64,000 bases of DNA from Demequina lutea (GTDB taxonomy: Bacteria; Actinomycetota; Actinomycetes; Actinomycetales; Demequinaceae): the NCBI RefSeq assembly GCF_013409005.1, contig NZ_JACBZO010000001.1, positions 2,108,001 through 2,172,000 of the forward strand, read 5' to 3'. The notes below the pieces were generated by a model. It was not told where the DNA came from. It did no database searches and worked only from the letters and a program-made list of their open reading frames with translations. The translations under genes were made by a program, and so were the position numbers. This document shows, one piece after another, positions 1 through 64,000 of this stretch (position 1 is the stretch's first letter; every line of letters starts with the position of its first letter).

Positions 1-15
1 CCCCAGATTGGGTAG

Positions 16-29
16 CCCCATTTATGGGG
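16..29. terminator. Short perfect hairpin at window edge
   Basis: CCCCAT and ATGGGG arms separated by two bases, followed by a short A-rich run. It could end a gene lying left of the window or lie in the leader of trmL. No gene is visible on its left side. Confidence 0.25.
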
Positions 30-150
30 TAAAACGCCGTATGTGTCCAATGTCACATTTCGACGCGCCGCGGCGATGGACCGGGTTGCGACCCGCATCT
101 GGTATGCGCCCGTCCGTGAAATACTTGCCTACGTGAACGCTCCCGTGCCA

Positions 151-615
151 ATGCCCTCGATCGCGTTCTTCGAGCCGCGCATTCCCGAGAACACGGGCGC
201 CGCAATTCGGCTGTCGGCCGTCACCGGGGCGCCTCTAAGGCTCATCGAGCCGCTCGGATTTTCGCTCGAGGAATCGCGACTGCGACGCGCGGGCCTCGAC
301 TATCACGACCTTGCCACCGTCACGGTCCACCCGTCATTCGACGAGATGTGCGCCGCGCTGCCCGGCGCGCGCGTGTTTGCCTTCACGGGCAGGGCCGATA
401 CCTGGTTCACCGATGTCGCCTACAACGCGAGCGACGTGTTGCTCTTCGGACCGGAGCCCACCGGCCTACCCGATGAGGTGCTCGACCATCCACGAATCAC
501 GCAATGGTTGCGCATTCCGATGCTTCCTGGACGGCGGTCGCTCAACTTGTCAAACGCCGCGTCGATCGCAATTTACGAGGCGGGCAGGCAATTGGGCTTC
601 GCGGACCACGTGTAG
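151..615 (+). CDS. trmL: tRNA (cytidine/uridine-34 2'-O)-methyltransferase TrmL (SPOUT family)
   Basis: Methylates the ribose of the wobble nucleotide in tRNA-Leu isoacceptors using S-adenosylmethionine. The 154-residue product has the TrmL landmarks: an N-terminal FEPRIPENTGAAIRL segment, a GPEPTGLP loop near residues 100-107 and a C-terminal RSLNLSNAASIAIYE trefoil-knot motif near 129-143. The length equals that of the E. coli enzyme. The frame is open upstream to 43, but family alignment begins at the ATG at 151 (MPSIAFFEP), so the upstream part is probably not translated. It is convergent with the big membrane protein gene and separated from it by two strong hairpins. The family call is secure; the exact tRNA substrate is inferred. 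Confidence 0.9.
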   Translation: MPSIAFFEPRIPENTGAAIRLSAVTGAPLRLIEPLGFSLEESRLRRAGLDYHDLATVTVHPSFDEMCAALPGARVFAFTGRADTWFTDVAYNASDVLLFGPEPTGLPDEVLDHPRITQWLRIPMLPGRRSLNLSNAASIAIYEAGRQLGFADHV

Positions 616-617
616 CA

Positions 618-651
618 CGCACCGCGCGGTGCGTCGTGGGGCTACCCCACG
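618..651. terminator. Two adjacent hairpins between convergent genes
   Basis: A perfect 16-base palindrome (CGCACCGC/GCGGTGCG, 618-633) is followed by a 7-bp stem with a 3-base loop (CGTGGGG-cta-CCCCACG, 635-651). The pair lies between trmL and the convergent membrane-protein gene and probably terminates both. There is no clear T-run. Confidence 0.55.
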
Positions 652-672
652 ATGAGCGTCGACCGATGAGTC

Positions 673-3600
673 CTAGCGCATCGACTTGATGCGTTCGGCG
701 AGGAGCGCGAGGGCGAAGAGCACCGCCCCGATGACCGAAACGCTCAGCCACAGGGGTAGGAGTGACTCGCTGGCAAAGACCTGCGACAAGGCAACAACCA
801 CGGTGGTGATCGCCGTCGCAAGTAACGGCGCGAACCAGTGGCGCATGACTCCCACCACGGCCAAGACGAGCGCCCCTCCGACAAGGGCAAACGTGCGCGC
901 GAAGGCGTCGGGGTTGAACGCGAGGGCCAGGTACGAAGGCACCAAAGCGGCGCCAAGCCCTGGTGCGAGCGCGAAATACGTGCGAATCTGCGGATCCCGC
1001 TTCAGCCACCAGAGCCCGACCACAATCATCGTGAGCGCGGGAGCCGCGGTGTACACCTCGAGCGTCGCGATTCCCACGTCGGCGGCGAGAAGCATCGTGG
1101 CCACCGACAGCCCTCCAAGGGCCACCCAGCGTGCCCAAGGCGCGCCCAAGGTCGACAGGGTGAACCATGCGGCGCATGCGAGCACCACGACCAAGCCTGC
1201 GAGCCCCAGGTCGCCGGTGAAGAGCGGCCCCAAGACGCTCGTGACGCCCAATATCCATACTGCAACGAGCCGACGCGTGTCGAGACCTGCGGCAACCGCC
1301 ACGAGGGGCATCGTGAGTGCGGTGCCCGCCGCGATGGTGGCGGCGATACCGGGGTCAACGTTCCACGAGTCGAGCGCGAGGAAGACCGCGGTGGCGCCCG
1401 CCACCGGCGCGAGCGCAAGCGAAAACGTCCTGGTTCCGCCATCGGCCGCACGAATCGCGGTCCAGATCGATGCCACGGCGACAGCTCCGATGGCGACGGC
1501 CGTCGTCCACGACTCGTTCACCGACCAGGCCACCGACGAGAGGGCGACCCCTAGCGGCACGAGCGGGTGAAGGCCAAGCTGGCGCCTCCAGCGGGCAGCC
1601 GCCTCGGTAGACAGCACGCCGATGACAGCAAGCGCCACCCATCCGATGGGGCCGGGCACCAAACCGGCCATCGTGGCCAGAGCCACGGCGACGATGCTCC
1701 CCGCGATCGTGCGGGCGGGACCCCACGCGAGCACGCCGACGGTCACCGCGACCACGGCCATCAGCAACCACGGGCGCCAACTGACATCATCAAACGCCCA
1801 CGTCTGCGCGAGGGCCATGATTGCTGCGCCGATTGCTTGAAGGCCAGCGATGGCGGCGACGAACATCACGCCAATTCCGCCAAACAGTGCCGCGGCCCGG
1901 TTCACGCCGCGCGAACCCCGCGCGAACCACGCAACGACGGCGGCAACGACGGCAGCGACGGCAAGTGCGAGGTCACCGTGATACGAAGCAAGTGCGGCCG
2001 GCGCGACCAGGCTCGCCAGGAATATCGCTGGGGCGAGAGTTACCTTGGGGGCCCATCTGGCGGCGACGCCCAACGCGGCGGCGGCAAATAGCACCGCGCC
2101 CACACCCCACCACAGGTTTATGGGGCCGACGGATAGGCGACCCAAGCCCACAAAGCCGTGAAGCGTCGCGATCACTACGACGCCGATGCCCACGAACGTG
2201 CGGGCGGGTCGCCACCACGGCACCCGTGCGACGAGGCCATATGCCACGGCGCCCACGCCGACGGCGAGTGCGGGAGCGCCCGCATCGGCGATCGTGAGCG
2301 CGCCGGTACCCGCGTCGGCCAACGCCTGCTGCACCCGTGCCAGAACAACGAGCGCGAGAACCAGGATGCCTATGCCGGTCACCACGCGCGTGATACGAGG
2401 CGGCGAGTCGAAGCCGACCCGGTCGGCGAGGATCGCCATGACGGGTCCGGCAACGGCAACGCATCCGCTCAACACGAGGGCCCAGCCGTATCCGGCAAAC
2501 GCGCCAGCGGAGTGCGAACCGACGGACGCGACCCCGGCCGTGATCGCCGCGGCGCTCACGCCGATGCCCGCAGCCAGGTACGCGGGTAGAGACCCGATCA
2601 GGACGGGCGACACGCGGTCCGACGGCAAACGAGCGGCGGCCACCGCGACGAGCAGCGCCGCGACCGCGGCCGCCGCCGCGACGGCTCCGAAGGACTCAGA
2701 GGCGTGCCACGCCCAGGCGGAGGCCCCCACCACGGCCACTAACGCCCAATATCCTGCGGCGTGGCGCTGGCGGACCGCCGCAGCGGCCAACGCGACGAGA
2801 GCGAGGACCACCGCAACCGTGCCCCACACCAACTGGGCTTGCGAGCCGTAAGACTCGACGACGGCACCGGCTCCGTGAAGCCCACCGATGGTCGCGAGCC
2901 CGATGGCAAGGGCCCGGACAGGGGTCAAGCGCGCGGCGCCCCACAGCGGCGCCGCGAACCACTGGACACCGGCGGCGACTGACAGCCCGACCCCCGCGGC
3001 TGCCGCTCCATGCGCCACCGCGTACGCGGCGTCGAGCGCGAGGAACACCGCGCCTGCGGCGAAGGCCGCCGCCGCAACCGTCTGCACCCACGCCGCGGCC
3101 ACCAGAGCCGACGGATCCCAGCGCCCGGTCACCAGCGGCAATGCGGACAGCAGGATAAGGGCGAGACCGAACCAACTGAGGCTGCCCACTCCCGAGAGGG
3201 ACACGTCGCCGAATAGCGAAAGTCCGGAGAACGCCAGCGGCACGCCCTCGATGGCGGGCAGAAGCATTGCGAACGCGGCGCCAACGAGCCCGGGCAATAA
3301 CCCGCGCAGACCCGGGGTGCGCCACGCGAGCGGCGCCCTTCCCAGACCGGCAACGGCGACTATTGCGGCAACGGCGAACACCACGGCGAGCTGACCCGCA
3401 GTAAGTCTCCACATCGACGCGGACGTGACCGCCCCGATGGTGAAGGTCCCCGTGAGTACTCCGGCACCCCACGCGGGATTCCACGCGGCGATGCCACCGC
3501 ACACCGCGACGCTCGTCAGGATCGCTGTGAGCGCGAGTCCGTCCACGCGGTGCGCCGAAAGCGGCGTGAAGACCGCGACCAGCGCCGCGACAAACGCGAC

Positions 3601-4632
3601 GGCCATGCCGCCGTACTTCGCGGTGGCTCGTTGACCGCTCGAACGCCACATGGACCTGGCACCGAGGATTGCCGCGCCTCCGAGCGTCGCCACGATCACG
3701 TACGTCGACATGCCAACCGTCGTGCCCGACGACCGCCATGCTCCCTCGACGGCGCCCGCCTCCACGGCAAGAATGACGGCGGCGGACGCGACCTCACCCA
3801 CCACCTTGATTCCCAGCCTCGCCAGTCCAAGGCCCGCGATGGCAGCGGTCACGACGGCTATCGCCGCCGTATACGGCGCCGGGCCCGAGGGACCAGCCGT
3901 AAGGGCGTACACGCCGACTCCGACGAATGCCGCCGAAACCACTCCGAGCGCACCGCCGACGGCCGCAAAAACGTGACGCGTTGCCGTCCTCGCGAGCCAC
4001 GCGAACACGGCGGCGAACGCGATGAGTATCGACATGCGCAGGGCTGGCCCGTATACGGACCACGAGGCGGCCACAAACACGATTCCGGAGAGGATGAAGA
4101 GCGCGGCGCCTGAGATTCCAAGCAGTACCGGTGCCGTGAGCCTCTTCGCGGGTCTCATCGCGGTTGGCCGCACGGTAGCGGGCTCAACGGCGGCCCACGC
4201 GCGTCTGTCTGCCGCCGGCGACTGAAACGCCTGGGCCGGGGGTGATGAGAACGGGGAGCCTGACGACGCGGTCGACGTCGCCTGCGGGGTTCCCGCTTGT
4301 TCGCCCGGCGCGCTGAATGGGGCGGAAATCGCCACACCCTCCGGAACCGCGCGTGCCGCGGGTTCGCCATCGAGCCCCTCACGCACGTCGGCCGCTGCGC
4401 GGTGCGCGATTTCGAGAATCTCCTTGCGGTACCCAATCCACCCGTCCTGCTGCGCGGTCAACTCACCGATCTGCGCACGCAGCCGGTATATCTCTCCGTT
4501 GGCCCGCTCGGTGTCCCGCGCCATTGGGCTCGCGCAGTCGAGACCACACTCAAGACACAGCACCTGTCCCGGCGCCAGCGCCGTCCCGCAATCGGGGCAC
4601 CAGTACCCCGACCCCCCTCTCAGATCGCTCAT
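673..4632 (-). CDS. Very large polytopic membrane protein with N-terminal zinc ribbon
   Basis: The 1319-residue product begins with a zinc ribbon (CPDC near residue 12 and CLEC near 27), then a short helical, Gln-rich stretch and a Pro/Ala/Ser-rich linker to about residue 165. After that come roughly 1100 residues of near-continuous Ala/Val/Gly-rich hydrophobic helices, probably more than 30 membrane spans. No transporter or enzyme signature is visible. Similar proteins are known from actinobacterial genomes as uncharacterised SCO-type integral membrane proteins. It is a single-gene unit, convergent with trmL, and nothing nearby explains its role. The high GC and Ala codons produce many long shadow frames on the other strand. 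The function is unknown; membrane location and zinc binding are inferred from sequence. Confidence 0.8.
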   Translation of the reverse strand: MSDLRGGSGYWCPDCGTALAPGQVLCLECGLDCASPMARDTERANGEIYRLRAQIGELTAQQDGWIGYRKEILEIAHRAAADVREGLDGEPAARAVPEGVAISAPFSAPGEQAGTPQATSTASSGSPFSSPPAQAFQSPAADRRAWAAVEPATVRPTAMRPAKRLTAPVLLGISGAALFILSGIVFVAASWSVYGPALRMSILIAFAAVFAWLARTATRHVFAAVGGALGVVSAAFVGVGVYALTAGPSGPAPYTAAIAVVTAAIAGLGLARLGIKVVGEVASAAVILAVEAGAVEGAWRSSGTTVGMSTYVIVATLGGAAILGARSMWRSSGQRATAKYGGMAVAFVAALVAVFTPLSAHRVDGLALTAILTSVAVCGGIAAWNPAWGAGVLTGTFTIGAVTSASMWRLTAGQLAVVFAVAAIVAVAGLGRAPLAWRTPGLRGLLPGLVGAAFAMLLPAIEGVPLAFSGLSLFGDVSLSGVGSLSWFGLALILLSALPLVTGRWDPSALVAAAWVQTVAAAAFAAGAVFLALDAAYAVAHGAAAAGVGLSVAAGVQWFAAPLWGAARLTPVRALAIGLATIGGLHGAGAVVESYGSQAQLVWGTVAVVLALVALAAAAVRQRHAAGYWALVAVVGASAWAWHASESFGAVAAAAAVAALLVAVAAARLPSDRVSPVLIGSLPAYLAAGIGVSAAAITAGVASVGSHSAGAFAGYGWALVLSGCVAVAGPVMAILADRVGFDSPPRITRVVTGIGILVLALVVLARVQQALADAGTGALTIADAGAPALAVGVGAVAYGLVARVPWWRPARTFVGIGVVVIATLHGFVGLGRLSVGPINLWWGVGAVLFAAAALGVAARWAPKVTLAPAIFLASLVAPAALASYHGDLALAVAAVVAAVVAWFARGSRGVNRAAALFGGIGVMFVAAIAGLQAIGAAIMALAQTWAFDDVSWRPWLLMAVVAVTVGVLAWGPARTIAGSIVAVALATMAGLVPGPIGWVALAVIGVLSTEAAARWRRQLGLHPLVPLGVALSSVAWSVNESWTTAVAIGAVAVASIWTAIRAADGGTRTFSLALAPVAGATAVFLALDSWNVDPGIAATIAAGTALTMPLVAVAAGLDTRRLVAVWILGVTSVLGPLFTGDLGLAGLVVVLACAAWFTLSTLGAPWARWVALGGLSVATMLLAADVGIATLEVYTAAPALTMIVVGLWWLKRDPQIRTYFALAPGLGAALVPSYLALAFNPDAFARTFALVGGALVLAVVGVMRHWFAPLLATAITTVVVALSQVFASESLLPLWLSVSVIGAVLFALALLAERIKSMR

Positions 4633-4786
4633 GCACTGACCTTAGCGGTGGCCGTCAGCCCGCCGTGGGATGACTGTGGATGAAGCAACTTCACAGTGTG
4701 ACTTCGTGTGACGGGACGCGCAGGTGTCCCGTGGAGTCTTCCATCTCGCGTGGCGCTCGCGCCGCCGACGCGAGACTGGTTTGCGA

Positions 4787-7288
4787 CTATTCGAGGCGCC
4801 TGCGCGCCAGAGACCGGGGTTCCTTGCCACCGAGGAGCCAACCGACGGCCCAGGCAACAACGGGGAGTCCCACCACGAGCGCGAGGATCGCACTGATGGG
4901 AGCTGGGTTAAGCACCGACAGGTCTCGTCGATACCAAGCAACGAGTGTGATGTACGCACCCGCGGTGCCTAAGAGCCCACCGAGGAGACCGAGAGAGCCC
5001 GCCGTCGCCGCCGTGATAGTGCGGCGCACGCCGCTGCTCGCTCCCGTGGCCGCAAGCGTCGACAGGTCCGGCGCGGTCTCGCTCCTGATAAGGCCCACGG
5101 TCATGGCGAGCACGGCGAGCGCGAGCGCGATGCCTCCCGCGGTGACAGCCAGACGCAAGGGAGCGAGGTCCGCCTGCGTCGGCCGCGTCTCGACGCTGAG
5201 TCCTGCCTGCAAGGCCAACACGCGCGCCTTCGCCTTTTGTGCGGCGGTCACGTTGCCGTCGAAGTCGAGGAGCCAACCGGTCGGCACGGCGGTAAGTCCC
5301 AGGTCTCCCATCGCCTTCGGCGTGATGAGAGTGGTCGGGTCGGACGAGTAGGTGGGCAGGTCCGAGCGCTGCACCACCGGCACCCAGTCCGAAGCACGAA
5401 TCGGGATCATTTCGTACGCGTCAAGGTTCGCGTGCGACGTGACCAGGTCGGTGTTCGCAGGAATGGAGGACTGCGAGATGCCGTAGTGCGCGAGGACCTC
5501 GGGGGTCAACAGGTACACGTGTACCGACTCGTTGCCATAGAAGGCGGTTCCGGTGTGGCCGCCCTCTGAGACGGCACGCGGGATGCCGAGCTCGACCGGA
5601 TCATACGTGGGCGTTCCCGCGGTTGCGCCGTCACCCACGTGGGTGCCGCCGTTTCCCTTTGTGTCGACCGCGGCATCGAGGGCCAGTGTGGAGCGCGCGC
5701 CGACCGAGCGCGCAATGTCGTCCACGGCACTCTGCGCCGCGAGCAGGGATTCGGCGCCGACCGCGGGGATTGGACCGCCCGCGCCATTGCTCCCTAGCCA
5801 CAGGACAATCTCGTTGCCGGGCAGGTTGCCGCCGCCAACGGTTGAATTGGCGGCGACCTGTGCGGCGCCCGCCACGCCCGAGATCGCCACCGCGATTCCG
5901 ACGGCGAGGCTCACCGCGGCGACGGCGCCGCCCGAGCGGGCCCGGTAGCGGTCGAGGTCGCGCACGGCGAGGCGGACGGCCACGGGTGCCCGCGCTCCCG
6001 CGGCCGCAAGCAGTGAGGTGGTCCCGGGGGCGATGAGGAGCATCCCCACCACCGTCGCGCCGATGCCGAGAGCCAGGAACACCGGCCGGTTGCTCGGCAC
6101 GAATGCCACTGTTGCCAGGCCCCCCATCGCGACGATGGCCCCCGGCAGGGCGCGAAGGTGCGGCGCCCGCGGTGGCGCGGGCCTCGTCGCCAGAGCGGAC
6201 ACGATCGGGGTCCGCGAGGCCGACCGCGCCGGCCACCACGAACCGAGCACCGACGTGACGACCGCGAGAATCATCGCTCCGGCAATCGCTAGCCACGACT
6301 GGTTGAGCGGATCGATGCGATGGTTCACGACCCGCTCGATGGCGGGCACGGCGACGAACCAAGCGCCCACCCCGACCGCGGCGCCGATCACCGCACCCGC
6401 TGCGCCGACCAACGCACCGTTCACGAGTAGCGCGAGGCGGAGATTCCTGGTCGTTGCCCCCAACGCGCCGAGTAGCCCCACGCCGCGCAAGCGCCGCTGC
6501 GCGATCACCGAGAATCCGGCCACGGCGACCAGGCCGACGAAGATGGATCCAATCACGGCGAGGACGAGGACCACGACCGCGGCCTGGACGTTCTGGTGTG
6601 CCGTCTTGAGCGACACCTGGGCGCCGTCGATGCCGAGGCCATAGAGGTCCCCACCGGATGGCGCCACTCCGAGCACGCTCACCGTCTGTGGCGACGCGAT
6701 GGTTCCGGGCGCGACGACCGCGAGGTCCTCGAGCAGGTCGAGGGGATTCTCGACGATGCCCACCACCCGCCACGAGTGGCCGTCGACGCTCCACTGACCT
6801 CCCACGGCGAGACCGAACGTGCCGGCGACGCCGTCGGTCACGGCAATCTCGTCTGCACCGCTCGGGTAGCGTCCGCCAACAAGTCGAAGCGTGGCCGACA
6901 TGAGGGGCCCGGAGGGATCCTGATCGCGAACGTCGATCGGGGTCACGCTGCCTGGCACGGGGATGCTCAGGTGGTGGATGACCTCGGCCGTGCCGAAACG
7001 ACCGGTGAGCTTTGCGACATCGGCACCTAGGCTCGGGTCGGAACCGGGGATGATCACCAGGTAGTCGGCGCTGCCGAAGCGAGCATCCGACGACGCGCTC
7101 GCGTTTGCCGCGAGACCGAGGCCGACGACGGTCGCGGCGAGCACGACGACGAGTAGGGAAAGCACGAGCCCCTGTTGACGCCACTCACGCCGGAACATGC
7201 GCCACGCCCAGCGGGCGACCGCGCGACGAGCGGGGAGCCCTCCCGTCGAGGCCGAACGGCTGAGGCGGGCCTCGGACACGTGGGTCAC
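4787..7288 (-). CDS. FtsX-like ABC transporter permease (MacB/LolCE type)
   Basis: Membrane subunit of an exporter working with the ATPase encoded directly upstream. The 833-residue protein has an N-terminal membrane span near residues 38-62, a large extracytoplasmic domain, and two FtsX-type blocks of three to four helices, one in the middle (about 225-430) and one at the C-terminus (about 700-820), with a second extracytoplasmic domain between. The GTG start at 7288 overlaps the ATPase stop codon (GTGA), so the two are translationally coupled. With the PadR gene it forms a three-gene operon PadR-ATPase-permease. Such actinobacterial sets usually export antimicrobial peptides, lipids or drugs. 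The substrate here cannot be read from sequence. Confidence 0.88.
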   Translation of the reverse strand: MTHVSEARLSRSASTGGLPARRAVARWAWRMFRREWRQQGLVLSLLVVVLAATVVGLGLAANASASSDARFGSADYLVIIPGSDPSLGADVAKLTGRFGTAEVIHHLSIPVPGSVTPIDVRDQDPSGPLMSATLRLVGGRYPSGADEIAVTDGVAGTFGLAVGGQWSVDGHSWRVVGIVENPLDLLEDLAVVAPGTIASPQTVSVLGVAPSGGDLYGLGIDGAQVSLKTAHQNVQAAVVVLVLAVIGSIFVGLVAVAGFSVIAQRRLRGVGLLGALGATTRNLRLALLVNGALVGAAGAVIGAAVGVGAWFVAVPAIERVVNHRIDPLNQSWLAIAGAMILAVVTSVLGSWWPARSASRTPIVSALATRPAPPRAPHLRALPGAIVAMGGLATVAFVPSNRPVFLALGIGATVVGMLLIAPGTTSLLAAAGARAPVAVRLAVRDLDRYRARSGGAVAAVSLAVGIAVAISGVAGAAQVAANSTVGGGNLPGNEIVLWLGSNGAGGPIPAVGAESLLAAQSAVDDIARSVGARSTLALDAAVDTKGNGGTHVGDGATAGTPTYDPVELGIPRAVSEGGHTGTAFYGNESVHVYLLTPEVLAHYGISQSSIPANTDLVTSHANLDAYEMIPIRASDWVPVVQRSDLPTYSSDPTTLITPKAMGDLGLTAVPTGWLLDFDGNVTAAQKAKARVLALQAGLSVETRPTQADLAPLRLAVTAGGIALALAVLAMTVGLIRSETAPDLSTLAATGASSGVRRTITAATAGSLGLLGGLLGTAGAYITLVAWYRRDLSVLNPAPISAILALVVGLPVVAWAVGWLLGGKEPRSLARRRLE

Positions 7289-8010
7289 GGGTGACCGTCA
7301 TCCGAGAGCAGGGAGTCGACTCCCGCGGCCGGAACCGTCTGGTCCACGATGCGTCCGTCCCTGAGGAAGATCACGCGGTGCGCCCACGACGCGAGTTGGG
7401 CATCGTGCGTCACGACAACTCCGGCCACCCCGTCCTGGCACGCGGAGCGAAGAATGCGCATGACGGACTCGCCGTTGACCGAGTCGAGTGCCCCCGTTGG
7501 CTCGTCGGCGAGCAACACGTCTCGTTGGCCAACGACGGCGCGCGCGATCGCGACGCGTTGCCTCTCACCGCCCGAAAGCTGGTCGGGAAAGCGGTCGGCG
7601 CGCTCTGCCATCCCCACGCGGTCGAGGGCCGCAAGGGCGGTACGGCGGGCGGCCTTGAGTCCCATCCCGTCGAGCTCGAGCGGCAGCGATACGTTCTCAG
7701 CGGCGGTGAGGCCAGCGAGCAGGTTGAGATCCTGAAACACGTAGCCGATCGACCGGCGGCGCAGGCGCGCGCGCTCATTCTTGGACATAGAGGACACGTC
7801 TCGCCCGTGAATCTTCACCGTGCCACTCGAGGGCTCCTCGAGGCTGCCCGCGATCGTGAGCAGCGTGCTCTTTCCCGAGCCGCTCGCCCCCATCACCGCC
7901 ACGAGTTCCCCCGCCGAGATCGTCAGGCTCACGTTCTGAAGCGCGTGCACCTCGCTTTCGTCGGCCCCGAACGTCTTGGATACGCCCTCAAGCTCGATGC
8001 CCTGCATCAC
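7285..8010 (-). CDS. ABC transporter ATP-binding protein (LolD/MacB type)
   Basis: ATPase of the FtsX-type exporter. The 241-residue protein carries Walker A GASGSGKST (41-49), the Q-loop in YVFQDLNLL, the ABC signature LSGGERQRVAIARA (145 onward) and Walker B VLLADEPTGALD (165 onward), all intact. The PTGALD form of Walker B is typical of the MacB/LolD subfamily. The GTG at 8010 is followed by an ATG at 8007; either overlaps the PadR stop, and coupling holds for both. The downstream permease overlaps its 3' end by 4 bases. Confidence 0.93.
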   Translation of the reverse strand: MMQGIELEGVSKTFGADESEVHALQNVSLTISAGELVAVMGASGSGKSTLLTIAGSLEEPSSGTVKIHGRDVSSMSKNERARLRRRSIGYVFQDLNLLAGLTAAENVSLPLELDGMGLKAARRTALAALDRVGMAERADRFPDQLSGGERQRVAIARAVVGQRDVLLADEPTGALDSVNGESVMRILRSACQDGVAGVVVTHDAQLASWAHRVIFLRDGRIVDQTVPAAGVDSLLSDDGHP

Positions 8011-8582
8011 GTCACCACCCTGATGGTCCGGCGCGTCACGAGGGACGCCTGAGTCGATGCGTCGCTTCTCGGCGCGTTGGCCATGGCTCGCACCCTGGCG
8101 TCGGCCGAGTCGAGCCAGCGAATCAGCGCGTCGAGGCGGAAGAGTTCGGCGTCGACAACGAGCGCGACTCTCATGTCATCCACCGCGTCTTCCTTCAACG
8201 TGGTGTAGGCCTGCATCAGCTCGACGAGCCTGCGCCGATGCGACTGGAGCACCGCGGGCACGTCGACCCCGGGCACTCCTAGGGCGACAAGCACCTTGAT
8301 GACGAGCTCATCCCGCGGCGGAATGACCGACGGCGGCGTGTGCAGCCATGCGTCCACCTCGAGGCGACCCTCATCGGTGATCCGGTAATCCTTCTGCGGA
8401 CCGTCGTCGCCGCCGTTTGCCACGATCAGCCCGTCGCGCTCGAGCCGCTGCAGCGTGGTGTAGACCTGTCCGACGTTGAGTGGCCACACGTCACCCGTCC
8501 GTTGCTCGAACTCGTCGCGTAACTTGAGCCCGATCTTGGGGCCCTCGCTCAGCAGCGCTAGCAGCGCGTGGCGAACGCTCAT
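8007..8582 (-). CDS. PadR family transcriptional regulator
   Basis: The first 100 residues form the PadR winged helix (MSVRHALLALLSEGPKIG, then GQVYTTLQRLERDGLI as the recognition region). The C-terminal half is helical and probably mediates dimerisation (Vir C-like). It is the first gene of a coupled operon with an ABC ATPase and an FtsX permease. This is the usual arrangement in which a PadR repressor controls its own exporter and is relieved by a ligand. The intergenic palindrome at 8627-8639 is a likely autoregulatory site. The family assignment is firm; ligand and targets are unknown. Confidence 0.9.
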   Translation of the reverse strand: MSVRHALLALLSEGPKIGLKLRDEFEQRTGDVWPLNVGQVYTTLQRLERDGLIVANGGDDGPQKDYRITDEGRLEVDAWLHTPPSVIPPRDELVIKVLVALGVPGVDVPAVLQSHRRRLVELMQAYTTLKEDAVDDMRVALVVDAELFRLDALIRWLDSADARVRAMANAPRSDASTQASLVTRRTIRVVT

Positions 8583-8626
8583 GACGACTCCCGTGCATCG
8601 ACCGATGTGAGGTACATACGGAGTAC

Positions 8627-8639
8627 TATACTAGGTATA
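8627..8639. promoter_or_regulatory. Palindrome upstream of padR-type gene, candidate operator/promoter
   Basis: TATAC-TAG-GTATA is a 5-bp inverted repeat in an AT-rich patch within an otherwise GC-rich spacer, 45 bases upstream of the PadR start. Read on the minus strand, the patch also contains a TATAGT box (8625-8630) that could serve as a -10 element. Operator and promoter would then overlap, as expected for repression. Confidence 0.4.
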
Positions 8640-8679
8640 CATGAGGGTCGGCTAGTGGGACTCGGGAGTGTTGCCCTCG

Positions 8680-10593
8680 CTAGCGGGCCTGCCCGGCCGC
8701 GAGTTCGGCGTAGCGCCCGGCAAGCGCCATCAGTTCGGCATGGGTGCCCGATTCGACGATGCGGCCGGCGGCGACCACGTGGATCACGTCCGCATCGACC
8801 ACAGTCGACAGACGGTGTGCCACCACGAGCGTCGTGCGCCCCCGGGAGGCGTTGTCGAGCGCCTCCTGAACCACGCGCTCGCTCAAAGTGTCGAGCGCGC
8901 TCGTGGCCTCATCGAGCAGCAGGATGGGCGGGTCCTTCAGCAGGACCCTGGCGATGGCGATGCGCTGCTTCTCGCCGCCCGAGAGCCGATAACCTCGCTC
9001 GCCCACCGCCGTGTCGTAGCCGTGCTCGAAGCTCTCAATGGTGTCGTGAATATTCGCGGCCCTGCATGCCGCGACCAGATCCTCGTCGGTCGCGTCTGGC
9101 CGTGCATAGCGCAGGTTCTCGGCGATGGTCGCGTGAAACAAGTACGTCTCTTGGGTGACGACGCCCACCTGTTCGACGACCGAATCCTGGGTGAGCTCGC
9201 GCACGTCCGTGCCCGCAAAGACCACGCTGCCCCCGGAGGCCTCGTGGAGCCGGGCGGCCAGGTAAACGATCGTGGTCTTTCCCGCGCCCGAAGGACCCAC
9301 GAAGGCATGCGTCTCACCGGGCTTCGCGGCAAAGGAAATGCCGTCAAGCGTCGCCCGCGCGTCTTCGGACGCGTCCGGGTACCGGAAGGTCACGTCGCGA
9401 AACTCGATGGCCCCGACGGGACCGGGCGCGTCCGACGCATCGCGCGCGTCTGGAGCATCGGAAATGGCGGGGGTCAGGTCGAGGTACTCGAAAATCCTGG
9501 CAAACAGCGCGCGCGACGTCTGCACCTCAAGAGCGACGCGCATGAGCGACATGAGCGGAAAGAGCAGGCGCGCCTGGATCGTGGTGAAGGCGACGATGGT
9601 GCCCGCGGTGATCACGCCGCCACCCGCCTCGCCTCCGCGCGCCAGAAGCAGACCCGATGCCAGGTAGATGATGGCGGGAACCGACGACATGATGACGGTC
9701 ACCATGCCGAAGAACCACTGCCCGCTCATCGCCAGCTGGATCTGGAGGCGGATCAGGGTCCTGTTCTCCCCCGCGTAGCGCTCGGACTCAAAGCCGCGCC
9801 TGTTGTAGACCTTGCTCAGCAGGATGCCGCTCACCGATAGCGTCTCCTGAGTGATCGACGTCATTTCGGACAGCGACTCCTGAGTCTTGGCCGCGATGCG
9901 TTGACGCACCAGGCCGACGCGCCGCTGCGCCACGACGAGCGCGGGCATGAGCACCACGGCGAGGAGCGTGAGACGCCAGTCGAGCACGATCATCGCCACG
10001 AGCGAGGCAATGACCGTCGCCGTGTTGCCCACGATGCTCGACACAAACGTGGTGAGCACGCCCGCGACGCCGCCCACGTCGTTCTGCAGCCGGGACTGGA
10101 TCACGCCCGTCTTGGTGCGCGTGAAGAACGCGAGCTCCATGCGTTGCAGCTTGTCGAACAGCGTGACCCGCAAGTCTCCCGTCACCCTGTTGCCCACGTT
10201 CGAGGTCACCCAGGTCTGCCAGACGCTCAGGCCCGCCGACGCGACGAAGATGCCGATCATGAGCGACACCAACCCGGTCAGCAGACTTAGGTGAGGGGGC
10301 GCGGTCCCCCCCGCTCCGTCCGTCGGGAAGAGCGCGCCGTCAAAGATGCGTTGGACGAGCAAAGGAGGCACAACACTTGCCGCCGACGTCGCCAACACCA
10401 GCACCACGGTGAGCGCGATGTGCTTCCGATAGGGGATGAACATGGCGCCGACGCGCTTCCACAGGTCAGGCACGTGTGGGGCCGCGGCGTTCTCGGCGCG
10501 CAGTACGTCCGGATCGGCGCGACCGGTCAGACCCCTACCAGGCATTCCACCTCCGGTGGCAGCGCGACGGGAGCCCGTGGGCGGGTGGGACAT
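8680..10593 (-). CDS. ABC exporter, fused permease and ATPase (multidrug type)
   Basis: The 637-residue half-transporter, expected to dimerise, has a hydrophilic N-terminus, a six-helix exporter membrane domain (about residues 50-340) and a nucleotide-binding domain. The latter has Walker A GPSGAGKTT, signature LSGGEKQRIAIARVLL, Walker B ILLLDEATSALD and the H-loop in VVAHRLSTV. All catalytic motifs are intact. It follows a MarR-type gene on the same strand by 84 bases, so it is probably under that regulator. Homologues export drugs or lipids; the substrate is not predictable. It is separated by about 100 bases from the PadR operon downstream. Confidence 0.9.
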   Translation of the reverse strand: MSHPPTGSRRAATGGGMPGRGLTGRADPDVLRAENAAAPHVPDLWKRVGAMFIPYRKHIALTVVLVLATSAASVVPPLLVQRIFDGALFPTDGAGGTAPPHLSLLTGLVSLMIGIFVASAGLSVWQTWVTSNVGNRVTGDLRVTLFDKLQRMELAFFTRTKTGVIQSRLQNDVGGVAGVLTTFVSSIVGNTATVIASLVAMIVLDWRLTLLAVVLMPALVVAQRRVGLVRQRIAAKTQESLSEMTSITQETLSVSGILLSKVYNRRGFESERYAGENRTLIRLQIQLAMSGQWFFGMVTVIMSSVPAIIYLASGLLLARGGEAGGGVITAGTIVAFTTIQARLLFPLMSLMRVALEVQTSRALFARIFEYLDLTPAISDAPDARDASDAPGPVGAIEFRDVTFRYPDASEDARATLDGISFAAKPGETHAFVGPSGAGKTTIVYLAARLHEASGGSVVFAGTDVRELTQDSVVEQVGVVTQETYLFHATIAENLRYARPDATDEDLVAACRAANIHDTIESFEHGYDTAVGERGYRLSGGEKQRIAIARVLLKDPPILLLDEATSALDTLSERVVQEALDNASRGRTTLVVAHRLSTVVDADVIHVVAAGRIVESGTHAELMALAGRYAELAAGQAR

Positions 10594-10677
10594 GCGCTCA
10601 GCCTAAGCGAGGTCTCCGACGAACCTGCGACGCACCCGTGGGTCGAGGTGGCGACTGTCGACCCGCGTCAATGGGGA

Positions 10678-11187
10678 CTAGAGACCAAGCTCAAGCAGGT
10701 CGTCGGGCGACGCCTCGCCCGCGGCGGCCGCAAAGATTTCCATTCCGCGGTGGACCGCAGCACGGTCCTCCGGGCCAAGACCCTTCAATACGCCCGCAAT
10801 CCCCGAACGACGCTGCGCGGTAATCTCGTCGACCAGCTTCTGGCCGCGCCGAGTCAGCGCAACGTGTACTTCCCTTCTGCTCTCCTCGCCGCTTGCGCGT
10901 TCCAGCCACCCGGCGCCGACGAGCTTGTCGACGGTGCGGCTGAGCGTAGAGGGATGCACGCCGATGCGCTCGGCCAGGTCCCCCATACGCAAGGGCCCAT
11001 CCCCGTCGAGCACCACGAGGACCCTGAACTGCGGCATCGTCATCTCCTCGAGCGCGGGCGCGAGTGACTGCGCGACAAAGCCGAGGAGGGATCGGGAGGC
11101 GACCAGGGTCGCCATCGCCGCCTCGTCAATAGTGCGGCGTGCACGCACGGTTGTTGCGGGCACCACATTCGCTGGTTCAGGGGACAC
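10678..11187 (-). CDS. MarR family transcriptional regulator
   Basis: The 169-residue protein has the MarR winged helix: a helical N-terminal dimerisation region, then MGDLAERIGVHPSTLSRTVDKLV as the helix-turn-helix and the wing around EESRREVHVALTRRGQKLV. The start is a GTG at 11187. It lies upstream of and co-directional with the ABC exporter, and divergent from the ClC gene. Three CAACTGTTG-like elements in the divergent spacer are candidate operators. The simplest model is a ligand-responsive repressor of itself and the exporter, possibly also of the ClC gene. Confidence 0.9.
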   Translation of the reverse strand: MSPEPANVVPATTVRARRTIDEAAMATLVASRSLLGFVAQSLAPALEEMTMPQFRVLVVLDGDGPLRMGDLAERIGVHPSTLSRTVDKLVGAGWLERASGEESRREVHVALTRRGQKLVDEITAQRRSGIAGVLKGLGPEDRAAVHRGMEIFAAAAGEASPDDLLELGL

Positions 11188-11220
11188 GCCACAAAGGTAA
11201 CCCGCTCACCTGCTATTCTA

Positions 11221-11267
11221 CAACTGTTGTTGTCATACAACTGTTGAGGAACCCCTTGTAACTGTTG
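11221..11267. promoter_or_regulatory. Three CAACTGTTG elements, candidate MarR operators
   Basis: CAACTGTTG occurs at 11221-11229 and 11238-11246, and TAACTGTTG at 11259-11267. CAAC/GTTG forms a short inverted repeat of the kind MarR dimers bind. The last two lie in a 15-base direct repeat, AACTGTTGAGGAACC (11239-11253 and 11260-11274). The third element abuts the ribosome binding site of the ClC gene. A TAGAAT box on the minus strand (11215-11220) may be the -10 of the marR promoter, which the first site would overlap. Confidence 0.5.
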
Positions 11268-11276
11268 AGGAACCAC

Positions 11277-13049
11277 GTGACCCCGCTCCCCAAAATGCCC
11301 CTCCGCCGGCGCGTAAACGCCTGGCTCCGCCGCTCCGAGAACTCGGCCATGATCGTCCTTGCGATCGTCGTGGGCGCCTTGGCGGGAGTCGGCGCAGTGG
11401 CATTCCGCTGGCTCATCAAGATAGCGACCCACTTCTTCACAGGCACCGCCGACTATTCCGACGCCGGCCACGCGGCGCATCCGTGGCTTCCCTGGATGGG
11501 CCGATTCTTCATCGTGCTCGTCCCTGTCGTTGGCGGGCTCGTCTACGGACCGCTGGTGCACCGCTTCGCCCCCGAGGCCCGCGGTCACGGTGTGCCCGAG
11601 GTCATGTACGCCATCAACAAGCGCGCCGGACGGATTCCCGCCAGGGTGGCGCTCATCAAGGCGCTCGCCTCGGCCATCACGATCGGTGCGGGAGGTTCCG
11701 TCGGCCGCGAGGGACCCATCGTCCAGATCGGATCGGCGATGGGCTCCACGCTCGCGCGATGGACCAAACTCAACGAGTCGCAGGTGCGACTCCTGGTGGC
11801 GTGCGGCGCCGCCGGTGGCATCGCGGCCACATTCAACGCACCCATCGCGGGCGTGTTCTTCGCCCTTGAATTGTTGCTCGCCAACTTCGTCGCCCGCGCC
11901 TTCGCCGCGGTCGTGCTGGCCTCGGTGACGGCCTCCGTGATCGGCCGCGCCGCGTTTGGCGACGTGGCGTTCCTCAGCCTGCCCTCATTCACCGTCCACT
12001 CGATGGGCGAATACGCGCTGTATGCGGTACTCGGCCTTCTCGCGGCGGTGGTTGCCACCGCATTCGTCAAGGTGCTCTACGGCTTCGAAGACGTGGCCGA
12101 CCGCTTGTGGAAGGGCCCGGAGTGGCTTCGCCCCGCGGTGGGTGGGCTGCTCCTGGGACTGCTCCTGCTTGTGCTTCCCCAGATGTACGGCGTGGGCTAT
12201 CCGGTGCTCGAGAACGCCGTCATGGGCAAGTACCTGGTGGGCTTCCTCCTCCTCCTCCTGGTGGGCAAGATAATCGCCACCTCGCTCACCATCGCGATCG
12301 GCGGCTCCGGAGGAGTGTTCGCTCCTGCCCTCTTCCTGGGTGCGACGCTCGGCGCGGGATTCGGTCAAGTTGCCGCGCATGCCTTCCCCGGCGTCGGCAT
12401 CAACCCCGGCGCGTATGCCCTCGTGGGGATGGGCGCCGTCTTTGCCGGCGCGTCACGCGCACCGATTACCGCCGTCATCATTCTGTTCGAGCTCACCGGC
12501 GAGTATTCGATCATCCTGCCGCTGCTGCTCGCCGTCGTGATCTCGACGATGGTCTCGACGGGAATGTCAAAGGAGTCGGTGTACACAGCGAAGCTCATGA
12601 GGCGAGGCGTCGACATCTCGGCGCAGCCACCGCGCCCCGAACTGGCGGGACTCACCGTTCGCGACTTTATGCTCCCGGCGCCCAAGTCCGTCGGCACGCG
12701 CATGTCGCTGCAGGAAGCGCTACGCGCGCTTCGGATATCGCGGCGGCCAGGGTTGCCGGTGCTCACTGAGCACGGTGACTACGTGGGCGTCATCACCGCG
12801 GTAGGCGCAGCGGCGGCAATGGGTGACGACGACGCCGAGGCCGTCACGGTGTCTCAGCTCATCGAGTGGCGCGAATACGTGGGTCCGGACGATCCGATCG
12901 AGTCGGTTCTCGGCGTCTTACTGGGTGAGGAGGTCTACGACGGCATCCCTGTGCTCGACTCCGAAGGCGTAGTGGTCGGTTGGCTGCGCCGTGACTCGGT
13001 GCTGCGACGCATGACCGCTCAACCCGTGGCACCGGAGATCTCGAAGTAG
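11277..13049 (+). CDS. ClC family chloride channel / H+-Cl- antiporter with CBS pair
   Basis: Integral membrane anion channel or exchanger. The family motifs are present: GHGVPEVM (selectivity filter equivalent of GSGIP), GSVGREGPIVQIGSAMG with the gating glutamate, and GGSGGVFAPALFLGA. About ten to twelve hydrophobic segments span residues 25-430. Two CBS domains follow in the cytoplasmic tail (about 460-585). The open frame begins with TTG at 11265, but GAGGAA at 11267-11272 is well placed for the GTG at 11277, which I chose; the ATG at 11295 is another possibility. It is divergent from the MarR gene. Roles of such proteins include acid, osmotic or fluoride response; residues diagnostic for fluoride transporters were not examined. 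Confidence 0.9.
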   Translation: MTPLPKMPLRRRVNAWLRRSENSAMIVLAIVVGALAGVGAVAFRWLIKIATHFFTGTADYSDAGHAAHPWLPWMGRFFIVLVPVVGGLVYGPLVHRFAPEARGHGVPEVMYAINKRAGRIPARVALIKALASAITIGAGGSVGREGPIVQIGSAMGSTLARWTKLNESQVRLLVACGAAGGIAATFNAPIAGVFFALELLLANFVARAFAAVVLASVTASVIGRAAFGDVAFLSLPSFTVHSMGEYALYAVLGLLAAVVATAFVKVLYGFEDVADRLWKGPEWLRPAVGGLLLGLLLLVLPQMYGVGYPVLENAVMGKYLVGFLLLLLVGKIIATSLTIAIGGSGGVFAPALFLGATLGAGFGQVAAHAFPGVGINPGAYALVGMGAVFAGASRAPITAVIILFELTGEYSIILPLLLAVVISTMVSTGMSKESVYTAKLMRRGVDISAQPPRPELAGLTVRDFMLPAPKSVGTRMSLQEALRALRISRRPGLPVLTEHGDYVGVITAVGAAAAMGDDDAEAVTVSQLIEWREYVGPDDPIESVLGVLLGEEVYDGIPVLDSEGVVVGWLRRDSVLRRMTAQPVAPEISK

Positions 13050-13086
13050 GTTCGGGGACCACTCCAGCCTTTCGCTACGCGTGCCG

Positions 13087-14433
13087 CTATGGCGTCGGAT
13101 CGCGCGCGTCGTAGTCCCTGAACGACCGTTGCACGCGAGTGAGCAGGGCGATCAGGCCGATAATCATCACGCCTCCGAATAGCGGGGGGCACCACGCGGC
13201 GGCGGCGAGAGCAAACAGCCCGACGTACATGTCGCCGATGCGCGGTCCACCCGTCACCACCACGACGAAGACGCCCTGCAGCCTGCCACGCATCTCGTCC
13301 GGCGCGGCCTGGATGATCATGGATTGGCGGAAGATCGAGCTCACCTCGTCGGCGGCCCCCATGCCTGCGAGCGCGATTCCCAACAGGATCAGCGCGGTCC
13401 AGTGAATGCCTCCCCAGCCAGGTGCCGGCACGTGGTGGCTCGCGCCCATCGCGAGCGTCACCACGCCAAACAGGAGCACAAAGCCGCCGAACACCGTAAT
13501 CGCCCTGGCAATCGCGAGGCCGTGGCGATGCACGCGTGCCACCGGTCCCGAGAAGAGGCTGGTGAGGATGGTGCCAGCCGCGCCCGCGGCAGTCAGCGCA
13601 CCCACGGTGAGCGGGCCTCCCCCCACCACGGTGGCGCCAAGGGCAGGGAACAGCACATAGGGCCGCCCGAACGTCATGGCGACGATGTCCACTATGAAGC
13701 TCATGCGAATGTTTGGCGCCGTCCGCAAAAACCGGAGTCCCTCGGTCAGCACACCCCATCCCGCTTCGACCCTCTCCCCCAATCGCGGCAGTGCAGGCAA
13801 AGTCCAGATGCCGATGAACCCCGCGCTGAAGAGCACCGCATCGGCAGCGAAGGTCCACGGCAGGCCCACACTCGCGGCAAGGACGCCAGCCACGGCCGGG
13901 CCGACTGTCAGCATTGCGCCGAACGAAATGCCATTGAGCGCGGTCGCGCGAGAGATCATGTCCGGCGGCACGATGCGTCCCACCACGGCACCACGGGTCG
14001 CGTTTGACACTGTCGCGGCGACCGCATTGAGGGTCGTGACGACGTACAGCGGCCAGACCTGCGCATGGGCGTGGCCGTGGCTCGTGAGGACCGCGTCCCA
14101 CGTCGACAGCGCGACGAGGCCCAGGGTGCTGCTCCAACCCACGAGTGCGGCCACGATCAGCACGCGCCTCCGGTCCAGGACGTCCGCAATCATGCCGCCC
14201 CACAGGCCCGCCACGACCATGGGCAAGAGCGCGATCCCGCCCACGAGACCCACCGCAAAGGTGGACCTCGTCATTGCATAGATCTGCAGGCCCACGGCAA
14301 CGATGGACATCTGCGCGCCGATGCCGGAGATCAGCCCACCAATCCAGAGGCGGGCAAAAGCGGGATTGGTCCTCAGAGGTGCGAGGTCGACGAGGCGCCG
14401 ATGCCTGACCGGCTGGGTCTCGTGGTGCGTCAC
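13087..14433 (-). CDS. MFS transporter (DHA3/enterobactin-exporter-like)
   Basis: A twelve-helix major facilitator of about 448 residues, starting from the GTG at 14433 (VTHHETQPVRHRRLVDLAPL). The frame stays open to 14553, but the extra 40 residues are Gly/Arg/Asp-rich and unlike family members. The first helices (NPAFARLWIGGLISGIGAQM) resemble the DHA3 group that includes MefA and EntS-type exporters. It is divergent from a MarR regulator with a strong palindromic site between them, so regulated efflux is likely. The substrate is unknown. The 3' end faces the ClC gene with only 37 bases between, and no obvious terminator was seen there. Confidence 0.85.
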   Translation of the reverse strand: MTHHETQPVRHRRLVDLAPLRTNPAFARLWIGGLISGIGAQMSIVAVGLQIYAMTRSTFAVGLVGGIALLPMVVAGLWGGMIADVLDRRRVLIVAALVGWSSTLGLVALSTWDAVLTSHGHAHAQVWPLYVVTTLNAVAATVSNATRGAVVGRIVPPDMISRATALNGISFGAMLTVGPAVAGVLAASVGLPWTFAADAVLFSAGFIGIWTLPALPRLGERVEAGWGVLTEGLRFLRTAPNIRMSFIVDIVAMTFGRPYVLFPALGATVVGGGPLTVGALTAAGAAGTILTSLFSGPVARVHRHGLAIARAITVFGGFVLLFGVVTLAMGASHHVPAPGWGGIHWTALILLGIALAGMGAADEVSSIFRQSMIIQAAPDEMRGRLQGVFVVVVTGGPRIGDMYVGLFALAAAAWCPPLFGGVMIIGLIALLTRVQRSFRDYDARDPTP

Positions 14434-14564
14434 CCCAGCAGAATAGAGGTGGCTCCGGGTGCCGGTTTGCCACCCCCGGACGCCTGTGCCGTCTTGCCCC
14501 GCGCGGTCGTGCCCCGCACCATCTCGCACCGCGCTGCGGACTCTCCCGGTCATTTGTGTGACGA

Positions 14565-14582
14565 GTTAATTAACGTGTTAAC
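14565..14582. promoter_or_regulatory. GTTAATTAACGTGTTAAC operator-like site
   Basis: A 10-base palindrome GTTAATTAAC (14565-14574) is followed two bases later by GTTAAC (14577-14582), ending one base before the ATG of the MarR gene. It is a rare AT-rich island here and lies in the divergent MarR/MFS spacer. It is probably the autoregulatory site, since it would cover the marR translation start region. Confidence 0.5.
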
Positions 14583-14583
14583 A

Positions 14584-15177
14584 ATGACGGAAAAGAACAC
14601 CCCCACCGCGAGGCCACAGCGAAACCTTGGAGCCGCACGTTCGGACGCCGCTACGAGGACGGGCCCGGAACGCTCAGCGAGTGCCACGGCGGCTTGCCAC
14701 TCGCCACATTCGATGGGTGCCGCACGCAACTCAGCGGAAACCGACGACACCGACCTTGCCTGCGCAGGCGGACTTGTGGGTGCGCTTCTCGACGCGGCGC
14801 GCGCGGTGTCGGCCGAGGTCGAGGCACGCGCGGGAGACGCCCACATGACGGTCGCTCAAGCCCTGCTCGCCCGACACTTCGCCCATAGTTATCCTGGAAT
14901 TCCGATGACAGAAGTTGCCGCTCGGTCAGGCATGACAACACCCGCAATCACGCAGATGCTGCGGCGGATGACCCAGCGCGGAATGGTCAGACGATCCGAG
15001 AGCCAGACAGACGGCCGCGCCGTCTTGGTGCGACTCACGGAGAGCGGTCAGCGTGAGTTCCGCGCGATCTCGGCACGACTCCTGGCGCTTGACCGTGAGC
15101 TTGGCCGACGCGCGGAGGTGAGCCCCAACGAGTTGGCCTTGATCCTTTCGCGCCTCGCGCCACCGCCAGCCGGATAG
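14584..15177 (+). CDS. MarR family transcriptional regulator
   Basis: 198 residues from the ATG at 14584. The first 60 residues are Ala/Thr/Arg-rich and probably disordered, which is long for the family. The MarR core follows, with MTEVAARSGMTTPAITQMLRRM as the recognition helix region and QTDGRAVLVRLTESG as the wing. It is divergent from the MFS gene with a 150-base spacer holding the GTTAATTAAC palindrome, so it most likely represses that exporter. The frame is open far upstream, but those residues are the antisense of the MFS gene and are not credible. Confidence 0.85.
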   Translation: MTEKNTPTARPQRNLGAARSDAATRTGPERSASATAACHSPHSMGAARNSAETDDTDLACAGGLVGALLDAARAVSAEVEARAGDAHMTVAQALLARHFAHSYPGIPMTEVAARSGMTTPAITQMLRRMTQRGMVRRSESQTDGRAVLVRLTESGQREFRAISARLLALDRELGRRAEVSPNELALILSRLAPPPAG

Positions 15178-15222
15178 GGTGACGGCAGCGAGCCGCCCCG
15201 GCCAGCGAAAGGGAACGGTCTC

Positions 15223-15942
15223 ATGAGCGCGAGGTTCGAGGAGCTCGACTTCAGTCCCACGGCGATTGGCGACATCGCCTTGCGCCGGCGCACCGACCCG
15301 TCTACGGGCATCGACATCTTTGAGGTCAAGCTCGACGACGAATGGCTCATGTCGAGCATGTTCACTGCCGCCGAAGAGGCGTTGGCACGCATCGGGCTCG
15401 CGCGATTGGCCGGCGCCGGATTCGACGTCGTGGTGGGGGGTCTCGGACTCGGCTATACCGCCGTGACCGCTCTCGAGGACCCCCGCGTGCGAGAGATGGT
15501 CGTGGTCGAACTGCTCGAGCCCGTCATCAGCTGGCACGAGCGTGGACTCGTCCCACTAGGGCCGACGCTCACGGCGGACTCGAGGTGCCGCCTCCAACTA
15601 GGCGACTTCTTCGCGATGGCGGCGGGCGAGGGCTTCGATCCCGGCAGGCCCGGCAGACTCTTCGACGCGATACTCCTCGACATCGACCACTCCCCCGTTC
15701 ACGTGCTGGACGACGGCAGCGCATCGTTCTACGGCGTGGATGGCATGCGCTCCTTGGCCACGCACCTCAAGCAGGGCGGCGTGTATGCGATGTGGTCCAA
15801 TGACCCGCCAGACCCCGTCTATCTCGAGGTCCTTGCCCAGGTCTTTGCCGATGTCGAGTCTCAGGTCGTGACATTCCCCAACCCCCTGCAGGGTCGGGAT
15901 GCGACCGCGACGATCTACTCGGGGATTCGCGGCGAACGCTAG
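15223..15942 (+). CDS. Spermidine synthase-like SAM-dependent protein
   Basis: The 239-residue protein has the Rossmann methyltransferase-type core seen in polyamine aminopropyltransferases: a glycine-rich nucleotide loop VVGGLGLGYTAV (about residues 69-80), an acidic strand end VVVELLEPVI, and ILLDIDHSPVHVL at the position of the catalytic region. The N-terminal beta domain (IGDIALRRRTDP, then DIFEVKLDDEWLMSS) also fits. The canonical aminopropyltransferase gate motif is not obvious, so true spermidine synthesis is uncertain; many actinobacterial homologues are unassigned. It follows the MarR gene by 45 bases and could be read from the same transcript. Confidence 0.75.
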   Translation: MSARFEELDFSPTAIGDIALRRRTDPSTGIDIFEVKLDDEWLMSSMFTAAEEALARIGLARLAGAGFDVVVGGLGLGYTAVTALEDPRVREMVVVELLEPVISWHERGLVPLGPTLTADSRCRLQLGDFFAMAAGEGFDPGRPGRLFDAILLDIDHSPVHVLDDGSASFYGVDGMRSLATHLKQGGVYAMWSNDPPDPVYLEVLAQVFADVESQVVTFPNPLQGRDATATIYSGIRGER

Positions 15943-16021
15943 CGCTCCACGGGAACTCGACCGCACGGCCCGTGACCCTCGACGCGAAGGCATCGACCCC
16001 ACGAGTCCGACGCAGGGCGCG

Positions 16022-16297
16022 TCAGGCCTCGGTGACCTTGGAGAACGCCGCCCTCACCGCAGGCGTCGCCTCATTGCGGCGGGTGGTCGAGGAGTTGTCG
16101 ACCGTCACCCTTTCGGTGAAGGTGTCCTCCACGACCATGTCGGTCACAGCTCGAGAGACGTCGCGCTCAGGCATATACCTCGCGCCACGGTTGCGGTACT
16201 TGGACTGGATGCTCTGATAGACGAAAATGCCTGACGCAGGGCCCGCGACAAAGAGCGCGACCTCAACAAAGCCGACCCCGTTCGACGAACCACTCAT
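16022..16297 (-). CDS. Small membrane protein of the SPFH/zinc-ribbon operon
   Basis: The 91-residue product has one hydrophobic segment near the N-terminus (VGFVEVALFVAGPASGIFVY) followed by a basic, polar tail. It lies 42 bases downstream of the zinc-ribbon gene on the same strand and is the last gene of a three-gene set. No family is recognised. The arrangement recalls the Bacillus ydjGHI set, where a small partner accompanies a zinc-ribbon and an SPFH protein; that parallel is inference. Confidence 0.65.
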   Translation of the reverse strand: MSGSSNGVGFVEVALFVAGPASGIFVYQSIQSKYRNRGARYMPERDVSRAVTDMVVEDTFTERVTVDNSSTTRRNEATPAVRAAFSKVTEA

Positions 16298-16339
16298 CCC
16301 GCACTTCCCATCCGTTGGCGCATTTTCACGCTGCCCTCA

Positions 16340-17632
16340 TCATCGCGATGCGAGTATTGCCATGATCGCGATGGGCCATGTGATCGCCGACACCGCGATC
16401 GCCACCGACCACGACACGAGGGCCGCCTTGCCGGTGTTGATGGGAACGCTTCCCATGGTGGCTCCGGATCGCCCATTGACAGCCATGTAGTGCGTCACCT
16501 CTCCGTCGTTCTTCTGCTCGACGAAGCCGTATAGCCAGAAGGGAAGCAACACGGAGGTCCACCTGCTGCCCACGATCTGGACCTGCTCGGATTCCCAGCG
16601 AACCCCTCGGTCATAACCGGTCACCGTTTGATAGGCCGAGGCGCGCGCGATGGTGAGAAAGTGATCGCCCGCGTAGGACTTGGCTTGATCGATGTCCATG
16701 TCCCTGCGCTCGGACGTGTACACGTCGCCCAGGAAGTTGCTGTTGAAGCGCACGATGTTCTTCACATCAAACGGCAGGATCGCATCGATGATGTTGTTGG
16801 TGCTGACCTCCGAGCGAATGTTGGCCTTGTCAAACGAACTCGCGACCACGTCGTCGTCGATCGCGATCTTGAAGGTCCGAAGCAAGGAGAACCTGCGAAT
16901 GCGGTAGCGCGTCTGGTTCTCGCCCACCTGGATGCGCTTCTCAAGCACCTCACCCACGCCGTCAAGTCGCGCGGTGATGTTCCCGTCGACCGTCATGTAG
17001 GGCAGGTAGACGCCCATCACGTTTTCCGGCCGGAACGTCGTGCTGAACTCGGCCTTGGCGAAGGACTTGCGCTCGGCGACGAAGGCCGCGATATTCGCCA
17101 TCGCCTGCTCCTTGGTCACGGAGAACGGCAGGATGCCGTCAGGTACCGCGCCATTTGGCACCCGGTTGTTGAGTGACAGCTCGTGCTTGCACCAGTGACA
17201 CCTGGCGCGCAAGTTGTGGTCGGTGTCGATCACGACGTCGGAGCCGCAGCCGTCGCAGTGGAGGGTCACCAGGGCGCCCTGGTCTTCGATGTCGACGGCG
17301 GCGGTCGACATCACGGTTCCATGGAGCTTGTCGATTCCGTCGCTCAGGCCCATCGCGGCGTCGATGGCCACGGCTTGCCACTCGTACCGACAGAAGCCGC
17401 ACATGAACATCGCCGTCGCGGCGTCGTAGACGACATCGCTCGCACCACAGCGAGCGCAACGATTGACGCCATCTCCCCCTCCGTCAGGGGTCGCGATGAT
17501 CTGCGGCGCGTTCGGATCGGGTCCCGGCAGGGGCAAGGCGCCGGTCGCTGAGGACTCGGCGCCCGCCGGTGGCGGAGCCGCCTGAGCGGGCACTTGTCCC
17601 TCGCCCGCCGAACCCACGTTTTCGGTGCTCAT
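16340..17632 (-). CDS. TFIIB-type zinc-ribbon membrane protein (YdjG-like)
   Basis: The 430-residue protein has a Pro/Ala-rich N-terminus and two zinc ribbons: C59/C62 with C78/C81, and C126/C129 with C145/C148. A large soluble domain follows (about 150-385). The C-terminal hydrophobic segment (ALVSWSVAIAVSAITWPIAI) should anchor the protein in the membrane. It is 6 bases downstream of the SPFH gene, hence one operon. In Bacillus, YdjG (zinc ribbon) with YdjH and the SPFH protein YdjI recruits PspA to damaged membrane. This gene set looks equivalent in layout, but no pspA is adjacent. The name TFIIB-type describes the ribbon only; there is no sign of a transcription role. Confidence 0.75.
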   Translation of the reverse strand: MSTENVGSAGEGQVPAQAAPPPAGAESSATGALPLPGPDPNAPQIIATPDGGGDGVNRCARCGASDVVYDAATAMFMCGFCRYEWQAVAIDAAMGLSDGIDKLHGTVMSTAAVDIEDQGALVTLHCDGCGSDVVIDTDHNLRARCHWCKHELSLNNRVPNGAVPDGILPFSVTKEQAMANIAAFVAERKSFAKAEFSTTFRPENVMGVYLPYMTVDGNITARLDGVGEVLEKRIQVGENQTRYRIRRFSLLRTFKIAIDDDVVASSFDKANIRSEVSTNNIIDAILPFDVKNIVRFNSNFLGDVYTSERRDMDIDQAKSYAGDHFLTIARASAYQTVTGYDRGVRWESEQVQIVGSRWTSVLLPFWLYGFVEQKNDGEVTHYMAVNGRSGATMGSVPINTGKAALVSWSVAIAVSAITWPIAIMAILASR

Positions 17633-17638
17633 TCCGTG

Positions 17639-18835
17639 TTACAGCCCGAGAATCTTCTTCTTGAGCGCGTCGAAGTCCGCATCATTGATGAGCCCATCAT
17701 CGAGCATCTTCTTGTACTGAGTGAGCTGGACGGCGGGATCGGGGGCCGCTGCCGTTGCTGGAGCGGCCACCCCGCCGACGCCAGGCGTGGCCGGGGTGGG
17801 CTGCACCAGATTGCCGATGGCCCCCATGCCCATCCCCATCATTGCGAGCCCCGTGCCGCCGCCGCCGTTTTCGCCTGCGCTCTCGACGCCGCGGGCGATT
17901 GACTGCTTGAGGAACGAATCGGCACGGCCGCCGCTCAAAGCGTCGGCCTTCCGCACGTCGGAGAGGAGCGCCTGAGTGTCGGCGTCGTACTCGATCGCCA
18001 CGAGCGTCGCCTGCGTGATCGTGATGCCGCGACCGGACGTCCAGGTGTAGTTCTTCTCGACCTCGCTCGCGAGCGACTGTGCGAAGCCGACGGAGTCGCC
18101 CTGGATGCGGGTGATTCGGTGCTCTTGGGCGGGATCATTCACGTAGCGCGAGAATGCGCCGGCGAGCGACCCCACCACTTCGCTGAACAGCTGCTCGGAG
18201 ACGGGGTTGTCGAACTGCGTGATGTCGAATTGGGCCGCGTTTGCGGTGATGTAGTTCGCCGGAACAAGGGTCTTGACGAACAGGATGGGGTCAACAACCC
18301 GGATGACGTAGGTGCCGCGCGTGATGGCGCCAGCCTGGGCGTTCAGGTATGCGTCGTCCCAATAGATTGCGCTCTGGGTGCCGAACTTGTTGTTCGGGAC
18401 CTCCTTGAGGTTCACGTAGAACGCCAGCTGCTGCGATCCCGGCTGGCCTCCGAACTTGAAGCGCTCCCATGACGTCTGCAGCGTCGAACTGAAGACGCCG
18501 CCCCCGGTGAATACCGACTTCGAGTTCTGGTCGGCGCTGTTCCACTGGTACGCGCCCGGCTCGGCGATGAAACCGGTGACGCCGCCATCCTGGAACGTCA
18601 GCAGTCCGTAGCCCTCGGGCACCACGATCTTGCTGCCGTTGGTGATGATGTTGGTCGACGCGCGAGTGTTTTGTCCTCGACCCGCGTTGGTCTCTTGCAT
18701 CACCGCGGGGAAGACGACTGCCGTGTCGGACACGTTGCTTGGCGGCACAAAGAAGTCAATGAACTGGTCCGCCGCGGTCGAGCCGACGGCGCCACTCACG
18801 GCACCCGCCACAATCTGAATGAACCCCATCGTCAA
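17639..18835 (-). CDS. SPFH domain protein with C-terminal SHOCT (YdjI-like, virion-core-like)
   Basis: The 398-residue protein starts with a short hydrophobic region (MGFIQIVAGAVSGAVGSTAADQ shortened here), followed by the SPFH/Band 7 fold (about 60-330), a flexible Gly/Met/Pro/Ala-rich linker, and a terminal SHOCT motif (QYKKMLDDGLINDADFDALK, residues about 370-390). SPFH proteins form membrane-associated oligomers. This subgroup, annotated as virion core protein or YdjI, acts in membrane-integrity responses. It is the first gene of the operon, with the zinc-ribbon gene 6 bases downstream. About 200 bases upstream are free of genes and should hold the promoter. Confidence 0.82.
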   Translation of the reverse strand: MTMGFIQIVAGAVSGAVGSTAADQFIDFFVPPSNVSDTAVVFPAVMQETNAGRGQNTRASTNIITNGSKIVVPEGYGLLTFQDGGVTGFIAEPGAYQWNSADQNSKSVFTGGGVFSSTLQTSWERFKFGGQPGSQQLAFYVNLKEVPNNKFGTQSAIYWDDAYLNAQAGAITRGTYVIRVVDPILFVKTLVPANYITANAAQFDITQFDNPVSEQLFSEVVGSLAGAFSRYVNDPAQEHRITRIQGDSVGFAQSLASEVEKNYTWTSGRGITITQATLVAIEYDADTQALLSDVRKADALSGGRADSFLKQSIARGVESAGENGGGGTGLAMMGMGMGAIGNLVQPTPATPGVGGVAAPATAAAPDPAVQLTQYKKMLDDGLINDADFDALKKKILGL

Positions 18836-19033
18836 TTCCGTCCTTCGAGGCGGGATGTGCCTGAGCTATCCCCCTGCTCACCACGGAGATTGACCTCCGC
18901 CTGGAATCTGCGTGCCGTGTGCGGGCGCAACATTGCGAAAAACGTATCACAGCGGCCCGAGCCCGAACAGGGCCCCGGAGGGTAGCCGCACCGCGGCGCG
19001 TACCTTTCCACGACCGCTGCGTTTCCGACCGCG

Positions 19034-20338
19034 CTACGAACCCAACGGGGCACTGGCCGCCGCGAGGATTTCGGCCTCGTCGCCGTCGTCTGGCGTCGTG
19101 CCACTCACGTCACGTTGCCCAATCCCGGCACGGCCGCGCGTCACGAACCAACCCGCGAGCGCAAAAATCACGCCAGGCACCACGAGCGCAAGCCCCACCC
19201 ACGTCGGCGCGAGGTAGCCCCACCCTGCCGCGATCACGGCGCCGCCCAGGAATGCCCCGAGCGAGTTGCCCACATTGAGCGAGGCGTGGTTCACCGCTGC
19301 TGCCATGGTTTGGGCATCGCCCGCGACGTCCATCAGGCGCGTCTGGATTGCAGGCGAGATGGCCGACGCGGCCAGACCCACGAGGAACAGGGCCACCAGA
19401 AGTCCTGGCAGGGTCGGCGACAACACGATGACCGCGAAGAACGCAACGGTGAGGGCGCCAAAGAGCCACAGGACGGCCCTCAGCGCGCCGTGGTCGGCGA
19501 GCTTGCCGCCGATGACGTTGCCGATGGTCGTCCCGACGCCGAGAGTGATCAGCGCGGCGGGCACAAGCCGTTCGGGAGAGCCAGTGATCTCGGTGACCAT
19601 GGGCGACACATACGTGTAGACCGCGAAGAACCCGCCGAAGCCGAGCGCGCCGGTGAGCAGCGCGAACCAGACCGCGGGGCGCTTGAAGGCACCAAGCTCG
19701 CGGGCGACGGTCGCGTGCGGATCGCCGTCCTGGTGCGGAACCACTGCAAGGATCGCGACCGTGGTCAGGGCAAAGATGCCCGCCACCGCGAGGTAGGCAA
19801 CCCTCCACGACGTGTGCTGACCAAGGTAGGTGATCGCCGGAACACCCACGACGTTGGCGATCGTCAGGCCGGAAAGAACAAACGCGACCGCCTGGCCCCT
19901 CTTCTCGGAACCCATGAGCTTGGCGGCCGCGAGCGCCGCCACCCCGAAGTACGCGCCGTGCGGGAGTCCCGCGACGAAGCGGAAGATGACGACGGTCGCG
20001 AAAGTCGGCGCGAGGGCCGAAGCGATCGTGCCCACCGTGAAGGCGACGGTGAGCCACGCCAGCAGCGTCTTGCGCGGAAACCGTGCGGCCATGGCGGCAA
20101 TCGTGGGGGCTCCCACGACGACCCCTGCCGCATACGCGGAGATCACAATGCCCGCCTTGGCGAGAGCGTCCGCCTGGTTGGTGGCCCACAGGTGCGGAAG
20201 GAGGTCCCGTGCGATGTTGGGAAGTAGGCCCATCGCGACAAACTCGGTGGTGCCGATGCCGAAGCCACCGAGGGCCAGGGCGAACAGGGCCATCCTGGTG
20301 CGTGTGGGGGTAAGCACGGGCGGGTCAAGCGAGGACAT
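19034..20338 (-). CDS. MFS transporter (AraJ/Cmr-like DHA1 efflux)
   Basis: The 434-residue, twelve-helix protein has an N-terminal helix GFGIGTTEFVAMGLLPNIA, typical of the DHA1 sugar-efflux/chloramphenicol group (AraJ, YdhP, Cmr), and the motif A-like ARFPRKTLL loop between helices 2 and 3. It is divergent from the oxidoreductase gene at 20518 with a 179-base spacer, an arrangement often seen where one regulator serves both; no regulator gene is adjacent. The substrate is not predictable. Confidence 0.87.
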   Translation of the reverse strand: MSSLDPPVLTPTRTRMALFALALGGFGIGTTEFVAMGLLPNIARDLLPHLWATNQADALAKAGIVISAYAAGVVVGAPTIAAMAARFPRKTLLAWLTVAFTVGTIASALAPTFATVVIFRFVAGLPHGAYFGVAALAAAKLMGSEKRGQAVAFVLSGLTIANVVGVPAITYLGQHTSWRVAYLAVAGIFALTTVAILAVVPHQDGDPHATVARELGAFKRPAVWFALLTGALGFGGFFAVYTYVSPMVTEITGSPERLVPAALITLGVGTTIGNVIGGKLADHGALRAVLWLFGALTVAFFAVIVLSPTLPGLLVALFLVGLAASAISPAIQTRLMDVAGDAQTMAAAVNHASLNVGNSLGAFLGGAVIAAGWGYLAPTWVGLALVVPGVIFALAGWFVTRGRAGIGQRDVSGTTPDDGDEAEILAAASAPLGS

Positions 20339-20517
20339 GAGAGCCGATCTGAGAAGCGAGTGCGGGAGCGCTCTTCATCGAGCCCCGTCCGCGGGACGTG
20401 CGGACACCGTCCAGTATCGCGCACTCGCTGTTCCCAGCGGGGCCCGACCAACCTCACCTCCACGCCACCCGCGGGCCGAACGGGAATCGCGCCACCTTCC
20501 GCGGGGTTGCGCTAGGT

Positions 20518-21438
20518 ATGCGTGCAATCACCTATAGCGAGTTCGGCTCTGCCGACGTCCTGACCCTCACCGACATCCCCGAGCCCCACATTGGCCCAGA
20601 CGTCCTCGTCATCGGGGTGAAGGCTGCGGGCCTCAATCCGGTGGACTACAAGGTGCGACTCGGCTACCTGAACCCCATCATGGACGCGGTGTTCCCCATC
20701 GTCCCCGGCTGGGACGTCGCGGGCGTCGTACTAAAAACGGGCATCGACACCCCCGAGTTCTCCGTGGGCGACGAGGTCTACGCGTACGCCCGCAAGGACG
20801 TGCTTGCCGGCGGCACGCTTGCAGAGCAGGTGGCGGTCCCCGTGCGCACGCTCGCACACAAGCCCCGCTCGATCAGCTTTGAGCAGGCCGCGGGCGTTCC
20901 GCTCACGGGCCTCACCGCACTGCAGAGCGTTCGACGCGCCGGTGTCGGCCCCGGCGACCGCGTGCTCATTCACGGCGGCGCGGGCGGAGTGGGCAGCTTT
21001 GGCATCCAGCTGGCCGCCCTCGCAGGTGCGACCGTGGTGGCCACCGCATCGGCTCACAATCACGACTACCTCGCCTCGCTTGGGGCCACACCAATCGAGT
21101 ACGGCGACGGGCTGGTCGAACGCGCGCTCGAGGCTTCCGCTGGCGGCTACGACGTGATCCTCGACTTCGCGGGCGGCGCCTCGTTGGACGGCACACAACA
21201 GCTGTTGCGCGACGGCGGGCGCGTGGTGTCGATCGCCGACGCTCGCGTGGTCGAGCTCGGCGGAGTGAACCTGTGGGTGCGCCCCGACGCGGCCGGACTT
21301 GCCGAACTGGCCGAGCTCATCGACGCAGGCAAGTTGAGCGTCGAGGTCTCCCAGGTATTCGATCTCGCCGATACGGCCGATGCCTATCGCGCGCTCGAGG
21401 GTGGGCACGTGCGTGGCAAGGTAGTAGTGCGCATCTAG
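20518..21438 (+). CDS. NADP-dependent quinone oxidoreductase-like protein (MDR family)
   Basis: Zinc-free medium-chain reductase of 306 residues. It has an N-terminal GroES-like fold (MRAITYSEFGSADVLTL) and a Rossmann domain with the nucleotide loop HGGAGGVGSFGIQLA (about residues 154-168). There are no structural zinc cysteines, as in QOR and CurA-type enzymes. The likely reaction is NADPH-dependent reduction of quinones or enals. The ATG at 20518 is chosen because the domain begins there; the open frame extends to 20398. Followed 21 bases later by the DUF4396 gene, it probably forms a two-gene unit. Confidence 0.85.
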   Translation: MRAITYSEFGSADVLTLTDIPEPHIGPDVLVIGVKAAGLNPVDYKVRLGYLNPIMDAVFPIVPGWDVAGVVLKTGIDTPEFSVGDEVYAYARKDVLAGGTLAEQVAVPVRTLAHKPRSISFEQAAGVPLTGLTALQSVRRAGVGPGDRVLIHGGAGGVGSFGIQLAALAGATVVATASAHNHDYLASLGATPIEYGDGLVERALEASAGGYDVILDFAGGASLDGTQQLLRDGGRVVSIADARVVELGGVNLWVRPDAAGLAELAELIDAGKLSVEVSQVFDLADTADAYRALEGGHVRGKVVVRI

Positions 21439-21459
21439 CGCCGCGATCGGAGTTGCCCC

Positions 21460-22263
21460 ATGTCCACCGGATTCCCGCTGTGGATGACGATCCTTGCCAC
21501 GGCCTCGCTCGTCATAGCGGGAGCGTGCGCGGCGGCCGTCGCCGTCGACGTGCACCGCAGGCCACAACCGATGGCCGTCATGAACCTGGCCTTTCCCGTG
21601 GTCACGCTCTTTGGCTCCGTGCCGTGGGCCCTGTTCTATCGGCGCTACAGGAGAGCCCCCCTCCGCTTGGAAGGCGCTGGCGGGCATGAGGGAAACGCGC
21701 ACCACGACACCTCTCACCAAGACACCCCTCGCCATGACACCCCTCGCCATGACACTGCGCACGCCGCTGTCGCAACGGAGCCCCCCCAGTGGATATCGAT
21801 CGCGACGAGCACGTCGCACTGCGGTGCCGGCTGCGCGATAGGAGACGTGATCGCGGAGTTCGGCGTGGCACTCATCCCGGCTCTGGCGGTGGTGGTCGGC
21901 AAGGGCGCGTTCTTCGAGCGTGACATGTACGCCGCCTGGATTTGGGACTTCGTGTTCGCCTTCGCCATTGGCATTGCGCTGCAGTACTTCGCCATCGCGC
22001 CGATGCGGAATCAGCCGTGGCGCCGCTCCCTCGCCGACGCGATCAAGGCCGACACCGCGTCGATCATCTCGTGGCAAGTGGGCATGTACGGGCTCATGGC
22101 GCTCATTCAGCTTGCGCTGTTCCCCCACGCATTCGGCGGCACCGCCTCCGTCTTCTCGGCCGAGTTTTGGTTCGCGATGCAGTGGGCCATGATCACGGGG
22201 TTCGCCTTCGCCTTTCCCGTCAACGCCCTGCTGATCAGGCGCGGTGTCAAGGAAGCCATGTAG
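21460..22263 (+). CDS. DUF4396 membrane protein with His-rich loop
   Basis: The 267-residue protein has two N-terminal membrane helices, a hydrophilic loop rich in His, Asp and Thr (about residues 75-105), and a C-terminal block of four helices typical of DUF4396. The segment SHCGAGCAIGD, with Cys and His just before the first helix of the block, is the conserved hallmark. Together with the His/Asp loop it suggests metal binding, which is inference. The loop is encoded by a tandem 15-base repeat. It lies 21 bases after the oxidoreductase gene. The function of DUF4396 is not established. Confidence 0.8.
   Translation: MSTGFPLWMTILATASLVIAGACAAAVAVDVHRRPQPMAVMNLAFPVVTLFGSVPWALFYRRYRRAPLRLEGAGGHEGNAHHDTSHQDTPRHDTPRHDTAHAAVATEPPQWISIATSTSHCGAGCAIGDVIAEFGVALIPALAVVVGKGAFFERDMYAAWIWDFVFAFAIGIALQYFAIAPMRNQPWRRSLADAIKADTASIISWQVGMYGLMALIQLALFPHAFGGTASVFSAEFWFAMQWAMITGFAFAFPVNALLIRRGVKEAM
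21706..21750 (+). repeat. 15-bp tandem repeat inside DUF4396 gene
   Basis: Two exact copies of GACACCCCTCGCCAT (21721-21735 and 21736-21750), preceded by a degenerate copy GACACCTCTCACCAA (21706-21720). Each copy encodes five residues of the form DTPRH, so the repeat number sets the length of the His/Asp loop without shifting the frame. Confidence 0.85.
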
Positions 22264-22315
22264 CCCGGCAGGCAGCCACGTCCACGACAGCTTTATTCGC
22301 CGCCACGCCTACCCG

Positions 22316-24028
22316 TCAGAGACTCTTTGCAGGTTCTCCGGTGGCATCGCCCGCGTCAGCACGATTCGCGTCATCAGCCGCGCCAGCACCCGCGCCAGCA
22401 CCATCCGCGTCGCGATCGTACGTTCCTCCCGCCCTTGCGCGGCCCTCACCCTTGCCTTCGCGCGGAAGGGCGAGCGTCGCCGCAAGGCCGAGGAGCAGGA
22501 TCGCAGATGCGACGCCGGTGGTGATGCGGGTCGCGGTGATCATGGCGTCCGACGCCGCCGCCCCCTCTTGAGCAGTCGCCGCGTGAGCGACCAGTGGCGG
22601 GATCGCCGCACCGAGGCTGTCGCGCACGGCAGCGGCGATCGGGGCGGCCTGGCCGCTCGACACGCCCGCGTTGGCGAGGTTGCGCTCCGTGATGTGGCCC
22701 AGCGACACGATGAGCAAAGTCCCGAGCACCGCGACACCAAGCGATGACCCGAGTTGGCGGACCGTCGACTGCAGGCCCGACGCCTGTCCGGACTCCTCGA
22801 CGGGAACATCGGCCAGGATGACGGACGTCAGCTGAGCGGTCGCGAGCCCCACACCGAAGCCATAGAGGAACAGGAAGGATGCGACCGTGAGGCCGGAGAC
22901 GCTCGACGACACCGTCAACGCCAGCCCGCCGATCGCAATAGCCTCCGCCGCCAGACCCACGCGCACGATGGCGCGCGCACCGAGCCTGCGAGTGAGCTGC
23001 GGCGTCATTCCCGACGAGAAGAAGGTACCCACGGCGAGCGCGGCGACCAATGCACCGGTGCCCAACGCGGAGTAGCCGAGCGCGTTTTGGAGCACGAGCG
23101 GCAGGGTAAACAGCAGCCCGAACTCCCCCATCGCGACCACGAGCGCCGCGATCGCGCCGTACCTGAACGTCGGGATGTGGAACAGGCCGAGGTCAACGAG
23201 CACGGTCTTGCCTGCGGCGCCACGCCTGGCGAGGCGCAAGACGAAAAAGACCATGATCACGATGCCCGCCGCGATGGCGAAGGGGATCGGCGAGGCGGAG
23301 CCGTCGGCTCTGGTCCACCATCCGTAGCTCTCACCTTCAATGAGACCGAAGACGAGGACGCCAAGCCCGGCGGCCGAGAGCAGGGCCCCACCGATGTCGA
23401 GGGACCTTCGGGTGGAGCCGTCGCGGCTCTCCGGAACGGCCCACACCGCGAGCGCCACGACGATCAGTCCCAACGGAATGTTCATCCAGAAGGCCCAGCG
23501 CCACGTCGCATTTGTGGTGAGCCAGCCACCCACGAGCGGGCCCATTGCCGCCATGCCGCCGATCGTGGATCCCCACACGGCGAAGGCGATGGCGCGCTCC
23601 CTGCCCACAAAGATCGCATTGAGGCTTGAGAGTGTCGCGGGGAGCAGGAACGCCGCACCGATGCCCTGGAGGACCCTGGCAGCGATGAGCGTTGCACCCG
23701 AATCGGCGGCTCCCGCGAACACGGAAGCGATCATGAAGATCACCACGCCGGTGATCAGGAACCGCCGTCGGCCCCAGATGTCGCTTGCGCGACCGGACAC
23801 GAGGAGGAGCGACGCGAAGACGAGCGAGTAGACGGCGTTGATCCACTCGGCCTGTGTGGAGCTGAGGTTGATGTCGCCGATGATCACGGGCAGCGATACG
23901 TTCACGACGGTCGCATCCATGATGACTAGGGACACGCCCAGGGCGATCGCCGCGAGGGCCCACCAGCGCTTGGAGCCGAGCGCCTTGGGATCAATCGTGG
24001 CAGAGGTTGTCAGGTTGTCGTCAGTCAT
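22316..24028 (-). CDS. MFS drug efflux transporter (DHA2, EmrB/QacA type, 14 helices)
   Basis: The 570-residue protein has a fourteen-helix DHA2 layout: LGVSLVIMDATVVNVSLPVI in helix 1 (the DHA2 motif D1 region), a GRASDIWGRRRFL motif A loop and the RVLQGIGAAFLLPATL motif C region. The C-terminus after the last helix is a low-complexity Asp/Ala/Gly tail of about 50 residues. It is divergent from the TetR gene at 24119, the standard arrangement for a TetR-repressed exporter. The likely role is proton-driven efflux of hydrophobic or cationic drugs. Confidence 0.9.
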   Translation of the reverse strand: MTDDNLTTSATIDPKALGSKRWWALAAIALGVSLVIMDATVVNVSLPVIIGDINLSSTQAEWINAVYSLVFASLLLVSGRASDIWGRRRFLITGVVIFMIASVFAGAADSGATLIAARVLQGIGAAFLLPATLSSLNAIFVGRERAIAFAVWGSTIGGMAAMGPLVGGWLTTNATWRWAFWMNIPLGLIVVALAVWAVPESRDGSTRRSLDIGGALLSAAGLGVLVFGLIEGESYGWWTRADGSASPIPFAIAAGIVIMVFFVLRLARRGAAGKTVLVDLGLFHIPTFRYGAIAALVVAMGEFGLLFTLPLVLQNALGYSALGTGALVAALAVGTFFSSGMTPQLTRRLGARAIVRVGLAAEAIAIGGLALTVSSSVSGLTVASFLFLYGFGVGLATAQLTSVILADVPVEESGQASGLQSTVRQLGSSLGVAVLGTLLIVSLGHITERNLANAGVSSGQAAPIAAAVRDSLGAAIPPLVAHAATAQEGAAASDAMITATRITTGVASAILLLGLAATLALPREGKGEGRARAGGTYDRDADGAGAGAGAADDANRADAGDATGEPAKSL

Positions 24029-24118
24029 GTCGGTATCTTATCAACGCGAGTGTCGGTAAAATCACCTGGACGGCAATAGTCGCCCAATTGGTTGACACCG
24101 AGAGAAGGGAGCGCCCCC

Positions 24119-24700
24119 ATGCCCCGCATTGACGCCCCCACCGTCGTCGAACATCACCAGATGCGTCGCGGCGCGCTTCTTGCGGCGGGCATCGAAATAC
24201 TGGGCACCGAGGGGCCCTCGGGTCTCACACACTCCGCATTGGGCGAAGCGGCAGGCATCGCCCGCACGAGCGTCTACCAATACTTTCCATCGCGCGATGA
24301 GCTCGTGGATGCGGTGATCGACCATGCGTTCTCGTTGGCCAGCGCCCACCTGTCGGCCACCGTCGAGCAGGCCGCGAGCCCCGTGGATCGCGTCGCGGCC
24401 TACGTCACGCACGCCGTCGCGCGTGCGTCCGATGCGACTCACCGCGTCTTCGCCTCGATCCCTGGTGATCGACTCAGCCCCGCGCAGGAAGAGCGACTCG
24501 CCGAGCTTCACCGAGCGGCGCTCGCCCCGCTGCGGGACGCCTTAACGGAACTTGGGGTCCCCGACCCGTCGCTCACGGCTTCGCTCATTGACGCGATGGT
24601 CCAGGCGGCGTCGCGGCACATCCTGGCCGGAGAAGACCCCGCGTCGGTCACGCCAGCGCTCGTCAACGCCGTCGTCTCGGGACCGCTCGCTCGAAACTAG
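24119..24700 (+). CDS. TetR family transcriptional regulator
   Basis: The 193-residue protein has an N-terminal helix-turn-helix: GAEILG-like helix, then SHTALGEAAGIARTSVYQYFPSRDEL in general form (residues about 35-62), with the YQYFPSRDEL end typical of TetR. The C-terminal region is the ligand-binding/dimer domain. The ATG at 24119 follows a GAAGGGAG ribosome binding site; a TTG at 24092 would add nine residues. It is divergent from the DHA2 exporter, which it most likely represses. The 90-base spacer contains a direct repeat TGTCGGTA (24028-24035 and 24051-24058); no clear palindrome was found. Confidence 0.88.
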   Translation: MPRIDAPTVVEHHQMRRGALLAAGIEILGTEGPSGLTHSALGEAAGIARTSVYQYFPSRDELVDAVIDHAFSLASAHLSATVEQAASPVDRVAAYVTHAVARASDATHRVFASIPGDRLSPAQEERLAELHRAALAPLRDALTELGVPDPSLTASLIDAMVQAASRHILAGEDPASVTPALVNAVVSGPLARN

Positions 24701-24790
24701 GCGCCGCTCGGCCCGCAGACGTCACGCAACGCTAGACCCCTCGGGCTCGGCATCGCGTGGCCCGCCGAGTCCCACCGCACGCTCGGCTCG

Positions 24791-24825
24791 GGCTCACCTC
24801 CGGCAGCCTGGCTCGCCGGTGAGCC
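24791..24825. terminator. Possible terminator between convergent TetR and SDR genes
   Basis: GGCTCACC (24791-24798) and GGTGAGCC (24818-24825) form an 8-bp stem, and the loop can pair further internally. There is no T-run. It is placed between two convergent genes. Confidence 0.3.
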
Positions 24826-24881
24826 GACGCGTGGGTCAGTGCGGGCTGGCGCGAAGGCGTGCGGCCCGGCATGAGCCCGAT

Positions 24882-25898
24882 TCAGCGGGAAGATGCCACC
24901 TTGCGCGTCGCGAGCGTCGACATCGCCACGGCGGCAGCGGCCATCGCTCCCGCGTAGATGAAGCGCCGCCTCCGGTGCAGCCAGACTTGAGGCGCGATCG
25001 CGTGCGCCTCGTCGTCAAACGCTCCGTGGGCGCCGTGGTCTCCGGGTGTCGGTTCGTAAAGGTTGTTCGGCAACATCGGTTCCTTCAGGTCGGGGGCCTG
25101 TTGGCCGTCGACGCCTGTCCGCGCCAGGTACCAATCGAGCGCCCTGCTGGCCACCCTGTTTCCCACGATCGTTGCCACCGTCGACGTGGCCACCCAGGTG
25201 CGCTTGCGCGGACGCTCGGCGACGTCGGCGACGACGCGGGCGCCCACCTCTGGCTGGAAAATGGGCGGCACCGGTTGCGGGTGATGCGGCAAGAGGCTCT
25301 TGACCCAGTTGAACTGGATGGTATTGAGCGCGGGCATGTCGACCTCGGAAACGCGCACCTTGGAACCGCGGTGGCCTAACTCCGTCACCACCGACTCCGT
25401 GAAGCCCTTAATCGCATGCTTGGCGCCGCAATATGCGGACTGCAGGGGTATCCCCCGATGTGCCAGCGCGGAACCCACCTGGATCACCTGTCCGTGGTCT
25501 CGGGGGACCATGCGCGACAACGCGGCGCGGGTTCCGTTGACGAAGCCTAGGTAGTTGACCTCGGTGGCGCGTTGGTAGTCGGCGGGTGACACCTCGAGGA
25601 ACTCACCGAATACCCCCGCCATGGCGTCGTTGACCCACACGTCGATCGGACCCAATTCCTTCTCGATCGCGCTGGCGGCTTTGTCGATCGCCTCCGCGTC
25701 GGCGACGTCGGCCGAAACGGAGAAACCGCGTCGCCCCCTTTTCTCGATGTCGGCGACGGCCCCGGCAAGGCCGTCCGCACCACGGGCGATGACCGCCACG
25801 TCCCACCCCCGGTCGGCGAGTTCTCGCACGAGCGCCCTGCCGAGGCCTGCGGATCCGCCGGTGACGACGGCGACGCGTGATGTGTGTGTCTTCTTCAT
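24882..25898 (-). CDS. SDR family oxidoreductase with C-terminal membrane segment
   Basis: The 338-residue protein is a classical short-chain dehydrogenase. It has the nucleotide motif TGGSAGLGRAL near residue 14, NDAMAG in place of NNAG, a catalytic Ser in QVGSALAHRG, and the YCGAKHAIKGF motif with Tyr and Lys. An extension beyond the fold ends in a hydrophobic helix (FIYAGAMAAAAVAMSTLA) near the C-terminus, so the enzyme is probably membrane-tethered. GAGGAG precedes the ATG at 25898. It lies 68 bases downstream of the GH15 gene on the same strand. SDR-GH15 pairs recur in actinobacteria and proteobacteria, but the substrate is unknown. Confidence 0.88.
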   Translation of the reverse strand: MKKTHTSRVAVVTGGSAGLGRALVRELADRGWDVAVIARGADGLAGAVADIEKRGRRGFSVSADVADAEAIDKAASAIEKELGPIDVWVNDAMAGVFGEFLEVSPADYQRATEVNYLGFVNGTRAALSRMVPRDHGQVIQVGSALAHRGIPLQSAYCGAKHAIKGFTESVVTELGHRGSKVRVSEVDMPALNTIQFNWVKSLLPHHPQPVPPIFQPEVGARVVADVAERPRKRTWVATSTVATIVGNRVASRALDWYLARTGVDGQQAPDLKEPMLPNNLYEPTPGDHGAHGAFDDEAHAIAPQVWLHRRRRFIYAGAMAAAAVAMSTLATRKVASSR

Positions 25899-25966
25899 GA
25901 ATTGCTCCTCATGGGTGGGTAGGGTGATAGGTGGCGTGGTAGGCGGGGTGACGAGTTAAGTACCTA

Positions 25967-27748
25967 CTATCTGCCGAGTTCGATCGCAACTTGAGCAACG
26001 ATCGCGTGGACAAACGCCTGGGGCAGATTGCCCCTCATCTCATGCTTGAGTGGATTCCACTCCTCCGAAAACAGGCCCGCTGCGCCAACGCGTCCACGCA
26101 CGCGTTCGAACCACCTCCAGGCCTCCTCGCGGCGCCCCAACCTCAAGAGCGCGAGCGCCATCGACGCCTCGCACACCAGGAACGCACCCTCCGTGGATCC
26201 GAGCTCCTCGGCCCCATGCGCGAAGCGGTATAGGTGACCATCTCGCGCCAAGTCGCGAAGCACCGCATCGACCGTACGGGAATTGGTGGTGCTCTGCGGG
26301 TCGAACCCACCGCGAAGGGCGGGAATGATCAGTGCGGCGTCCGGAGCATCGTCATCCTGCGCGCGCTTCCACGCACCCTGTGCGGTGACGCACGTGCCTT
26401 GCACCCTGGCCTCGATCGAGTAGGCCAGGTCCCGCCACTGTCGGGCGTCGTCGTCGGGCGCGTAGTCGGCGATCGAACGCAGACCGCCGATGCAGGCCAG
26501 GCGCGAATGCGTCCACCATCGGTCGTCGAGCTCCCAGATGCCGGCATCCGGCTCGTCCCAGCGGGCACCAATCGCGCCGGCGGCAATGCGAGCGGCCTCC
26601 CAGCCGTCGTCATCCAGCCTGCCCACGCGTGCCGCTTGGGCGAAGAGCGCCAGCACCTCACCAAAGCCGTCTAGTTGAAACTGTTCGTTTGCGTGATTGC
26701 CCGCGATGGGCGTGGAGCCTGGGTATCCAGGAACGGGCAAGGGGCGCTCCTCCGACACGGGCTCGCCGACGACGGTGTAGGCGGGCTTGAGGTTCTCACC
26801 GTCGGCGAGCAGTCTTGCGGCGATGAAACTCACGGCCCCATCGAGGAGAAGATGCCCGCCGTAGGCGGCATCGGTGTGGCCCGTGAAGCATTGATCGCGG
26901 ATCCACGCGTAGCGATAGTCGTAGTTGCGCGGCCCGTGCAAACGCTCGGGAAGCCCGGTGGTCGCGGCGGCGACCATGCCCCCATGTTTGCTCGTGAGCC
27001 CATGGGCGAGGGCGTAGAACTTGGTGACGTTGGCATCGGCTGCGGTGCCCCTCACCTCTGGAACGACCTCGCTCCAGGCCTGGCGGGTGCGACTCCAGAG
27101 CGCGTCGGGGTCCAGGTCGCCCGTGGGGTTCGGCCGGTCCGCAGCCGCTTCACGCACGCCAGAACCTCCTCGCGCCGCCAGTTCGACCACCACGTCGTGG
27201 CTCCCGCCGGCGGGCACCGCGACCGTGCCCACAAGCGCGCCGTCCGTCGTGAACTGCGCGCCTTCGAGCCCGATCACCCGCACGTCGATGTCCCCGGTAG
27301 ACCACGTCCACGCACCATCGTCCAGGTGGGCAGGCGTGACGTCGGCCGCGCCAAAGCCCGCGCGGGGCGCAAGGCACACGTCGACCACCGCGTCTTCGTC
27401 GAGAGCCTGGATGCGGCGCAGGATGATGGCGCGGCCGTCCTCGCCCGGGTACGCGAGGGCGTCGACGCACTCGACGTCGCCCGCGCCCGTGGTCCACGTG
27501 GTGTGCCAGATCAGGGTGCCGGGCTCGTAATAGCCGCCAGATACGCGCGGAGTGGCGGTGGGCGAGATGCTGAAGCCGCCGTCGCCAGCCAACAGGCGCG
27601 AGAACACCGCGTCAGAGTCCCAGCGAGGGGCGCACAACCACACGATCGTGCCGTCGGGGCCCACCACCATGCCGCGCTCACCATCGGCGCAAAACGCGTA
27701 GTCGCGCAGGGGGTAAGTGGCAATCTCTCGCTCGGCCAGACGGGCCAT
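25967..27748 (-). CDS. Glycoside hydrolase family 15 (glucoamylase/trehalase-like)
   Basis: The 593-residue cytoplasmic protein (no signal peptide) has an N-terminal beta domain, here with the family-typical IATYPLRDYAFCADGERGMVV opening shortened, followed by an alpha/alpha barrel. Recognisable elements are RNYDYRYAWIRD, the acid-side EPDAGIWEL and the base-side SEEWNPLKHEMRGNLPQAF. Family members hydrolyse alpha-glucosidic bonds; mycobacterial relatives are trehalases, so trehalose is as likely a substrate as maltodextrin. It is the first gene of a pair with the SDR. If it is a trehalase, it would connect with the osmolyte genes elsewhere in the window. Confidence 0.87.
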   Translation of the reverse strand: MARLAEREIATYPLRDYAFCADGERGMVVGPDGTIVWLCAPRWDSDAVFSRLLAGDGGFSISPTATPRVSGGYYEPGTLIWHTTWTTGAGDVECVDALAYPGEDGRAIILRRIQALDEDAVVDVCLAPRAGFGAADVTPAHLDDGAWTWSTGDIDVRVIGLEGAQFTTDGALVGTVAVPAGGSHDVVVELAARGGSGVREAAADRPNPTGDLDPDALWSRTRQAWSEVVPEVRGTAADANVTKFYALAHGLTSKHGGMVAAATTGLPERLHGPRNYDYRYAWIRDQCFTGHTDAAYGGHLLLDGAVSFIAARLLADGENLKPAYTVVGEPVSEERPLPVPGYPGSTPIAGNHANEQFQLDGFGEVLALFAQAARVGRLDDDGWEAARIAAGAIGARWDEPDAGIWELDDRWWTHSRLACIGGLRSIADYAPDDDARQWRDLAYSIEARVQGTCVTAQGAWKRAQDDDAPDAALIIPALRGGFDPQSTTNSRTVDAVLRDLARDGHLYRFAHGAEELGSTEGAFLVCEASMALALLRLGRREEAWRWFERVRGRVGAAGLFSEEWNPLKHEMRGNLPQAFVHAIVAQVAIELGR

Positions 27749-27899
27749 TGCTGGCTCCTCACCGCAGCGGCTACTCGACAGATGCGCGCGTCACCCAAGG
27801 CGACTAAGGAGTGACCGCCGCCGGCGTAGTCGCCACGTCCTCACAAGGTGCAACGACCCTGGGGGCCGATTTGATGCCCCGGTCCGGCTGCGGCGGCGT

Positions 27900-29246
27900 T
27901 CAGGCGGCGATGCCGTACCTCTCCCTCCCGCCTAGGCGCGGGGCGCGCGCAGGGTCCACGGAACGCGGAGGCGTGAACCACACCACCCCGCCCTGCGCGC
28001 CATCCCCGCGCACTTCAATCTCCCAGCCGTCCCGGTGTATTCGATGGTGACATCGCGTACAAAGCAAGACTCCATTGCTCAGGTCCGTCATGCCCGCATC
28101 CCTTTCCCACCACTTGATGTGGTGCGCCTCGCACCAACTCGGTGGCGCGTTGCACCACGCGCACCCTCCATCACGTTCCACGAGCGCGAGGCGCTGCGCC
28201 GTGGTGAACAACCGACGCCCCCGCCCCCAATCCAGCACCTCCGACGCCCCACCAAGGATCGCCGGAATCACCTCGGCATCGGCCGCGGCCTGACGAAGCG
28301 CGGAGGCGCTCACGGGCTGCGCCACCCCATCGACCTCACCAACACCCAGTCCCGCAGCCAACTCCTCGCGCGTCATCCGCACCACCACGGTGGTCTTGAC
28401 ACCGCTCGTGGGCTGGTCGCAATCGAGCGCGTGACGGCACAGGTCCACGAGGATGTCGGCCCTCATCTGCCACGGCGTGCGGGTGTCCGACGTGGGATCG
28501 TCCCGCCGCTGTTGCATCGCCCACCGCACATTTGCGTCGAACACGGCGCGGACGGGTGCGGCATCCAGCGGGGTGAGCCTGGCGATGAGGGTGACCATGC
28601 CGTCGGCATCTTCGCGCAGGCCAGCGGACCGCTCGCCGTACTGACGCTCCTCGCGCCCCTCCCACCCCACTGGATCCGCGAGCGCCTGCGCGCGCCACAC
28701 GAGTTTGCGCACCTGATGAATCGCGAGCCCCGGCGCCTTGCTCAATGCCTGCGCGAAGAGGTCGCGAGTCGAGGCGGTGTCGGGTAGTCCCGCCATGGCC
28801 GACGTGAAGGCCGCGGCGGCGTCGACCGAAAGAGCCCCCTCACGCACGGCCCGCGCGAGCGCGACACGCACCTGCGCAAGTGGGCTCGGCGGCGCAAACA
28901 CGGCGCCTTCCACCGCAGCGTTGGCCAGCAGCTCCCCCGCCGCCACCAATCGCCGCGCCTCCGCCACACTCCCCCCGGTAGCGCGCGCGATCAACTCTCC
29001 CGCCGAGCGGAAGCCCTCACGCGCGGCCAACCCGGCCGAGCCGTCGGCCGGAGCCGAACGCCGATCCACCTCGGCCGCCACCTGCGCCAACGCCACATCC
29101 ACCGCGCGCCGCAACCCCGCCAAATCATGCGACAGCTCCAGCAACTCCGCGCGCGAGAGCCCCGCGACGTCGGCACCATCGCGAGCACACACAGCGGCGG
29201 CCGCGGTGCGAACGGAAGCGGTGGTCAACGTCATAAATACAGTCAA
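27900..29246 (-). CDS. HNH endonuclease-domain protein, DUF222/13E12 repeat type
   Basis: The 448-residue protein has a helical, Ala/Arg-rich DUF222 region (about residues 20-330). The C-terminal HNH motif comprises CAWCNAPPSWCEAHHIKWW, then LCTRCHHRIHRDGWEI, holding the His-His pair and two CxxC-type zinc ligands. These genes are multicopy in many actinobacteria and are thought to be selfish or mobile. No inverted repeats or flanking duplications are seen here. GC content and codon use resemble the neighbours. Nuclease activity is inferred from the intact motif. Confidence 0.88.
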   Translation of the reverse strand: MTVFMTLTTASVRTAAAAVCARDGADVAGLSRAELLELSHDLAGLRRAVDVALAQVAAEVDRRSAPADGSAGLAAREGFRSAGELIARATGGSVAEARRLVAAGELLANAAVEGAVFAPPSPLAQVRVALARAVREGALSVDAAAAFTSAMAGLPDTASTRDLFAQALSKAPGLAIHQVRKLVWRAQALADPVGWEGREERQYGERSAGLREDADGMVTLIARLTPLDAAPVRAVFDANVRWAMQQRRDDPTSDTRTPWQMRADILVDLCRHALDCDQPTSGVKTTVVVRMTREELAAGLGVGEVDGVAQPVSASALRQAAADAEVIPAILGGASEVLDWGRGRRLFTTAQRLALVERDGGCAWCNAPPSWCEAHHIKWWERDAGMTDLSNGVLLCTRCHHRIHRDGWEIEVRGDGAQGGVVWFTPPRSVDPARAPRLGGRERYGIAA

Positions 29247-29342
29247 TCACCACCCACTGACATCTAACGCGAGCAAACGGCCATACCTTCGGGCGCGTCC
29301 CGCGCAGCGCCCACCCCAGCAGTCACCACCCCCACAGCAAAG

Positions 29343-29759
29343 CTAGAGAGGCTTCTTGAAGAACGCGGCGACTTGGTCGTAACCGCGCGCGCGATAGAAC
29401 TCCTCGGCCATACTCGTCGCGAGCCGCACATACCGGCAGCCGCGGTCACGCGCCCACTGCTCGGCCGCAGCCATTAGCGCCCCGCCGATGCCCGATCCAC
29501 GGCGAGCCTCGTCCACCATGAGTTCCTGCACGTAGGCGGAGGGCCCGTCGGCAAAGAGCGTCGGCTGCTCGTACACAAGGGCATAGCCGACGATGCCCTC
29601 CCCCGCCGACGCGACCAACAGCGCCGCTCCCTGGTGAGCGAGTATCGAGGCAAACGACCGCTCGGCGACCGCGTAGGTCGGCTCGGCACCGAGCGGGAAG
29701 TCGCGCATCAGCGGCCAGACGCGCTCAAAGTCGGTCGCCTTCGCGGGTCTGATATCCAC
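29343..29759 (-). CDS. GNAT family N-acetyltransferase
   Basis: The 138-residue single-domain protein shows the GNAT fold: the beta4 strand VQELMVDEARRGSGIGGALM contains the acetyl-CoA pyrophosphate-binding R-x-x-G-x-G/A motif (about residues 86-92), and the C-terminal FYRARGYD motif is typical. The acceptor substrate cannot be predicted. It stands alone between the HNH gene and the divergent NUDIX gene. Confidence 0.85.
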   Translation of the reverse strand: MDIRPAKATDFERVWPLMRDFPLGAEPTYAVAERSFASILAHQGAALLVASAGEGIVGYALVYEQPTLFADGPSAYVQELMVDEARRGSGIGGALMAAAEQWARDRGCRYVRLATSMAEEFYRARGYDQVAAFFKKPL

Positions 29760-29873
29760 TTTGCCACCGTACCCAAGACGCCCGACGCGCGCGACGCCCT
29801 CGCGGCGGGCGCGGTGGACGATCTCATCGTGACGTCATCCCCACAGTCCTGAGCACGGGGGCGCCATGACACC

Positions 29874-30350
29874 ATGTCCACCATGTCCACCATGACGCCA
29901 GGCCACGACACCAACGACGCGCCCACCCCCGACATCGTCGTCAGCGCGGTGGTCCTTAGGGACGCATCGGGCCGGATCCTCACCGTCCGCAAGGCGGGCA
30001 CTCAACGCTTCATGCTCCCCGGCGGCAAGCCCGAGCCGGGCGAGACCGCGGCGCACACCGCGATCAGGGAGTGCGCCGAGGAACTTGGCCTCACGCTCGA
30101 CCCCAATCGCCTGACAAGCCTGGGCGTCTTCATGGCCGATGCCGCAAACGAGCCCGGCCTGACGCTCCAGGGCTCCGTGTTCGAGCACCCGCTGCTGGGG
30201 GATCCGGCCGCCGCCGCCGAGATCGCGGAGCTCAGGTGGCTCGACCCGTCGCGGCCCCTCCCCGACGACCTCGCTCCGCTGCTCGAGCACCACGTGTTGC
30301 CGATGCTCACGACGCGGCACTCAGGACTTCGCACGGAAGGCTCCGCATGA
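29874..30350 (+). CDS. NUDIX hydrolase
   Basis: The 158-residue protein has a complete Nudix box G-x5-E-x7-RE-x2-EE-x-G (GKPEPGETAAHTAIRECAEELG, shown in shortened form, about residues 46-67). It should hydrolyse a nucleoside diphosphate linked to another group. Three in-frame ATGs occur in a tandem ATGTCCACC repeat at the start (29874, 29883 and 29892), so the precise start is uncertain. The stop overlaps the start of the next gene (ATGA), making it translationally coupled to methionine aminopeptidase. Confidence 0.85.
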   Translation: MSTMSTMTPGHDTNDAPTPDIVVSAVVLRDASGRILTVRKAGTQRFMLPGGKPEPGETAAHTAIRECAEELGLTLDPNRLTSLGVFMADAANEPGLTLQGSVFEHPLLGDPAAAAEIAELRWLDPSRPLPDDLAPLLEHHVLPMLTTRHSGLRTEGSA

Positions 30351-31117
30351 TCGAGATCCTCAACCGGTCCCAACTGGTTCGCGCCAGGGCGACGGGCGCG
30401 CTCGTCGGCCACGTCCTGCAGACCATGAGGGAGCGCACCAAAGTGGGCACCAACCTCCTGGAGATCGACCAGTGGACCCAGGCCATGATTGCCGAGGCCG
30501 GGGCCGTGTCCTGCTACGTCGACTACGCGCCCTCGTTCGGTGACGGACCCTTCGGCCACTACATCTGCACGTCCGTAAATGACGCGGTGCTGCACGGACT
30601 CCCCCGCGACCACACGCTCGCCGACGGCGACCTCCTCACCCTCGACCTTGCGTTCCTCAAGGACGGCATCGCCGCTGACTCCGCCATCAGCTTCATCGTG
30701 GGCGACTCCCGGCCACCCGAGAGCGTCGCGATGATCGAGGCGACGCAACGCGCGCTGGCCGCGGGCATTGCGGTGGCGGGGCCGGGTGCGCGTATCGGCG
30801 ACATCTCCCACGCCGTCGGCGAGGTCCTCAGCGCGGCCGGCTATCCGATCAACGGCGACTTTGGCGGCCACGGCATCGGATCGACGATGCACCAGGACCC
30901 GCACGTGCCCAACATCGGGCAGCCTCACCGTGGCTACAAGCTGCGCCCGGGCCTCCTGCTCGCGATCGAGCCGTGGGTCATGGTTGACACCGACGAGCTG
31001 GTGACCGACGCCGACGGATGGACGCTCCGCAGCGCCACGGGCTGCCGGACCGCGCACAGCGAGCACACGATTGCGATCACCGACGACGGGGCCGAGATTC
31101 TCACCCTGGCCAACTAG
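30347..31117 (+). CDS. map: Type I methionine aminopeptidase
   Basis: Removes the N-terminal Met from nascent proteins using two metal ions. The 256-residue protein has the pita-bread metal ligands: Asp in LLTLDLAF, Asp in GIAADSAISF, His in GGHGIGSTMHQ, Glu in LAIEPWVM and Glu in HSEHTIAI. The ATG at 30347 overlaps the NUDIX stop. This copy lies outside the usual ribosomal-protein context (adk-map-infA), so it may be a second, paralogous MetAP; actinobacteria commonly carry two. Confidence 0.88.
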   Translation: MIEILNRSQLVRARATGALVGHVLQTMRERTKVGTNLLEIDQWTQAMIAEAGAVSCYVDYAPSFGDGPFGHYICTSVNDAVLHGLPRDHTLADGDLLTLDLAFLKDGIAADSAISFIVGDSRPPESVAMIEATQRALAAGIAVAGPGARIGDISHAVGEVLSAAGYPINGDFGGHGIGSTMHQDPHVPNIGQPHRGYKLRPGLLLAIEPWVMVDTDELVTDADGWTLRSATGCRTAHSEHTIAITDDGAEILTLAN

Positions 31118-31148
31118 GGGCGGCGGCGCGCGGCCGACGAAATCGGTG

Positions 31149-31173
31149 GGCGTCTCGTGCTCGCGCAGACGCC
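31149..31173 (+). terminator. Weak hairpin after map
   Basis: GGCGTCT and AGACGCC arms with an 11-base loop lie 31 bases after the map stop. There is no T-run, so it is a weak terminator candidate only. Confidence 0.25.
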
Positions 31174-31276
31174 AGCGACGACGCGCCCGCGCCACGGCGC
31201 CAGCGGTCTCGCTACCGCGCGTGCCCCGACTGGAGTACTTCGGCGCCAAAAACGCTTCAGGGCTAAGGTGGAAAGC

Positions 31277-31609
31277 ATGGCCCATGAGGGCGTACTTTCT
31301 GAGCCCCTCAGCGACGAGGAGCAGGTTGTCCTGCGGGCGCTCGCGCGCGACCTGGTGCGCCTTCCTCAAGACCTCGTGGTTGCCCCTGGCCCGGAGCACG
31401 GGCTGCCCAGGAGCGAGGACTTCAACGTGATGCCCCCGTCCGACACTCCGCAAAGGCGGATGCGCATCGGCGATCTGGCAGAGGCGAGCGTGAGACGGCG
31501 CGTCTTCGACCATCTCGACGGCGTCGACCTCCGGATGGCCGCCGCCGGGCCGTCTCGCATCTGCGAGACCGACACGGCCCCCCACAACCCCGAATGGAAG
31601 TTGTCATGA
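31277..31609 (+). CDS. Unknown 110-residue protein, coupled to next gene
   Basis: I do not recognise the family. From the ATG at 31277, preceded by GGTGGAAAG, the product is a soluble, acidic-to-neutral protein without membrane or signal segments. Its stop overlaps the next start (ATGA at 31606-31609), so the two genes are translationally coupled and probably act together. The frame is open upstream to 31157, but that part is Arg/Ala-rich and looks like noncoding GC-rich sequence. The coding call rests on the ribosome binding site, the coupling and codon pattern. Confidence 0.6.
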   Translation: MAHEGVLSEPLSDEEQVVLRALARDLVRLPQDLVVAPGPEHGLPRSEDFNVMPPSDTPQRRMRIGDLAEASVRRRVFDHLDGVDLRMAAAGPSRICETDTAPHNPEWKLS

Positions 31610-32580
31610 AAAAAGCCCTCACGGGATTCAGCGAGTACGACCGCTTTGGACCCTGGGTCGACGAGGTCAAGCAAATAGAGGACTTGCCGCGCCTGTATCG
31701 CAACCACCCGATCGATTTCGGCGTTGAGCGCCTTGTCCTGAAGGTGCCGCGCAACATCACGCGCAGGAACGCAACGCCAGACATGGACCTGTACGACCAT
31801 CTGATCATGCTGGGGCAGGACCTGCTGACCGTGCTCAGCCGACGCATGGGCACGCCGTCGCGCAAAGGTAGTGCGGACAGCGGCAAGGGGTACGACGTCG
31901 TGGCCATCCCGTTTGCCGACGTGGTCGCCATCCGCAACTCTCTCAACCTTCTGGATGGTCGCCTGACGGTCTCCACGGCCGAGGGAACCCCGATCAGCGT
32001 GTCGTACAACGGATCGGCAGGAGACGTGGTGCTCGCGTTTGTCAGCGCGCTCAGGGAGGTCGCCTGCACAAAGCCTGCGAGCCCCGTCGGCTTGGCGCTG
32101 CTTGCAGCGGGCGGTCCGCTCGCTCGGCCCGTGGTGTCGGGGCTCGGCCCTGTCGACAGGTTCCTGGAGACTGCCTTCCTTGAGGCCCGCAGCGCCAACC
32201 CCCGCCTCTCCGCGTGGGCGGCACACGGGAGTAGGCGTCTGGTCCCGGAGGCCGCTGGGATGCAGGGAGTTGTTCAACGGCTGAAGCACGCACTATCGCC
32301 GATGACACTGCACGGAGCATTGTTCGCGGCGGACGAGGTCGCGATGGAAGTCTTTGGGCGGCATTCCTGGCTCATGCGGGGCCGCGTCCCGACCTACTCC
32401 ACGTCGCACCTGGTGATCCCCTTTGGCGCCCCCGACCGGCTCGACTTCGCGCCCCACCCGCTCTACCCCGACGTTACGGTGGCGACCATCGGAGCTGGCG
32501 AGTGGAGGCAAGCGCTCCCCGTGCCGCGCGATTCGGTGACCGAGCAATTGCTGCGCGACGCCGCCAGCAAGATCCGCTGA
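31606..32580 (+). CDS. Unknown 324-residue protein with possible PH-like domain
   Basis: There is no clear family. The start is the ATG at 31606 with GGAAG six bases upstream; it overlaps the preceding stop. Residues about 85-160 (DVVAIPFADVVAIRNSLNLL, then DGRLTVSTAEG and ISVSYN) resemble the strand pattern and closing helix of bacterial PH-like (YokE/bPH) domains. The remainder is soluble, with a second mixed alpha/beta region that has a similar ending (TVATIGAGEWRQALPVP). There is no signal peptide or membrane span. The PH-like assignment is pattern-based inference. Confidence 0.65.
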   Translation: MKKALTGFSEYDRFGPWVDEVKQIEDLPRLYRNHPIDFGVERLVLKVPRNITRRNATPDMDLYDHLIMLGQDLLTVLSRRMGTPSRKGSADSGKGYDVVAIPFADVVAIRNSLNLLDGRLTVSTAEGTPISVSYNGSAGDVVLAFVSALREVACTKPASPVGLALLAAGGPLARPVVSGLGPVDRFLETAFLEARSANPRLSAWAAHGSRRLVPEAAGMQGVVQRLKHALSPMTLHGALFAADEVAMEVFGRHSWLMRGRVPTYSTSHLVIPFGAPDRLDFAPHPLYPDVTVATIGAGEWRQALPVPRDSVTEQLLRDAASKIR

Positions 32581-32644
32581 GGCGAGCGCAACTGACGGGG
32601 CCGAACGCGCCCCAGCGTCGGCCCCACGTGACAGAATCATTTCC

Positions 32645-35281
32645 ATGCCTGGAACCAATCTCACGCGCGTTGAGGCCGAGGCCCGCGCCAACATCGTCTC
32701 TACAGAGACGTACACCGTCGAACTTGACCTCACCACCTCCGAGGAGACCTTCCGCTCGACATCGACCGTCGCCTTTGCGGGCACGCCGGGTCAGTCGACC
32801 TTCATCGACCTGATCGCCCCGACGGTCCTGAGCATCACCCTCAACGGCGAGCAGCTGGACCCCGCGACGCACTTCGAAGACTCCCGCATCACCCTCCCGA
32901 ACCTCCAGGCGAGCAACACCCTCACCGTCGTGGCCGACTGCGCCTACATGAACACCGGCGAGGGCCTGCACCGCTTCACCGACCCCGAGGACGGAGAGGT
33001 CTACCTCTACAGCCAGTTCGAGGTCGCCGACACGCGCCGCGTGTTCGCCGTGTTCGAGCAGCCCGACCTCAAGGCCGCCTTCCAGTTCACCGTGACCGCA
33101 CCGGAACACTGGCACGTGCTGAGCAACAACCCCTCGACCATCACCCCCGTCGCCGGCGCGACCATCACGATCGCGGGCCACACCCGCGGGGTCTCCCGCT
33201 GGGAGTTCACCCCCACCACGCGCTTGCCTTGCTACGTGACCGCGATCGTCGCTGGCCCGTACCACGAGGTCAAGGGCACCGTGGAGTCGCGCAAGGGCAC
33301 CCTGCAGGCCAACGTCTACTGCCGGAAGGGACTCGCGCCCTTCCTTGATTCCGACGTCATCCTGGACGACACCCAGAAGGGCTTCACGTTCTACGAGGAC
33401 AAGTTCCAGACGGATTACCCGTACGAGAAGTACGACCAGATCTTTGTGCCCGAGTTCAACGCGGGCGCCATGGAGAACGCCGGCTGCGTCACGTTCCTCG
33501 AGGAGTACGTGTTCCGCTCCAAGGCCGCCAAGGCCCGCATCGAGCGCCGCACCATCACCGTTCTCCACGAGCTCGCCCACATGTGGTTTGGCGACCTGGT
33601 CACCATGAAGTGGTGGAACGACCTGTGGCTCAACGAGTCCTTCGCGGAGTTCATGTCCACCCTCGCCGCCGCGGAGACCACCCAGTACAAGAACGCCTGG
33701 GTCACCTTCAACTCCATGGAGAAGTCGTGGGCCTACCGTCAGGACCAGCTCCCCTCGACGCACCCGATCATGGCCAACATCCGCGACCTCGAGGACGTCG
33801 AGGTCAACTTTGACGGCATCACCTACGCCAAGGGCGCCTCGGTGCTCAAGCAGATGGTCGCATGGGTGGGCCAGGACGCCTTCTTTGCGGGCGTCGCCGA
33901 ATACATGCGCAAGCACCACCACGCCAACGCCACGCTAAACGACCTGCTCGTCGAACTCGAGAAGGCATCGGGCCGCGACCTGGCCGCGTGGAGCGACGTC
34001 TGGCTCCAGAAGGCGGGCGTCACCACGCTTCGTCCGGTCATTGAAACGAGCGCGGGTGAAACGGACGACGGCGGTGTGGATGGGGCACCGGTCATGACCC
34101 GCTTCGCCGTCGCCCAAGAGGTCCCCGCCGAATGGCCGACGCAGCGCCCGCACCGGCTCGCGATTGGCGGCTACGACCTGGTAGACGGCGCGCTCACGCG
34201 CACCTTCCTGGTGGAGACGGACATCGACGGTGCCCTCACCGAGATCCCCGAGCTCGTCGGCAAGGACCGCCCCGCGCTCATCCTGGTGAACGACGACGAC
34301 CTCGCCTACGCCAAGGTGCGCCTCGACGAGGCCTCGCTTGCGACCGCGACCGAGCACGTCGCCACCCTGCCGCCATTCCCCCGTTCGATGGTGCTCGCGG
34401 CGGCGTGGGACATGACTCGCGACGGCGAAATGGCCGCCCGCGCATTCATCGACCTAGTGTTGAAGAACATCGGCGCCGAAAAGGAGTCCACTCTCACGCT
34501 GACGCTCCTGCGTCAGCTCCAGACGGCGCTGGGCTTCTACGTGTCCCCCGCCGCGGCCGACCTCACTACGGAGCACGCGGCCGACTCCCTGTGGGCGCTC
34601 ACCCTCGAGGCGGAGCCCGGCAGCGACAACCAGCTGCAGTTCCTGCGGGCGTTCGCGGCCCTGGCTTCGACCGAGATTCAGTTGGATACCGTCCAGGCCC
34701 TCGTCGACGACAAGCTGCATCTCGACGACCTGCCCCTCGACACCGACCTGTCGTGGGACCTGCTCAGCTCGCTTGTTGCGGGCGGCCGTGCCACAGAAAT
34801 CGCGATCGAGCTGCAACTGAACAAGGACGCGACCGCGTCGGGCGAGCGTCGCGCGGCACACGCACGTGCGGCGATCCCGACCGCAGAGTCCAAGCGTGCC
34901 GCCTGGGACGCACTCATCAACGCTCCCAAGGGCAAGGACCTGCCCAACGCGATCCAGTCGGAGACCACGAGCGGCTTCAACCACGTGCACGACGTCGCCC
35001 TGCTCGAGCCGTACGTTGACGAATACTTCGCGATGCTGCGCCGGGTCTACAGCGAGAAGACCAACGAGATGGCCTCCAACCTCATCGAGGGCCTTTTCCC
35101 CTCACATCATGCCGGCCGCGTGCTCGACCTTCAGGACAGGGCCGATGCCTGGCTCGCATCCAACGACGACGCTCACGACGCGCTCAAGCGCCTGGTGATC
35201 GAGGGCCGCGACAACGTGCGCAGGGCCCTGGTTGCTCAGGAGGCCGACGCGTCCGCCGACTGGGAGTCAGTAGTCGAATAG
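32645..35281 (+). CDS. pepN: Aminopeptidase N (M1 family)
   Basis: A cytosolic zinc metallo-aminopeptidase of 878 residues, the usual length. It has the substrate-anchoring GAMENAG motif, zinc site HELAHMWFGDLV with the second Glu ligand in NESFAEF, and the C-terminal ERAP1-like helical domain. The start MPGTNLTRVEAEARA is shared almost word for word with the second copy at 38152. It trims N-terminal residues from peptides during protein turnover. Hairpin-forming repeats directly follow the stop. All catalytic residues are present in this copy. Confidence 0.95.
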   Translation: MPGTNLTRVEAEARANIVSTETYTVELDLTTSEETFRSTSTVAFAGTPGQSTFIDLIAPTVLSITLNGEQLDPATHFEDSRITLPNLQASNTLTVVADCAYMNTGEGLHRFTDPEDGEVYLYSQFEVADTRRVFAVFEQPDLKAAFQFTVTAPEHWHVLSNNPSTITPVAGATITIAGHTRGVSRWEFTPTTRLPCYVTAIVAGPYHEVKGTVESRKGTLQANVYCRKGLAPFLDSDVILDDTQKGFTFYEDKFQTDYPYEKYDQIFVPEFNAGAMENAGCVTFLEEYVFRSKAAKARIERRTITVLHELAHMWFGDLVTMKWWNDLWLNESFAEFMSTLAAAETTQYKNAWVTFNSMEKSWAYRQDQLPSTHPIMANIRDLEDVEVNFDGITYAKGASVLKQMVAWVGQDAFFAGVAEYMRKHHHANATLNDLLVELEKASGRDLAAWSDVWLQKAGVTTLRPVIETSAGETDDGGVDGAPVMTRFAVAQEVPAEWPTQRPHRLAIGGYDLVDGALTRTFLVETDIDGALTEIPELVGKDRPALILVNDDDLAYAKVRLDEASLATATEHVATLPPFPRSMVLAAAWDMTRDGEMAARAFIDLVLKNIGAEKESTLTLTLLRQLQTALGFYVSPAAADLTTEHAADSLWALTLEAEPGSDNQLQFLRAFAALASTEIQLDTVQALVDDKLHLDDLPLDTDLSWDLLSSLVAGGRATEIAIELQLNKDATASGERRAAHARAAIPTAESKRAAWDALINAPKGKDLPNAIQSETTSGFNHVHDVALLEPYVDEYFAMLRRVYSEKTNEMASNLIEGLFPSHHAGRVLDLQDRADAWLASNDDAHDALKRLVIEGRDNVRRALVAQEADASADWESVVE

Positions 35282-35297
35282 CGCTACCCACCCGCGC

Positions 35298-35432
35298 GGT
35301 GGCTCAATTCGTACCGGTTTTGAGCCACCACTGCGAGGTAATGGCTTGATCCGTACCGCCCGCTTGGTGGACCCGATACGGATCAAGCCACCAGGACCCA
35401 ATCAGCCCCCGAACACGGTATGAATCAAGCCA
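35298..35432. repeat. Cluster of four 16-bp repeats forming bidirectional hairpins
   Basis: The consensus TGGCTTGATYCGTACC occurs as TGGCTCAATTCGTACC (35300-35315), TGGCTTGATCCGTACC (35342-35357), and inverted at 35375-35390 (GATACGGATCAAGCCA) and 35417-35432 (GGTATGAATCAAGCCA). Unit 2 with unit 3 gives a perfect 14-bp inverted repeat (35342-35355 with 35377-35390). Around unit 1, GGTGGCTCAA (35298-35307) pairs with TTGAGCCACC (35320-35329). The cluster fills the space between the convergent pepN and sortase genes and may terminate both. It is AT-richer than its surroundings. Confidence 0.7.
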
Positions 35433-36182
35433 TTAACGCGGCGATGCGGGCCCGGACGAGACCAGCTTCGCGAACACCACGGTGTTGTCGACATAGTGAC
35501 CGGTGGCATGGTCGAAACTGCCTCCGCATGTGATGACGCGCAGCGCGGCGAAGTTCACTGGACCGTACACCTCGTCTGTAGGAAAGGCATTCTTGGCGTA
35601 CTGACCCACCTTGATGACCTTGAACACGGCGGCGATGCCGTCCGCGCGCAACACAGTGATCGTGTCACCTACCGCCACCGCGCGCAGTTTGTAGAAGACA
35701 CCGGGACCATTCCAGTCGATGTGGCCCGCGATCACGGCGGGGCCCACGGATCCCGGCGCAGGCGCACCAGTAAACCATCCCGCGATGCTCCCGTCGGGGG
35801 GCACCTCAAGGGTGCCGTTGGCCATGAGGCCCAACGTCATGAGGGCGGTATCCACGCCGATGGAGGGGATCTTAAGCCGCACGGGTGCAGATTCCGCGAG
35901 GGGCGCAGACGCATCGGGACTGGCGGCAACGGGGGGGATAGCGAGCGGAGTGATCACTGTAAGCACCGCAGCGCCCTCAGGCACTGACGTGACCACCGCG
36001 GTATCGGCGCGCGCCGACATTGCACCGGCGCCGCGTGCCGCAAACTGCGCGATCCAGAAGGTCGCGTCCAGCGCCGCGAAAACGAGCACGACCACGAGCA
36101 CCAGCACGGCTCTTGGCAACGGGCCGTGGCGGCCAACAGCGGCGCTAAAGGGCGCCCAAGGCCGGTTCTCGCGAAGGCTCAA
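35433..36182 (-). CDS. Class F-like sortase
   Basis: A membrane-anchored transpeptidase of 249 residues with an N-terminal anchor helix (about 24-46), an extracellular linker and a sortase beta-barrel. His154 in AGHIDW and Cys219 in RVITCGG are the catalytic pair. The fold motifs (GWFTGAPAPGSVGPAVIAGH, YAKNAFPTDEVYG) fit class F. No arginine occurs between Cys219 and the final residue, although sortases normally place the catalytic Arg about 8-14 residues after the Cys; position +12 is Val here. The TTG start at 36182 overlaps the stop of the ice-binding gene, so the two are coupled. The probable substrate is that upstream protein. Confidence 0.82.
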   Translation of the reverse strand: MSLRENRPWAPFSAAVGRHGPLPRAVLVLVVVLVFAALDATFWIAQFAARGAGAMSARADTAVVTSVPEGAAVLTVITPLAIPPVAASPDASAPLAESAPVRLKIPSIGVDTALMTLGLMANGTLEVPPDGSIAGWFTGAPAPGSVGPAVIAGHIDWNGPGVFYKLRAVAVGDTITVLRADGIAAVFKVIKVGQYAKNAFPTDEVYGPVNFAALRVITCGGSFDHATGHYVDNTVVFAKLVSSGPASPR

Positions 36183-37087
36183 GCTCGGAGGAAGCGGCGG
36201 CGAGTCCGCACCCAGACGGCGACCAACCCGAGCGCGGCAATCACGCCAGCTACGGGAAGCGCGGGGTTGATCGCGGTTCCCACGGCAGTGCTACCGTCAC
36301 CGGTCGAGACTCCACCCTGAGGGGTCTGGGCCGCAGCGGCAGCGGGTATCACCGACGCACACACCGGCGCGGTGATGGTGTTCGTGTCAAGGGTGACGGT
36401 GCCGGTTTGCGCGAGCGCCCTTCCCTCGACGGTGGTGCCCGTCTTCAAAGTGATCGAGGTCAACGCGAGAATGCTGCCCTTGAAACTCACACCCGTGTCA
36501 AGCGTTGCCGAGCTCCCCACCTGCCAGTACACGTTGCACGCCTGGGCGTCGTTTTTCAGAACGACCGACGCCCCCGGCCCCACGATCAGGTCCGAGCCCG
36601 CCTGGAAAACGAACAGAGCGTTGGGATCTCCCGCGGCGTCGAGCGTGAGCGCGCCGGTCAGGAGGATCTGCTTCGCGGAGTTATAGATGCCTGCGGTGAG
36701 GGTCTGGCCCGCAAGGTCGGCCGCGATGGGCGACGTGGGTCCCTCGCCCGCAGCGACTAGGTAGGCCGCGGTCAGATCGCTCTTGGCGCCCTGCGTGACC
36801 CCATCGCCCGCGTGGTTGGTGCCATGAACGGTGATTGATCCAACGCCGGTGATGGACGTCGTGGGAGACGTACCGAGGTCCCCGTTGAGGGTGGTCGGTC
36901 CGGTGTCAGTTACCCCAGTGGCAGCGAGCACCACGAAACTGCTTGCGGTCCCGAGCGCGACAGGCACGACTGCGGCAGACGCCGCACTGGAGCCCACAAC
37001 GACGAGCGCCGATGAGACAACGCCTACGGCGAACATTCTGGCGACTCTATGGGATGACTTTGTTGTGGCATGCGCAAATTGAGTCAT
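36179..37087 (-). CDS. Ice-binding protein (DUF3494) with LPVAG sorting-type tail
   Basis: The 302-residue secreted protein has a signal peptide (basic start, hydrophobic core, probable cleavage after SAASA near residue 38), then a DUF3494 beta-helix domain (about 40-245; typical pieces are GDLGTSPTTSITG, AGIYNSAKQILLTGALTLDA and FVFQAGSDLIVG). A short linker leads to LPVAG, a hydrophobic helix and the basic end RTRRRFLRA. That tail has the layout of a sortase sorting signal with an unusual pentapeptide. The ATG at 37087 has GGAGG upstream; the frame opens further to 37138. The downstream sortase overlaps it. DUF3494 proteins bind ice or act as adhesins. Confidence 0.85.
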   Translation of the reverse strand: MTQFAHATTKSSHRVARMFAVGVVSSALVVVGSSAASAAVVPVALGTASSFVVLAATGVTDTGPTTLNGDLGTSPTTSITGVGSITVHGTNHAGDGVTQGAKSDLTAAYLVAAGEGPTSPIAADLAGQTLTAGIYNSAKQILLTGALTLDAAGDPNALFVFQAGSDLIVGPGASVVLKNDAQACNVYWQVGSSATLDTGVSFKGSILALTSITLKTGTTVEGRALAQTGTVTLDTNTITAPVCASVIPAAAAAQTPQGGVSTGDGSTAVGTAINPALPVAGVIAALGLVAVWVRTRRRFLRA

Positions 37088-37247
37088 GATGAATCCTCCC
37101 GGTGCGGACCTGAGAATGTGGCGACAGGAGGTCTGCATGGCTCAGCGATGAGTCGATAGCGCCTGGCGGCCCGGGGGCTGGGGGCCGGATTCTGTGAGGC
37201 GATACTACCATCTGCGCGTGTCTGGATAAGAAGCCGTGTGATGCGCG

Positions 37248-37260
37248 CCTCACGGTGAGG
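37248..37260. promoter_or_regulatory. Palindrome CCTCAC-G-GTGAGG in leader region
   Basis: A 13-base inverted repeat lies 160 bases upstream of the ice-binding gene and just before the tandem-repeat block. It could be a regulator site or the end of the transcript arriving from 37414. No promoter boxes are clear around it. Confidence 0.25.
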
Positions 37261-37292
37261 GCCTGTGCCGCGAACTAGGCTGCCGCGCGGTA

Positions 37293-37426
37293 CGGGCCAG
37301 GTCATTCGGGCCAGGTCATTCGGGCCAGGTCATTCGGGCCAGGTCATTCGGGCCAGGTCATTCGGGCCAGGTCATTCGGGCCAGGTCATTCGGGCCAGGT
37401 CATTCGGGCCAGGTCATTCGGGCGAG
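37293..37426. repeat. 14-bp tandem repeat array, about nine and a half copies
   Basis: GTCATTCGGGCCAG is repeated head to tail from 37301. Eight copies are identical; the ninth (37413-37426) ends GGCGAG, and a partial copy CGGGCCAG (37293-37300) precedes the block. The stop codon of the gene at 37414 lies in the ninth copy, so the array is its 3' untranslated region. There are no spacers, so it is a minisatellite, not a CRISPR. Identity among copies implies recent expansion. Confidence 0.95.
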
Positions 37427-38034
37427 ATCAGTGCGAGGGCGAGGGCCAAACGCCGGTCCAGTTCGCGCGCCTCGGAGCACACGCCCGGCATGGGAATGGC
37501 CACCGCGCGTGGGGACAGTTCGATCACCAGGCCGTCGGCGTCCGCGGCGAGCAGCCGCGCGCGAAGCCCGGGGGTCACGAGCAGCGCTACCGCATCCGCA
37601 TCCGCATCCGCATCCGCACGAGCCGACCACCGCTCGTCGAAGTACTCGTCGCCACTCGCAACTGGCTCGCCGACCTCGTGGCCGTCACGATCCATGACCC
37701 ATGCGGCGGGTTGGAGCACGCACACCGCGCCCCCGCCGGGACTGCCAACGGTCACCGTCGTCAAGGTGGTGGGTAGGTCAACGCCAAATCCCCGCGCCAC
37801 CCGGGCGACGCGGATCTCGACGCGACGACCTTCAACTTGGCCGACGAACATGGCGAGCAACTCGCCGCTCACAGGGGCCACGTAGTGAAGGCCCGTGGAA
37901 TTCGCCCAGCGCGCGAGCCGTTCGAGCGGATCACCCCCGAATCCGCGCAATAGAGCAAAGATCACCGCGAAGGCAACGACCGCACCGACGGCCACCAGGG
38001 TGCCCATCGACGTAAGCGCCGAAGTATCAATCAC
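37414..38034 (-). CDS. Unknown membrane-anchored 206-residue protein
   Basis: One N-terminal membrane helix (MGTLVAVGAVVAFAVIFALL) is followed by a soluble domain that I do not recognise. Around residues 140-148 there is an Ala-Asp run (ADADADADA) encoded by a hexanucleotide repeat. The stop is inside the 14-bp tandem array. It precedes the ice-binding gene on the same strand, but the array and a 160-base leader separate them. Codon usage fits the surroundings. Confidence 0.65.
   Translation of the reverse strand: MIDTSALTSMGTLVAVGAVVAFAVIFALLRGFGGDPLERLARWANSTGLHYVAPVSGELLAMFVGQVEGRRVEIRVARVARGFGVDLPTTLTTVTVGSPGGGAVCVLQPAAWVMDRDGHEVGEPVASGDEYFDERWSARADADADADAVALLVTPGLRARLLAADADGLVIELSPRAVAIPMPGVCSEARELDRRLALALALISPE
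37591..37617. repeat. Hexanucleotide repeat CGCATC inside coding region
   Basis: Four tandem copies of CGCATC plus a partial fifth. On the coding (minus) strand it reads GATGCG and gives alternating Ala-Asp. Unit changes would keep the frame. Confidence 0.8.
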
Positions 38035-38151
38035 CTGGTCAGGTTAGCGGCACGGTTCCCACAGCCAGATGCGGCGCCACTCCACCGGGTCGTTTCCCAA
38101 CCGTGATGTGAACCGGTCAAACGGCCGTGCGCATCGTGCCAAACTCGAACT

Positions 38152-40752
<2,601 letters not shown>

Positions 40753-40767
40753 GGACCGGCGGCCGAC

Positions 40768-42900
40768 TTAGGCTCTCGCGCCCCTGATCGCCGCCACCAG
40801 CCGCTGCATGCGCGGGTGGTCGAAGAGATCATCGAGCAGCACCGGAACACCGTTGCGGTCGGTGAGCGGGATGTCCCAGTTGGGGTACTCCTGGAACGTG
40901 CCAGGAACGTTCTGGGCGCGCATGTCCCCCACCGCATCGGTCAACGCCACGCCGGTCAGCAGGCTAGGCGCGCTCAGCACCAAACGGTGAGTCGCGGCGA
41001 TCACATCCTCATCCTCGTAGTCGGGAATCATGAGGTGTCGATCCAGCAGGAGGCGCTTCAGGGAATCGAGATCGCGGCGCGCCTCGGCCTGGGCCGCCTC
41101 CACGTCGGTCAGCAGGCCAAGCCCGGCGCGCAATTCAACCTGCGTGCCAGCGAGCATCATCGCCGTCGTCGGCAGGTCGTGAGTCGTCACGGTCGCGAGC
41201 GTCTCGCGTCGGTAGTGCTCGGGGGGCGTGAAGCCGCCGCCGTCCGTGCGCTCGAACCACATGACGGACGTGCCCAGGACCCCGCGGGACTTGAGGTACT
41301 CGCGCACCCACGGCTCAACCGTGCCCAGGTCTTCACCGATGACGAGCGCTCCCGCGCGGTGAGCCTCGAGCACCAGAATTCCGATGAGCGATTCAAAATC
41401 GAACTGGACATAGGTGCCGTCAGAGGCGCCGTGGCCCAACGGAATCCACCACTGCCTGAACAGCCCAAGAATGTGATCGACGCGCACCGCCCCCGAGTGC
41501 TGCACGGCGGCACGGACGACGTCGCGGAAAGGCAGATATGCGGACGCTTCGAGCGCGCGCGGCTGCCACGGCGGTTGCGACCAGTTCTGCCCTTGCGGGT
41601 TAAATGCGTCCGGGGGCGCGCCGACGCTCATGCCAAGCGCCAAGACGCGGTGAAGGCTCCACGCATCGGCGCCGGAGGGGTGGACACCGACCGCGAGATC
41701 CGTGATGACACCGATCGCCATGCCTGCCTGGACTGCCGTTGCCTGTGCGTGAGAAGCCTGCTCGTCGGCAATCCATTGCATCCACGCATGGAAGAGCACC
41801 CTGTCGGAATGCTCCTCGCGCCACGCGGCCACGGCAGGCGAGGATGGCGTGGAGAGCTCTTCTGGCCAGCTTCCCTCGGCGTGCGCCTCGGAAATTGTCG
41901 CCCAGGTCGCGTAGTCCTCGAGGGCCTTGCCCTGGCTCACGCAGAACGCCTCGAACTGCGCTTCCCTTCCGGGCGATCGAGGAGCCAGGAACACCTGCTC
42001 AAGGGCGCTCAACTTGGCACGCCACGACTCGTCCCTGTCGAGGAGGTCGTCCGTGTCGTTGTGGCGACTCGGCCGCTCGGACTCCCATTCGATGACCGCG
42101 CGCTGCTGGGAAGGCACGTATGCCACCTCGGGGATGTCCTCGACGCGGATGTACATCGGCGCCAAGAAGCGGCGCGAGGAGGGCAAATACGGCGAGGGGC
42201 TGAGCGGCGGCACGGCCTCGTTCGCGTGCAGAGGGTTGATGAGGACGAAGTCCGCTCCCGCCCTGATCTTGCTCAGCGCGCACAGGTCGGCGAGGTCTCC
42301 GAGATCGCCGATGCCCCACGAACGGCGTGATCGCAACGAGTACAGCTGGGTCATGAACCCCCATGGCCTGCGCGCGGTCACGGCCTGCGGCAGCTGAAGC
42401 GCCTCGGGGGTGACGACCACGTAGCCACGGCCTCGCCTGCCAGGGAAGGTCACCTCGACCACGTGCCATCCGAGTGGAAGGTCGCCTGGCACGCGGAACA
42501 TCGCCCTGCCGACCGGTGCGCCGCCCACGTCGCGGGGCTGGGTATAGACATCGGCCTGCTCCAGCTTCACGTTGCCGCCGAACTCGAGGCGAAGCGAAGC
42601 TGTCACCTGCGAGCCGTCAGGAACGTGGATCGGGATGTCGCGCGTCTGCCCTTGGCGGACCACGGTCACGGGAGGCACGATGCGCTTCCAGACGTAGTCC
42701 TCGAGCTCGTGGAGGGAGGCCCTGCACGCCTCGTCGGTATCGGCGCCGATGCCCATCGCCTCGAGAGCCGCCACGATCGCGGCTCTCGAACAACGCACGT
42801 GAGTGCCGTCGATGAGGTGAACGTCCGTCGCTACTCCACAGGCTCTTGCGAGCATCTGCAGCGTCTCGGACGGAACGGCGTCGTTCAGCACCTCGGTCAT
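40768..42900 (-). CDS. malQ: 4-alpha-glucanotransferase (amylomaltase, GH77)
   Basis: Transfers maltodextrin segments between glucan chains in glycogen/maltose metabolism. 710 residues from the ATG at 42900 (MTEVLNDAVP); the open frame to 43053 is antisense of the mscS leader. It has an N-terminal extra domain (about 1-160) found in actinobacterial and E. coli-type MalQ, and a GH77 barrel with catalytic Asp in VRVDHILGLFRQWW, Glu in VIGEDLGTV and Asp in THDLPTTAMM. All three are present. It is divergent from mscS with a spacer of 68 bases. No other maltose genes are adjacent. Confidence 0.94.
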   Translation of the reverse strand: MTEVLNDAVPSETLQMLARACGVATDVHLIDGTHVRCSRAAIVAALEAMGIGADTDEACRASLHELEDYVWKRIVPPVTVVRQGQTRDIPIHVPDGSQVTASLRLEFGGNVKLEQADVYTQPRDVGGAPVGRAMFRVPGDLPLGWHVVEVTFPGRRGRGYVVVTPEALQLPQAVTARRPWGFMTQLYSLRSRRSWGIGDLGDLADLCALSKIRAGADFVLINPLHANEAVPPLSPSPYLPSSRRFLAPMYIRVEDIPEVAYVPSQQRAVIEWESERPSRHNDTDDLLDRDESWRAKLSALEQVFLAPRSPGREAQFEAFCVSQGKALEDYATWATISEAHAEGSWPEELSTPSSPAVAAWREEHSDRVLFHAWMQWIADEQASHAQATAVQAGMAIGVITDLAVGVHPSGADAWSLHRVLALGMSVGAPPDAFNPQGQNWSQPPWQPRALEASAYLPFRDVVRAAVQHSGAVRVDHILGLFRQWWIPLGHGASDGTYVQFDFESLIGILVLEAHRAGALVIGEDLGTVEPWVREYLKSRGVLGTSVMWFERTDGGGFTPPEHYRRETLATVTTHDLPTTAMMLAGTQVELRAGLGLLTDVEAAQAEARRDLDSLKRLLLDRHLMIPDYEDEDVIAATHRLVLSAPSLLTGVALTDAVGDMRAQNVPGTFQEYPNWDIPLTDRNGVPVLLDDLFDHPRMQRLVAAIRGARA

Positions 42901-42968
42901 GCGCCCTATCCTGCCAGGTCTCGTCGGATAATTCGGTGGGCCTCGCCGCCGCCCATTACGCTGGAACG

Positions 42969-43982
42969 ATGCGAACCATCCTCCCTTTGGCTCACTCCGT
43001 TCAGTTTGAGACGACCATCGGCGGCCGCACGCTGTCCCAGTGGACGGATGCAATCGCCACCAAAGCCATTGCCGTGGGCGCCCTGCTGCTCGTGGGCCTA
43101 CTCGTGTGGATCATCGGACGGCTCGTGATTCGCGCACTGACTCGCAGCATCGAGACCGGGCTCCCGGTGAGCAAGAGGGCCCGCAAGGCATTGGCTCGCG
43201 CCCACATCGACCTGCCGGTCGCGACCGCTCAAGAGCACTACTTGGCCACCTTGCGCAGGCAACAGCGAGCGGGAACCATTAGGGCCGTCCTTCAATCCGC
43301 GCTGGCCGTGGTTGTTCTGGCGATTGTCGTCGTCACCGCGCTTCAGATGGTGGGGGTTCCCGTGGCTCCGCTCCTCGCATCGGCGGGGATCGCGGGAGTC
43401 GCGCTTGGCTTTGGCGCCCAGTCGCTCGTCAAGGACCTGCTCGCGGGATTCTTCATGCTCATCGAGGATCAGTTTGGCGTGGGCGACATCGCCGATGTCG
43501 GCGACGCGACGGGAGTGGTTGAGGAGGTCGGGTTGCGGTCTACCAGGTTGAGATCTCTCAACGGAACAGTGTGGTTCGTTCCCAACGGCGAGATTCGCAG
43601 GGTGGGGAACATGACCAAGATGTGGTCTCGCGCCCTCATCGAGGTACGTATGGACTTCGAGACAGACATCGACCTGGCGCGTGCCGCCATGCTCGACGCG
43701 CTAGCAGCCGCGCGTGCCGCCGACCCCGACGTCGACGCCGCGATCCTGTCCGATCCCGAGGTGCCTGGGATCGAGGACTTCGACTACTACTCCGTCGTGG
43801 TTCGACTCATGGTCAACGTGAGCCCCACCACTCAGTGGACCGTCATGAGGGCAGTGCGGAAGCAGATGCGCTTCATCTTTGCCGAGCGCGGCATTCGCCT
43901 GGCCATGCCGGGCGACACCCTTTACCTCGAGGACGATCGCCCGTCGAGCAAGGGCATCGCGCGCCCAGAGCCGAAGTCGTGA
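42969..43982 (+). CDS. Small-conductance mechanosensitive channel (MscS family)
   Basis: The 337-residue protein has a first helix near residues 25-55, two further helices (about 115-165), and the conserved pore-to-beta segment (AGIAGVALGFGAQSLVKDLLAG, then GVGDIADVGDATGVVEEVGL and VPNGEI). It opens on membrane tension to release solutes after hypo-osmotic shock. The start is the ATG at 42969, where homologous sequence begins. The stop overlaps the globin start. In a cell with two osmolyte importers, such a valve is expected. Confidence 0.9.
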   Translation: MRTILPLAHSVQFETTIGGRTLSQWTDAIATKAIAVGALLLVGLLVWIIGRLVIRALTRSIETGLPVSKRARKALARAHIDLPVATAQEHYLATLRRQQRAGTIRAVLQSALAVVVLAIVVVTALQMVGVPVAPLLASAGIAGVALGFGAQSLVKDLLAGFFMLIEDQFGVGDIADVGDATGVVEEVGLRSTRLRSLNGTVWFVPNGEIRRVGNMTKMWSRALIEVRMDFETDIDLARAAMLDALAAARAADPDVDAAILSDPEVPGIEDFDYYSVVVRLMVNVSPTTQWTVMRAVRKQMRFIFAERGIRLAMPGDTLYLEDDRPSSKGIARPEPKS

Positions 43983-44464
43983 CGGTTCCTCCCGCCGATG
44001 GCGACGCGAGTTCAGGCACGATAAATGCATCGGTACCAGGAATGACGGTGGGGACCGGCCCCACGCAGGCCGAAGGCCAAAGCTTCTTCGAAGCGGTGGG
44101 CGGGCACCCGACGTTTAGCGGCATCGTGCGTTCCTTCTATGACGGCGTCGCGGGCGACCCGGTGCTGGGCCCGATGTACCCCGCCGAGGACATGGATGGC
44201 GCGGTCGAGCGCCTCACGCTCTTCCTTGAGCAGTACTGGGGCGGCCCCACTACCTACTCGGACCGCCGCGGACACCCGCGCCTGCGGATGCGCCATGCGG
44301 CCTTTCACGTCAACCCCGAGGCGAGGGACCACTGGCTATCGCTGATGAGGGCCGCCGTGGAGGGCTCGGGTCTGTCTCCCCTGCACCAGGCCACTCTGCT
44401 CGACTACCTTGAGCGCGCGGCGCACTCCATGATCAACACCTTTGAGCCAACCCCCAAGCGCTAG
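43979..44464 (+). CDS. Group II truncated hemoglobin (GlbO-like)
   Basis: Heme protein closely matching mycobacterial GlbO. The segment FLEQYWGGPTTYSDRRGHPR and the RMRHAAFHV stretch with the proximal His are nearly identical to it, and Trp G8 is present in EARDHWLSLM. The GTG at 43979 overlaps the mscS stop (GTGA), giving 161 residues. An internal ATG at 44042 would give 140, closer to the family norm of about 130, so the true start is unsure. Possible roles are oxygen or NO chemistry. The stop overlaps that of the next, convergent gene at a shared CTAG. Confidence 0.9.
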   Translation: MTVPPADGDASSGTINASVPGMTVGTGPTQAEGQSFFEAVGGHPTFSGIVRSFYDGVAGDPVLGPMYPAEDMDGAVERLTLFLEQYWGGPTTYSDRRGHPRLRMRHAAFHVNPEARDHWLSLMRAAVEGSGLSPLHQATLLDYLERAAHSMINTFEPTPKR

Positions 44465-45216
44465 GCCGCCTGGGGTTGATACGACGTGGGTCGATATGAC
44501 TTGGGCAAGCGGTCCGCGAGCAGCATGCCGAGCCCGAACGCCACCGCCCACATGACCAACACCATCCAGGCCTCCGCTCCCACGTTGAGGCCTGAGTCGG
44601 TTGTCCTCGCCACGACAGACAAATAGCCGAAGTTCACCAACGCGAGAATTAGCGACACCCCGCCGTGGATCGCCCACGTCTCGGCCTTGCCCAACCTCGC
44701 GACGACGTGGTCGAGCCACCACGGAACGAGAAGCACATACATCCATGTCCCCGACGCGAGCGCGCCCGCGACCTGCCCACCCGCCTCGGGAGTTGCCTGG
44801 CCGTGCCCTGCCGCCATTCCCAACAGGAAAGAGGTGATGAACGCGACGCCAACGCCGATTCCCCAACGCCCCATCGTGGTTCGCCACGAGCGCTTCCACG
44901 CGGGGGGGGCGTACGCCGCGTACGGTGCCGCGTAGGGCGACTCATCGTGCGCAGCGTGCGGGGTCGAGTACTGCTGTGCATCCGGATTGACCGGAGGCCG
45001 CCTGTACCGATCGGCGTATTGAGGTGCGCCCGGATAGGCGGGGGGCAGACCGTAAGGGGCGGCGTACTCGGGTGCGTCAGGATGGCCCGGCGTCGCCCAC
45101 GGCGGCGAGTGCGGCTCTTGCGACCCAAGCGGCAAAGATGACGGCACCTGGCCTTGCGGCAGCACGCCTTGAGAAGTCGGCCGCGGAGCGGAAAATGGAT
45201 CGATTGCGTCCCCCAT
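44461..45216 (-). CDS. Pro/Tyr-rich membrane protein, unknown
   Basis: The 251-residue protein starts with about 110 residues rich in Pro, Tyr, Ala and Gln, with loose YAAPYG/APQYADRY/QQYSTPHA repeats, probably disordered and cytoplasmic. Four hydrophobic helices follow (about 118-235). No family is recognised; Pro/Tyr-rich heads with small helix bundles are common among actinobacterial envelope proteins. It shares its stop region (CTAG palindrome at 44461-44464) with the globin gene and is divergent from tesB. Confidence 0.7.
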   Translation of the reverse strand: MGDAIDPFSAPRPTSQGVLPQGQVPSSLPLGSQEPHSPPWATPGHPDAPEYAAPYGLPPAYPGAPQYADRYRRPPVNPDAQQYSTPHAAHDESPYAAPYAAYAPPAWKRSWRTTMGRWGIGVGVAFITSFLLGMAAGHGQATPEAGGQVAGALASGTWMYVLLVPWWLDHVVARLGKAETWAIHGGVSLILALVNFGYLSVVARTTDSGLNVGAEAWMVLVMWAVAFGLGMLLADRLPKSYRPTSYQPQAA

Positions 45217-45339
45217 GGGAAAACCCTAGCGCGATCCCGCTTGCTGCGGCAGATCCGCCGTTGGGCACGGGACTCGCGGACGTGGAAGCTGCGCGCCTGG
45301 TGCGCCGCAAGACATCCCAACTCGGGTTAGCCTCTGAAC

Positions 45340-46224
45340 ATGCAGCACCTCGAAGACACCTGGGCCGAGCGATCTGTCACGGCGGGCCTCGCGTCCCTCG
45401 ATTTGCGCCGCACCGGCGACACCACGTTTGAGGGCGACTCCTTGCCGATGCCGGGTGGGCGCGTCTTCGGAGGGCAAGTGGTCGCGCAGGCGGTGCTCGC
45501 GGCCGGCCACACCGTCGATTCGGATCACGTGGTCCACTCCATGCACGGCTACTTTCTGCGACCGGGCGACGCCTCCAAGCCCATCGACTTTGAGGTCGAG
45601 CTGCTGCGGGACGGGCGCTCGTTTTCCGCGCGGCGCACCCACGCCCTCCAAGGTGGAGTGCCGATCCTGTCGATGATCGCGTCCTTCCAGTTGCCGCAAG
45701 AGGGTCCCGAGCACTCGGTGCGCATGCCAGAGGTTCCGCCGCCGGACTCCGTGCCTTCGGGAGTGGACGTTCTGGCACCGTTGGAGGGGCACCCCTCGGC
45801 CGACTTCTGGCTCAGCTCGGCGCCTTTCGATGTGCGCCACGTCGAGGGGACGATCTTCGCGACCCCCGATCCCAGGCCCAAGCAGTACCAGACCGCGTGG
45901 ATGAGGGTGCGGCGCCCCCTCGAGGTCTCCGACCTCATGCACAGGGCGCTCATCGCATTCGGTTCGGACCAAGTGATACTCGAACCGGCGTTGCGCCGAC
46001 ACGGCGCGTCGTGGGCTTCGGCTCATCTCGCCGTGGCGAGCCTCGACCACGCGATGTGGTGGCATCGACCCGCACGCGCCGACGAATGGCTGCTCTTTGT
46101 GCAGGACTCGCCCACCGCCCAGGGAGGCCGCGGAATGTGCGGCGCCTGGGTCTTTGGCGAGGATGGAAGACTCGTTGCGTCGGTGGCCCAGGAGGGCATG
46201 CTTCGCCTTCCCAACACCGAGTAA
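45340..46224 (+). CDS. tesB: Acyl-CoA thioesterase II
   Basis: Hydrolyses acyl-CoA to free fatty acid and CoA. The 294-residue protein has two hotdog folds. GRVFGGQVVAQAVLAA and HSMHGYFLRPGD mark the first and are TesB hallmarks; the second contains ASLDHAMWWHRPARADEWLLF. Asp in SLDHAMW belongs to the Asp-Gln-Thr/Ser active site known for TesB. It is a single gene followed by the 273-base leader of the proV operon. Confidence 0.92.
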   Translation: MQHLEDTWAERSVTAGLASLDLRRTGDTTFEGDSLPMPGGRVFGGQVVAQAVLAAGHTVDSDHVVHSMHGYFLRPGDASKPIDFEVELLRDGRSFSARRTHALQGGVPILSMIASFQLPQEGPEHSVRMPEVPPPDSVPSGVDVLAPLEGHPSADFWLSSAPFDVRHVEGTIFATPDPRPKQYQTAWMRVRRPLEVSDLMHRALIAFGSDQVILEPALRRHGASWASAHLAVASLDHAMWWHRPARADEWLLFVQDSPTAQGGRGMCGAWVFGEDGRLVASVAQEGMLRLPNTE

Positions 46225-46497
46225 AATAGGTATTTACCAGGGACATTAGGCTCCTGGCCCAGGGCTTGCTACGATTGACACGTTGCCTTGTCGATGCGAT
46301 TGACGTTTCCGAGGCACCAAATACAAGCCCAGGTCGCCGCGCCTCGCAGTTATGCGAGTTTGCTTTTCGCCTGGCTACGCAGGCCCCGCCAATCGGGGCT
46401 GCGGGTCCGTGATTGCCGTCCGACGGCTGCGAATCCTTCGTGGTCAGCGGTGCCCGTAATGTGAGTGTGCCTTTGAGCCGCTCCCCTTGAGGACCAC
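46225..46497 (+). promoter_or_regulatory. 273-bp leader of the proVWX operon
   Basis: A gene-free region. It begins AT-rich (TAAAATAGGTATTTACC). It contains TTGACA at 46275-46280 and TTGACG at 46300-46305, either of which could be a -35 box, but no convincing -10 follows at the right spacing. CCAGG (46237-46241) can pair with CCTGG (46253-46257). No known riboswitch was recognised. The length suggests osmotic control by a leader or distal promoter. Confidence 0.35.
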
Positions 46498-47808
46498 GTG
46501 ACGGACACGATTGCGCTAAAGGCCGACGGCCTGTTCAAAATCTTCGGCAAGCATGCGGATTCCGCGGTGCGCAAGCTGCGCTCCGGTTCCGCAAAGGACG
46601 TGCTCCCCAGCGGGTCGACCGCCGCCGTAATCGACGCCTCCTTCGAGGTCAAGCGTGGCGAAATCTTCGTGGTCATGGGCCTGTCCGGCTCGGGCAAGTC
46701 CACGCTGATCCGCATGCTCAACGGCCTTCACGAGGTCACGGCAGGCACCGTCACGATCGGCGATGAGGAGGTCACCGACGCCTCGAACAAGCAACTCAGG
46801 GAGTACCGCCGCACCCGCATGTCGATGGTGTTCCAGCACTTCGCGCTGCTCCCCCACCGCACGGTGCTCGACAACGTCGCATACGGCCTAGAGATCCAAG
46901 GCATGCCCCGCGCCGAGCGCGATGCGAAGGCTCGTGAGGTCACGGCCATCGTCGGTCTCGCCGGCTGGGAAGACAAGCACCCCAACGAGTTGTCTGGTGG
47001 AATGCAGCAGCGCGTCGGCCTGGCCCGCGCGCTCGCGGCCGACACAGAGATCCTGCTCATGGACGAGGCCTTCTCCGCCCTCGACCCGCTCATCCGTCGC
47101 GAGATGCAGGAGCAACTGCTCGAGTTGCAGGCCTCCCTGGGCAAGACCATCATCTTCATCACCCACGATCTCAACGAGGCCATGTTCCTTGGCGACCGCA
47201 TCGCCGTGATGCGTGACGGCCGCATCGTGCAGATCGGCACGCCCGAGGAGATCCTCACCGATCCGGCCAACGAATACGTCGAGCAGTTCGTTCAAGACGT
47301 CGACCGCACCCGAGTCCTCACCGCCGAGTCCGTCATGCGCAAGCCGCGCGCTGTGGTCCACCCTTCGGCGGGCCCTCATGGCGCGCTCAAGACGATGCGC
47401 GACGAGCAGATCTCGGCCGTCTATGTGGTCAACCGCGACCGGACGCTTATCGGCTGGGTCACCGACCGCGACGCCCTCGACCTGGTGCGCAAGGGCGAGC
47501 CTCGCCTGGAGACCATCGTCCGCACCGACCACGGCGCGGTGTCCCAGGACACGTTCCTCTCAGAACTTTTCATCCCCGCGCTCGAGGCCGAGCTTCCGCT
47601 TGGCGTGCTGGATGCCAAAGGCCGCCTGGTGGGCGTCGTCCCGCGTGTCACCCTGCTCGCCGCCCTCGGAGGCACGCCCGACGCAGACGCTCAAGCCGGC
47701 CCGCGGCCCGACCCACTCCCCACCGAGGTGGTTGACCAGGCCCTCGAGGCTGCAGTCGAGACCGGCTCCATCGAATCCAGCTCGATCAAAAGCACGGAGG
47801 CCAACTGA
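46498..47808 (+). CDS. proV: Glycine betaine/proline ABC importer ATPase with CBS domains
   Basis: The 436-residue ATPase has Walker A GLSGSGKSTLIRMLNG, signature LSGGMQQRVGLARAL, Walker B ILLMDEAFSALDPLIR, and a C-terminal CBS pair (about residues 280-395; SAVYVVNRDRTLIGWVTDRD is one core). In OpuA-type transporters, CBS modules sense ionic strength or cyclic-di-AMP. The GTG start at 46498 has GAGGA upstream. It overlaps proW by one base (TGATG). It imports osmoprotectants such as glycine betaine during hyperosmotic stress. Confidence 0.94.
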   Translation: MTDTIALKADGLFKIFGKHADSAVRKLRSGSAKDVLPSGSTAAVIDASFEVKRGEIFVVMGLSGSGKSTLIRMLNGLHEVTAGTVTIGDEEVTDASNKQLREYRRTRMSMVFQHFALLPHRTVLDNVAYGLEIQGMPRAERDAKAREVTAIVGLAGWEDKHPNELSGGMQQRVGLARALAADTEILLMDEAFSALDPLIRREMQEQLLELQASLGKTIIFITHDLNEAMFLGDRIAVMRDGRIVQIGTPEEILTDPANEYVEQFVQDVDRTRVLTAESVMRKPRAVVHPSAGPHGALKTMRDEQISAVYVVNRDRTLIGWVTDRDALDLVRKGEPRLETIVRTDHGAVSQDTFLSELFIPALEAELPLGVLDAKGRLVGVVPRVTLLAALGGTPDADAQAGPRPDPLPTEVVDQALEAAVETGSIESSSIKSTEAN

Positions 47809-48764
47809 TGGAGTTCCGCATTCACTTTGGCGACTGGATCACCTCTGGACTCGTGTGGGTCGAGAACAACCTCGGCTGGTTCTTCGGCTTCCTCAAGGAC
47901 GTCTATTTGGGGCTGTACCACGCCCTGAACTGGCTGTTCACGACGCCGACTCCGTTGGTAGTGATCGTCGCGCTCGGCCTTCTCGCCTTCCTGGCCCGGG
48001 GCTGGAAGTTCGGCCTCGGCGCCGCCGCGGGCTTGGTGTTCATCCTGGGCGTCAACCAGTGGGAAAACGCGATGGACTCCCTGTCCCTCGTCATTGTCGC
48101 GGCACTGTTCGCGATCCTGATTTCCATCCCGCTGGGAATCTGGGCGGCGCAAAATTCCGTCGTCTCGAAGATTCTCAAGCCCATCATGGACTTCCTCCAG
48201 ACGATGCCGGCCCTCGTCTACCTGCTCCCCGCGATTGCGCTCTTCCACATCGGCGTCGCACCCGGCATATTCGCGACCGTGCTCTTCGCGCTCGCGCCCG
48301 GCGTTCGCCTCACCGAGCTCGGGATCCGCGGCGTCGACAAGGAAGTGGTTGAGGCCGGACAGGCCTTCGGCGCCTCTCCCTCACGCATCCTGCGTCAGAT
48401 TCAATTGCCTCTAGCGATGCCGTCGATCATGGCCGGCATCAACCAGATCATCATGCTGTCGCTCTCCATGGTCGTCATCGCCGGCTTCGTCGGCGCTGGT
48501 GGCCTCGGTGGCCAAGTCGTCAAGTCGCTGTCTGCGCTCGACAAGCCGCTCGGCTTCGAGTCCGGCATGGCCGTGGTCATCCTCGCGATCATCCTGGACC
48601 GCTTCACCGGCGCGTTCGGCAACAAGCGCGCGAAGTCACTGATGGGCCGCTGGTTCAGCAGGTTCCCAGGCGGCGGCGCGCGACCAGGCGACACCACTGC
48701 TGGCAAGGGTGTCGACCAGATCAAGGCCGAGAACCGTGCCGTCAAGCAGTCGGGCCTCGCCTGA
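47808..48764 (+). CDS. proW: Glycine betaine/proline ABC importer permease
   Basis: The 318-residue integral membrane subunit has an N-terminal extension with additional helices, then the importer permease core with helices from about residue 85. The EAA loop VVEAGQAFGASPSRILRQIQLPLAMP (shortened) couples to ProV. The ATG at 47808 shares its A with the proV stop. The C-terminus is a basic tail of about 35 residues. Confidence 0.93.
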   Translation: MEFRIHFGDWITSGLVWVENNLGWFFGFLKDVYLGLYHALNWLFTTPTPLVVIVALGLLAFLARGWKFGLGAAAGLVFILGVNQWENAMDSLSLVIVAALFAILISIPLGIWAAQNSVVSKILKPIMDFLQTMPALVYLLPAIALFHIGVAPGIFATVLFALAPGVRLTELGIRGVDKEVVEAGQAFGASPSRILRQIQLPLAMPSIMAGINQIIMLSLSMVVIAGFVGAGGLGGQVVKSLSALDKPLGFESGMAVVILAIILDRFTGAFGNKRAKSLMGRWFSRFPGGGARPGDTTAGKGVDQIKAENRAVKQSGLA

Positions 48765-48841
48765 CCCATACACAGACCTCGCGACCGCGCACGTCGGCGG
48801 TCACGCGCATCGGCCGGACCAATTCTGGCCACGATGCAAGC

Positions 48842-48857
48842 GCAGGGAGATTCCCTG
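48842..48857 (+). promoter_or_regulatory. Small hairpin before proX
   Basis: CAGGGA-gat-TCCCTG lies 24 bases upstream of the proX start, between proW and proX. It may act as an mRNA stabiliser or processing signal that raises binding-protein levels. Confidence 0.35.
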
Positions 48858-48880
48858 TGCAAGGAAAGGAAACACAACAT

Positions 48881-49795
48881 ATGAAGATGCGCTCTACCGC
48901 GCTCCTCGCCGCCGCGGCAGCGGCAAGCCTCGTGCTTGCTGGCTGCTCGTCAACCGCGGCCGCCAACCCGACCACGTCTGCCTCTGGCAGCGCGGCCGTT
49001 CCCGCAGCGGGCGGCGACATCACGTTCGGTGTGTTCAACGGCTGGGACGAGGCCACCGCCTCCTCGCTGCTGTGGCAGAACATCCTGGACAGCAAGGGCT
49101 ACAACGTCTCGCTCAAGTACGCCGACCCCGCGCCTGTTTTCCAGGCCCTGGCCGATGGTGACTACGACCTCGTGACCGACGTGTGGCTTCCCGCGACGCA
49201 CAAGAAATACCTCGACCAGTTCGGCGACAAGATCGTCAAGGTTGGTCCTTGGTTCGACAAGGCTTCGCTGACCGTCGCGGTCAACGCCGACGCTCCGATC
49301 AACTCCCTCTCCGAGCTCGCCGCCAATGCGGACGCCTTTGGCAACCGCATCGTCGGCATCGAGCCCGGTGCCGGTCTCACGACCGCCATGGAGGACAAGG
49401 TCATCCCCGGATACGGCCTCGAAAAGATGAACTTCATCACGTCGTCGACCCCCGCCATGTTGGCGGAACTTGACAGCGCGATGAAGAACGGCAAGAACAT
49501 CGCCGTCACGTTGTGGGAGCCACACTGGGCCTACGGCGCGTACAAGCTGAAGAACCTCGCCGACCCCAAGGGCACCCTTGGCACCTCCGAGTCCATCTAC
49601 ACGTACTCGCGCACCGGCTTCGCCAAGGACTTCCCCAAGGTGAACGCCTGGATGACCAACTTCAAGATGAGCTCCGACCTGCTTTACGACCTGGAGAACA
49701 AGCTCCAGGCCGCCGGCAGCGAGAGCGACTATCAGGGCATCGTGGCCGACTGGGTCGCCGCCCACCAGCAGTGGGTTGACTCTCTCACCGCTTGA
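48881..49795 (+). CDS. proX: Glycine betaine-binding lipoprotein
   Basis: The 304-residue solute receptor has lipobox LVLAGC (lipidated Cys near residue 20), a Ser/Ala/Thr linker and the OpuAC fold in normal order (GVFNGWDEATASSLLW at the start of the domain, LWEPHWAYGAYKL in the second lobe). Trp residues in GWDEA, VWLPATH and LWEPHW are well placed for the aromatic cage that binds trimethylammonium groups. AGGAAAGGA precedes the ATG at 48881; an upstream in-frame ATG at 48857 is unlikely. The operon ends in a strong terminator. Confidence 0.93.
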   Translation: MKMRSTALLAAAAAASLVLAGCSSTAAANPTTSASGSAAVPAAGGDITFGVFNGWDEATASSLLWQNILDSKGYNVSLKYADPAPVFQALADGDYDLVTDVWLPATHKKYLDQFGDKIVKVGPWFDKASLTVAVNADAPINSLSELAANADAFGNRIVGIEPGAGLTTAMEDKVIPGYGLEKMNFITSSTPAMLAELDSAMKNGKNIAVTLWEPHWAYGAYKLKNLADPKGTLGTSESIYTYSRTGFAKDFPKVNAWMTNFKMSSDLLYDLENKLQAAGSESDYQGIVADWVAAHQQWVDSLTA

Positions 49796-49812
49796 GTCAC
49801 CTCACACGACTC

Positions 49813-49845
49813 AGCGCCGGTCACCTTCGGGTGGCTGGCGCTTTG
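49813..49845 (+). terminator. Rho-independent terminator of proVWX
   Basis: AGCGCCGGTCACC pairs with GGTGGCTGGCGCT (13 bp with two G-T pairs) around a TTCG tetraloop and is followed by TTT. It lies 18 bases after the proX stop and also faces the convergent ettA. Confidence 0.85.
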
Positions 49846-49872
49846 TCGTACCCGTCGAGGGGTTCGCGACTG

Positions 49873-51561
<1,689 letters not shown>

Positions 51562-51688
51562 TCCGTCGGAATCGTCGAGGCGGCGTGAGCCGCCGGAACC
51601 GGTCCCAAGCCTACGCGGGCCCCGGGGCGGACAGCGCCAGCGGCCCCGGCGGGCGGGCGCCTTCCGTATCGGGGCCCGCCACGCGAAC

Positions 51689-52186
51689 TCAGGCGGCGGA
51701 GACCTCGTCGAGCAGGGCGTCGGCTCCTACCTCGGCTTCCGACTCGGCCTCAATCGGCCCGGCATCTTGATCTCCACCGTCGTTAGCCGCGTCCCCGCTC
51801 GAAACGTCGTCGACCAGGCTCGCATCCGCCGTCGCACGGGTGAAGGTCGCGACGCCCTTGGTGAGGTCATGCCCCACGCTCGAGGCGTCGATGACCAAGT
51901 CCGTGCGGGGCCCCGCGTCCGCATCCCATTGGTGAGTGCGCAGCCGCCCCTGTACCACCACGGGTTGACCCTTTTCGATCGAGTTCATGACCGTGATCGC
52001 GGCACTGCGGAACGTGCGCACCGTGAACCATTCCGTGTTTCCGTCAGCCCACACGCCCTTGTCGCGGTCAAAGTACCTGCTCGTCGACGCGAGCCTGAAG
52101 CTCGTCAGCCGGGTTCCAGTGGGTCCCACCACGTGGCGCGGGTCCGTCGCCACCCAACCCGTCACTGTCATCGTCAAGTCGTTCAT
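51689..52186 (-). CDS. Single-stranded DNA-binding protein
   Basis: The 165-residue protein has an OB fold (about 1-110): MNDLTMTVTGWVATDP, then FRLASTSRYFDRDKGVW and GQPVVVQGRLRTHQWD. The acidic tail (SEAEVGADALLDEVSAA) lacks the usual DDDIPF end that recruits partners in canonical SSB, so this looks like a secondary, SsbB-like paralogue. GGAGGAGG precedes the ATG at 52186. It is downstream of the GTPase pair but 149 bases away. Confidence 0.85.
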   Translation of the reverse strand: MNDLTMTVTGWVATDPRHVVGPTGTRLTSFRLASTSRYFDRDKGVWADGNTEWFTVRTFRSAAITVMNSIEKGQPVVVQGRLRTHQWDADAGPRTDLVIDASSVGHDLTKGVATFTRATADASLVDDVSSGDAANDGGDQDAGPIEAESEAEVGADALLDEVSAA

Positions 52187-52335
52187 GTCGTCCTCCTCCG
52201 TGGGAGCCCTCACGGCGCCCTGTTGCCAGGATGCGGGAAGAGGCGCCGGAGCCCGGCGCGATCGGTGGCACGTGGAGGAGAGGTTCGCAGTTGCGGGCCT
52301 GGGGACGACCACCAACCACCAACGTATTGAAGCGA

Positions 52336-53643
52336 CTACGTGAGGTCAGCCAGTTCGTCGAGGTTGCGATATGCCTCGTGGATCATCTCGGTCGGCTCGA
52401 TGACGTGAGGGGTCACGGCGACACGAATCGCGGCCCCTCCGGCCTCGCGCACTGCCTGACCCGCGGAATGCCCCTTCAGAGCCCTCGACCACAAGCCCCG
52501 GAGCCCCTTGGGCGGAAGCACCTCGGGCCACACGACCGCCGCGAGCGCGTGCGCCAGTTCTTCGGCGAGCTGCGGGGCCGGCAACACCGCGTCGTTCATC
52601 ACAAGCCGCCACGCGAGGGGCAGCCCCGCCGTGGCCCCGTCGACCCACTCGAGCCGCACCTGGTCCACGGCGGCCAACGACGCGCTGAGCGACTCGGGAA
52701 GCACCCCCGGCTTACCCGAGGCGATGGCCGACGCGGCATCCTCTCGAGCCTCGACTCCAGCCGCCCTCGCGAGAGCGGCGACCAGCCCTTCAACATCGGG
52801 AACGACGGGGTCGGCATCGCGAGCAAGTGCACCCGCGAGCGATCGCCCGGCGGACACGAGGTCGGACCTCACCGCCTCCGCCGCCACCGACCGTGTCGCC
52901 GCGGCACCAGCGATCTCGGCGCGCAAGGCGGCAACCCCACGGCCCGTCCGCGCGCTTGTGAGCATCACCGGAGCGTCTGCTATGCCCTCCGCCTCAATGA
53001 GTGCGGTGAGATCACGCGCCACGGCGACGGCGTCCTCGTCGCTGAGCCTGTCAACATGATTCAGCACGATGAGCGATGGTTGCCCGTGATCCGAGGCGAC
53101 CTTGAGATAAGCGGAGTGGAGCGCGTGATCCGCGTACTTCTGCGGGTCGACAACCCATACGATCAGGTCCGCAAGCGGCACGACGCGGTCGACGGTGGCG
53201 TGGTTCTCCTCGTTGATCGAGTCGTGATCGGGAAGATCAAGCAACACGACGCCGTGCATGGTGGCGGAGGGTCCCAGATCGAGCCGGCGCGGCACTTCGA
53301 CGCCAAGCCATTCAAGAAGCGCGTCAGCTGGGCCCCACGACGCGGACACGACGGCCGAGGTCGTCGGCCTCGCCACGCCCGGCACTGCAAATTCGGTGCC
53401 GACGATCGCGTTGAAGAGGCTCGACTTGCCCGAACCCGTTCCACCCGCGAGGGCGACGATCGTGTGGTCGACGCCCAGCTCGAGCCGTTGATCGCATCGT
53501 TCGATGGTCCGCGACACCTCATCGCGCACCGCGGGATCGATCGCTTCCGAAGCCCACTCCATCGATGCCCGCAGCCGCTGGACCCTGTCCTTGAGACGCG
53601 ATGTTTCCGTGCGTGGAGGCACTTCATTGAATGTGGGGCTCAC
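52336..53643 (-). CDS. Dynamin-like GTPase, second of tandem pair
   Basis: The 435-residue protein has a GTPase domain: P-loop GGTGSGKSS (about residues 47-55), switch Thr in RPTTSAV, G3 DLPDHDS and G4 NHVD. The C-terminal half is helical and Ala-rich. The GTG start at 53643 overlaps the stop of the upstream GTPase (GTGA), so the two are coupled. Annotated relatives are YfjP-like GTPases. In Streptomyces a tandem DynA/DynB pair of dynamin-like proteins supports septum formation. This pair resembles that in layout, but the C-terminal membrane region expected of DynB is not evident. Confidence 0.82.
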   Translation of the reverse strand: MSPTFNEVPPRTETSRLKDRVQRLRASMEWASEAIDPAVRDEVSRTIERCDQRLELGVDHTIVALAGGTGSGKSSLFNAIVGTEFAVPGVARPTTSAVVSASWGPADALLEWLGVEVPRRLDLGPSATMHGVVLLDLPDHDSINEENHATVDRVVPLADLIVWVVDPQKYADHALHSAYLKVASDHGQPSLIVLNHVDRLSDEDAVAVARDLTALIEAEGIADAPVMLTSARTGRGVAALRAEIAGAAATRSVAAEAVRSDLVSAGRSLAGALARDADPVVPDVEGLVAALARAAGVEAREDAASAIASGKPGVLPESLSASLAAVDQVRLEWVDGATAGLPLAWRLVMNDAVLPAPQLAEELAHALAAVVWPEVLPPKGLRGLWSRALKGHSAGQAVREAGGAAIRVAVTPHVIEPTEMIHEAYRNLDELADLT

Positions 53644-55223
53644 AGGAGTGCTCTCAACTCCGCCCGGCGCAGGCGCACCTTGGACGAGGCCTCGGGACTC
53701 AGCGACACGATGTCGGTCGGCTTCATCATGTCGAGCGCCTCTTTGCTGATGACGTATCGCCTCGCGCCGCCAAGCTGCTCCCTCGCCTTGTCCATCGCGT
53801 CGGTCCCCGTCTCGCGCGTGAGCACTGCCAGCGCGCCCGCCGCCTTGTCGACGCCCACGGCGGCCGATGCCAGGGTCAGACCCAATCCCGCATCGCCAAC
53901 GACGGCCCTGCCTCCCTCGCTTCCCGAAAGCTCGAGCGCGAGCGATCCGCAAGTGTCCAGCCAGGTGCGAGCGGCGTCGGCCGCCCTGCGTTCGCGCACG
54001 ATGCGCGCATCCCTCGGGTCACGCTGTTCGGCGAGCCAGGCCCCCACACCGCCGTCGACCTTGCCGAGCGACTTCATCATTTTCGACGTCGCCGTCGCCG
54101 CGGCGTGGGACAGGGACGCCTCCACGGCGGCGATGAGGTCGGCCCTGATGGCGCCCAGCGCCGAGTCCCTCGCCTCGCGTGCGCTGCGCCTCTTGACCCA
54201 CATCGAATTGCTGAGCCGGAACAAGGGCCCTCGTTCCGCGGTCGCTTGACGCCACCGAGCGTCCACCGGCCCCGCGCCGATCTCGAGGTACCACTCGTCG
54301 CCGGCCTCGACCTCGGCTTGAGCCGCGCACCTTCGCACCTCGGACCGCACATCCTTGGCGGCCGAGGCTTGGTCGTCCATGTGCTCGGCGAGTTGCTCGA
54401 GCCACTCCTTCATCGCCGCAATTCCGCCGTGTAGCGTGCGCTCAACGATCGTGTTGGCGGATGAGGCCGCGACGGTGTCGAGCCAGCGCCCCAAGCCGCC
54501 GACGACGTCCCGGGGGATATCAACCTTGGCATCCTCCGGGATCACGAAGAGCGGCAGACCCTGCAGCCTTTCCTGGGCGAGTCGAGAAACGAGTTCCCTG
54601 CGCACTTGCGCGGCGACGTCGGGGGTCACGCGGTTGAGGACGATCGCGACGGAGGCCCCTCGATCTGTTGCCTTGCGCAACGCGTTCCAGGGAATCGCAT
54701 CGCCATACCTCGCGGGAGTCGTCACAAATACCCATAGGTCGGCTGCCTCGAGCAGATCCTCCGCGACCGCACGGTTCTCGCCGCGCACGCTGTCGAGGTC
54801 GGGGCTGTCGACGATCGCAAGCCCGCGGGGAACCGCCTCGGTGGGGTGGGTAGTCGCTCGCTTCGCCACCGCGTCGAGCACCATGCCGTCGAGCGGGTGG
54901 TGAAACAGGTGAGGAACCCTGGTGGTGGGCCTCAGAACGCCCGATGCGGTGAGTTCCTCGCCGAGCAGTGCATTCACCACCGTGGATTTGCCTGCGCCAG
55001 TGGGCCCGCCCACCACGACAACTGCCGGCGAGGTCTCCTCACGGACACGCGGAATCAGGTGGTGGTCGAGCTGATCGATCATCTGCGCGACGAGTTCGTT
55101 GGCCTCGCGTTCGCGCCCGGTGGGCAGTGGCATCTCGACCACGGAGATCACGCGTCGCGTGTCCGTGAGCGCGTCAAGTAGCGCTCCCGGATACGACCAC
55201 GTCTTGATCGGCCTGAAGTCCAT
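53640..55223 (-). CDS. Dynamin-like GTPase, first of tandem pair
   Basis: The 527-residue protein has P-loop GGPTGAGKST near residues 73-82, RPTTRVP as switch I, G3 in VDSPDLDSVRGE and G4-like NRVT. The C-terminal 280 residues are long amphipathic helices, the stalk-like part of dynamin-type proteins. Tandem coupling with the second GTPase (4-base overlap) suggests a heteromeric complex at the membrane. Possible roles are membrane remodelling at division or membrane repair. The ATG at 55223 is used; about 217 bases separate it from tRNA-Arg. Confidence 0.82.
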   Translation of the reverse strand: MDFRPIKTWSYPGALLDALTDTRRVISVVEMPLPTGREREANELVAQMIDQLDHHLIPRVREETSPAVVVVGGPTGAGKSTVVNALLGEELTASGVLRPTTRVPHLFHHPLDGMVLDAVAKRATTHPTEAVPRGLAIVDSPDLDSVRGENRAVAEDLLEAADLWVFVTTPARYGDAIPWNALRKATDRGASVAIVLNRVTPDVAAQVRRELVSRLAQERLQGLPLFVIPEDAKVDIPRDVVGGLGRWLDTVAASSANTIVERTLHGGIAAMKEWLEQLAEHMDDQASAAKDVRSEVRRCAAQAEVEAGDEWYLEIGAGPVDARWRQATAERGPLFRLSNSMWVKRRSAREARDSALGAIRADLIAAVEASLSHAAATATSKMMKSLGKVDGGVGAWLAEQRDPRDARIVRERRAADAARTWLDTCGSLALELSGSEGGRAVVGDAGLGLTLASAAVGVDKAAGALAVLTRETGTDAMDKAREQLGGARRYVISKEALDMMKPTDIVSLSPEASSKVRLRRAELRALL

Positions 55224-55440
55224 GGTGCTAGCCTGCCTCCTCGCCGCTTTGGCATGAGGCTACCGCGCCGACGAACGTGCAAACGCACGCCGATAGGCGC
55301 CGTTAAAACCCTACTCGGCGCCCGGCGCTCGTCCAGAGTTAGACGGCGAACCCGCCAGTCCGGGTAATCTGTCCCACGACGATGGAACGAGCGTCGATGC
55401 GCGCCGAATATGGTGCGCAAGGCGCTCACTCCGCAGTCCC

Positions 55441-55514
55441 GCCCTCGTAGCTCAGCTGGATAGAGCATCGGACTTCTAATCCGGCGGTCGCAGGTTCGAA
55501 TCCTGTCGGGGGCA
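55441..55514 (+). tRNA. tRNA-Arg (anticodon TCT)
   Basis: The cloverleaf is complete. Acceptor GCCCTCG pairs with CGGGGGC with one G-T pair; the D arm is GCTC...GAGC. The anticodon stem TCGGA/TCCGG encloses CTTCTAA with TCT at 55475-55477; the T arm is GCAGG-TTCGAAT-CCTGT. Discriminator A. CCA is not encoded. It reads AGA codons. Confidence 0.95.
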
Positions 55515-55603
55515 CTCTTGGTCCACTTCTGCACGTCCCTCTCTGTGCGACCGGTGGGACCAACGACGGAAGAGCATTGTCCAACGTGCGCGAGGATAGA
55601 AGC

Positions 55604-56695
55604 ATGACGTCAGCCCTGTTCTCGCCCCTCACCGTCCGCTCGATCACCACGCGCAACCGGGTGTGGGTAAGTCCCATGTGCCAGTACTCGTGCGAGAACC
55701 AAGATGGCGTGGTGAATGACTGGCACCTTGTCCACCTGGGTTCCTTCGCACGCGGCGGCGCGGGCCTGGTCATGGCCGAGGCCACCGCGGTGCTCCCGGA
55801 GGGTCGCATCACCCCGTGGGACACCGGCATCTGGAACGAGGAGCAACGCGACGCTTGGGCCAGGGTGACCGAATTCATCAAGGGTCAGGGCGCCATCCCC
55901 GCCATCCAACTCCAGCACGCGGGCCGTAAGGCATCCACGTATCGCGATTGGTCAGGCAAGGGCACGGTTCCGGTCGCCGACGGCGGCTGGCAGACCGTCG
56001 GGCCCTCCACCATCCCCTTCCCCGGCTATGACGCCCCCATCGCGCTCGACGCCCAGGGCATCGCCGACGTCGTCGCGGCCTTTGGCAAGGCGGCCCGGCT
56101 GGCGCTCGACGCGGGCTTCGAGGTCATCGACATTCACGGCGCCCACGGCTACCTGATCCACCAGTTCCTCTCCCCGCTCAGCAATGAGCGCACAGACGAG
56201 TGGGGCGGCTCGCTTGAGAACCGCGCTCGACTGTTGCTCGACGTCGTGCGCGAGGTGCGTTCGACCGTCGGAGGAGAGGTCCCCGTGTTTGTGCGCGTCA
56301 GCGCGACCGATTGGCTCGAGCCCGAAGGCCTCACTCTCGACGAGTCTGTGACGGTTGCCGGATGGGTCCGCGAGGCGGGTGGCGACCTCATGGACGTCTC
56401 GACCGGCGGAAACATCGCCGGCGCTTCGATCCCGGTGGGACCCGGTTACCAGGTCCCGCATGCGTCGGCGATCAAGAGCGGCGCTCACATCATGACGACG
56501 GCCGTAGGCCTGATCACGTCCGGCGCCCAAGCGGAGTCGATCGTCGCATCGGGCGACGCCGATGCGGTGTTCGTGGCGCGCCAGTTCATGCGCGACCCGC
56601 ACCTCCCGATGCGCTGGGCTCACGCGCTTGGGGTACAGATCGAGCTGCCCAAGCAGTACACGCGCGGGGCGTGGCCCGAGGACGAGCGGGTCTAG
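55604..56695 (+). CDS. NADH:flavin oxidoreductase, old yellow enzyme (YqjM-like)
   Basis: A 363-residue FMN-dependent ene-reductase. SPMCQYSC carries the Cys typical of the YqjM/thermophilic-like class, IQLQHAGRKAS follows, HGAHGYLIHQFLSPLSNERTDEWGG is in the barrel (shortened) and FVARQFMRDPHLP near the end binds the phosphate. It reduces activated C=C bonds of enals or enones with NADPH. GAGGA precedes the ATG at 55604; the ATG at 55577 would add nine residues. It follows tRNA-Arg by 89 bases. Confidence 0.92.
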   Translation: MTSALFSPLTVRSITTRNRVWVSPMCQYSCENQDGVVNDWHLVHLGSFARGGAGLVMAEATAVLPEGRITPWDTGIWNEEQRDAWARVTEFIKGQGAIPAIQLQHAGRKASTYRDWSGKGTVPVADGGWQTVGPSTIPFPGYDAPIALDAQGIADVVAAFGKAARLALDAGFEVIDIHGAHGYLIHQFLSPLSNERTDEWGGSLENRARLLLDVVREVRSTVGGEVPVFVRVSATDWLEPEGLTLDESVTVAGWVREAGGDLMDVSTGGNIAGASIPVGPGYQVPHASAIKSGAHIMTTAVGLITSGAQAESIVASGDADAVFVARQFMRDPHLPMRWAHALGVQIELPKQYTRGAWPEDERV

Positions 56696-56769
56696 AACGG
56701 GATACCGGCCGGGCCTGCGGGCCTACTACGCGCGCGGCGTCGCGCGCCGCTAGGCCTAGAGTGGTTGTC

Positions 56770-57387
56770 ATGTCAGATGCCCCCCTCGTATGGATCGATT
56801 GCGAGATGACGGGACTCGATCTCGAGGCGGACGCGCTCATCGAAGTGGCGTGCATCGTCACCGATGCGGAGCTCAACCCTTTGGGCACCGGGGTCAACGT
56901 CGTCATCAAGCCCCCCGCGGACGCGATCGCGGCCATGTCCGAATTCGTCACCACGATGCACACTACGTCGGGCCTGATCACCGAGCTCGACGGCGGCATG
57001 ACCATGGCCGATGCCCAGCGCGCGGTAATGGAATACGTGAAGTCGCAGATCGGCTCCACTCGCGCCCCCCTCGCGGGCAACACCGTGGGAATGGACAAGG
57101 CGTTCCTCGACCGCGACATGCCCGAGCTCATGGGGCTGTTGCACTACCGCGTGGTCGACGTCAGCTCCATCAAGGAACTGGTGCGCCGCTGGTACCCCCG
57201 AGTGTTCTTCAACGCCCCAGCCAAGACGGGCGGTCACCGCGCAATGGGAGACATCGAGGACTCGATTCAAGAACTCCGCTACTACCGCGAGACCGTATTC
57301 GCGCCGTTGCCAGGCCCCGACTCGGACGCCGCGAAGGCAGCCGCGGCCGAGGTCACCGAGCACGCTCCGCCTCCAAACGGACACTAA
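56770..57387 (+). CDS. orn: Oligoribonuclease (DEDDh 3'-5' exonuclease)
   Basis: Degrades 2-5 nt RNA fragments and pGpG to mononucleotides. 205 residues, with WIDCEMTGLD (Asp10, Glu12), NTVGMDKAFLDRDMPEL, VDVSSIKELVRRWYP and HRAMGDIEDSIQELRYYR (His and Asp) covering the DEDDh set. The ATG at 56770 is chosen; a GTG at 56761 is possible. The frame upstream is shared with the 3' end of the OYE gene in another phase and is not coding. It is followed by tRNA-His. Confidence 0.94.
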   Translation: MSDAPLVWIDCEMTGLDLEADALIEVACIVTDAELNPLGTGVNVVIKPPADAIAAMSEFVTTMHTTSGLITELDGGMTMADAQRAVMEYVKSQIGSTRAPLAGNTVGMDKAFLDRDMPELMGLLHYRVVDVSSIKELVRRWYPRVFFNAPAKTGGHRAMGDIEDSIQELRYYRETVFAPLPGPDSDAAKAAAAEVTEHAPPPNGH

Positions 57388-57438
57388 CTGACGAGCCGCG
57401 AGGCGAGGCGGTGGTGTGCGGGGACTCTTTGGCCTTGA

Positions 57439-57444
57439 TACACT
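57439..57444 (+). promoter_or_regulatory. Possible -10 box for tRNA-His
   Basis: TACACT is 23 bases before the tRNA, the typical distance for stable RNA promoters. The -35 region 17 bases upstream is poor. Confidence 0.3.
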
Positions 57445-57467
57445 GCTCGCTGGCCGTCAGGCCGATG

Positions 57468-57543
57468 GTGGGTGTAGCTCAGCTGGTAGAGCTCCTGGTT
57501 GTGGTCCAGGCGGCCGCGGGTTCAAGTCCCGTCACTCACCCCA
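57468..57543 (+). tRNA. tRNA-His (anticodon GTG)
   Basis: Acceptor GTGGGTG (57468-57474) pairs with CACTCAC (57533-57539). Anticodon stem CCTGG/CCAGG with loop TTGTGGT; anticodon GTG at 57501-57503. T arm GCGGG-TTCAAGT-CCCGT. C73 (57540) pairs with an encoded G at -1 (57467), the tRNA-His identity pair. CCA is encoded (57541-57543). Confidence 0.95.
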
Positions 57544-57549
57544 GACGAC

Positions 57550-57580
57550 GAAGGCCCCTTGCACACGCAGGGGGCCTTCT
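57550..57580 (+). terminator. Terminator of tRNA-His
   Basis: AAGGCCCCTTGC (57551-57562) pairs with GCAGGGGGCCTT (57567-57578) with one G-T pair around an ACAC loop, then TCT. It lies directly behind the tRNA. Confidence 0.8.
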
Positions 57581-57701
57581 CGCATCCGGTCGATGCCCGC
57601 CAGCCAATTCCCCCACCAAGGTATGCCGGGAGCATCCCTACACTCCGCCAGGCTATCGTTGAGCAAGATCCGCCGTGCAGTAGGGACCCCTAGGAGACAC
57701 C

Positions 57702-58454
57702 ATGATCGCCGCGCTGACAGGCGCTGGGCTCTCGGCCGCCGCGGGCCTCAACGCCTTCATCCCGTTGGTGCTCGTCGGCGTGTTCGCGCGCTTCTCGACG
57801 TTCATCGACTTGCCCGCAAACCTCATGTGGCTCCAGGACTGGCCCACCATCATCATCGGCCTGATCCTGCTCGCAGCCGAGTTGGTGCTCGACAAGATTC
57901 CCGGCGTCGACCACGTCAACGACCTCATTCAGACGACCGTGCGTCCTCTCGTTGGCGGCGTGATCTTCTCCGCCGTGGCATCGGCAGCGGAGATCGACAA
58001 GGGTCAATTCTGGTCGCACAACCCGCTCATCGGCGGCATCGTTGGCGCCATCATCGCGTTCCTGGTTCATACGGGGAAATCCACCTCGCGCCCCGCGATC
58101 AATGCGGCCACGGGAGGCACGGGCGCCCCTCTCGCTTCCTTCGCCGAGGACGCTACCGCCGTAGGCCTCAGCCTCACGGCCATCTTCGCGCCCATCCTGG
58201 TCACGGTGTTCCTCGTGGCGATCGGCGGCGCGGTGTACTACATCGTCACCACCGGCAGGCGGCGGCGTCGCACGAGGGAAATCAGGCTCACCCAGGAACG
58301 GCTCGAGCGCGAGGCCGCCTCCGCGCGCGGCGAGAAGGTCGCGTGGTGGCGCTCCTGGCGTGAGCGCTATGAGCGTTACGGGGAGAGGAACTCCGACAGC
58401 CACCCGCACAGCGGGGCAACGCCGGAGGTTTCCTCGGAGACAAACGGCAGTTAG
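57702..58454 (+). CDS. DUF4126 membrane protein
   Basis: The 250-residue protein has about six hydrophobic segments from the start (MIAALTGAGLSAAAGLNAFIPL, with the glycine-rich helix typical of DUF4126), LDKIPGVDHVND between helices, and a charged Arg-rich cytoplasmic tail (about 187-250). The function of DUF4126 is not established. Its last four bases overlap the 3' end of the convergent ABC ATPase gene. It follows tRNA-His and its terminator, so it needs its own promoter within 57580-57700. Confidence 0.85.
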   Translation: MIAALTGAGLSAAAGLNAFIPLVLVGVFARFSTFIDLPANLMWLQDWPTIIIGLILLAAELVLDKIPGVDHVNDLIQTTVRPLVGGVIFSAVASAAEIDKGQFWSHNPLIGGIVGAIIAFLVHTGKSTSRPAINAATGGTGAPLASFAEDATAVGLSLTAIFAPILVTVFLVAIGGAVYYIVTTGRRRRRTREIRLTQERLEREAASARGEKVAWWRSWRERYERYGERNSDSHPHSGATPEVSSETNGS

Positions 58455-59185
58455 GCCGCGAAGTCGGCCACGAAGTCGGCGACGAACGCATTCACCGGAG
58501 CCTCGGTGACCTGTTGAGGCGTGCCGATCTGCTCAACCACCGCGCCACCCGAGAACACGGCGATGCGGTCGGCAAGCAGCGCCGCCTCGCGAATGTCGTG
58601 GGTGACCATCATGACCGTGGTTCCCAGGTCGCGCTGAATCTGGGCGAATTCCTTCTGTAGCCGCCGTCGCCCCTGCGGGTCGACCGCGCCGAATGGCTCG
58701 TCCATCAGCAGAACGGGAGGCTCGGTGGCGAGTGCCCTTGCGACGCCCACGCGCTGCCTCTCGCCTCCAGAGAGCTCGTGGGGGTACCTCGAGCCATACG
58801 TCGCCGGCGCCAGGCCCACGAGGCTCAGCAGCTCGTCGACGCGCTCGCCCGTGCGCTGCGAGTCCCAACCGAGAAGGCCCGGAACTGTGGCGACGTTTTG
58901 CGCGACCGTGCGATGCGGAAACAGCCCGACGTTTTGGATGACGTAGCCAATGCCGCGCCTGAGTTGCACCGCGTCCTGGGAGAGCACGTCCGTGCCACCG
59001 ACGCTGATCACACCCGACGTGGGCTCGACCAGTCGGTTGACCATCCGTAGCGTCGTCGACTTGCCGCACCCCGAAGGCCCTACTAACGCGAGCAATTCGC
59101 CAGGCTTCACCTCAAGATTCAAGTCAGCGACGGCGACCGTGCCGTCCGGAAAGGACTTGCGTGTGTGCTCAAAGACGATTCCCAT
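58451..59185 (-). CDS. Betaine/choline ABC importer ATPase (OpuCA/ProV-like)
   Basis: The ATPase, about 244 residues, has Walker A GPSGCGKSTTLRMVNRL, signature LSGGERQRVGVARAL and Walker B VLLMDEPFGAVDPQGR. No CBS domain is present, unlike ProV at 46498. The ATG at 59185 begins the conserved sequence (MGIVFEHTRKSF); an ATG at 59194 is equally possible. It is divergent from two permease genes and a binding protein that complete the transporter, with about 60 bases in between. Confidence 0.9.
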   Translation of the reverse strand: MGIVFEHTRKSFPDGTVAVADLNLEVKPGELLALVGPSGCGKSTTLRMVNRLVEPTSGVISVGGTDVLSQDAVQLRRGIGYVIQNVGLFPHRTVAQNVATVPGLLGWDSQRTGERVDELLSLVGLAPATYGSRYPHELSGGERQRVGVARALATEPPVLLMDEPFGAVDPQGRRRLQKEFAQIQRDLGTTVMMVTHDIREAALLADRIAVFSGGAVVEQIGTPQQVTEAPVNAFVADFVADFAA

Positions 59186-59246
59186 TCCGTGCATGCGCTT
59201 CACGCTACATGGGCCGTGTGTCATACCCGCCGCTAAAGTGGGCAAG

Positions 59247-59915
59247 ATGCATTCCGCCGCACCCAACCCCTGGCTGTCGTGGCGGTACGTCGAGTCCAAT
59301 TGGGCGGAGATCAGCCACCAGTTGAGCATTCACACGACGCTCACCCTCGAGGCCGTTGCGATCGCCTTCGCCCTCGCCTTTCCCCTCGCGGTGTTGGCCC
59401 GGAACGTGCGGTGGCTTACGCGCCCCATCCTGGGAACCGCGAGCGTGCTCTACACGATCCCCTCGCTCGCCTTGTTCGCCCTGCTCGCCCCATTCACGGG
59501 CATCGGCCGCACGACGGTGCTCGTCGGCCTCGTCACGTACGCGCTACTCGTCTTGGTGCGCAATATCCTCACCGGCCTCGAGGGGGTGGACCCCGACATC
59601 GTCGACGCCGCGCGCGGCCTCGGCTACTCGAAGAGCAAGATGCTCTTCGCGGTCGAGGTGCCGAACGCCCTTCCCTCGATTGTTGCCGGCCTGCGGATTG
59701 CCACCGTCACCACGGTTGCACTCGTGACCGTCGGCGTCGTTGTCGGCTATGGCGGCCTCGGTCAGCTGATGTTCAGGGGATTCCAGTCGAGCTATCGGGC
59801 GGAGATTGCGACGAGCTCGCTGCTGTGCGTCGCCCTCGCGCTCGTCCTTGATCTGGCAATCGTGGCCGCAGCAAGAGCGGCCATGCCGTGGGCCCGCCGG
59901 GGGAGGTCCGCATGA
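59247..59915 (+). CDS. Betaine/choline ABC importer permease 1 (OpuCB-like)
   Basis: The 222-residue inner-membrane permease has five or six helices. VLYTIPSLALFALLAPFTGIG is a hallmark of the OpuC/ProW group, and the EAA loop is in DAARGLGYSKSKMLFAVEVPNALPSI. The ATG at 59247 is chosen; the open frame further upstream is antisense to the ATPase gene. It overlaps permease 2 by ATGA. The ATPase is transcribed in the opposite direction. Confidence 0.9.
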   Translation: MHSAAPNPWLSWRYVESNWAEISHQLSIHTTLTLEAVAIAFALAFPLAVLARNVRWLTRPILGTASVLYTIPSLALFALLAPFTGIGRTTVLVGLVTYALLVLVRNILTGLEGVDPDIVDAARGLGYSKSKMLFAVEVPNALPSIVAGLRIATVTTVALVTVGVVVGYGGLGQLMFRGFQSSYRAEIATSSLLCVALALVLDLAIVAAARAAMPWARRGRSA

Positions 59916-60643
59916 GCATCTGGGCAGATGCGTGGACGTACGTCTCCACCGGTGTCAATTGGACCGGCAAACACGGGCTCACCCACCCCACGTTTGATGG
60001 TGGCTGGAAATTCGCCCACGATTCGATCGCGGCGCTGACGATCGAGCATTTGTACATGTCGGCTGCCGCCGTCATCACCGCAGCGGCGATCGCGCTGCCG
60101 CTGGGAATGGCACTGGGACATGCGCGGCGCGGTGGAGGCCTCACCGTCATGCTGTCGAACGTGTCGCGAGCCATGCCCACTCTGGCGCTGCTGACGCTGT
60201 TTGCCGCGTCGAGCATCGGATTCGGCAACCGCGCCGTGATCATCGCCGCGGCGATCTTCGCGTTCCCCCCGATCCTGACCAATGCGTATACGGGAATGGC
60301 AAACGTCGACGCCGACGTCACGGAGGCCGCTGTCGGCCAAGGTCTCACCCGACTCCAAGTCGCCTTGCGCGTGGAACTTCCGCTCGCATGGCCCCTTGTC
60401 GCCTCGGGCCTACGCACATCCGCGTCTCAGACGGTCGCCACCGTGCCCTTGGCGGCCCTCGTGGCGGGCGGGGGGCTCGGCGTCATCATCAACACGGGAT
60501 TGGCCACTCAGGCCTACGGACAAGTGCTCGCGGGGGGCGTCTTGGTGGCCGCGCTTACCCTCGGGGTCGATGCGGCGATGGGCTTGCTGCAAAGGCGGCT
60601 CACTCCCCTTCCGCTGAGGGTAGGAGCCCGCGCGGTGGCGTGA
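59912..60643 (+). CDS. Betaine/choline ABC importer permease 2 (OpuCD-like)
   Basis: The 243-residue second permease has an additional N-terminal segment (WADAWTYVSTGVNW, then WKFAHDSIAALTIEHLYMS) before the helices. SRAMPTLALLTLF and VTEAAVGQGLTRLQVALRVELPLAWP (EAA loop, shortened) are present. It is paired with permease 1 as a heterodimer, as in OpuC systems. Coupled upstream by a 4-base overlap, it is followed 135 bases later by the binding-protein gene. Confidence 0.9.
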   Translation: MSIWADAWTYVSTGVNWTGKHGLTHPTFDGGWKFAHDSIAALTIEHLYMSAAAVITAAAIALPLGMALGHARRGGGLTVMLSNVSRAMPTLALLTLFAASSIGFGNRAVIIAAAIFAFPPILTNAYTGMANVDADVTEAAVGQGLTRLQVALRVELPLAWPLVASGLRTSASQTVATVPLAALVAGGGLGVIINTGLATQAYGQVLAGGVLVAALTLGVDAAMGLLQRRLTPLPLRVGARAVA

Positions 60644-60778
60644 TGTCGCACCCATCGGCTTAGATGGAGGTGACGAAGCAGTTGGTCACGAATCGGTGTC
60701 ATCCGCTGCGCTTGGGGAAGATGCCGAACGGCAAATGGGTTTATCCCTTGTCACCTACGCCCACCCACGAGGAGCCTC

Positions 60779-61783
60779 ATGCACAGCCGTCTCGGACCAC
60801 TCGCCGCTCTCGCAACATCGGCCTTCTTGCTCGCGGGTTGCGCATCCGGTGGGAGCACTCCCGCTGCGACCACCGCCGCCGCGATGACCAGCTCCCCCAC
60901 CGCGATGACCGCGCAGGCGTGCCTGCCCGTGCCGGGCGACTCGCTCGTCGTGCTCACGGACGACAAGCACTTGCAGAACTCGGACAACGTGATTCCCGCC
61001 GTGAACGCCAAGACCGCGGAGGACGCGTCCGTCATGGCGGCCCTCGACGTGGTGTCGGCCGCGCTCGACACGAGCACGCTCATCACGCTCAACAAGGCGG
61101 TCGACATCGATCGCCAGACGTCGTCCGAGGTCGCCGCGAAGTTCGTTGCCGACCAGGGCCTGACCGCCCCTAAGAAGGGAAGCGGCAAGCTCACCGTGGG
61201 CGCGGCCAACTTCTCCGAGAACATCACGATCGCGGAGATCTATGGCGCCGTGCTGAGGGACGCCGGCTACGACGTTACGGTTCGCCCGATTGGCAACCGC
61301 GAGACCTACATGCCGGCTCTCGAGTCCGGCGAGGTCAACGTCGTGCCCGAGTATGCGGCCACCGCGGCGGAGTTCCTCAACCACAAGCTCAACGGCGACA
61401 GCGCCCCGCCCGTGGCCTCCGGAGACATCGCGGTGACGACTGCCGCGCTCGCCGACCTCGGCGCAAAGGTGGGTCTCGTGTTCGGCACCGCCTCGGCGGC
61501 ACAGGATCAGAACGCCTTCGCCGTGACGACCGCCTTCGCGGCCAAGTACAACGTGAAGTCGCTGACCGATCTCGCGAAGAACTGCACGGGGATCGCCCTC
61601 GGTGGACCTCCCGAGTGCCCCCAGCGCACATTCTGCCAGCCCGGTCTTGAAAAGGTGTACGGCATTAACGTGACCGATTTCTCGGCTCTCGATGCGGGCG
61701 GCCCCCTCACCAAGACGGCCATCCGCAAGGGTGACATCGCGGTGGGCCTCGTGTTCAGCTCTGACGGCGAGCTCGCCTCTTAG
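60779..61783 (+). CDS. Substrate-binding lipoprotein with circularly permuted OpuC/ProX fold
   Basis: The 334-residue receptor of the OpuC-like importer has signal peptide and lipobox LLAGC (Cys21), then a Thr/Ala linker. Residues 55-128 (SLVVLTDDKHLQNSDNVIPA to FVADQGL) correspond to the C-terminal end of ordinary OpuC/ProX receptors. Residues 137-334 follow with what is normally the N-terminal part (KLTVGAANFSENITIAEIYG, IGNRETYMPALESGE) through the second lobe, ending at VGLVFSSDGELAS, where the standard protein would continue into LVVLTDDK. So the order is permuted. GAGGAG precedes the ATG. The reading frame and codon use are uninterrupted, arguing against assembly error. Confidence 0.88.
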   Translation: MHSRLGPLAALATSAFLLAGCASGGSTPAATTAAAMTSSPTAMTAQACLPVPGDSLVVLTDDKHLQNSDNVIPAVNAKTAEDASVMAALDVVSAALDTSTLITLNKAVDIDRQTSSEVAAKFVADQGLTAPKKGSGKLTVGAANFSENITIAEIYGAVLRDAGYDVTVRPIGNRETYMPALESGEVNVVPEYAATAAEFLNHKLNGDSAPPVASGDIAVTTAALADLGAKVGLVFGTASAAQDQNAFAVTTAFAAKYNVKSLTDLAKNCTGIALGGPPECPQRTFCQPGLEKVYGINVTDFSALDAGGPLTKTAIRKGDIAVGLVFSSDGELAS

Positions 61784-61786
61784 GGA

Positions 61787-61828
61787 CTCGCCAACGAGCA
61801 GCTCGCCAACGAGCAGCTCGCCAACGAC
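61787..61828 (+). repeat. 15-bp tandem repeat after the binding-protein stop
   Basis: CTCGCCAACGAGCAG occurs at 61787-61801 and 61802-61816, with a third partial copy at 61817-61828. It begins three bases after the stop codon. If read through, it would extend the protein by repeated LANEQ units. Confidence 0.8.
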
Positions 61829-61858
61829 GAAGGCCCGGTCCGTGAGGACCGGGCCTTC
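61829..61858 (+). terminator. Strong terminator of the OpuC-like operon
   Basis: A perfect 13-bp stem, GAAGGCCCGGTCC / GGACCGGGCCTTC, with loop GTGA, followed by TGTTGG. It is 45 bases downstream of the stop codon. Confidence 0.85.
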
Positions 61859-61861
61859 TGT

Positions 61862-61899
61862 TGGTACACCCCCGGGACTTGAACCCGGAACCCACTGAT
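61862..61899 (-). tRNA. tRNA 3'-end fragment (Lys-like), likely att-site remnant
   Basis: On the minus strand the sequence runs from an anticodon-stem end ATCAG through variable loop TGGGTT, T arm CCGGG-TTCAAGT-CCCGG and an acceptor strand ending GTGTACCA. No matching 5' half (D arm, anticodon, acceptor) follows in the next 60 bases, and the homology breaks after CTGAT on the plus strand. This is the usual extent of an attachment core left by an integrase at a tRNA 3' end. The Lys identity is from memory of similar actinobacterial tRNAs. Confidence 0.55.
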
Positions 61900-62267
61900 C
61901 TCATCGACGGAGTTCACATCGGTTCACGCCGAATCGCATACCCCTGACGCTGATACTTGGCTGACCCCACCGCGTCGTGGTGGCGAAGGTCACGGCCGTA
62001 CCTCCAACACACATTGCCTACGAAGGGCTGTCCTCACACCAAAATCTCGCGCGCGACGATCCAGGCGGTGAACGCTCTGAGCCTGTTCGTTCGGAATTCC
62101 TTGGGTCAGGCGCGGAGGCACGACTTGCCATGACCACCAAGGGCTTCGACGCAGCTATCAAGGCCTTCCAGGACACTGCCACGCTTACAGCCTGGGAAGA
62201 AGCCAGCGACGCATTCGGCGGAGTCCCTTGCAAGCCTTGGTGCGATGGATGTCAACCGCGTGCGCCG
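61900..62267. other. Gene-free scar region between tRNA fragment and lacZ
   Basis: About 370 bases without a complete gene, with visibly lower GC than the neighbours in places (for example around 62000-62060 and 62130-62190). A short plausible coding piece begins at 62130. No integrase, inverted repeats or phage gene is seen. The region could be the edge of a deleted or excised element. Confidence 0.5.
62130..62240 (+). pseudogene. Possible truncated gene fragment
   Basis: From the ATG at 62130 the frame reads a natural-looking peptide (MTTKGFDAAIKAFQDTATL, then TAWEEASDAFGG) for about 35 residues. It then runs into the antisense of the lacZ 3' end without a stop until 62693. The start may be an element gene cut by recombination. 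It is unlikely to be expressed as shown. Confidence 0.3.
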
Positions 62268-64000
62268 CTAGCGGAGCACCCCCTGGAAACCGAACGTAAA
62301 GGTCAGCTCGCCGCCGGGAACGAGGTACTCGGGGTGGGTCATGGCTCCCCACGACTGGTCTCCCCCGACGCCGCGGCGCGCGAGGGCGGGACGCAGAATG
62401 GTGCGCTGGATGGGAGGAAGGTCCGTGTGGTGCCGCGCGTTGTCGATCTCGAACGGCGTCCACGGCAGGGCGGACAGTTCCATGCCGCCGGGGGCATCCA
62501 GGCGAAGGCCAAAGCCTGCATCATCGAGCACCTCCGCCCACCGCACCGAGGTGTGGCTACCAGCTTCCTGAGGTGTCATGTAGCGGGTGAGCTGGTCGCG
62601 CACGTCGCCTTCCCAGACGTCGAGCCGGGCGCCACCGCGACGGTCAACGTAGTTCTCGCCCGGCCCGTCGCCGTACCAGCGCAGCCGTCGTAGGTCGGCG
62701 TCCACGGTGAGGGTCATCGCGAACTCCGGCAGGTCCGGCAGTCCCTCGCCCGGACGCAGAGTCATGGTGACGCCCACGTGGCCATCGCCGTCCACCACGT
62801 AGGAGACGTCGACCTCGCTGCGGGGCGTGGTGGGGAGCTCATAGCCATACGTGATCTCCACCGAATTCTGGAGGTGGGTCACACGAGGCTTCTCCCAGCC
62901 CTCGCGGAGCTTGCGGCTCTTGGACGCTAGCAGCCACTGTCCATCCCGGAACTGCATGCCCCAGCCCCGCTCGTTTGACGTGGGCGCGTGCCAGAAGCTG
63001 GGATACGGCAAGTCGCGCAGCAGTTCGCGGCCGCCGTCGGAAGTGCGCCCGTAGCGGTAGGACACCAGATGACCATAAAGCCGCGAGAACAGCAACGAGA
63101 AGTGTTTGCCGTGGACGCCAATGTTGTGGGTGCTCTCGACGACCCGGGGAGCCGGCGCCGCCGGTCGTACTGGGTTGGCGTCACCAGCAATGGCGACAAT
63201 CTCTTGCTCCCATCCGACCGTGTATCCGACGTGCGCCCACGCTGTGGCGGCGCGCAACCGGTATGCGACGTCGATCGTGTACTCCCCCGGCGCCGTCGGC
63301 GCGGCGAACGGAAGCGGATACGTGCGACTCTCCCCGGGAAGGACCTCGACCTCGAGGGTCTCTTCACGAAGAGTGACGCCCTCGCGACGCAGTGTGACCA
63401 CCACGTCGAGGTCATCTAGCCCGGTGAACAGGCGCCGGTTAGTGATGGTCACGGTGTCGGCCGTGATGGCCGTTCGGAACGCCTGATAGAGATAGCGAAC
63501 CTCTTGATAGGCAGGGGTGAGCTGGCGGTCAGAGGACACGATGCCATTGGCACTGAAGTCGTAGTCACTGGGAGCCTCGCCAAAGTCGCCGCCGTAACCC
63601 ATGAACGGCTGGCCGTACCGATCAGTAAGCGGGAGCGTCTGGTCGGCAAAGTCCCAAATGAACCCTCCCTGGAACAACGGCTCGCGCTCGGTGAGGTCCA
63701 GGTACTTGTCAACCGCGCCGAACGAGTTGCCCATCGAGTGCGCGTACTCGCAGAGGATGAATGGCTTGTCGCGGTGCTCGGCCAGGTGTGCCTCGATGTC
63801 CGCGGCGGGCGTGTACATGTGGCTGGTGATGTCCGTGGTCTCCGGGTATCGCGGATCCCAGTGCACTCCCTCGTAGTGCACCGGGCGGGTCGGGTCGGTC
63901 GCTCGGAACCAGTCGCTCACCTGAAGGAGGTCGGTGCCGCCAAAGGACTCATTGCCCAGCGACCAGATGATGACGCTCGGGTGGTTCTTGTCGCGCTCCA
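62268..64000 (-). CDS. lacZ: Beta-galactosidase (GH2), 5' part outside window
   Basis: The C-terminal 577 residues of a LacZ-type GH2 enzyme. The acid/base Glu is in IIWSLGNES at the window end, the nucleophile Glu in FILCEYAHSMGNSFGAV, and the C-terminal small-chain domain (HNIGVHGKHFSLLFSRLYG, then FWHAPTSNERGWGMQFRDG) is present to the TAG at 62268. The in-frame ATG at 63920 is internal; upstream codons (NHPSVIIWSLGNES) are part of the catalytic domain, so the gene continues beyond 64000. It hydrolyses lactose or plant galactosides. Confidence 0.92.
   Translation of the reverse strand, partial: ERDKNHPSVIIWSLGNESFGGTDLLQVSDWFRATDPTRPVHYEGVHWDPRYPETTDITSHMYTPAADIEAHLAEHRDKPFILCEYAHSMGNSFGAVDKYLDLTEREPLFQGGFIWDFADQTLPLTDRYGQPFMGYGGDFGEAPSDYDFSANGIVSSDRQLTPAYQEVRYLYQAFRTAITADTVTITNRRLFTGLDDLDVVVTLRREGVTLREETLEVEVLPGESRTYPLPFAAPTAPGEYTIDVAYRLRAATAWAHVGYTVGWEQEIVAIAGDANPVRPAAPAPRVVESTHNIGVHGKHFSLLFSRLYGHLVSYRYGRTSDGGRELLRDLPYPSFWHAPTSNERGWGMQFRDGQWLLASKSRKLREGWEKPRVTHLQNSVEITYGYELPTTPRSEVDVSYVVDGDGHVGVTMTLRPGEGLPDLPEFAMTLTVDADLRRLRWYGDGPGENYVDRRGGARLDVWEGDVRDQLTRYMTPQEAGSHTSVRWAEVLDDAGFGLRLDAPGGMELSALPWTPFEIDNARHHTDLPPIQRTILRPALARRGVGGDQSWGAMTHPEYLVPGGELTFTFGFQGVLR

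Follow-up and report, generated by a model that had tools for sequence, protein, structure and literature searches.

Can the receptor of an ABC importer be encoded with the parts of its fold in another order than in its relatives, and what holds such a protein together if the chain has been cut at the hinge between its two lobes? This question is raised by a gene in a stretch of 64,000 nucleotides of Demequina lutea, which is called the window hereafter. The first-pass annotation of the window had described the gene product as a circularly permuted glycine betaine/choline-binding lipoprotein, in which the segment that normally closes the receptor chain follows the lipid anchor, and had suggested tandem duplication and trimming as a possible origin.

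The receptor gene and its operon

The receptor gene is the last of the importer genes and is followed by a probable terminator. The features of the locus are listed here by position in the window.

58451-59185, minus strand: divergent ATPase (ABC_tran), start codon chosen by eye
59247-59915, plus strand: permease subunit 1 (BPD_transp_1), from profile matches and tblastn
59912-60643, plus strand: permease subunit 2 (BPD_transp_1), from profile matches and tblastn
60779-61783, plus strand: circularly permuted OpuAC/OsmF-type substrate-binding lipoprotein of 334 aa, type A order, from the ORF, Pfam, phmmer and the rotation scan
60779-60841, plus strand: signal peptide and lipobox LAGC, residues 1-21, lipid expected on Cys21, from the motif
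60842-60919, plus strand: linker, residues 22-47, with low pLDDT up to about residue 40 and variable spacing
60920-60940, plus strand: new N-terminal arm with Cys48, residues 48-54, with a fixed-spacing cysteine in 93/93 type A proteins
60941-61162, plus strand: residues 55-128, the block that closes the standard chain (C-terminal part of lobe I), from alignments
61163-61186, plus strand: residues 129-136, linker from the old C-terminus to the old N-terminus, rotation optimum 129-133
61187-61780, plus strand: residues 137-334, the block that opens the standard chain (N-terminal lobe I, then lobe II), from alignments
61583-61585, plus strand: Cys269 codon, proposed disulfide partner of Cys48, in 93/93 type A proteins
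61616-61636, plus strand: Cys280 to Cys286, second proposed disulfide, inside lobe II, from the both-or-neither pattern
61829-61858, plus strand: inverted repeat, probable operon terminator, with perfect 13-nt arms and a 4-nt loop

The signal peptide, the lipobox and the cysteine at the cleavage site (LAGC21) are those of a bacterial lipoprotein, a call that is made from the motif. This lipobox-like sequence precedes the old C-terminal block, and the lipid anchor has thus moved, as the first-pass annotation had claimed. The gene set of OsmF systems consists of two permeases and one ATPase. The receptor stands beside two permeases and a divergent ATPase (58451-60643), and the intact importer genes noticed earlier are those of an OsmF/YehZ-type importer. 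The best NCBIfam match of the ATPase is a ProV-type model, with a score below the cut-off of that model, and the OsmF equivalog NF049931 gives 64.9 bits in two stretches against an NCBI cut-off of 400. Three imperfect direct repeats with a 15-nt spacing, 68-75% identical over 28 nt, are located at 61770-61827; they span the stop codon of the receptor gene and the bases beyond it, immediately 5' of the terminator hairpin.

A circularly permuted OpuAC domain

The window receptor is a circular permutation of the order that is standard in the OpuAC family. The Pfam profile PF04069 (OpuAC) matches it with an E-value of 8e-42 and a score of 144.1 bits against a cut-off of 21.2. The match is divided into two stretches, and the better one places residues 137-332 on profile positions 2-183. 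In the genome of the window, G000, where the window occupies C1:2108001-2172000, a profile scan located profile positions 173-256 directly upstream of positions 2-186, with both parts present. In its score and in having all parts of the domain, the protein belongs to PF04069; only the linear order of the profile is not kept. The comparison with AfProX (1sw1) by phmmer gave the same picture, residues 134-305 being matched with 4-171 (i-Evalue 3.9e-7) and residues 55-129 with 200-274 (1.3e-5). When the receptor was rotated in silico, AfProX (3mam) was matched in a single stretch (2-276 with 3-269, E 1.6e-18) and E. coli OsmF/YehZ (4wep) from 5-281 with 7-286.

Moreover, every rotation of residues 48-334 was scored against a hidden Markov model built from 56 standard-order relatives. 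The encoded order of the window receptor scored 219.8 bits and the best rotation, with residues 129-133 as the new first residue, 300.9 bits, a gain of 81 bits. Since the maximum of 200 shuffles was 11.1 bits, the effect of the permutation is far above chance. Thus, the permuted order that had been read from the letters of the window holds, because the swapped blocks merge into one match upon rotation, and the block boundaries proposed at that time (55-128 and 137-334) proved accurate in the alignments and at the rotation optimum.

The AlphaFold model of the receptor, calculated with a 30-row alignment, has a pLDDT of 90.1 and a pTM of 0.81 and predicts the intact fold that had been expected. 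Residues 55-128, for which an unrelated domain would have spoken against a permutation, are predicted with confidence, and the best structural matches of the model, among those listed, are OpuAC/ProX folds. Residues 136-334 superpose on residues 6-198 of AfProX (3mam) with a Z-score of 14.3 and an rmsd of 2.0 over 190 aligned residues. In the sequential comparison by Foldseek alone no permutation was visible, the TM-scores being about 0.24-0.50 among the matches listed. For annotation, it follows that linear profiles return permuted receptors as two partial matches.

Distribution of the type A order and other permuted types

The order of the window receptor, with its cut before LVVLxDDK, is designated type A. 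A scan of genome contigs with the window protein gave 265 matching stretches; relatives are encoded by 199 of these. All of the best 80 of the 199 relatives match in one piece and therefore have the permuted order; the matches end at query residues 332-334, at most three residues from the stop of the relative, and some of them start only at residues 9-54 because signal and linker differ. Because the 80 were selected as the best matches of a query that is itself permuted, this result shows the spread of the order and not its frequency. The 80 loci belong to Demequina, Cellulomonas, Actinotalea, Oerskovia, Xylanimonas, Myceligenerans, Micromonospora, Actinoplanes and others, so that homologues with the same order, which the first-pass annotation had proposed to look for, exist in several genera. 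In an even draw of genomes from the order, PF04069 was present in 46/49 genomes and the permuted pair of matches in 7/49, in one of which (G030) the pair lies at a contig end. A draw from the class contained the permuted pair in at least 17 of 394 genomes with seven family codes. These surveys covered the Actinomycetota, and counts taken from the listed matches are lower bounds. The plasmid scan matched 340 records, none of which had one place covering 80% of the query. In genome G004, the two halves of the permuted protein are the sole PF04069 matches and, thus, the permuted receptor is not a spare copy in this organism.

When the type A profile was applied to 396 genomes of the phylum, proteins with still other orders of the parts were matched as well. 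These were sorted with a doubled profile of 538 positions, which reads any rotation in one piece. Type B proteins start in lobe II after the SDLA helix and occur in at least 11/396 genomes, to which one more protein, truncated at the end of its contig, and a single genome from the class draw can be added. Type C proteins start about 30 residues after the type B start (at least 2/396 genomes), and type D proteins have nearly the cut of type C and belong to another subfamily (at least 2/396 genomes). The Pfam profile, which was built without regard to permutation, agreed with this sorting in 15 chosen genomes, being split at positions of about 173-187 in type A, 113-143 in type B and 152-159 in types C and D. 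When five proteins (one of type A, two of B, one of C and one of D) were scanned over all rotations, the score rose by 79 to 170 bits. The fusion of the old C-terminus with the old N-terminus is common to all four types. The model of a type B protein (pLDDT 87.4) matches 2b4m end to end, with a Z-score of 18.4 and an rmsd of 4.3 over 245 aligned residues (43-318 with 9-272); the best non-OpuAC protein among the matches listed has a Z-score of 10.0. A lipobox-like motif precedes the domain in 93/93 type A, 11/12 type B, 2/2 type C, 2/2 type D and 48/50 standard-order proteins; since the motif is about as common in the standard order, the permuted forms are not distinguished by their anchoring.

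One type B protein (L193, genome G717, 5086-6033) comes from the window's own class, where it lies inside a standard-order clade. It lacks the C280/C286 pair described below, and the surrounding clade consists mostly of cysteine-less receptors. In the type B protein L145, residues 45-46 are Ala-Ser and stand before the first strand at the new N-terminus; the pair is invariant in 11/11 aligned type B proteins and common to type B proteins from separate branches.

Origins of the permuted orders

From the 199 loci with a match, proteins that cover at least 215 profile positions and are non-identical after rotation were kept (n = 159), namely 93 of type A, 50 of standard order, 12 of type B and two each of types C and D. 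The tree was constructed from 97 rotated rows, of which 77 were taken from the 159 proteins by identity thresholds and 20 were added standard-order proteins. In the careful tree, type A forms one group (94/91, present in 94% of 200 bootstrap trees, just below the threshold for a star). This group is located inside starred clades with standard-order proteins of Actinomycetes, one of 28 rows (96/89) that includes the standard-order proteins L171, L175 and L181, and one of 41 rows (100/99). A quick tree needed two changes for type A, with L192 apart, and the careful tree one. By the careful tree, the type A order arose once, inside a standard-order clade of the Actinomycetes, which is the outcome of the tree mapping that had been recommended for the same-order homologues.

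In the careful tree, types C and D require one change each and type B four, which makes seven changes with type A. The AU test rejected one clade for all permuted rows (p 1.9e-72), for types A and B (p 2.4e-96), for all type B proteins (p 6.6e-5), for type B without L193 (p 1.9e-4) and for types C and D (p 0.0145), and type B without L193 and L150 was borderline (p 0.042); the two subsets of type B were chosen after the quick tree. There seem to be at least five separate origins of a permuted order, seven in the best tree, the counts on the tree being neutral as to gain or loss. The ancestral order is read as standard because archaeal ProX and the near sisters have this order.

It could be argued that one ancient permutation underlies all permuted members and was later re-cut or reverted. 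The join of the old termini, which all four types share, would agree with such a history, though any permutation of the domain gives this join, and tree counts do not separate gain from loss. However, the AU test rejects one clade for all permuted rows, for A with B, for all B and for C with D, and archaeal ProX and the near sisters have the standard order, which makes a single ancient event very improbable. A different kind of doubt concerns the sequences themselves, because several of the type B and type D genomes are fragmented drafts and L155 (type B) and L163 reach a contig end. For type A, an artefact of assembly or annotation is already refuted by the spread over 80 agreeing loci. Moreover, type A is present in closed or nearly closed genomes (G000 with two contigs and G248 with one) and type C in G416 (one contig), so that the chance of an artefact is negligible.

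The genes around the receptors bear on where the type A permutation happened. The ATPase and both permeases were found upstream by tblastn in 78/89 loci that had been labelled A automatically, a set that includes L157, which is really type D, and omits L196, which was labelled C and is type A. Several of the misses are short contigs or have a different layout (L192). The standard-order loci L201 and L202 of type A's clade have the same genes upstream, and the ATPase is also divergent. Given this shared neighbourhood, the permutation most likely occurred in place.

The tandem duplication that had been put forward as its origin did not find support. A second OpuAC-like ORF was present in none of the 199 fetched OpuAC-like loci, the search covering ORFs of at least 200 aa with E <=1e-15 in loci before L203 and at most about 5-6 kb on each side. 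Of the 538 positions in the doubled profile, a match in the fetched loci covered 320 at most, and the direct repeats inside the receptor gene are short and imperfect and bear no trace of a duplication. The two longest overhangs, those of L160 and L161, were considered as remnants of a second copy and rejected, since by eye they represent an acidic linker and a start whose position is uncertain. Pairs of neighbouring standard-order OpuAC matches exist elsewhere, for instance at G279:C3:54966-56676 (about 120 bases apart), G038:C1:3136050-3137801 (about 250 bases apart) and G042:C1:4071498-4074124 (about 1.1 kb apart). It is possible that such pairs are raw material for permutation by duplication.

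Cysteine pairs and a proposed history

Type A receptors have two cysteines that set them apart from their relatives. C48 and C269 are invariant in 30 aligned type A rows, and all of the 93 distinct type A proteins have Cys269 and a cysteine at one fixed distance before the first strand (C48), while the spacing from the lipobox cysteine to C48 varies from 15 to 47. C269 is lacking in the three standard-order rows that are nearest by path (L171, L181 and L175), and it is present in 1/56 standard-order rows and 0/16 rows of types B, C and D. The one standard-order protein with a cysteine at position 269 (L205) is without the C48 partner, and none of the 56 standard-order rows has a cysteine in the aligned stretch before the LVVL strand, i.e. 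at the place of C48. A second pair, C280 and C286, is complete in 154 of the 159 proteins and absent from five, and complete in 80 of the 97 tree rows and absent from 17; one of the two cysteines alone was never observed. Among the 20 added standard-order rows, just eight have this pair. The both-or-neither pattern, together with L021, which is without C280/C286 and keeps C48 and C269, makes C280-C286 and C48-C269 the likely pairs. C48 and C269 never vary inside type A and hence show no co-variation, so that their pairing is assigned by elimination. From these sequence patterns, a disulfide C280-C286 within lobe II, common to many standard-order relatives, is likely, and a disulfide C48-C269 probably re-links the lobes.

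The positions of lobes and crossovers in the window receptor were assigned from the general architecture of the fold. We consider it fairly probable that an OsmF-type receptor was rotated once at the hinge and that the C48-C269 disulfide replaces the lost crossover. The window protein would be the lipid-anchored substrate receptor of an OsmF (YehZYXW)-type importer with two permeases and one ATPase. In one ancestor within the Actinomycetes, the receptor gene was rotated: a short linker came to join the old C- and N-termini, and the second crossover, which runs from lobe II to lobe I, became the site of the new opening. Lobe I would thereby have become contiguous in sequence, with lobe II behind it, and the tether would enter on the hinge side and not at the first strand of lobe I. 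Cys48 and Cys269 were gained on the same branch, the former on the new N-terminal arm and the latter on lobe II, and a disulfide between them would most likely replace the lost crossover by tying the new arm and lobe I to lobe II. Lobes tied in this way could still close on the ligand and dock to the permeases. This history builds on the order, the single origin in the careful tree, the operon context and the cysteine pattern; the pairing and the role of the disulfide and the transport function would be added to them.

Alternatively, the permutation may have been neutral, with the new order folding equally well and the cysteines contributing to general stability, so that there was neither compensation nor an advantage in anchoring. 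Indeed, several kinds of permutants persist beside standard-order relatives with a similar neighbourhood, and binding proteins frequently tolerate artificial permutation. Types B, C and D are maintained without C48 and C269 and, thus, a permuted receptor does not generally need such a pair. However, C48 and C269 arose on the very branch that carries the permutation, and 93/93 proteins have them, and neutrality is unlikely, though it deserves to be kept in mind. The rotation with a compensating disulfide remains the preferred explanation.

Comparison with known receptors

The window contains a second importer, of OpuAC type and standard order, with a permease at about 47808-48764 and a receptor at about 48857-49795; its closest match in the PDB is the binding domain of the betaine importer of L. 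lactis. The comparison of this standard-order OpuAC with B. subtilis OpuAC (2b4l) yielded swapped stretches (154-305 with 3-150 and 49-136 with 160-247), which reveals that B. subtilis OpuAC is a natural permutant with the cut of type B. Like the window receptor, this glycine betaine receptor is circularly permuted relative to the standard order. However, its cut lies in lobe II, ahead of the strand after the SDLA helix, whereas the window receptor is cut at the hinge and is nearer to ProX/OsmF in sequence. The OpuAC-type cut before the LGGPP/GIEPG strand of lobe II is thus that of type B and not that of type A. Pseudo-symmetry was considered as the reason why the type A model matches B. subtilis OpuAC (45-267 with 11-272, Z 16.9), an interpretation that was dropped because OpuAC is itself permuted.

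AfProX (1sw1, 3mam) and OsmF/YehZ (4wep) are homologous to the window receptor over the domain after rotation and both have the standard order; AfProX has no C48/C269 pair as aligned. The ProX of Mycobacterium tuberculosis, which we assume to have the standard order as well, is another relative. It is an actinobacterial, YehZ-like and cage-less receptor, as is the window receptor (PMC5894108).

Permutation relations among betaine-binding proteins have been reported (PMC2395249, from 2008). A text search of a paper on L. lactis OpuA for mentions of permutation gave no hit (PMC2861598). The receptor TpMglB-2 (Tp0684) of Treponema is, like the window receptor, a lipid-anchored and naturally permuted ABC receptor; it is glucose-binding, still binds and closes, and its authors suggest that tethering may have favoured the topology (PMC4990184). 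It differs in its fold, which is of the type I or cluster B sugar-binding kind, and in that its permutation adds a fourth crossover (PMC4990184), whereas that of the window receptor removes one, for which a disulfide probably substitutes. As regards the TpMglB-2-like type Ic, the best structural matches listed for the window receptor are OpuAC/ProX folds. No paper on permuted ProX/OsmF-type receptors of Actinomycetota was found among the titles and abstract openings given by searches of an open-access library.

As regards novelty, the permutation stands, but the type A order is common to many relatives among the Actinomycetes, and permuted receptors and a natural permutation of this fold were known before. 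Within our searches, the cut at the hinge together with the cysteine pair that arose with it, the cut of types C and D, and the repeated permutation in one family and phylum are new. As a rule, a natural circular permutation is known from one event that separates distant relatives. The present family offers several events, near standard-order relatives, different cuts, one reused cut (also in B. subtilis OpuAC) and a cysteine pair that arose with one of the cuts, and it makes it testable how a two-lobe receptor tolerates cutting at the hinge. A wider reading, possible rather than probable, would be that at least five permutations in one family and phylum fell on few recurrent cuts, that the hinge cut was repaired by a disulfide, and that permutation recurrently moves the tether. 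Since these receptors are anchored at the N-terminus, the position of this end would be selectable, and permutation could be a recurrent way to move the tether. The family makes it testable why tethered receptors permute, a question that was raised for TpMglB-2 (PMC4990184).

Ligand of the receptor

The aromatic cage of AfProX consists of Tyr63, Tyr111, Tyr190 and Tyr214. These residues align with Tyr192, Asn245, Phe326 and Asp69 of the window receptor, of which Asn245 and Asp69 are invariant in 30 aligned rows. Thus, two of the four positions are non-aromatic and there is no four-aromatic cage of the AfProX type. Moreover, Lys13 of AfProX corresponds to Ala143. MtProX is without the aromatic cage residues and binds polyphenols, and YehZ binds betaine in the millimolar range only (PMC5894108). 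The binding of glycine betaine or choline that the first-pass annotation had assigned is therefore not sustained, and a classical betaine bound in a cage is probably not the ligand. The pocket does not support the name 'glycine betaine-binding', and betaine or choline is not a safe guess.

The protein could still bind glycine betaine or choline through a re-shaped pocket. The Pfam family and the best PDB match are betaine receptors, and Tyr192, Thr195, Asp243 and Arg283, which are invariant in the 30 aligned rows, are kept at the positions of AfProX Tyr63, Thr66, Asp109 and Arg149. Against this stand the invariant replacements of Tyr111 and Tyr214, the alanine in place of Lys13, and the polyphenol binding and the weak betaine binding of the relatives (PMC5894108), so that a betaine or choline receptor is rather improbable.

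The window also contains genes for tRNA-Arg (tct; 55441-55515) and tRNA-His (gtg; 57468-57543). Beyond the terminator, a long open frame on the minus strand (62268-63998) runs off the window; its product is presumably beta-galactosidase-like.
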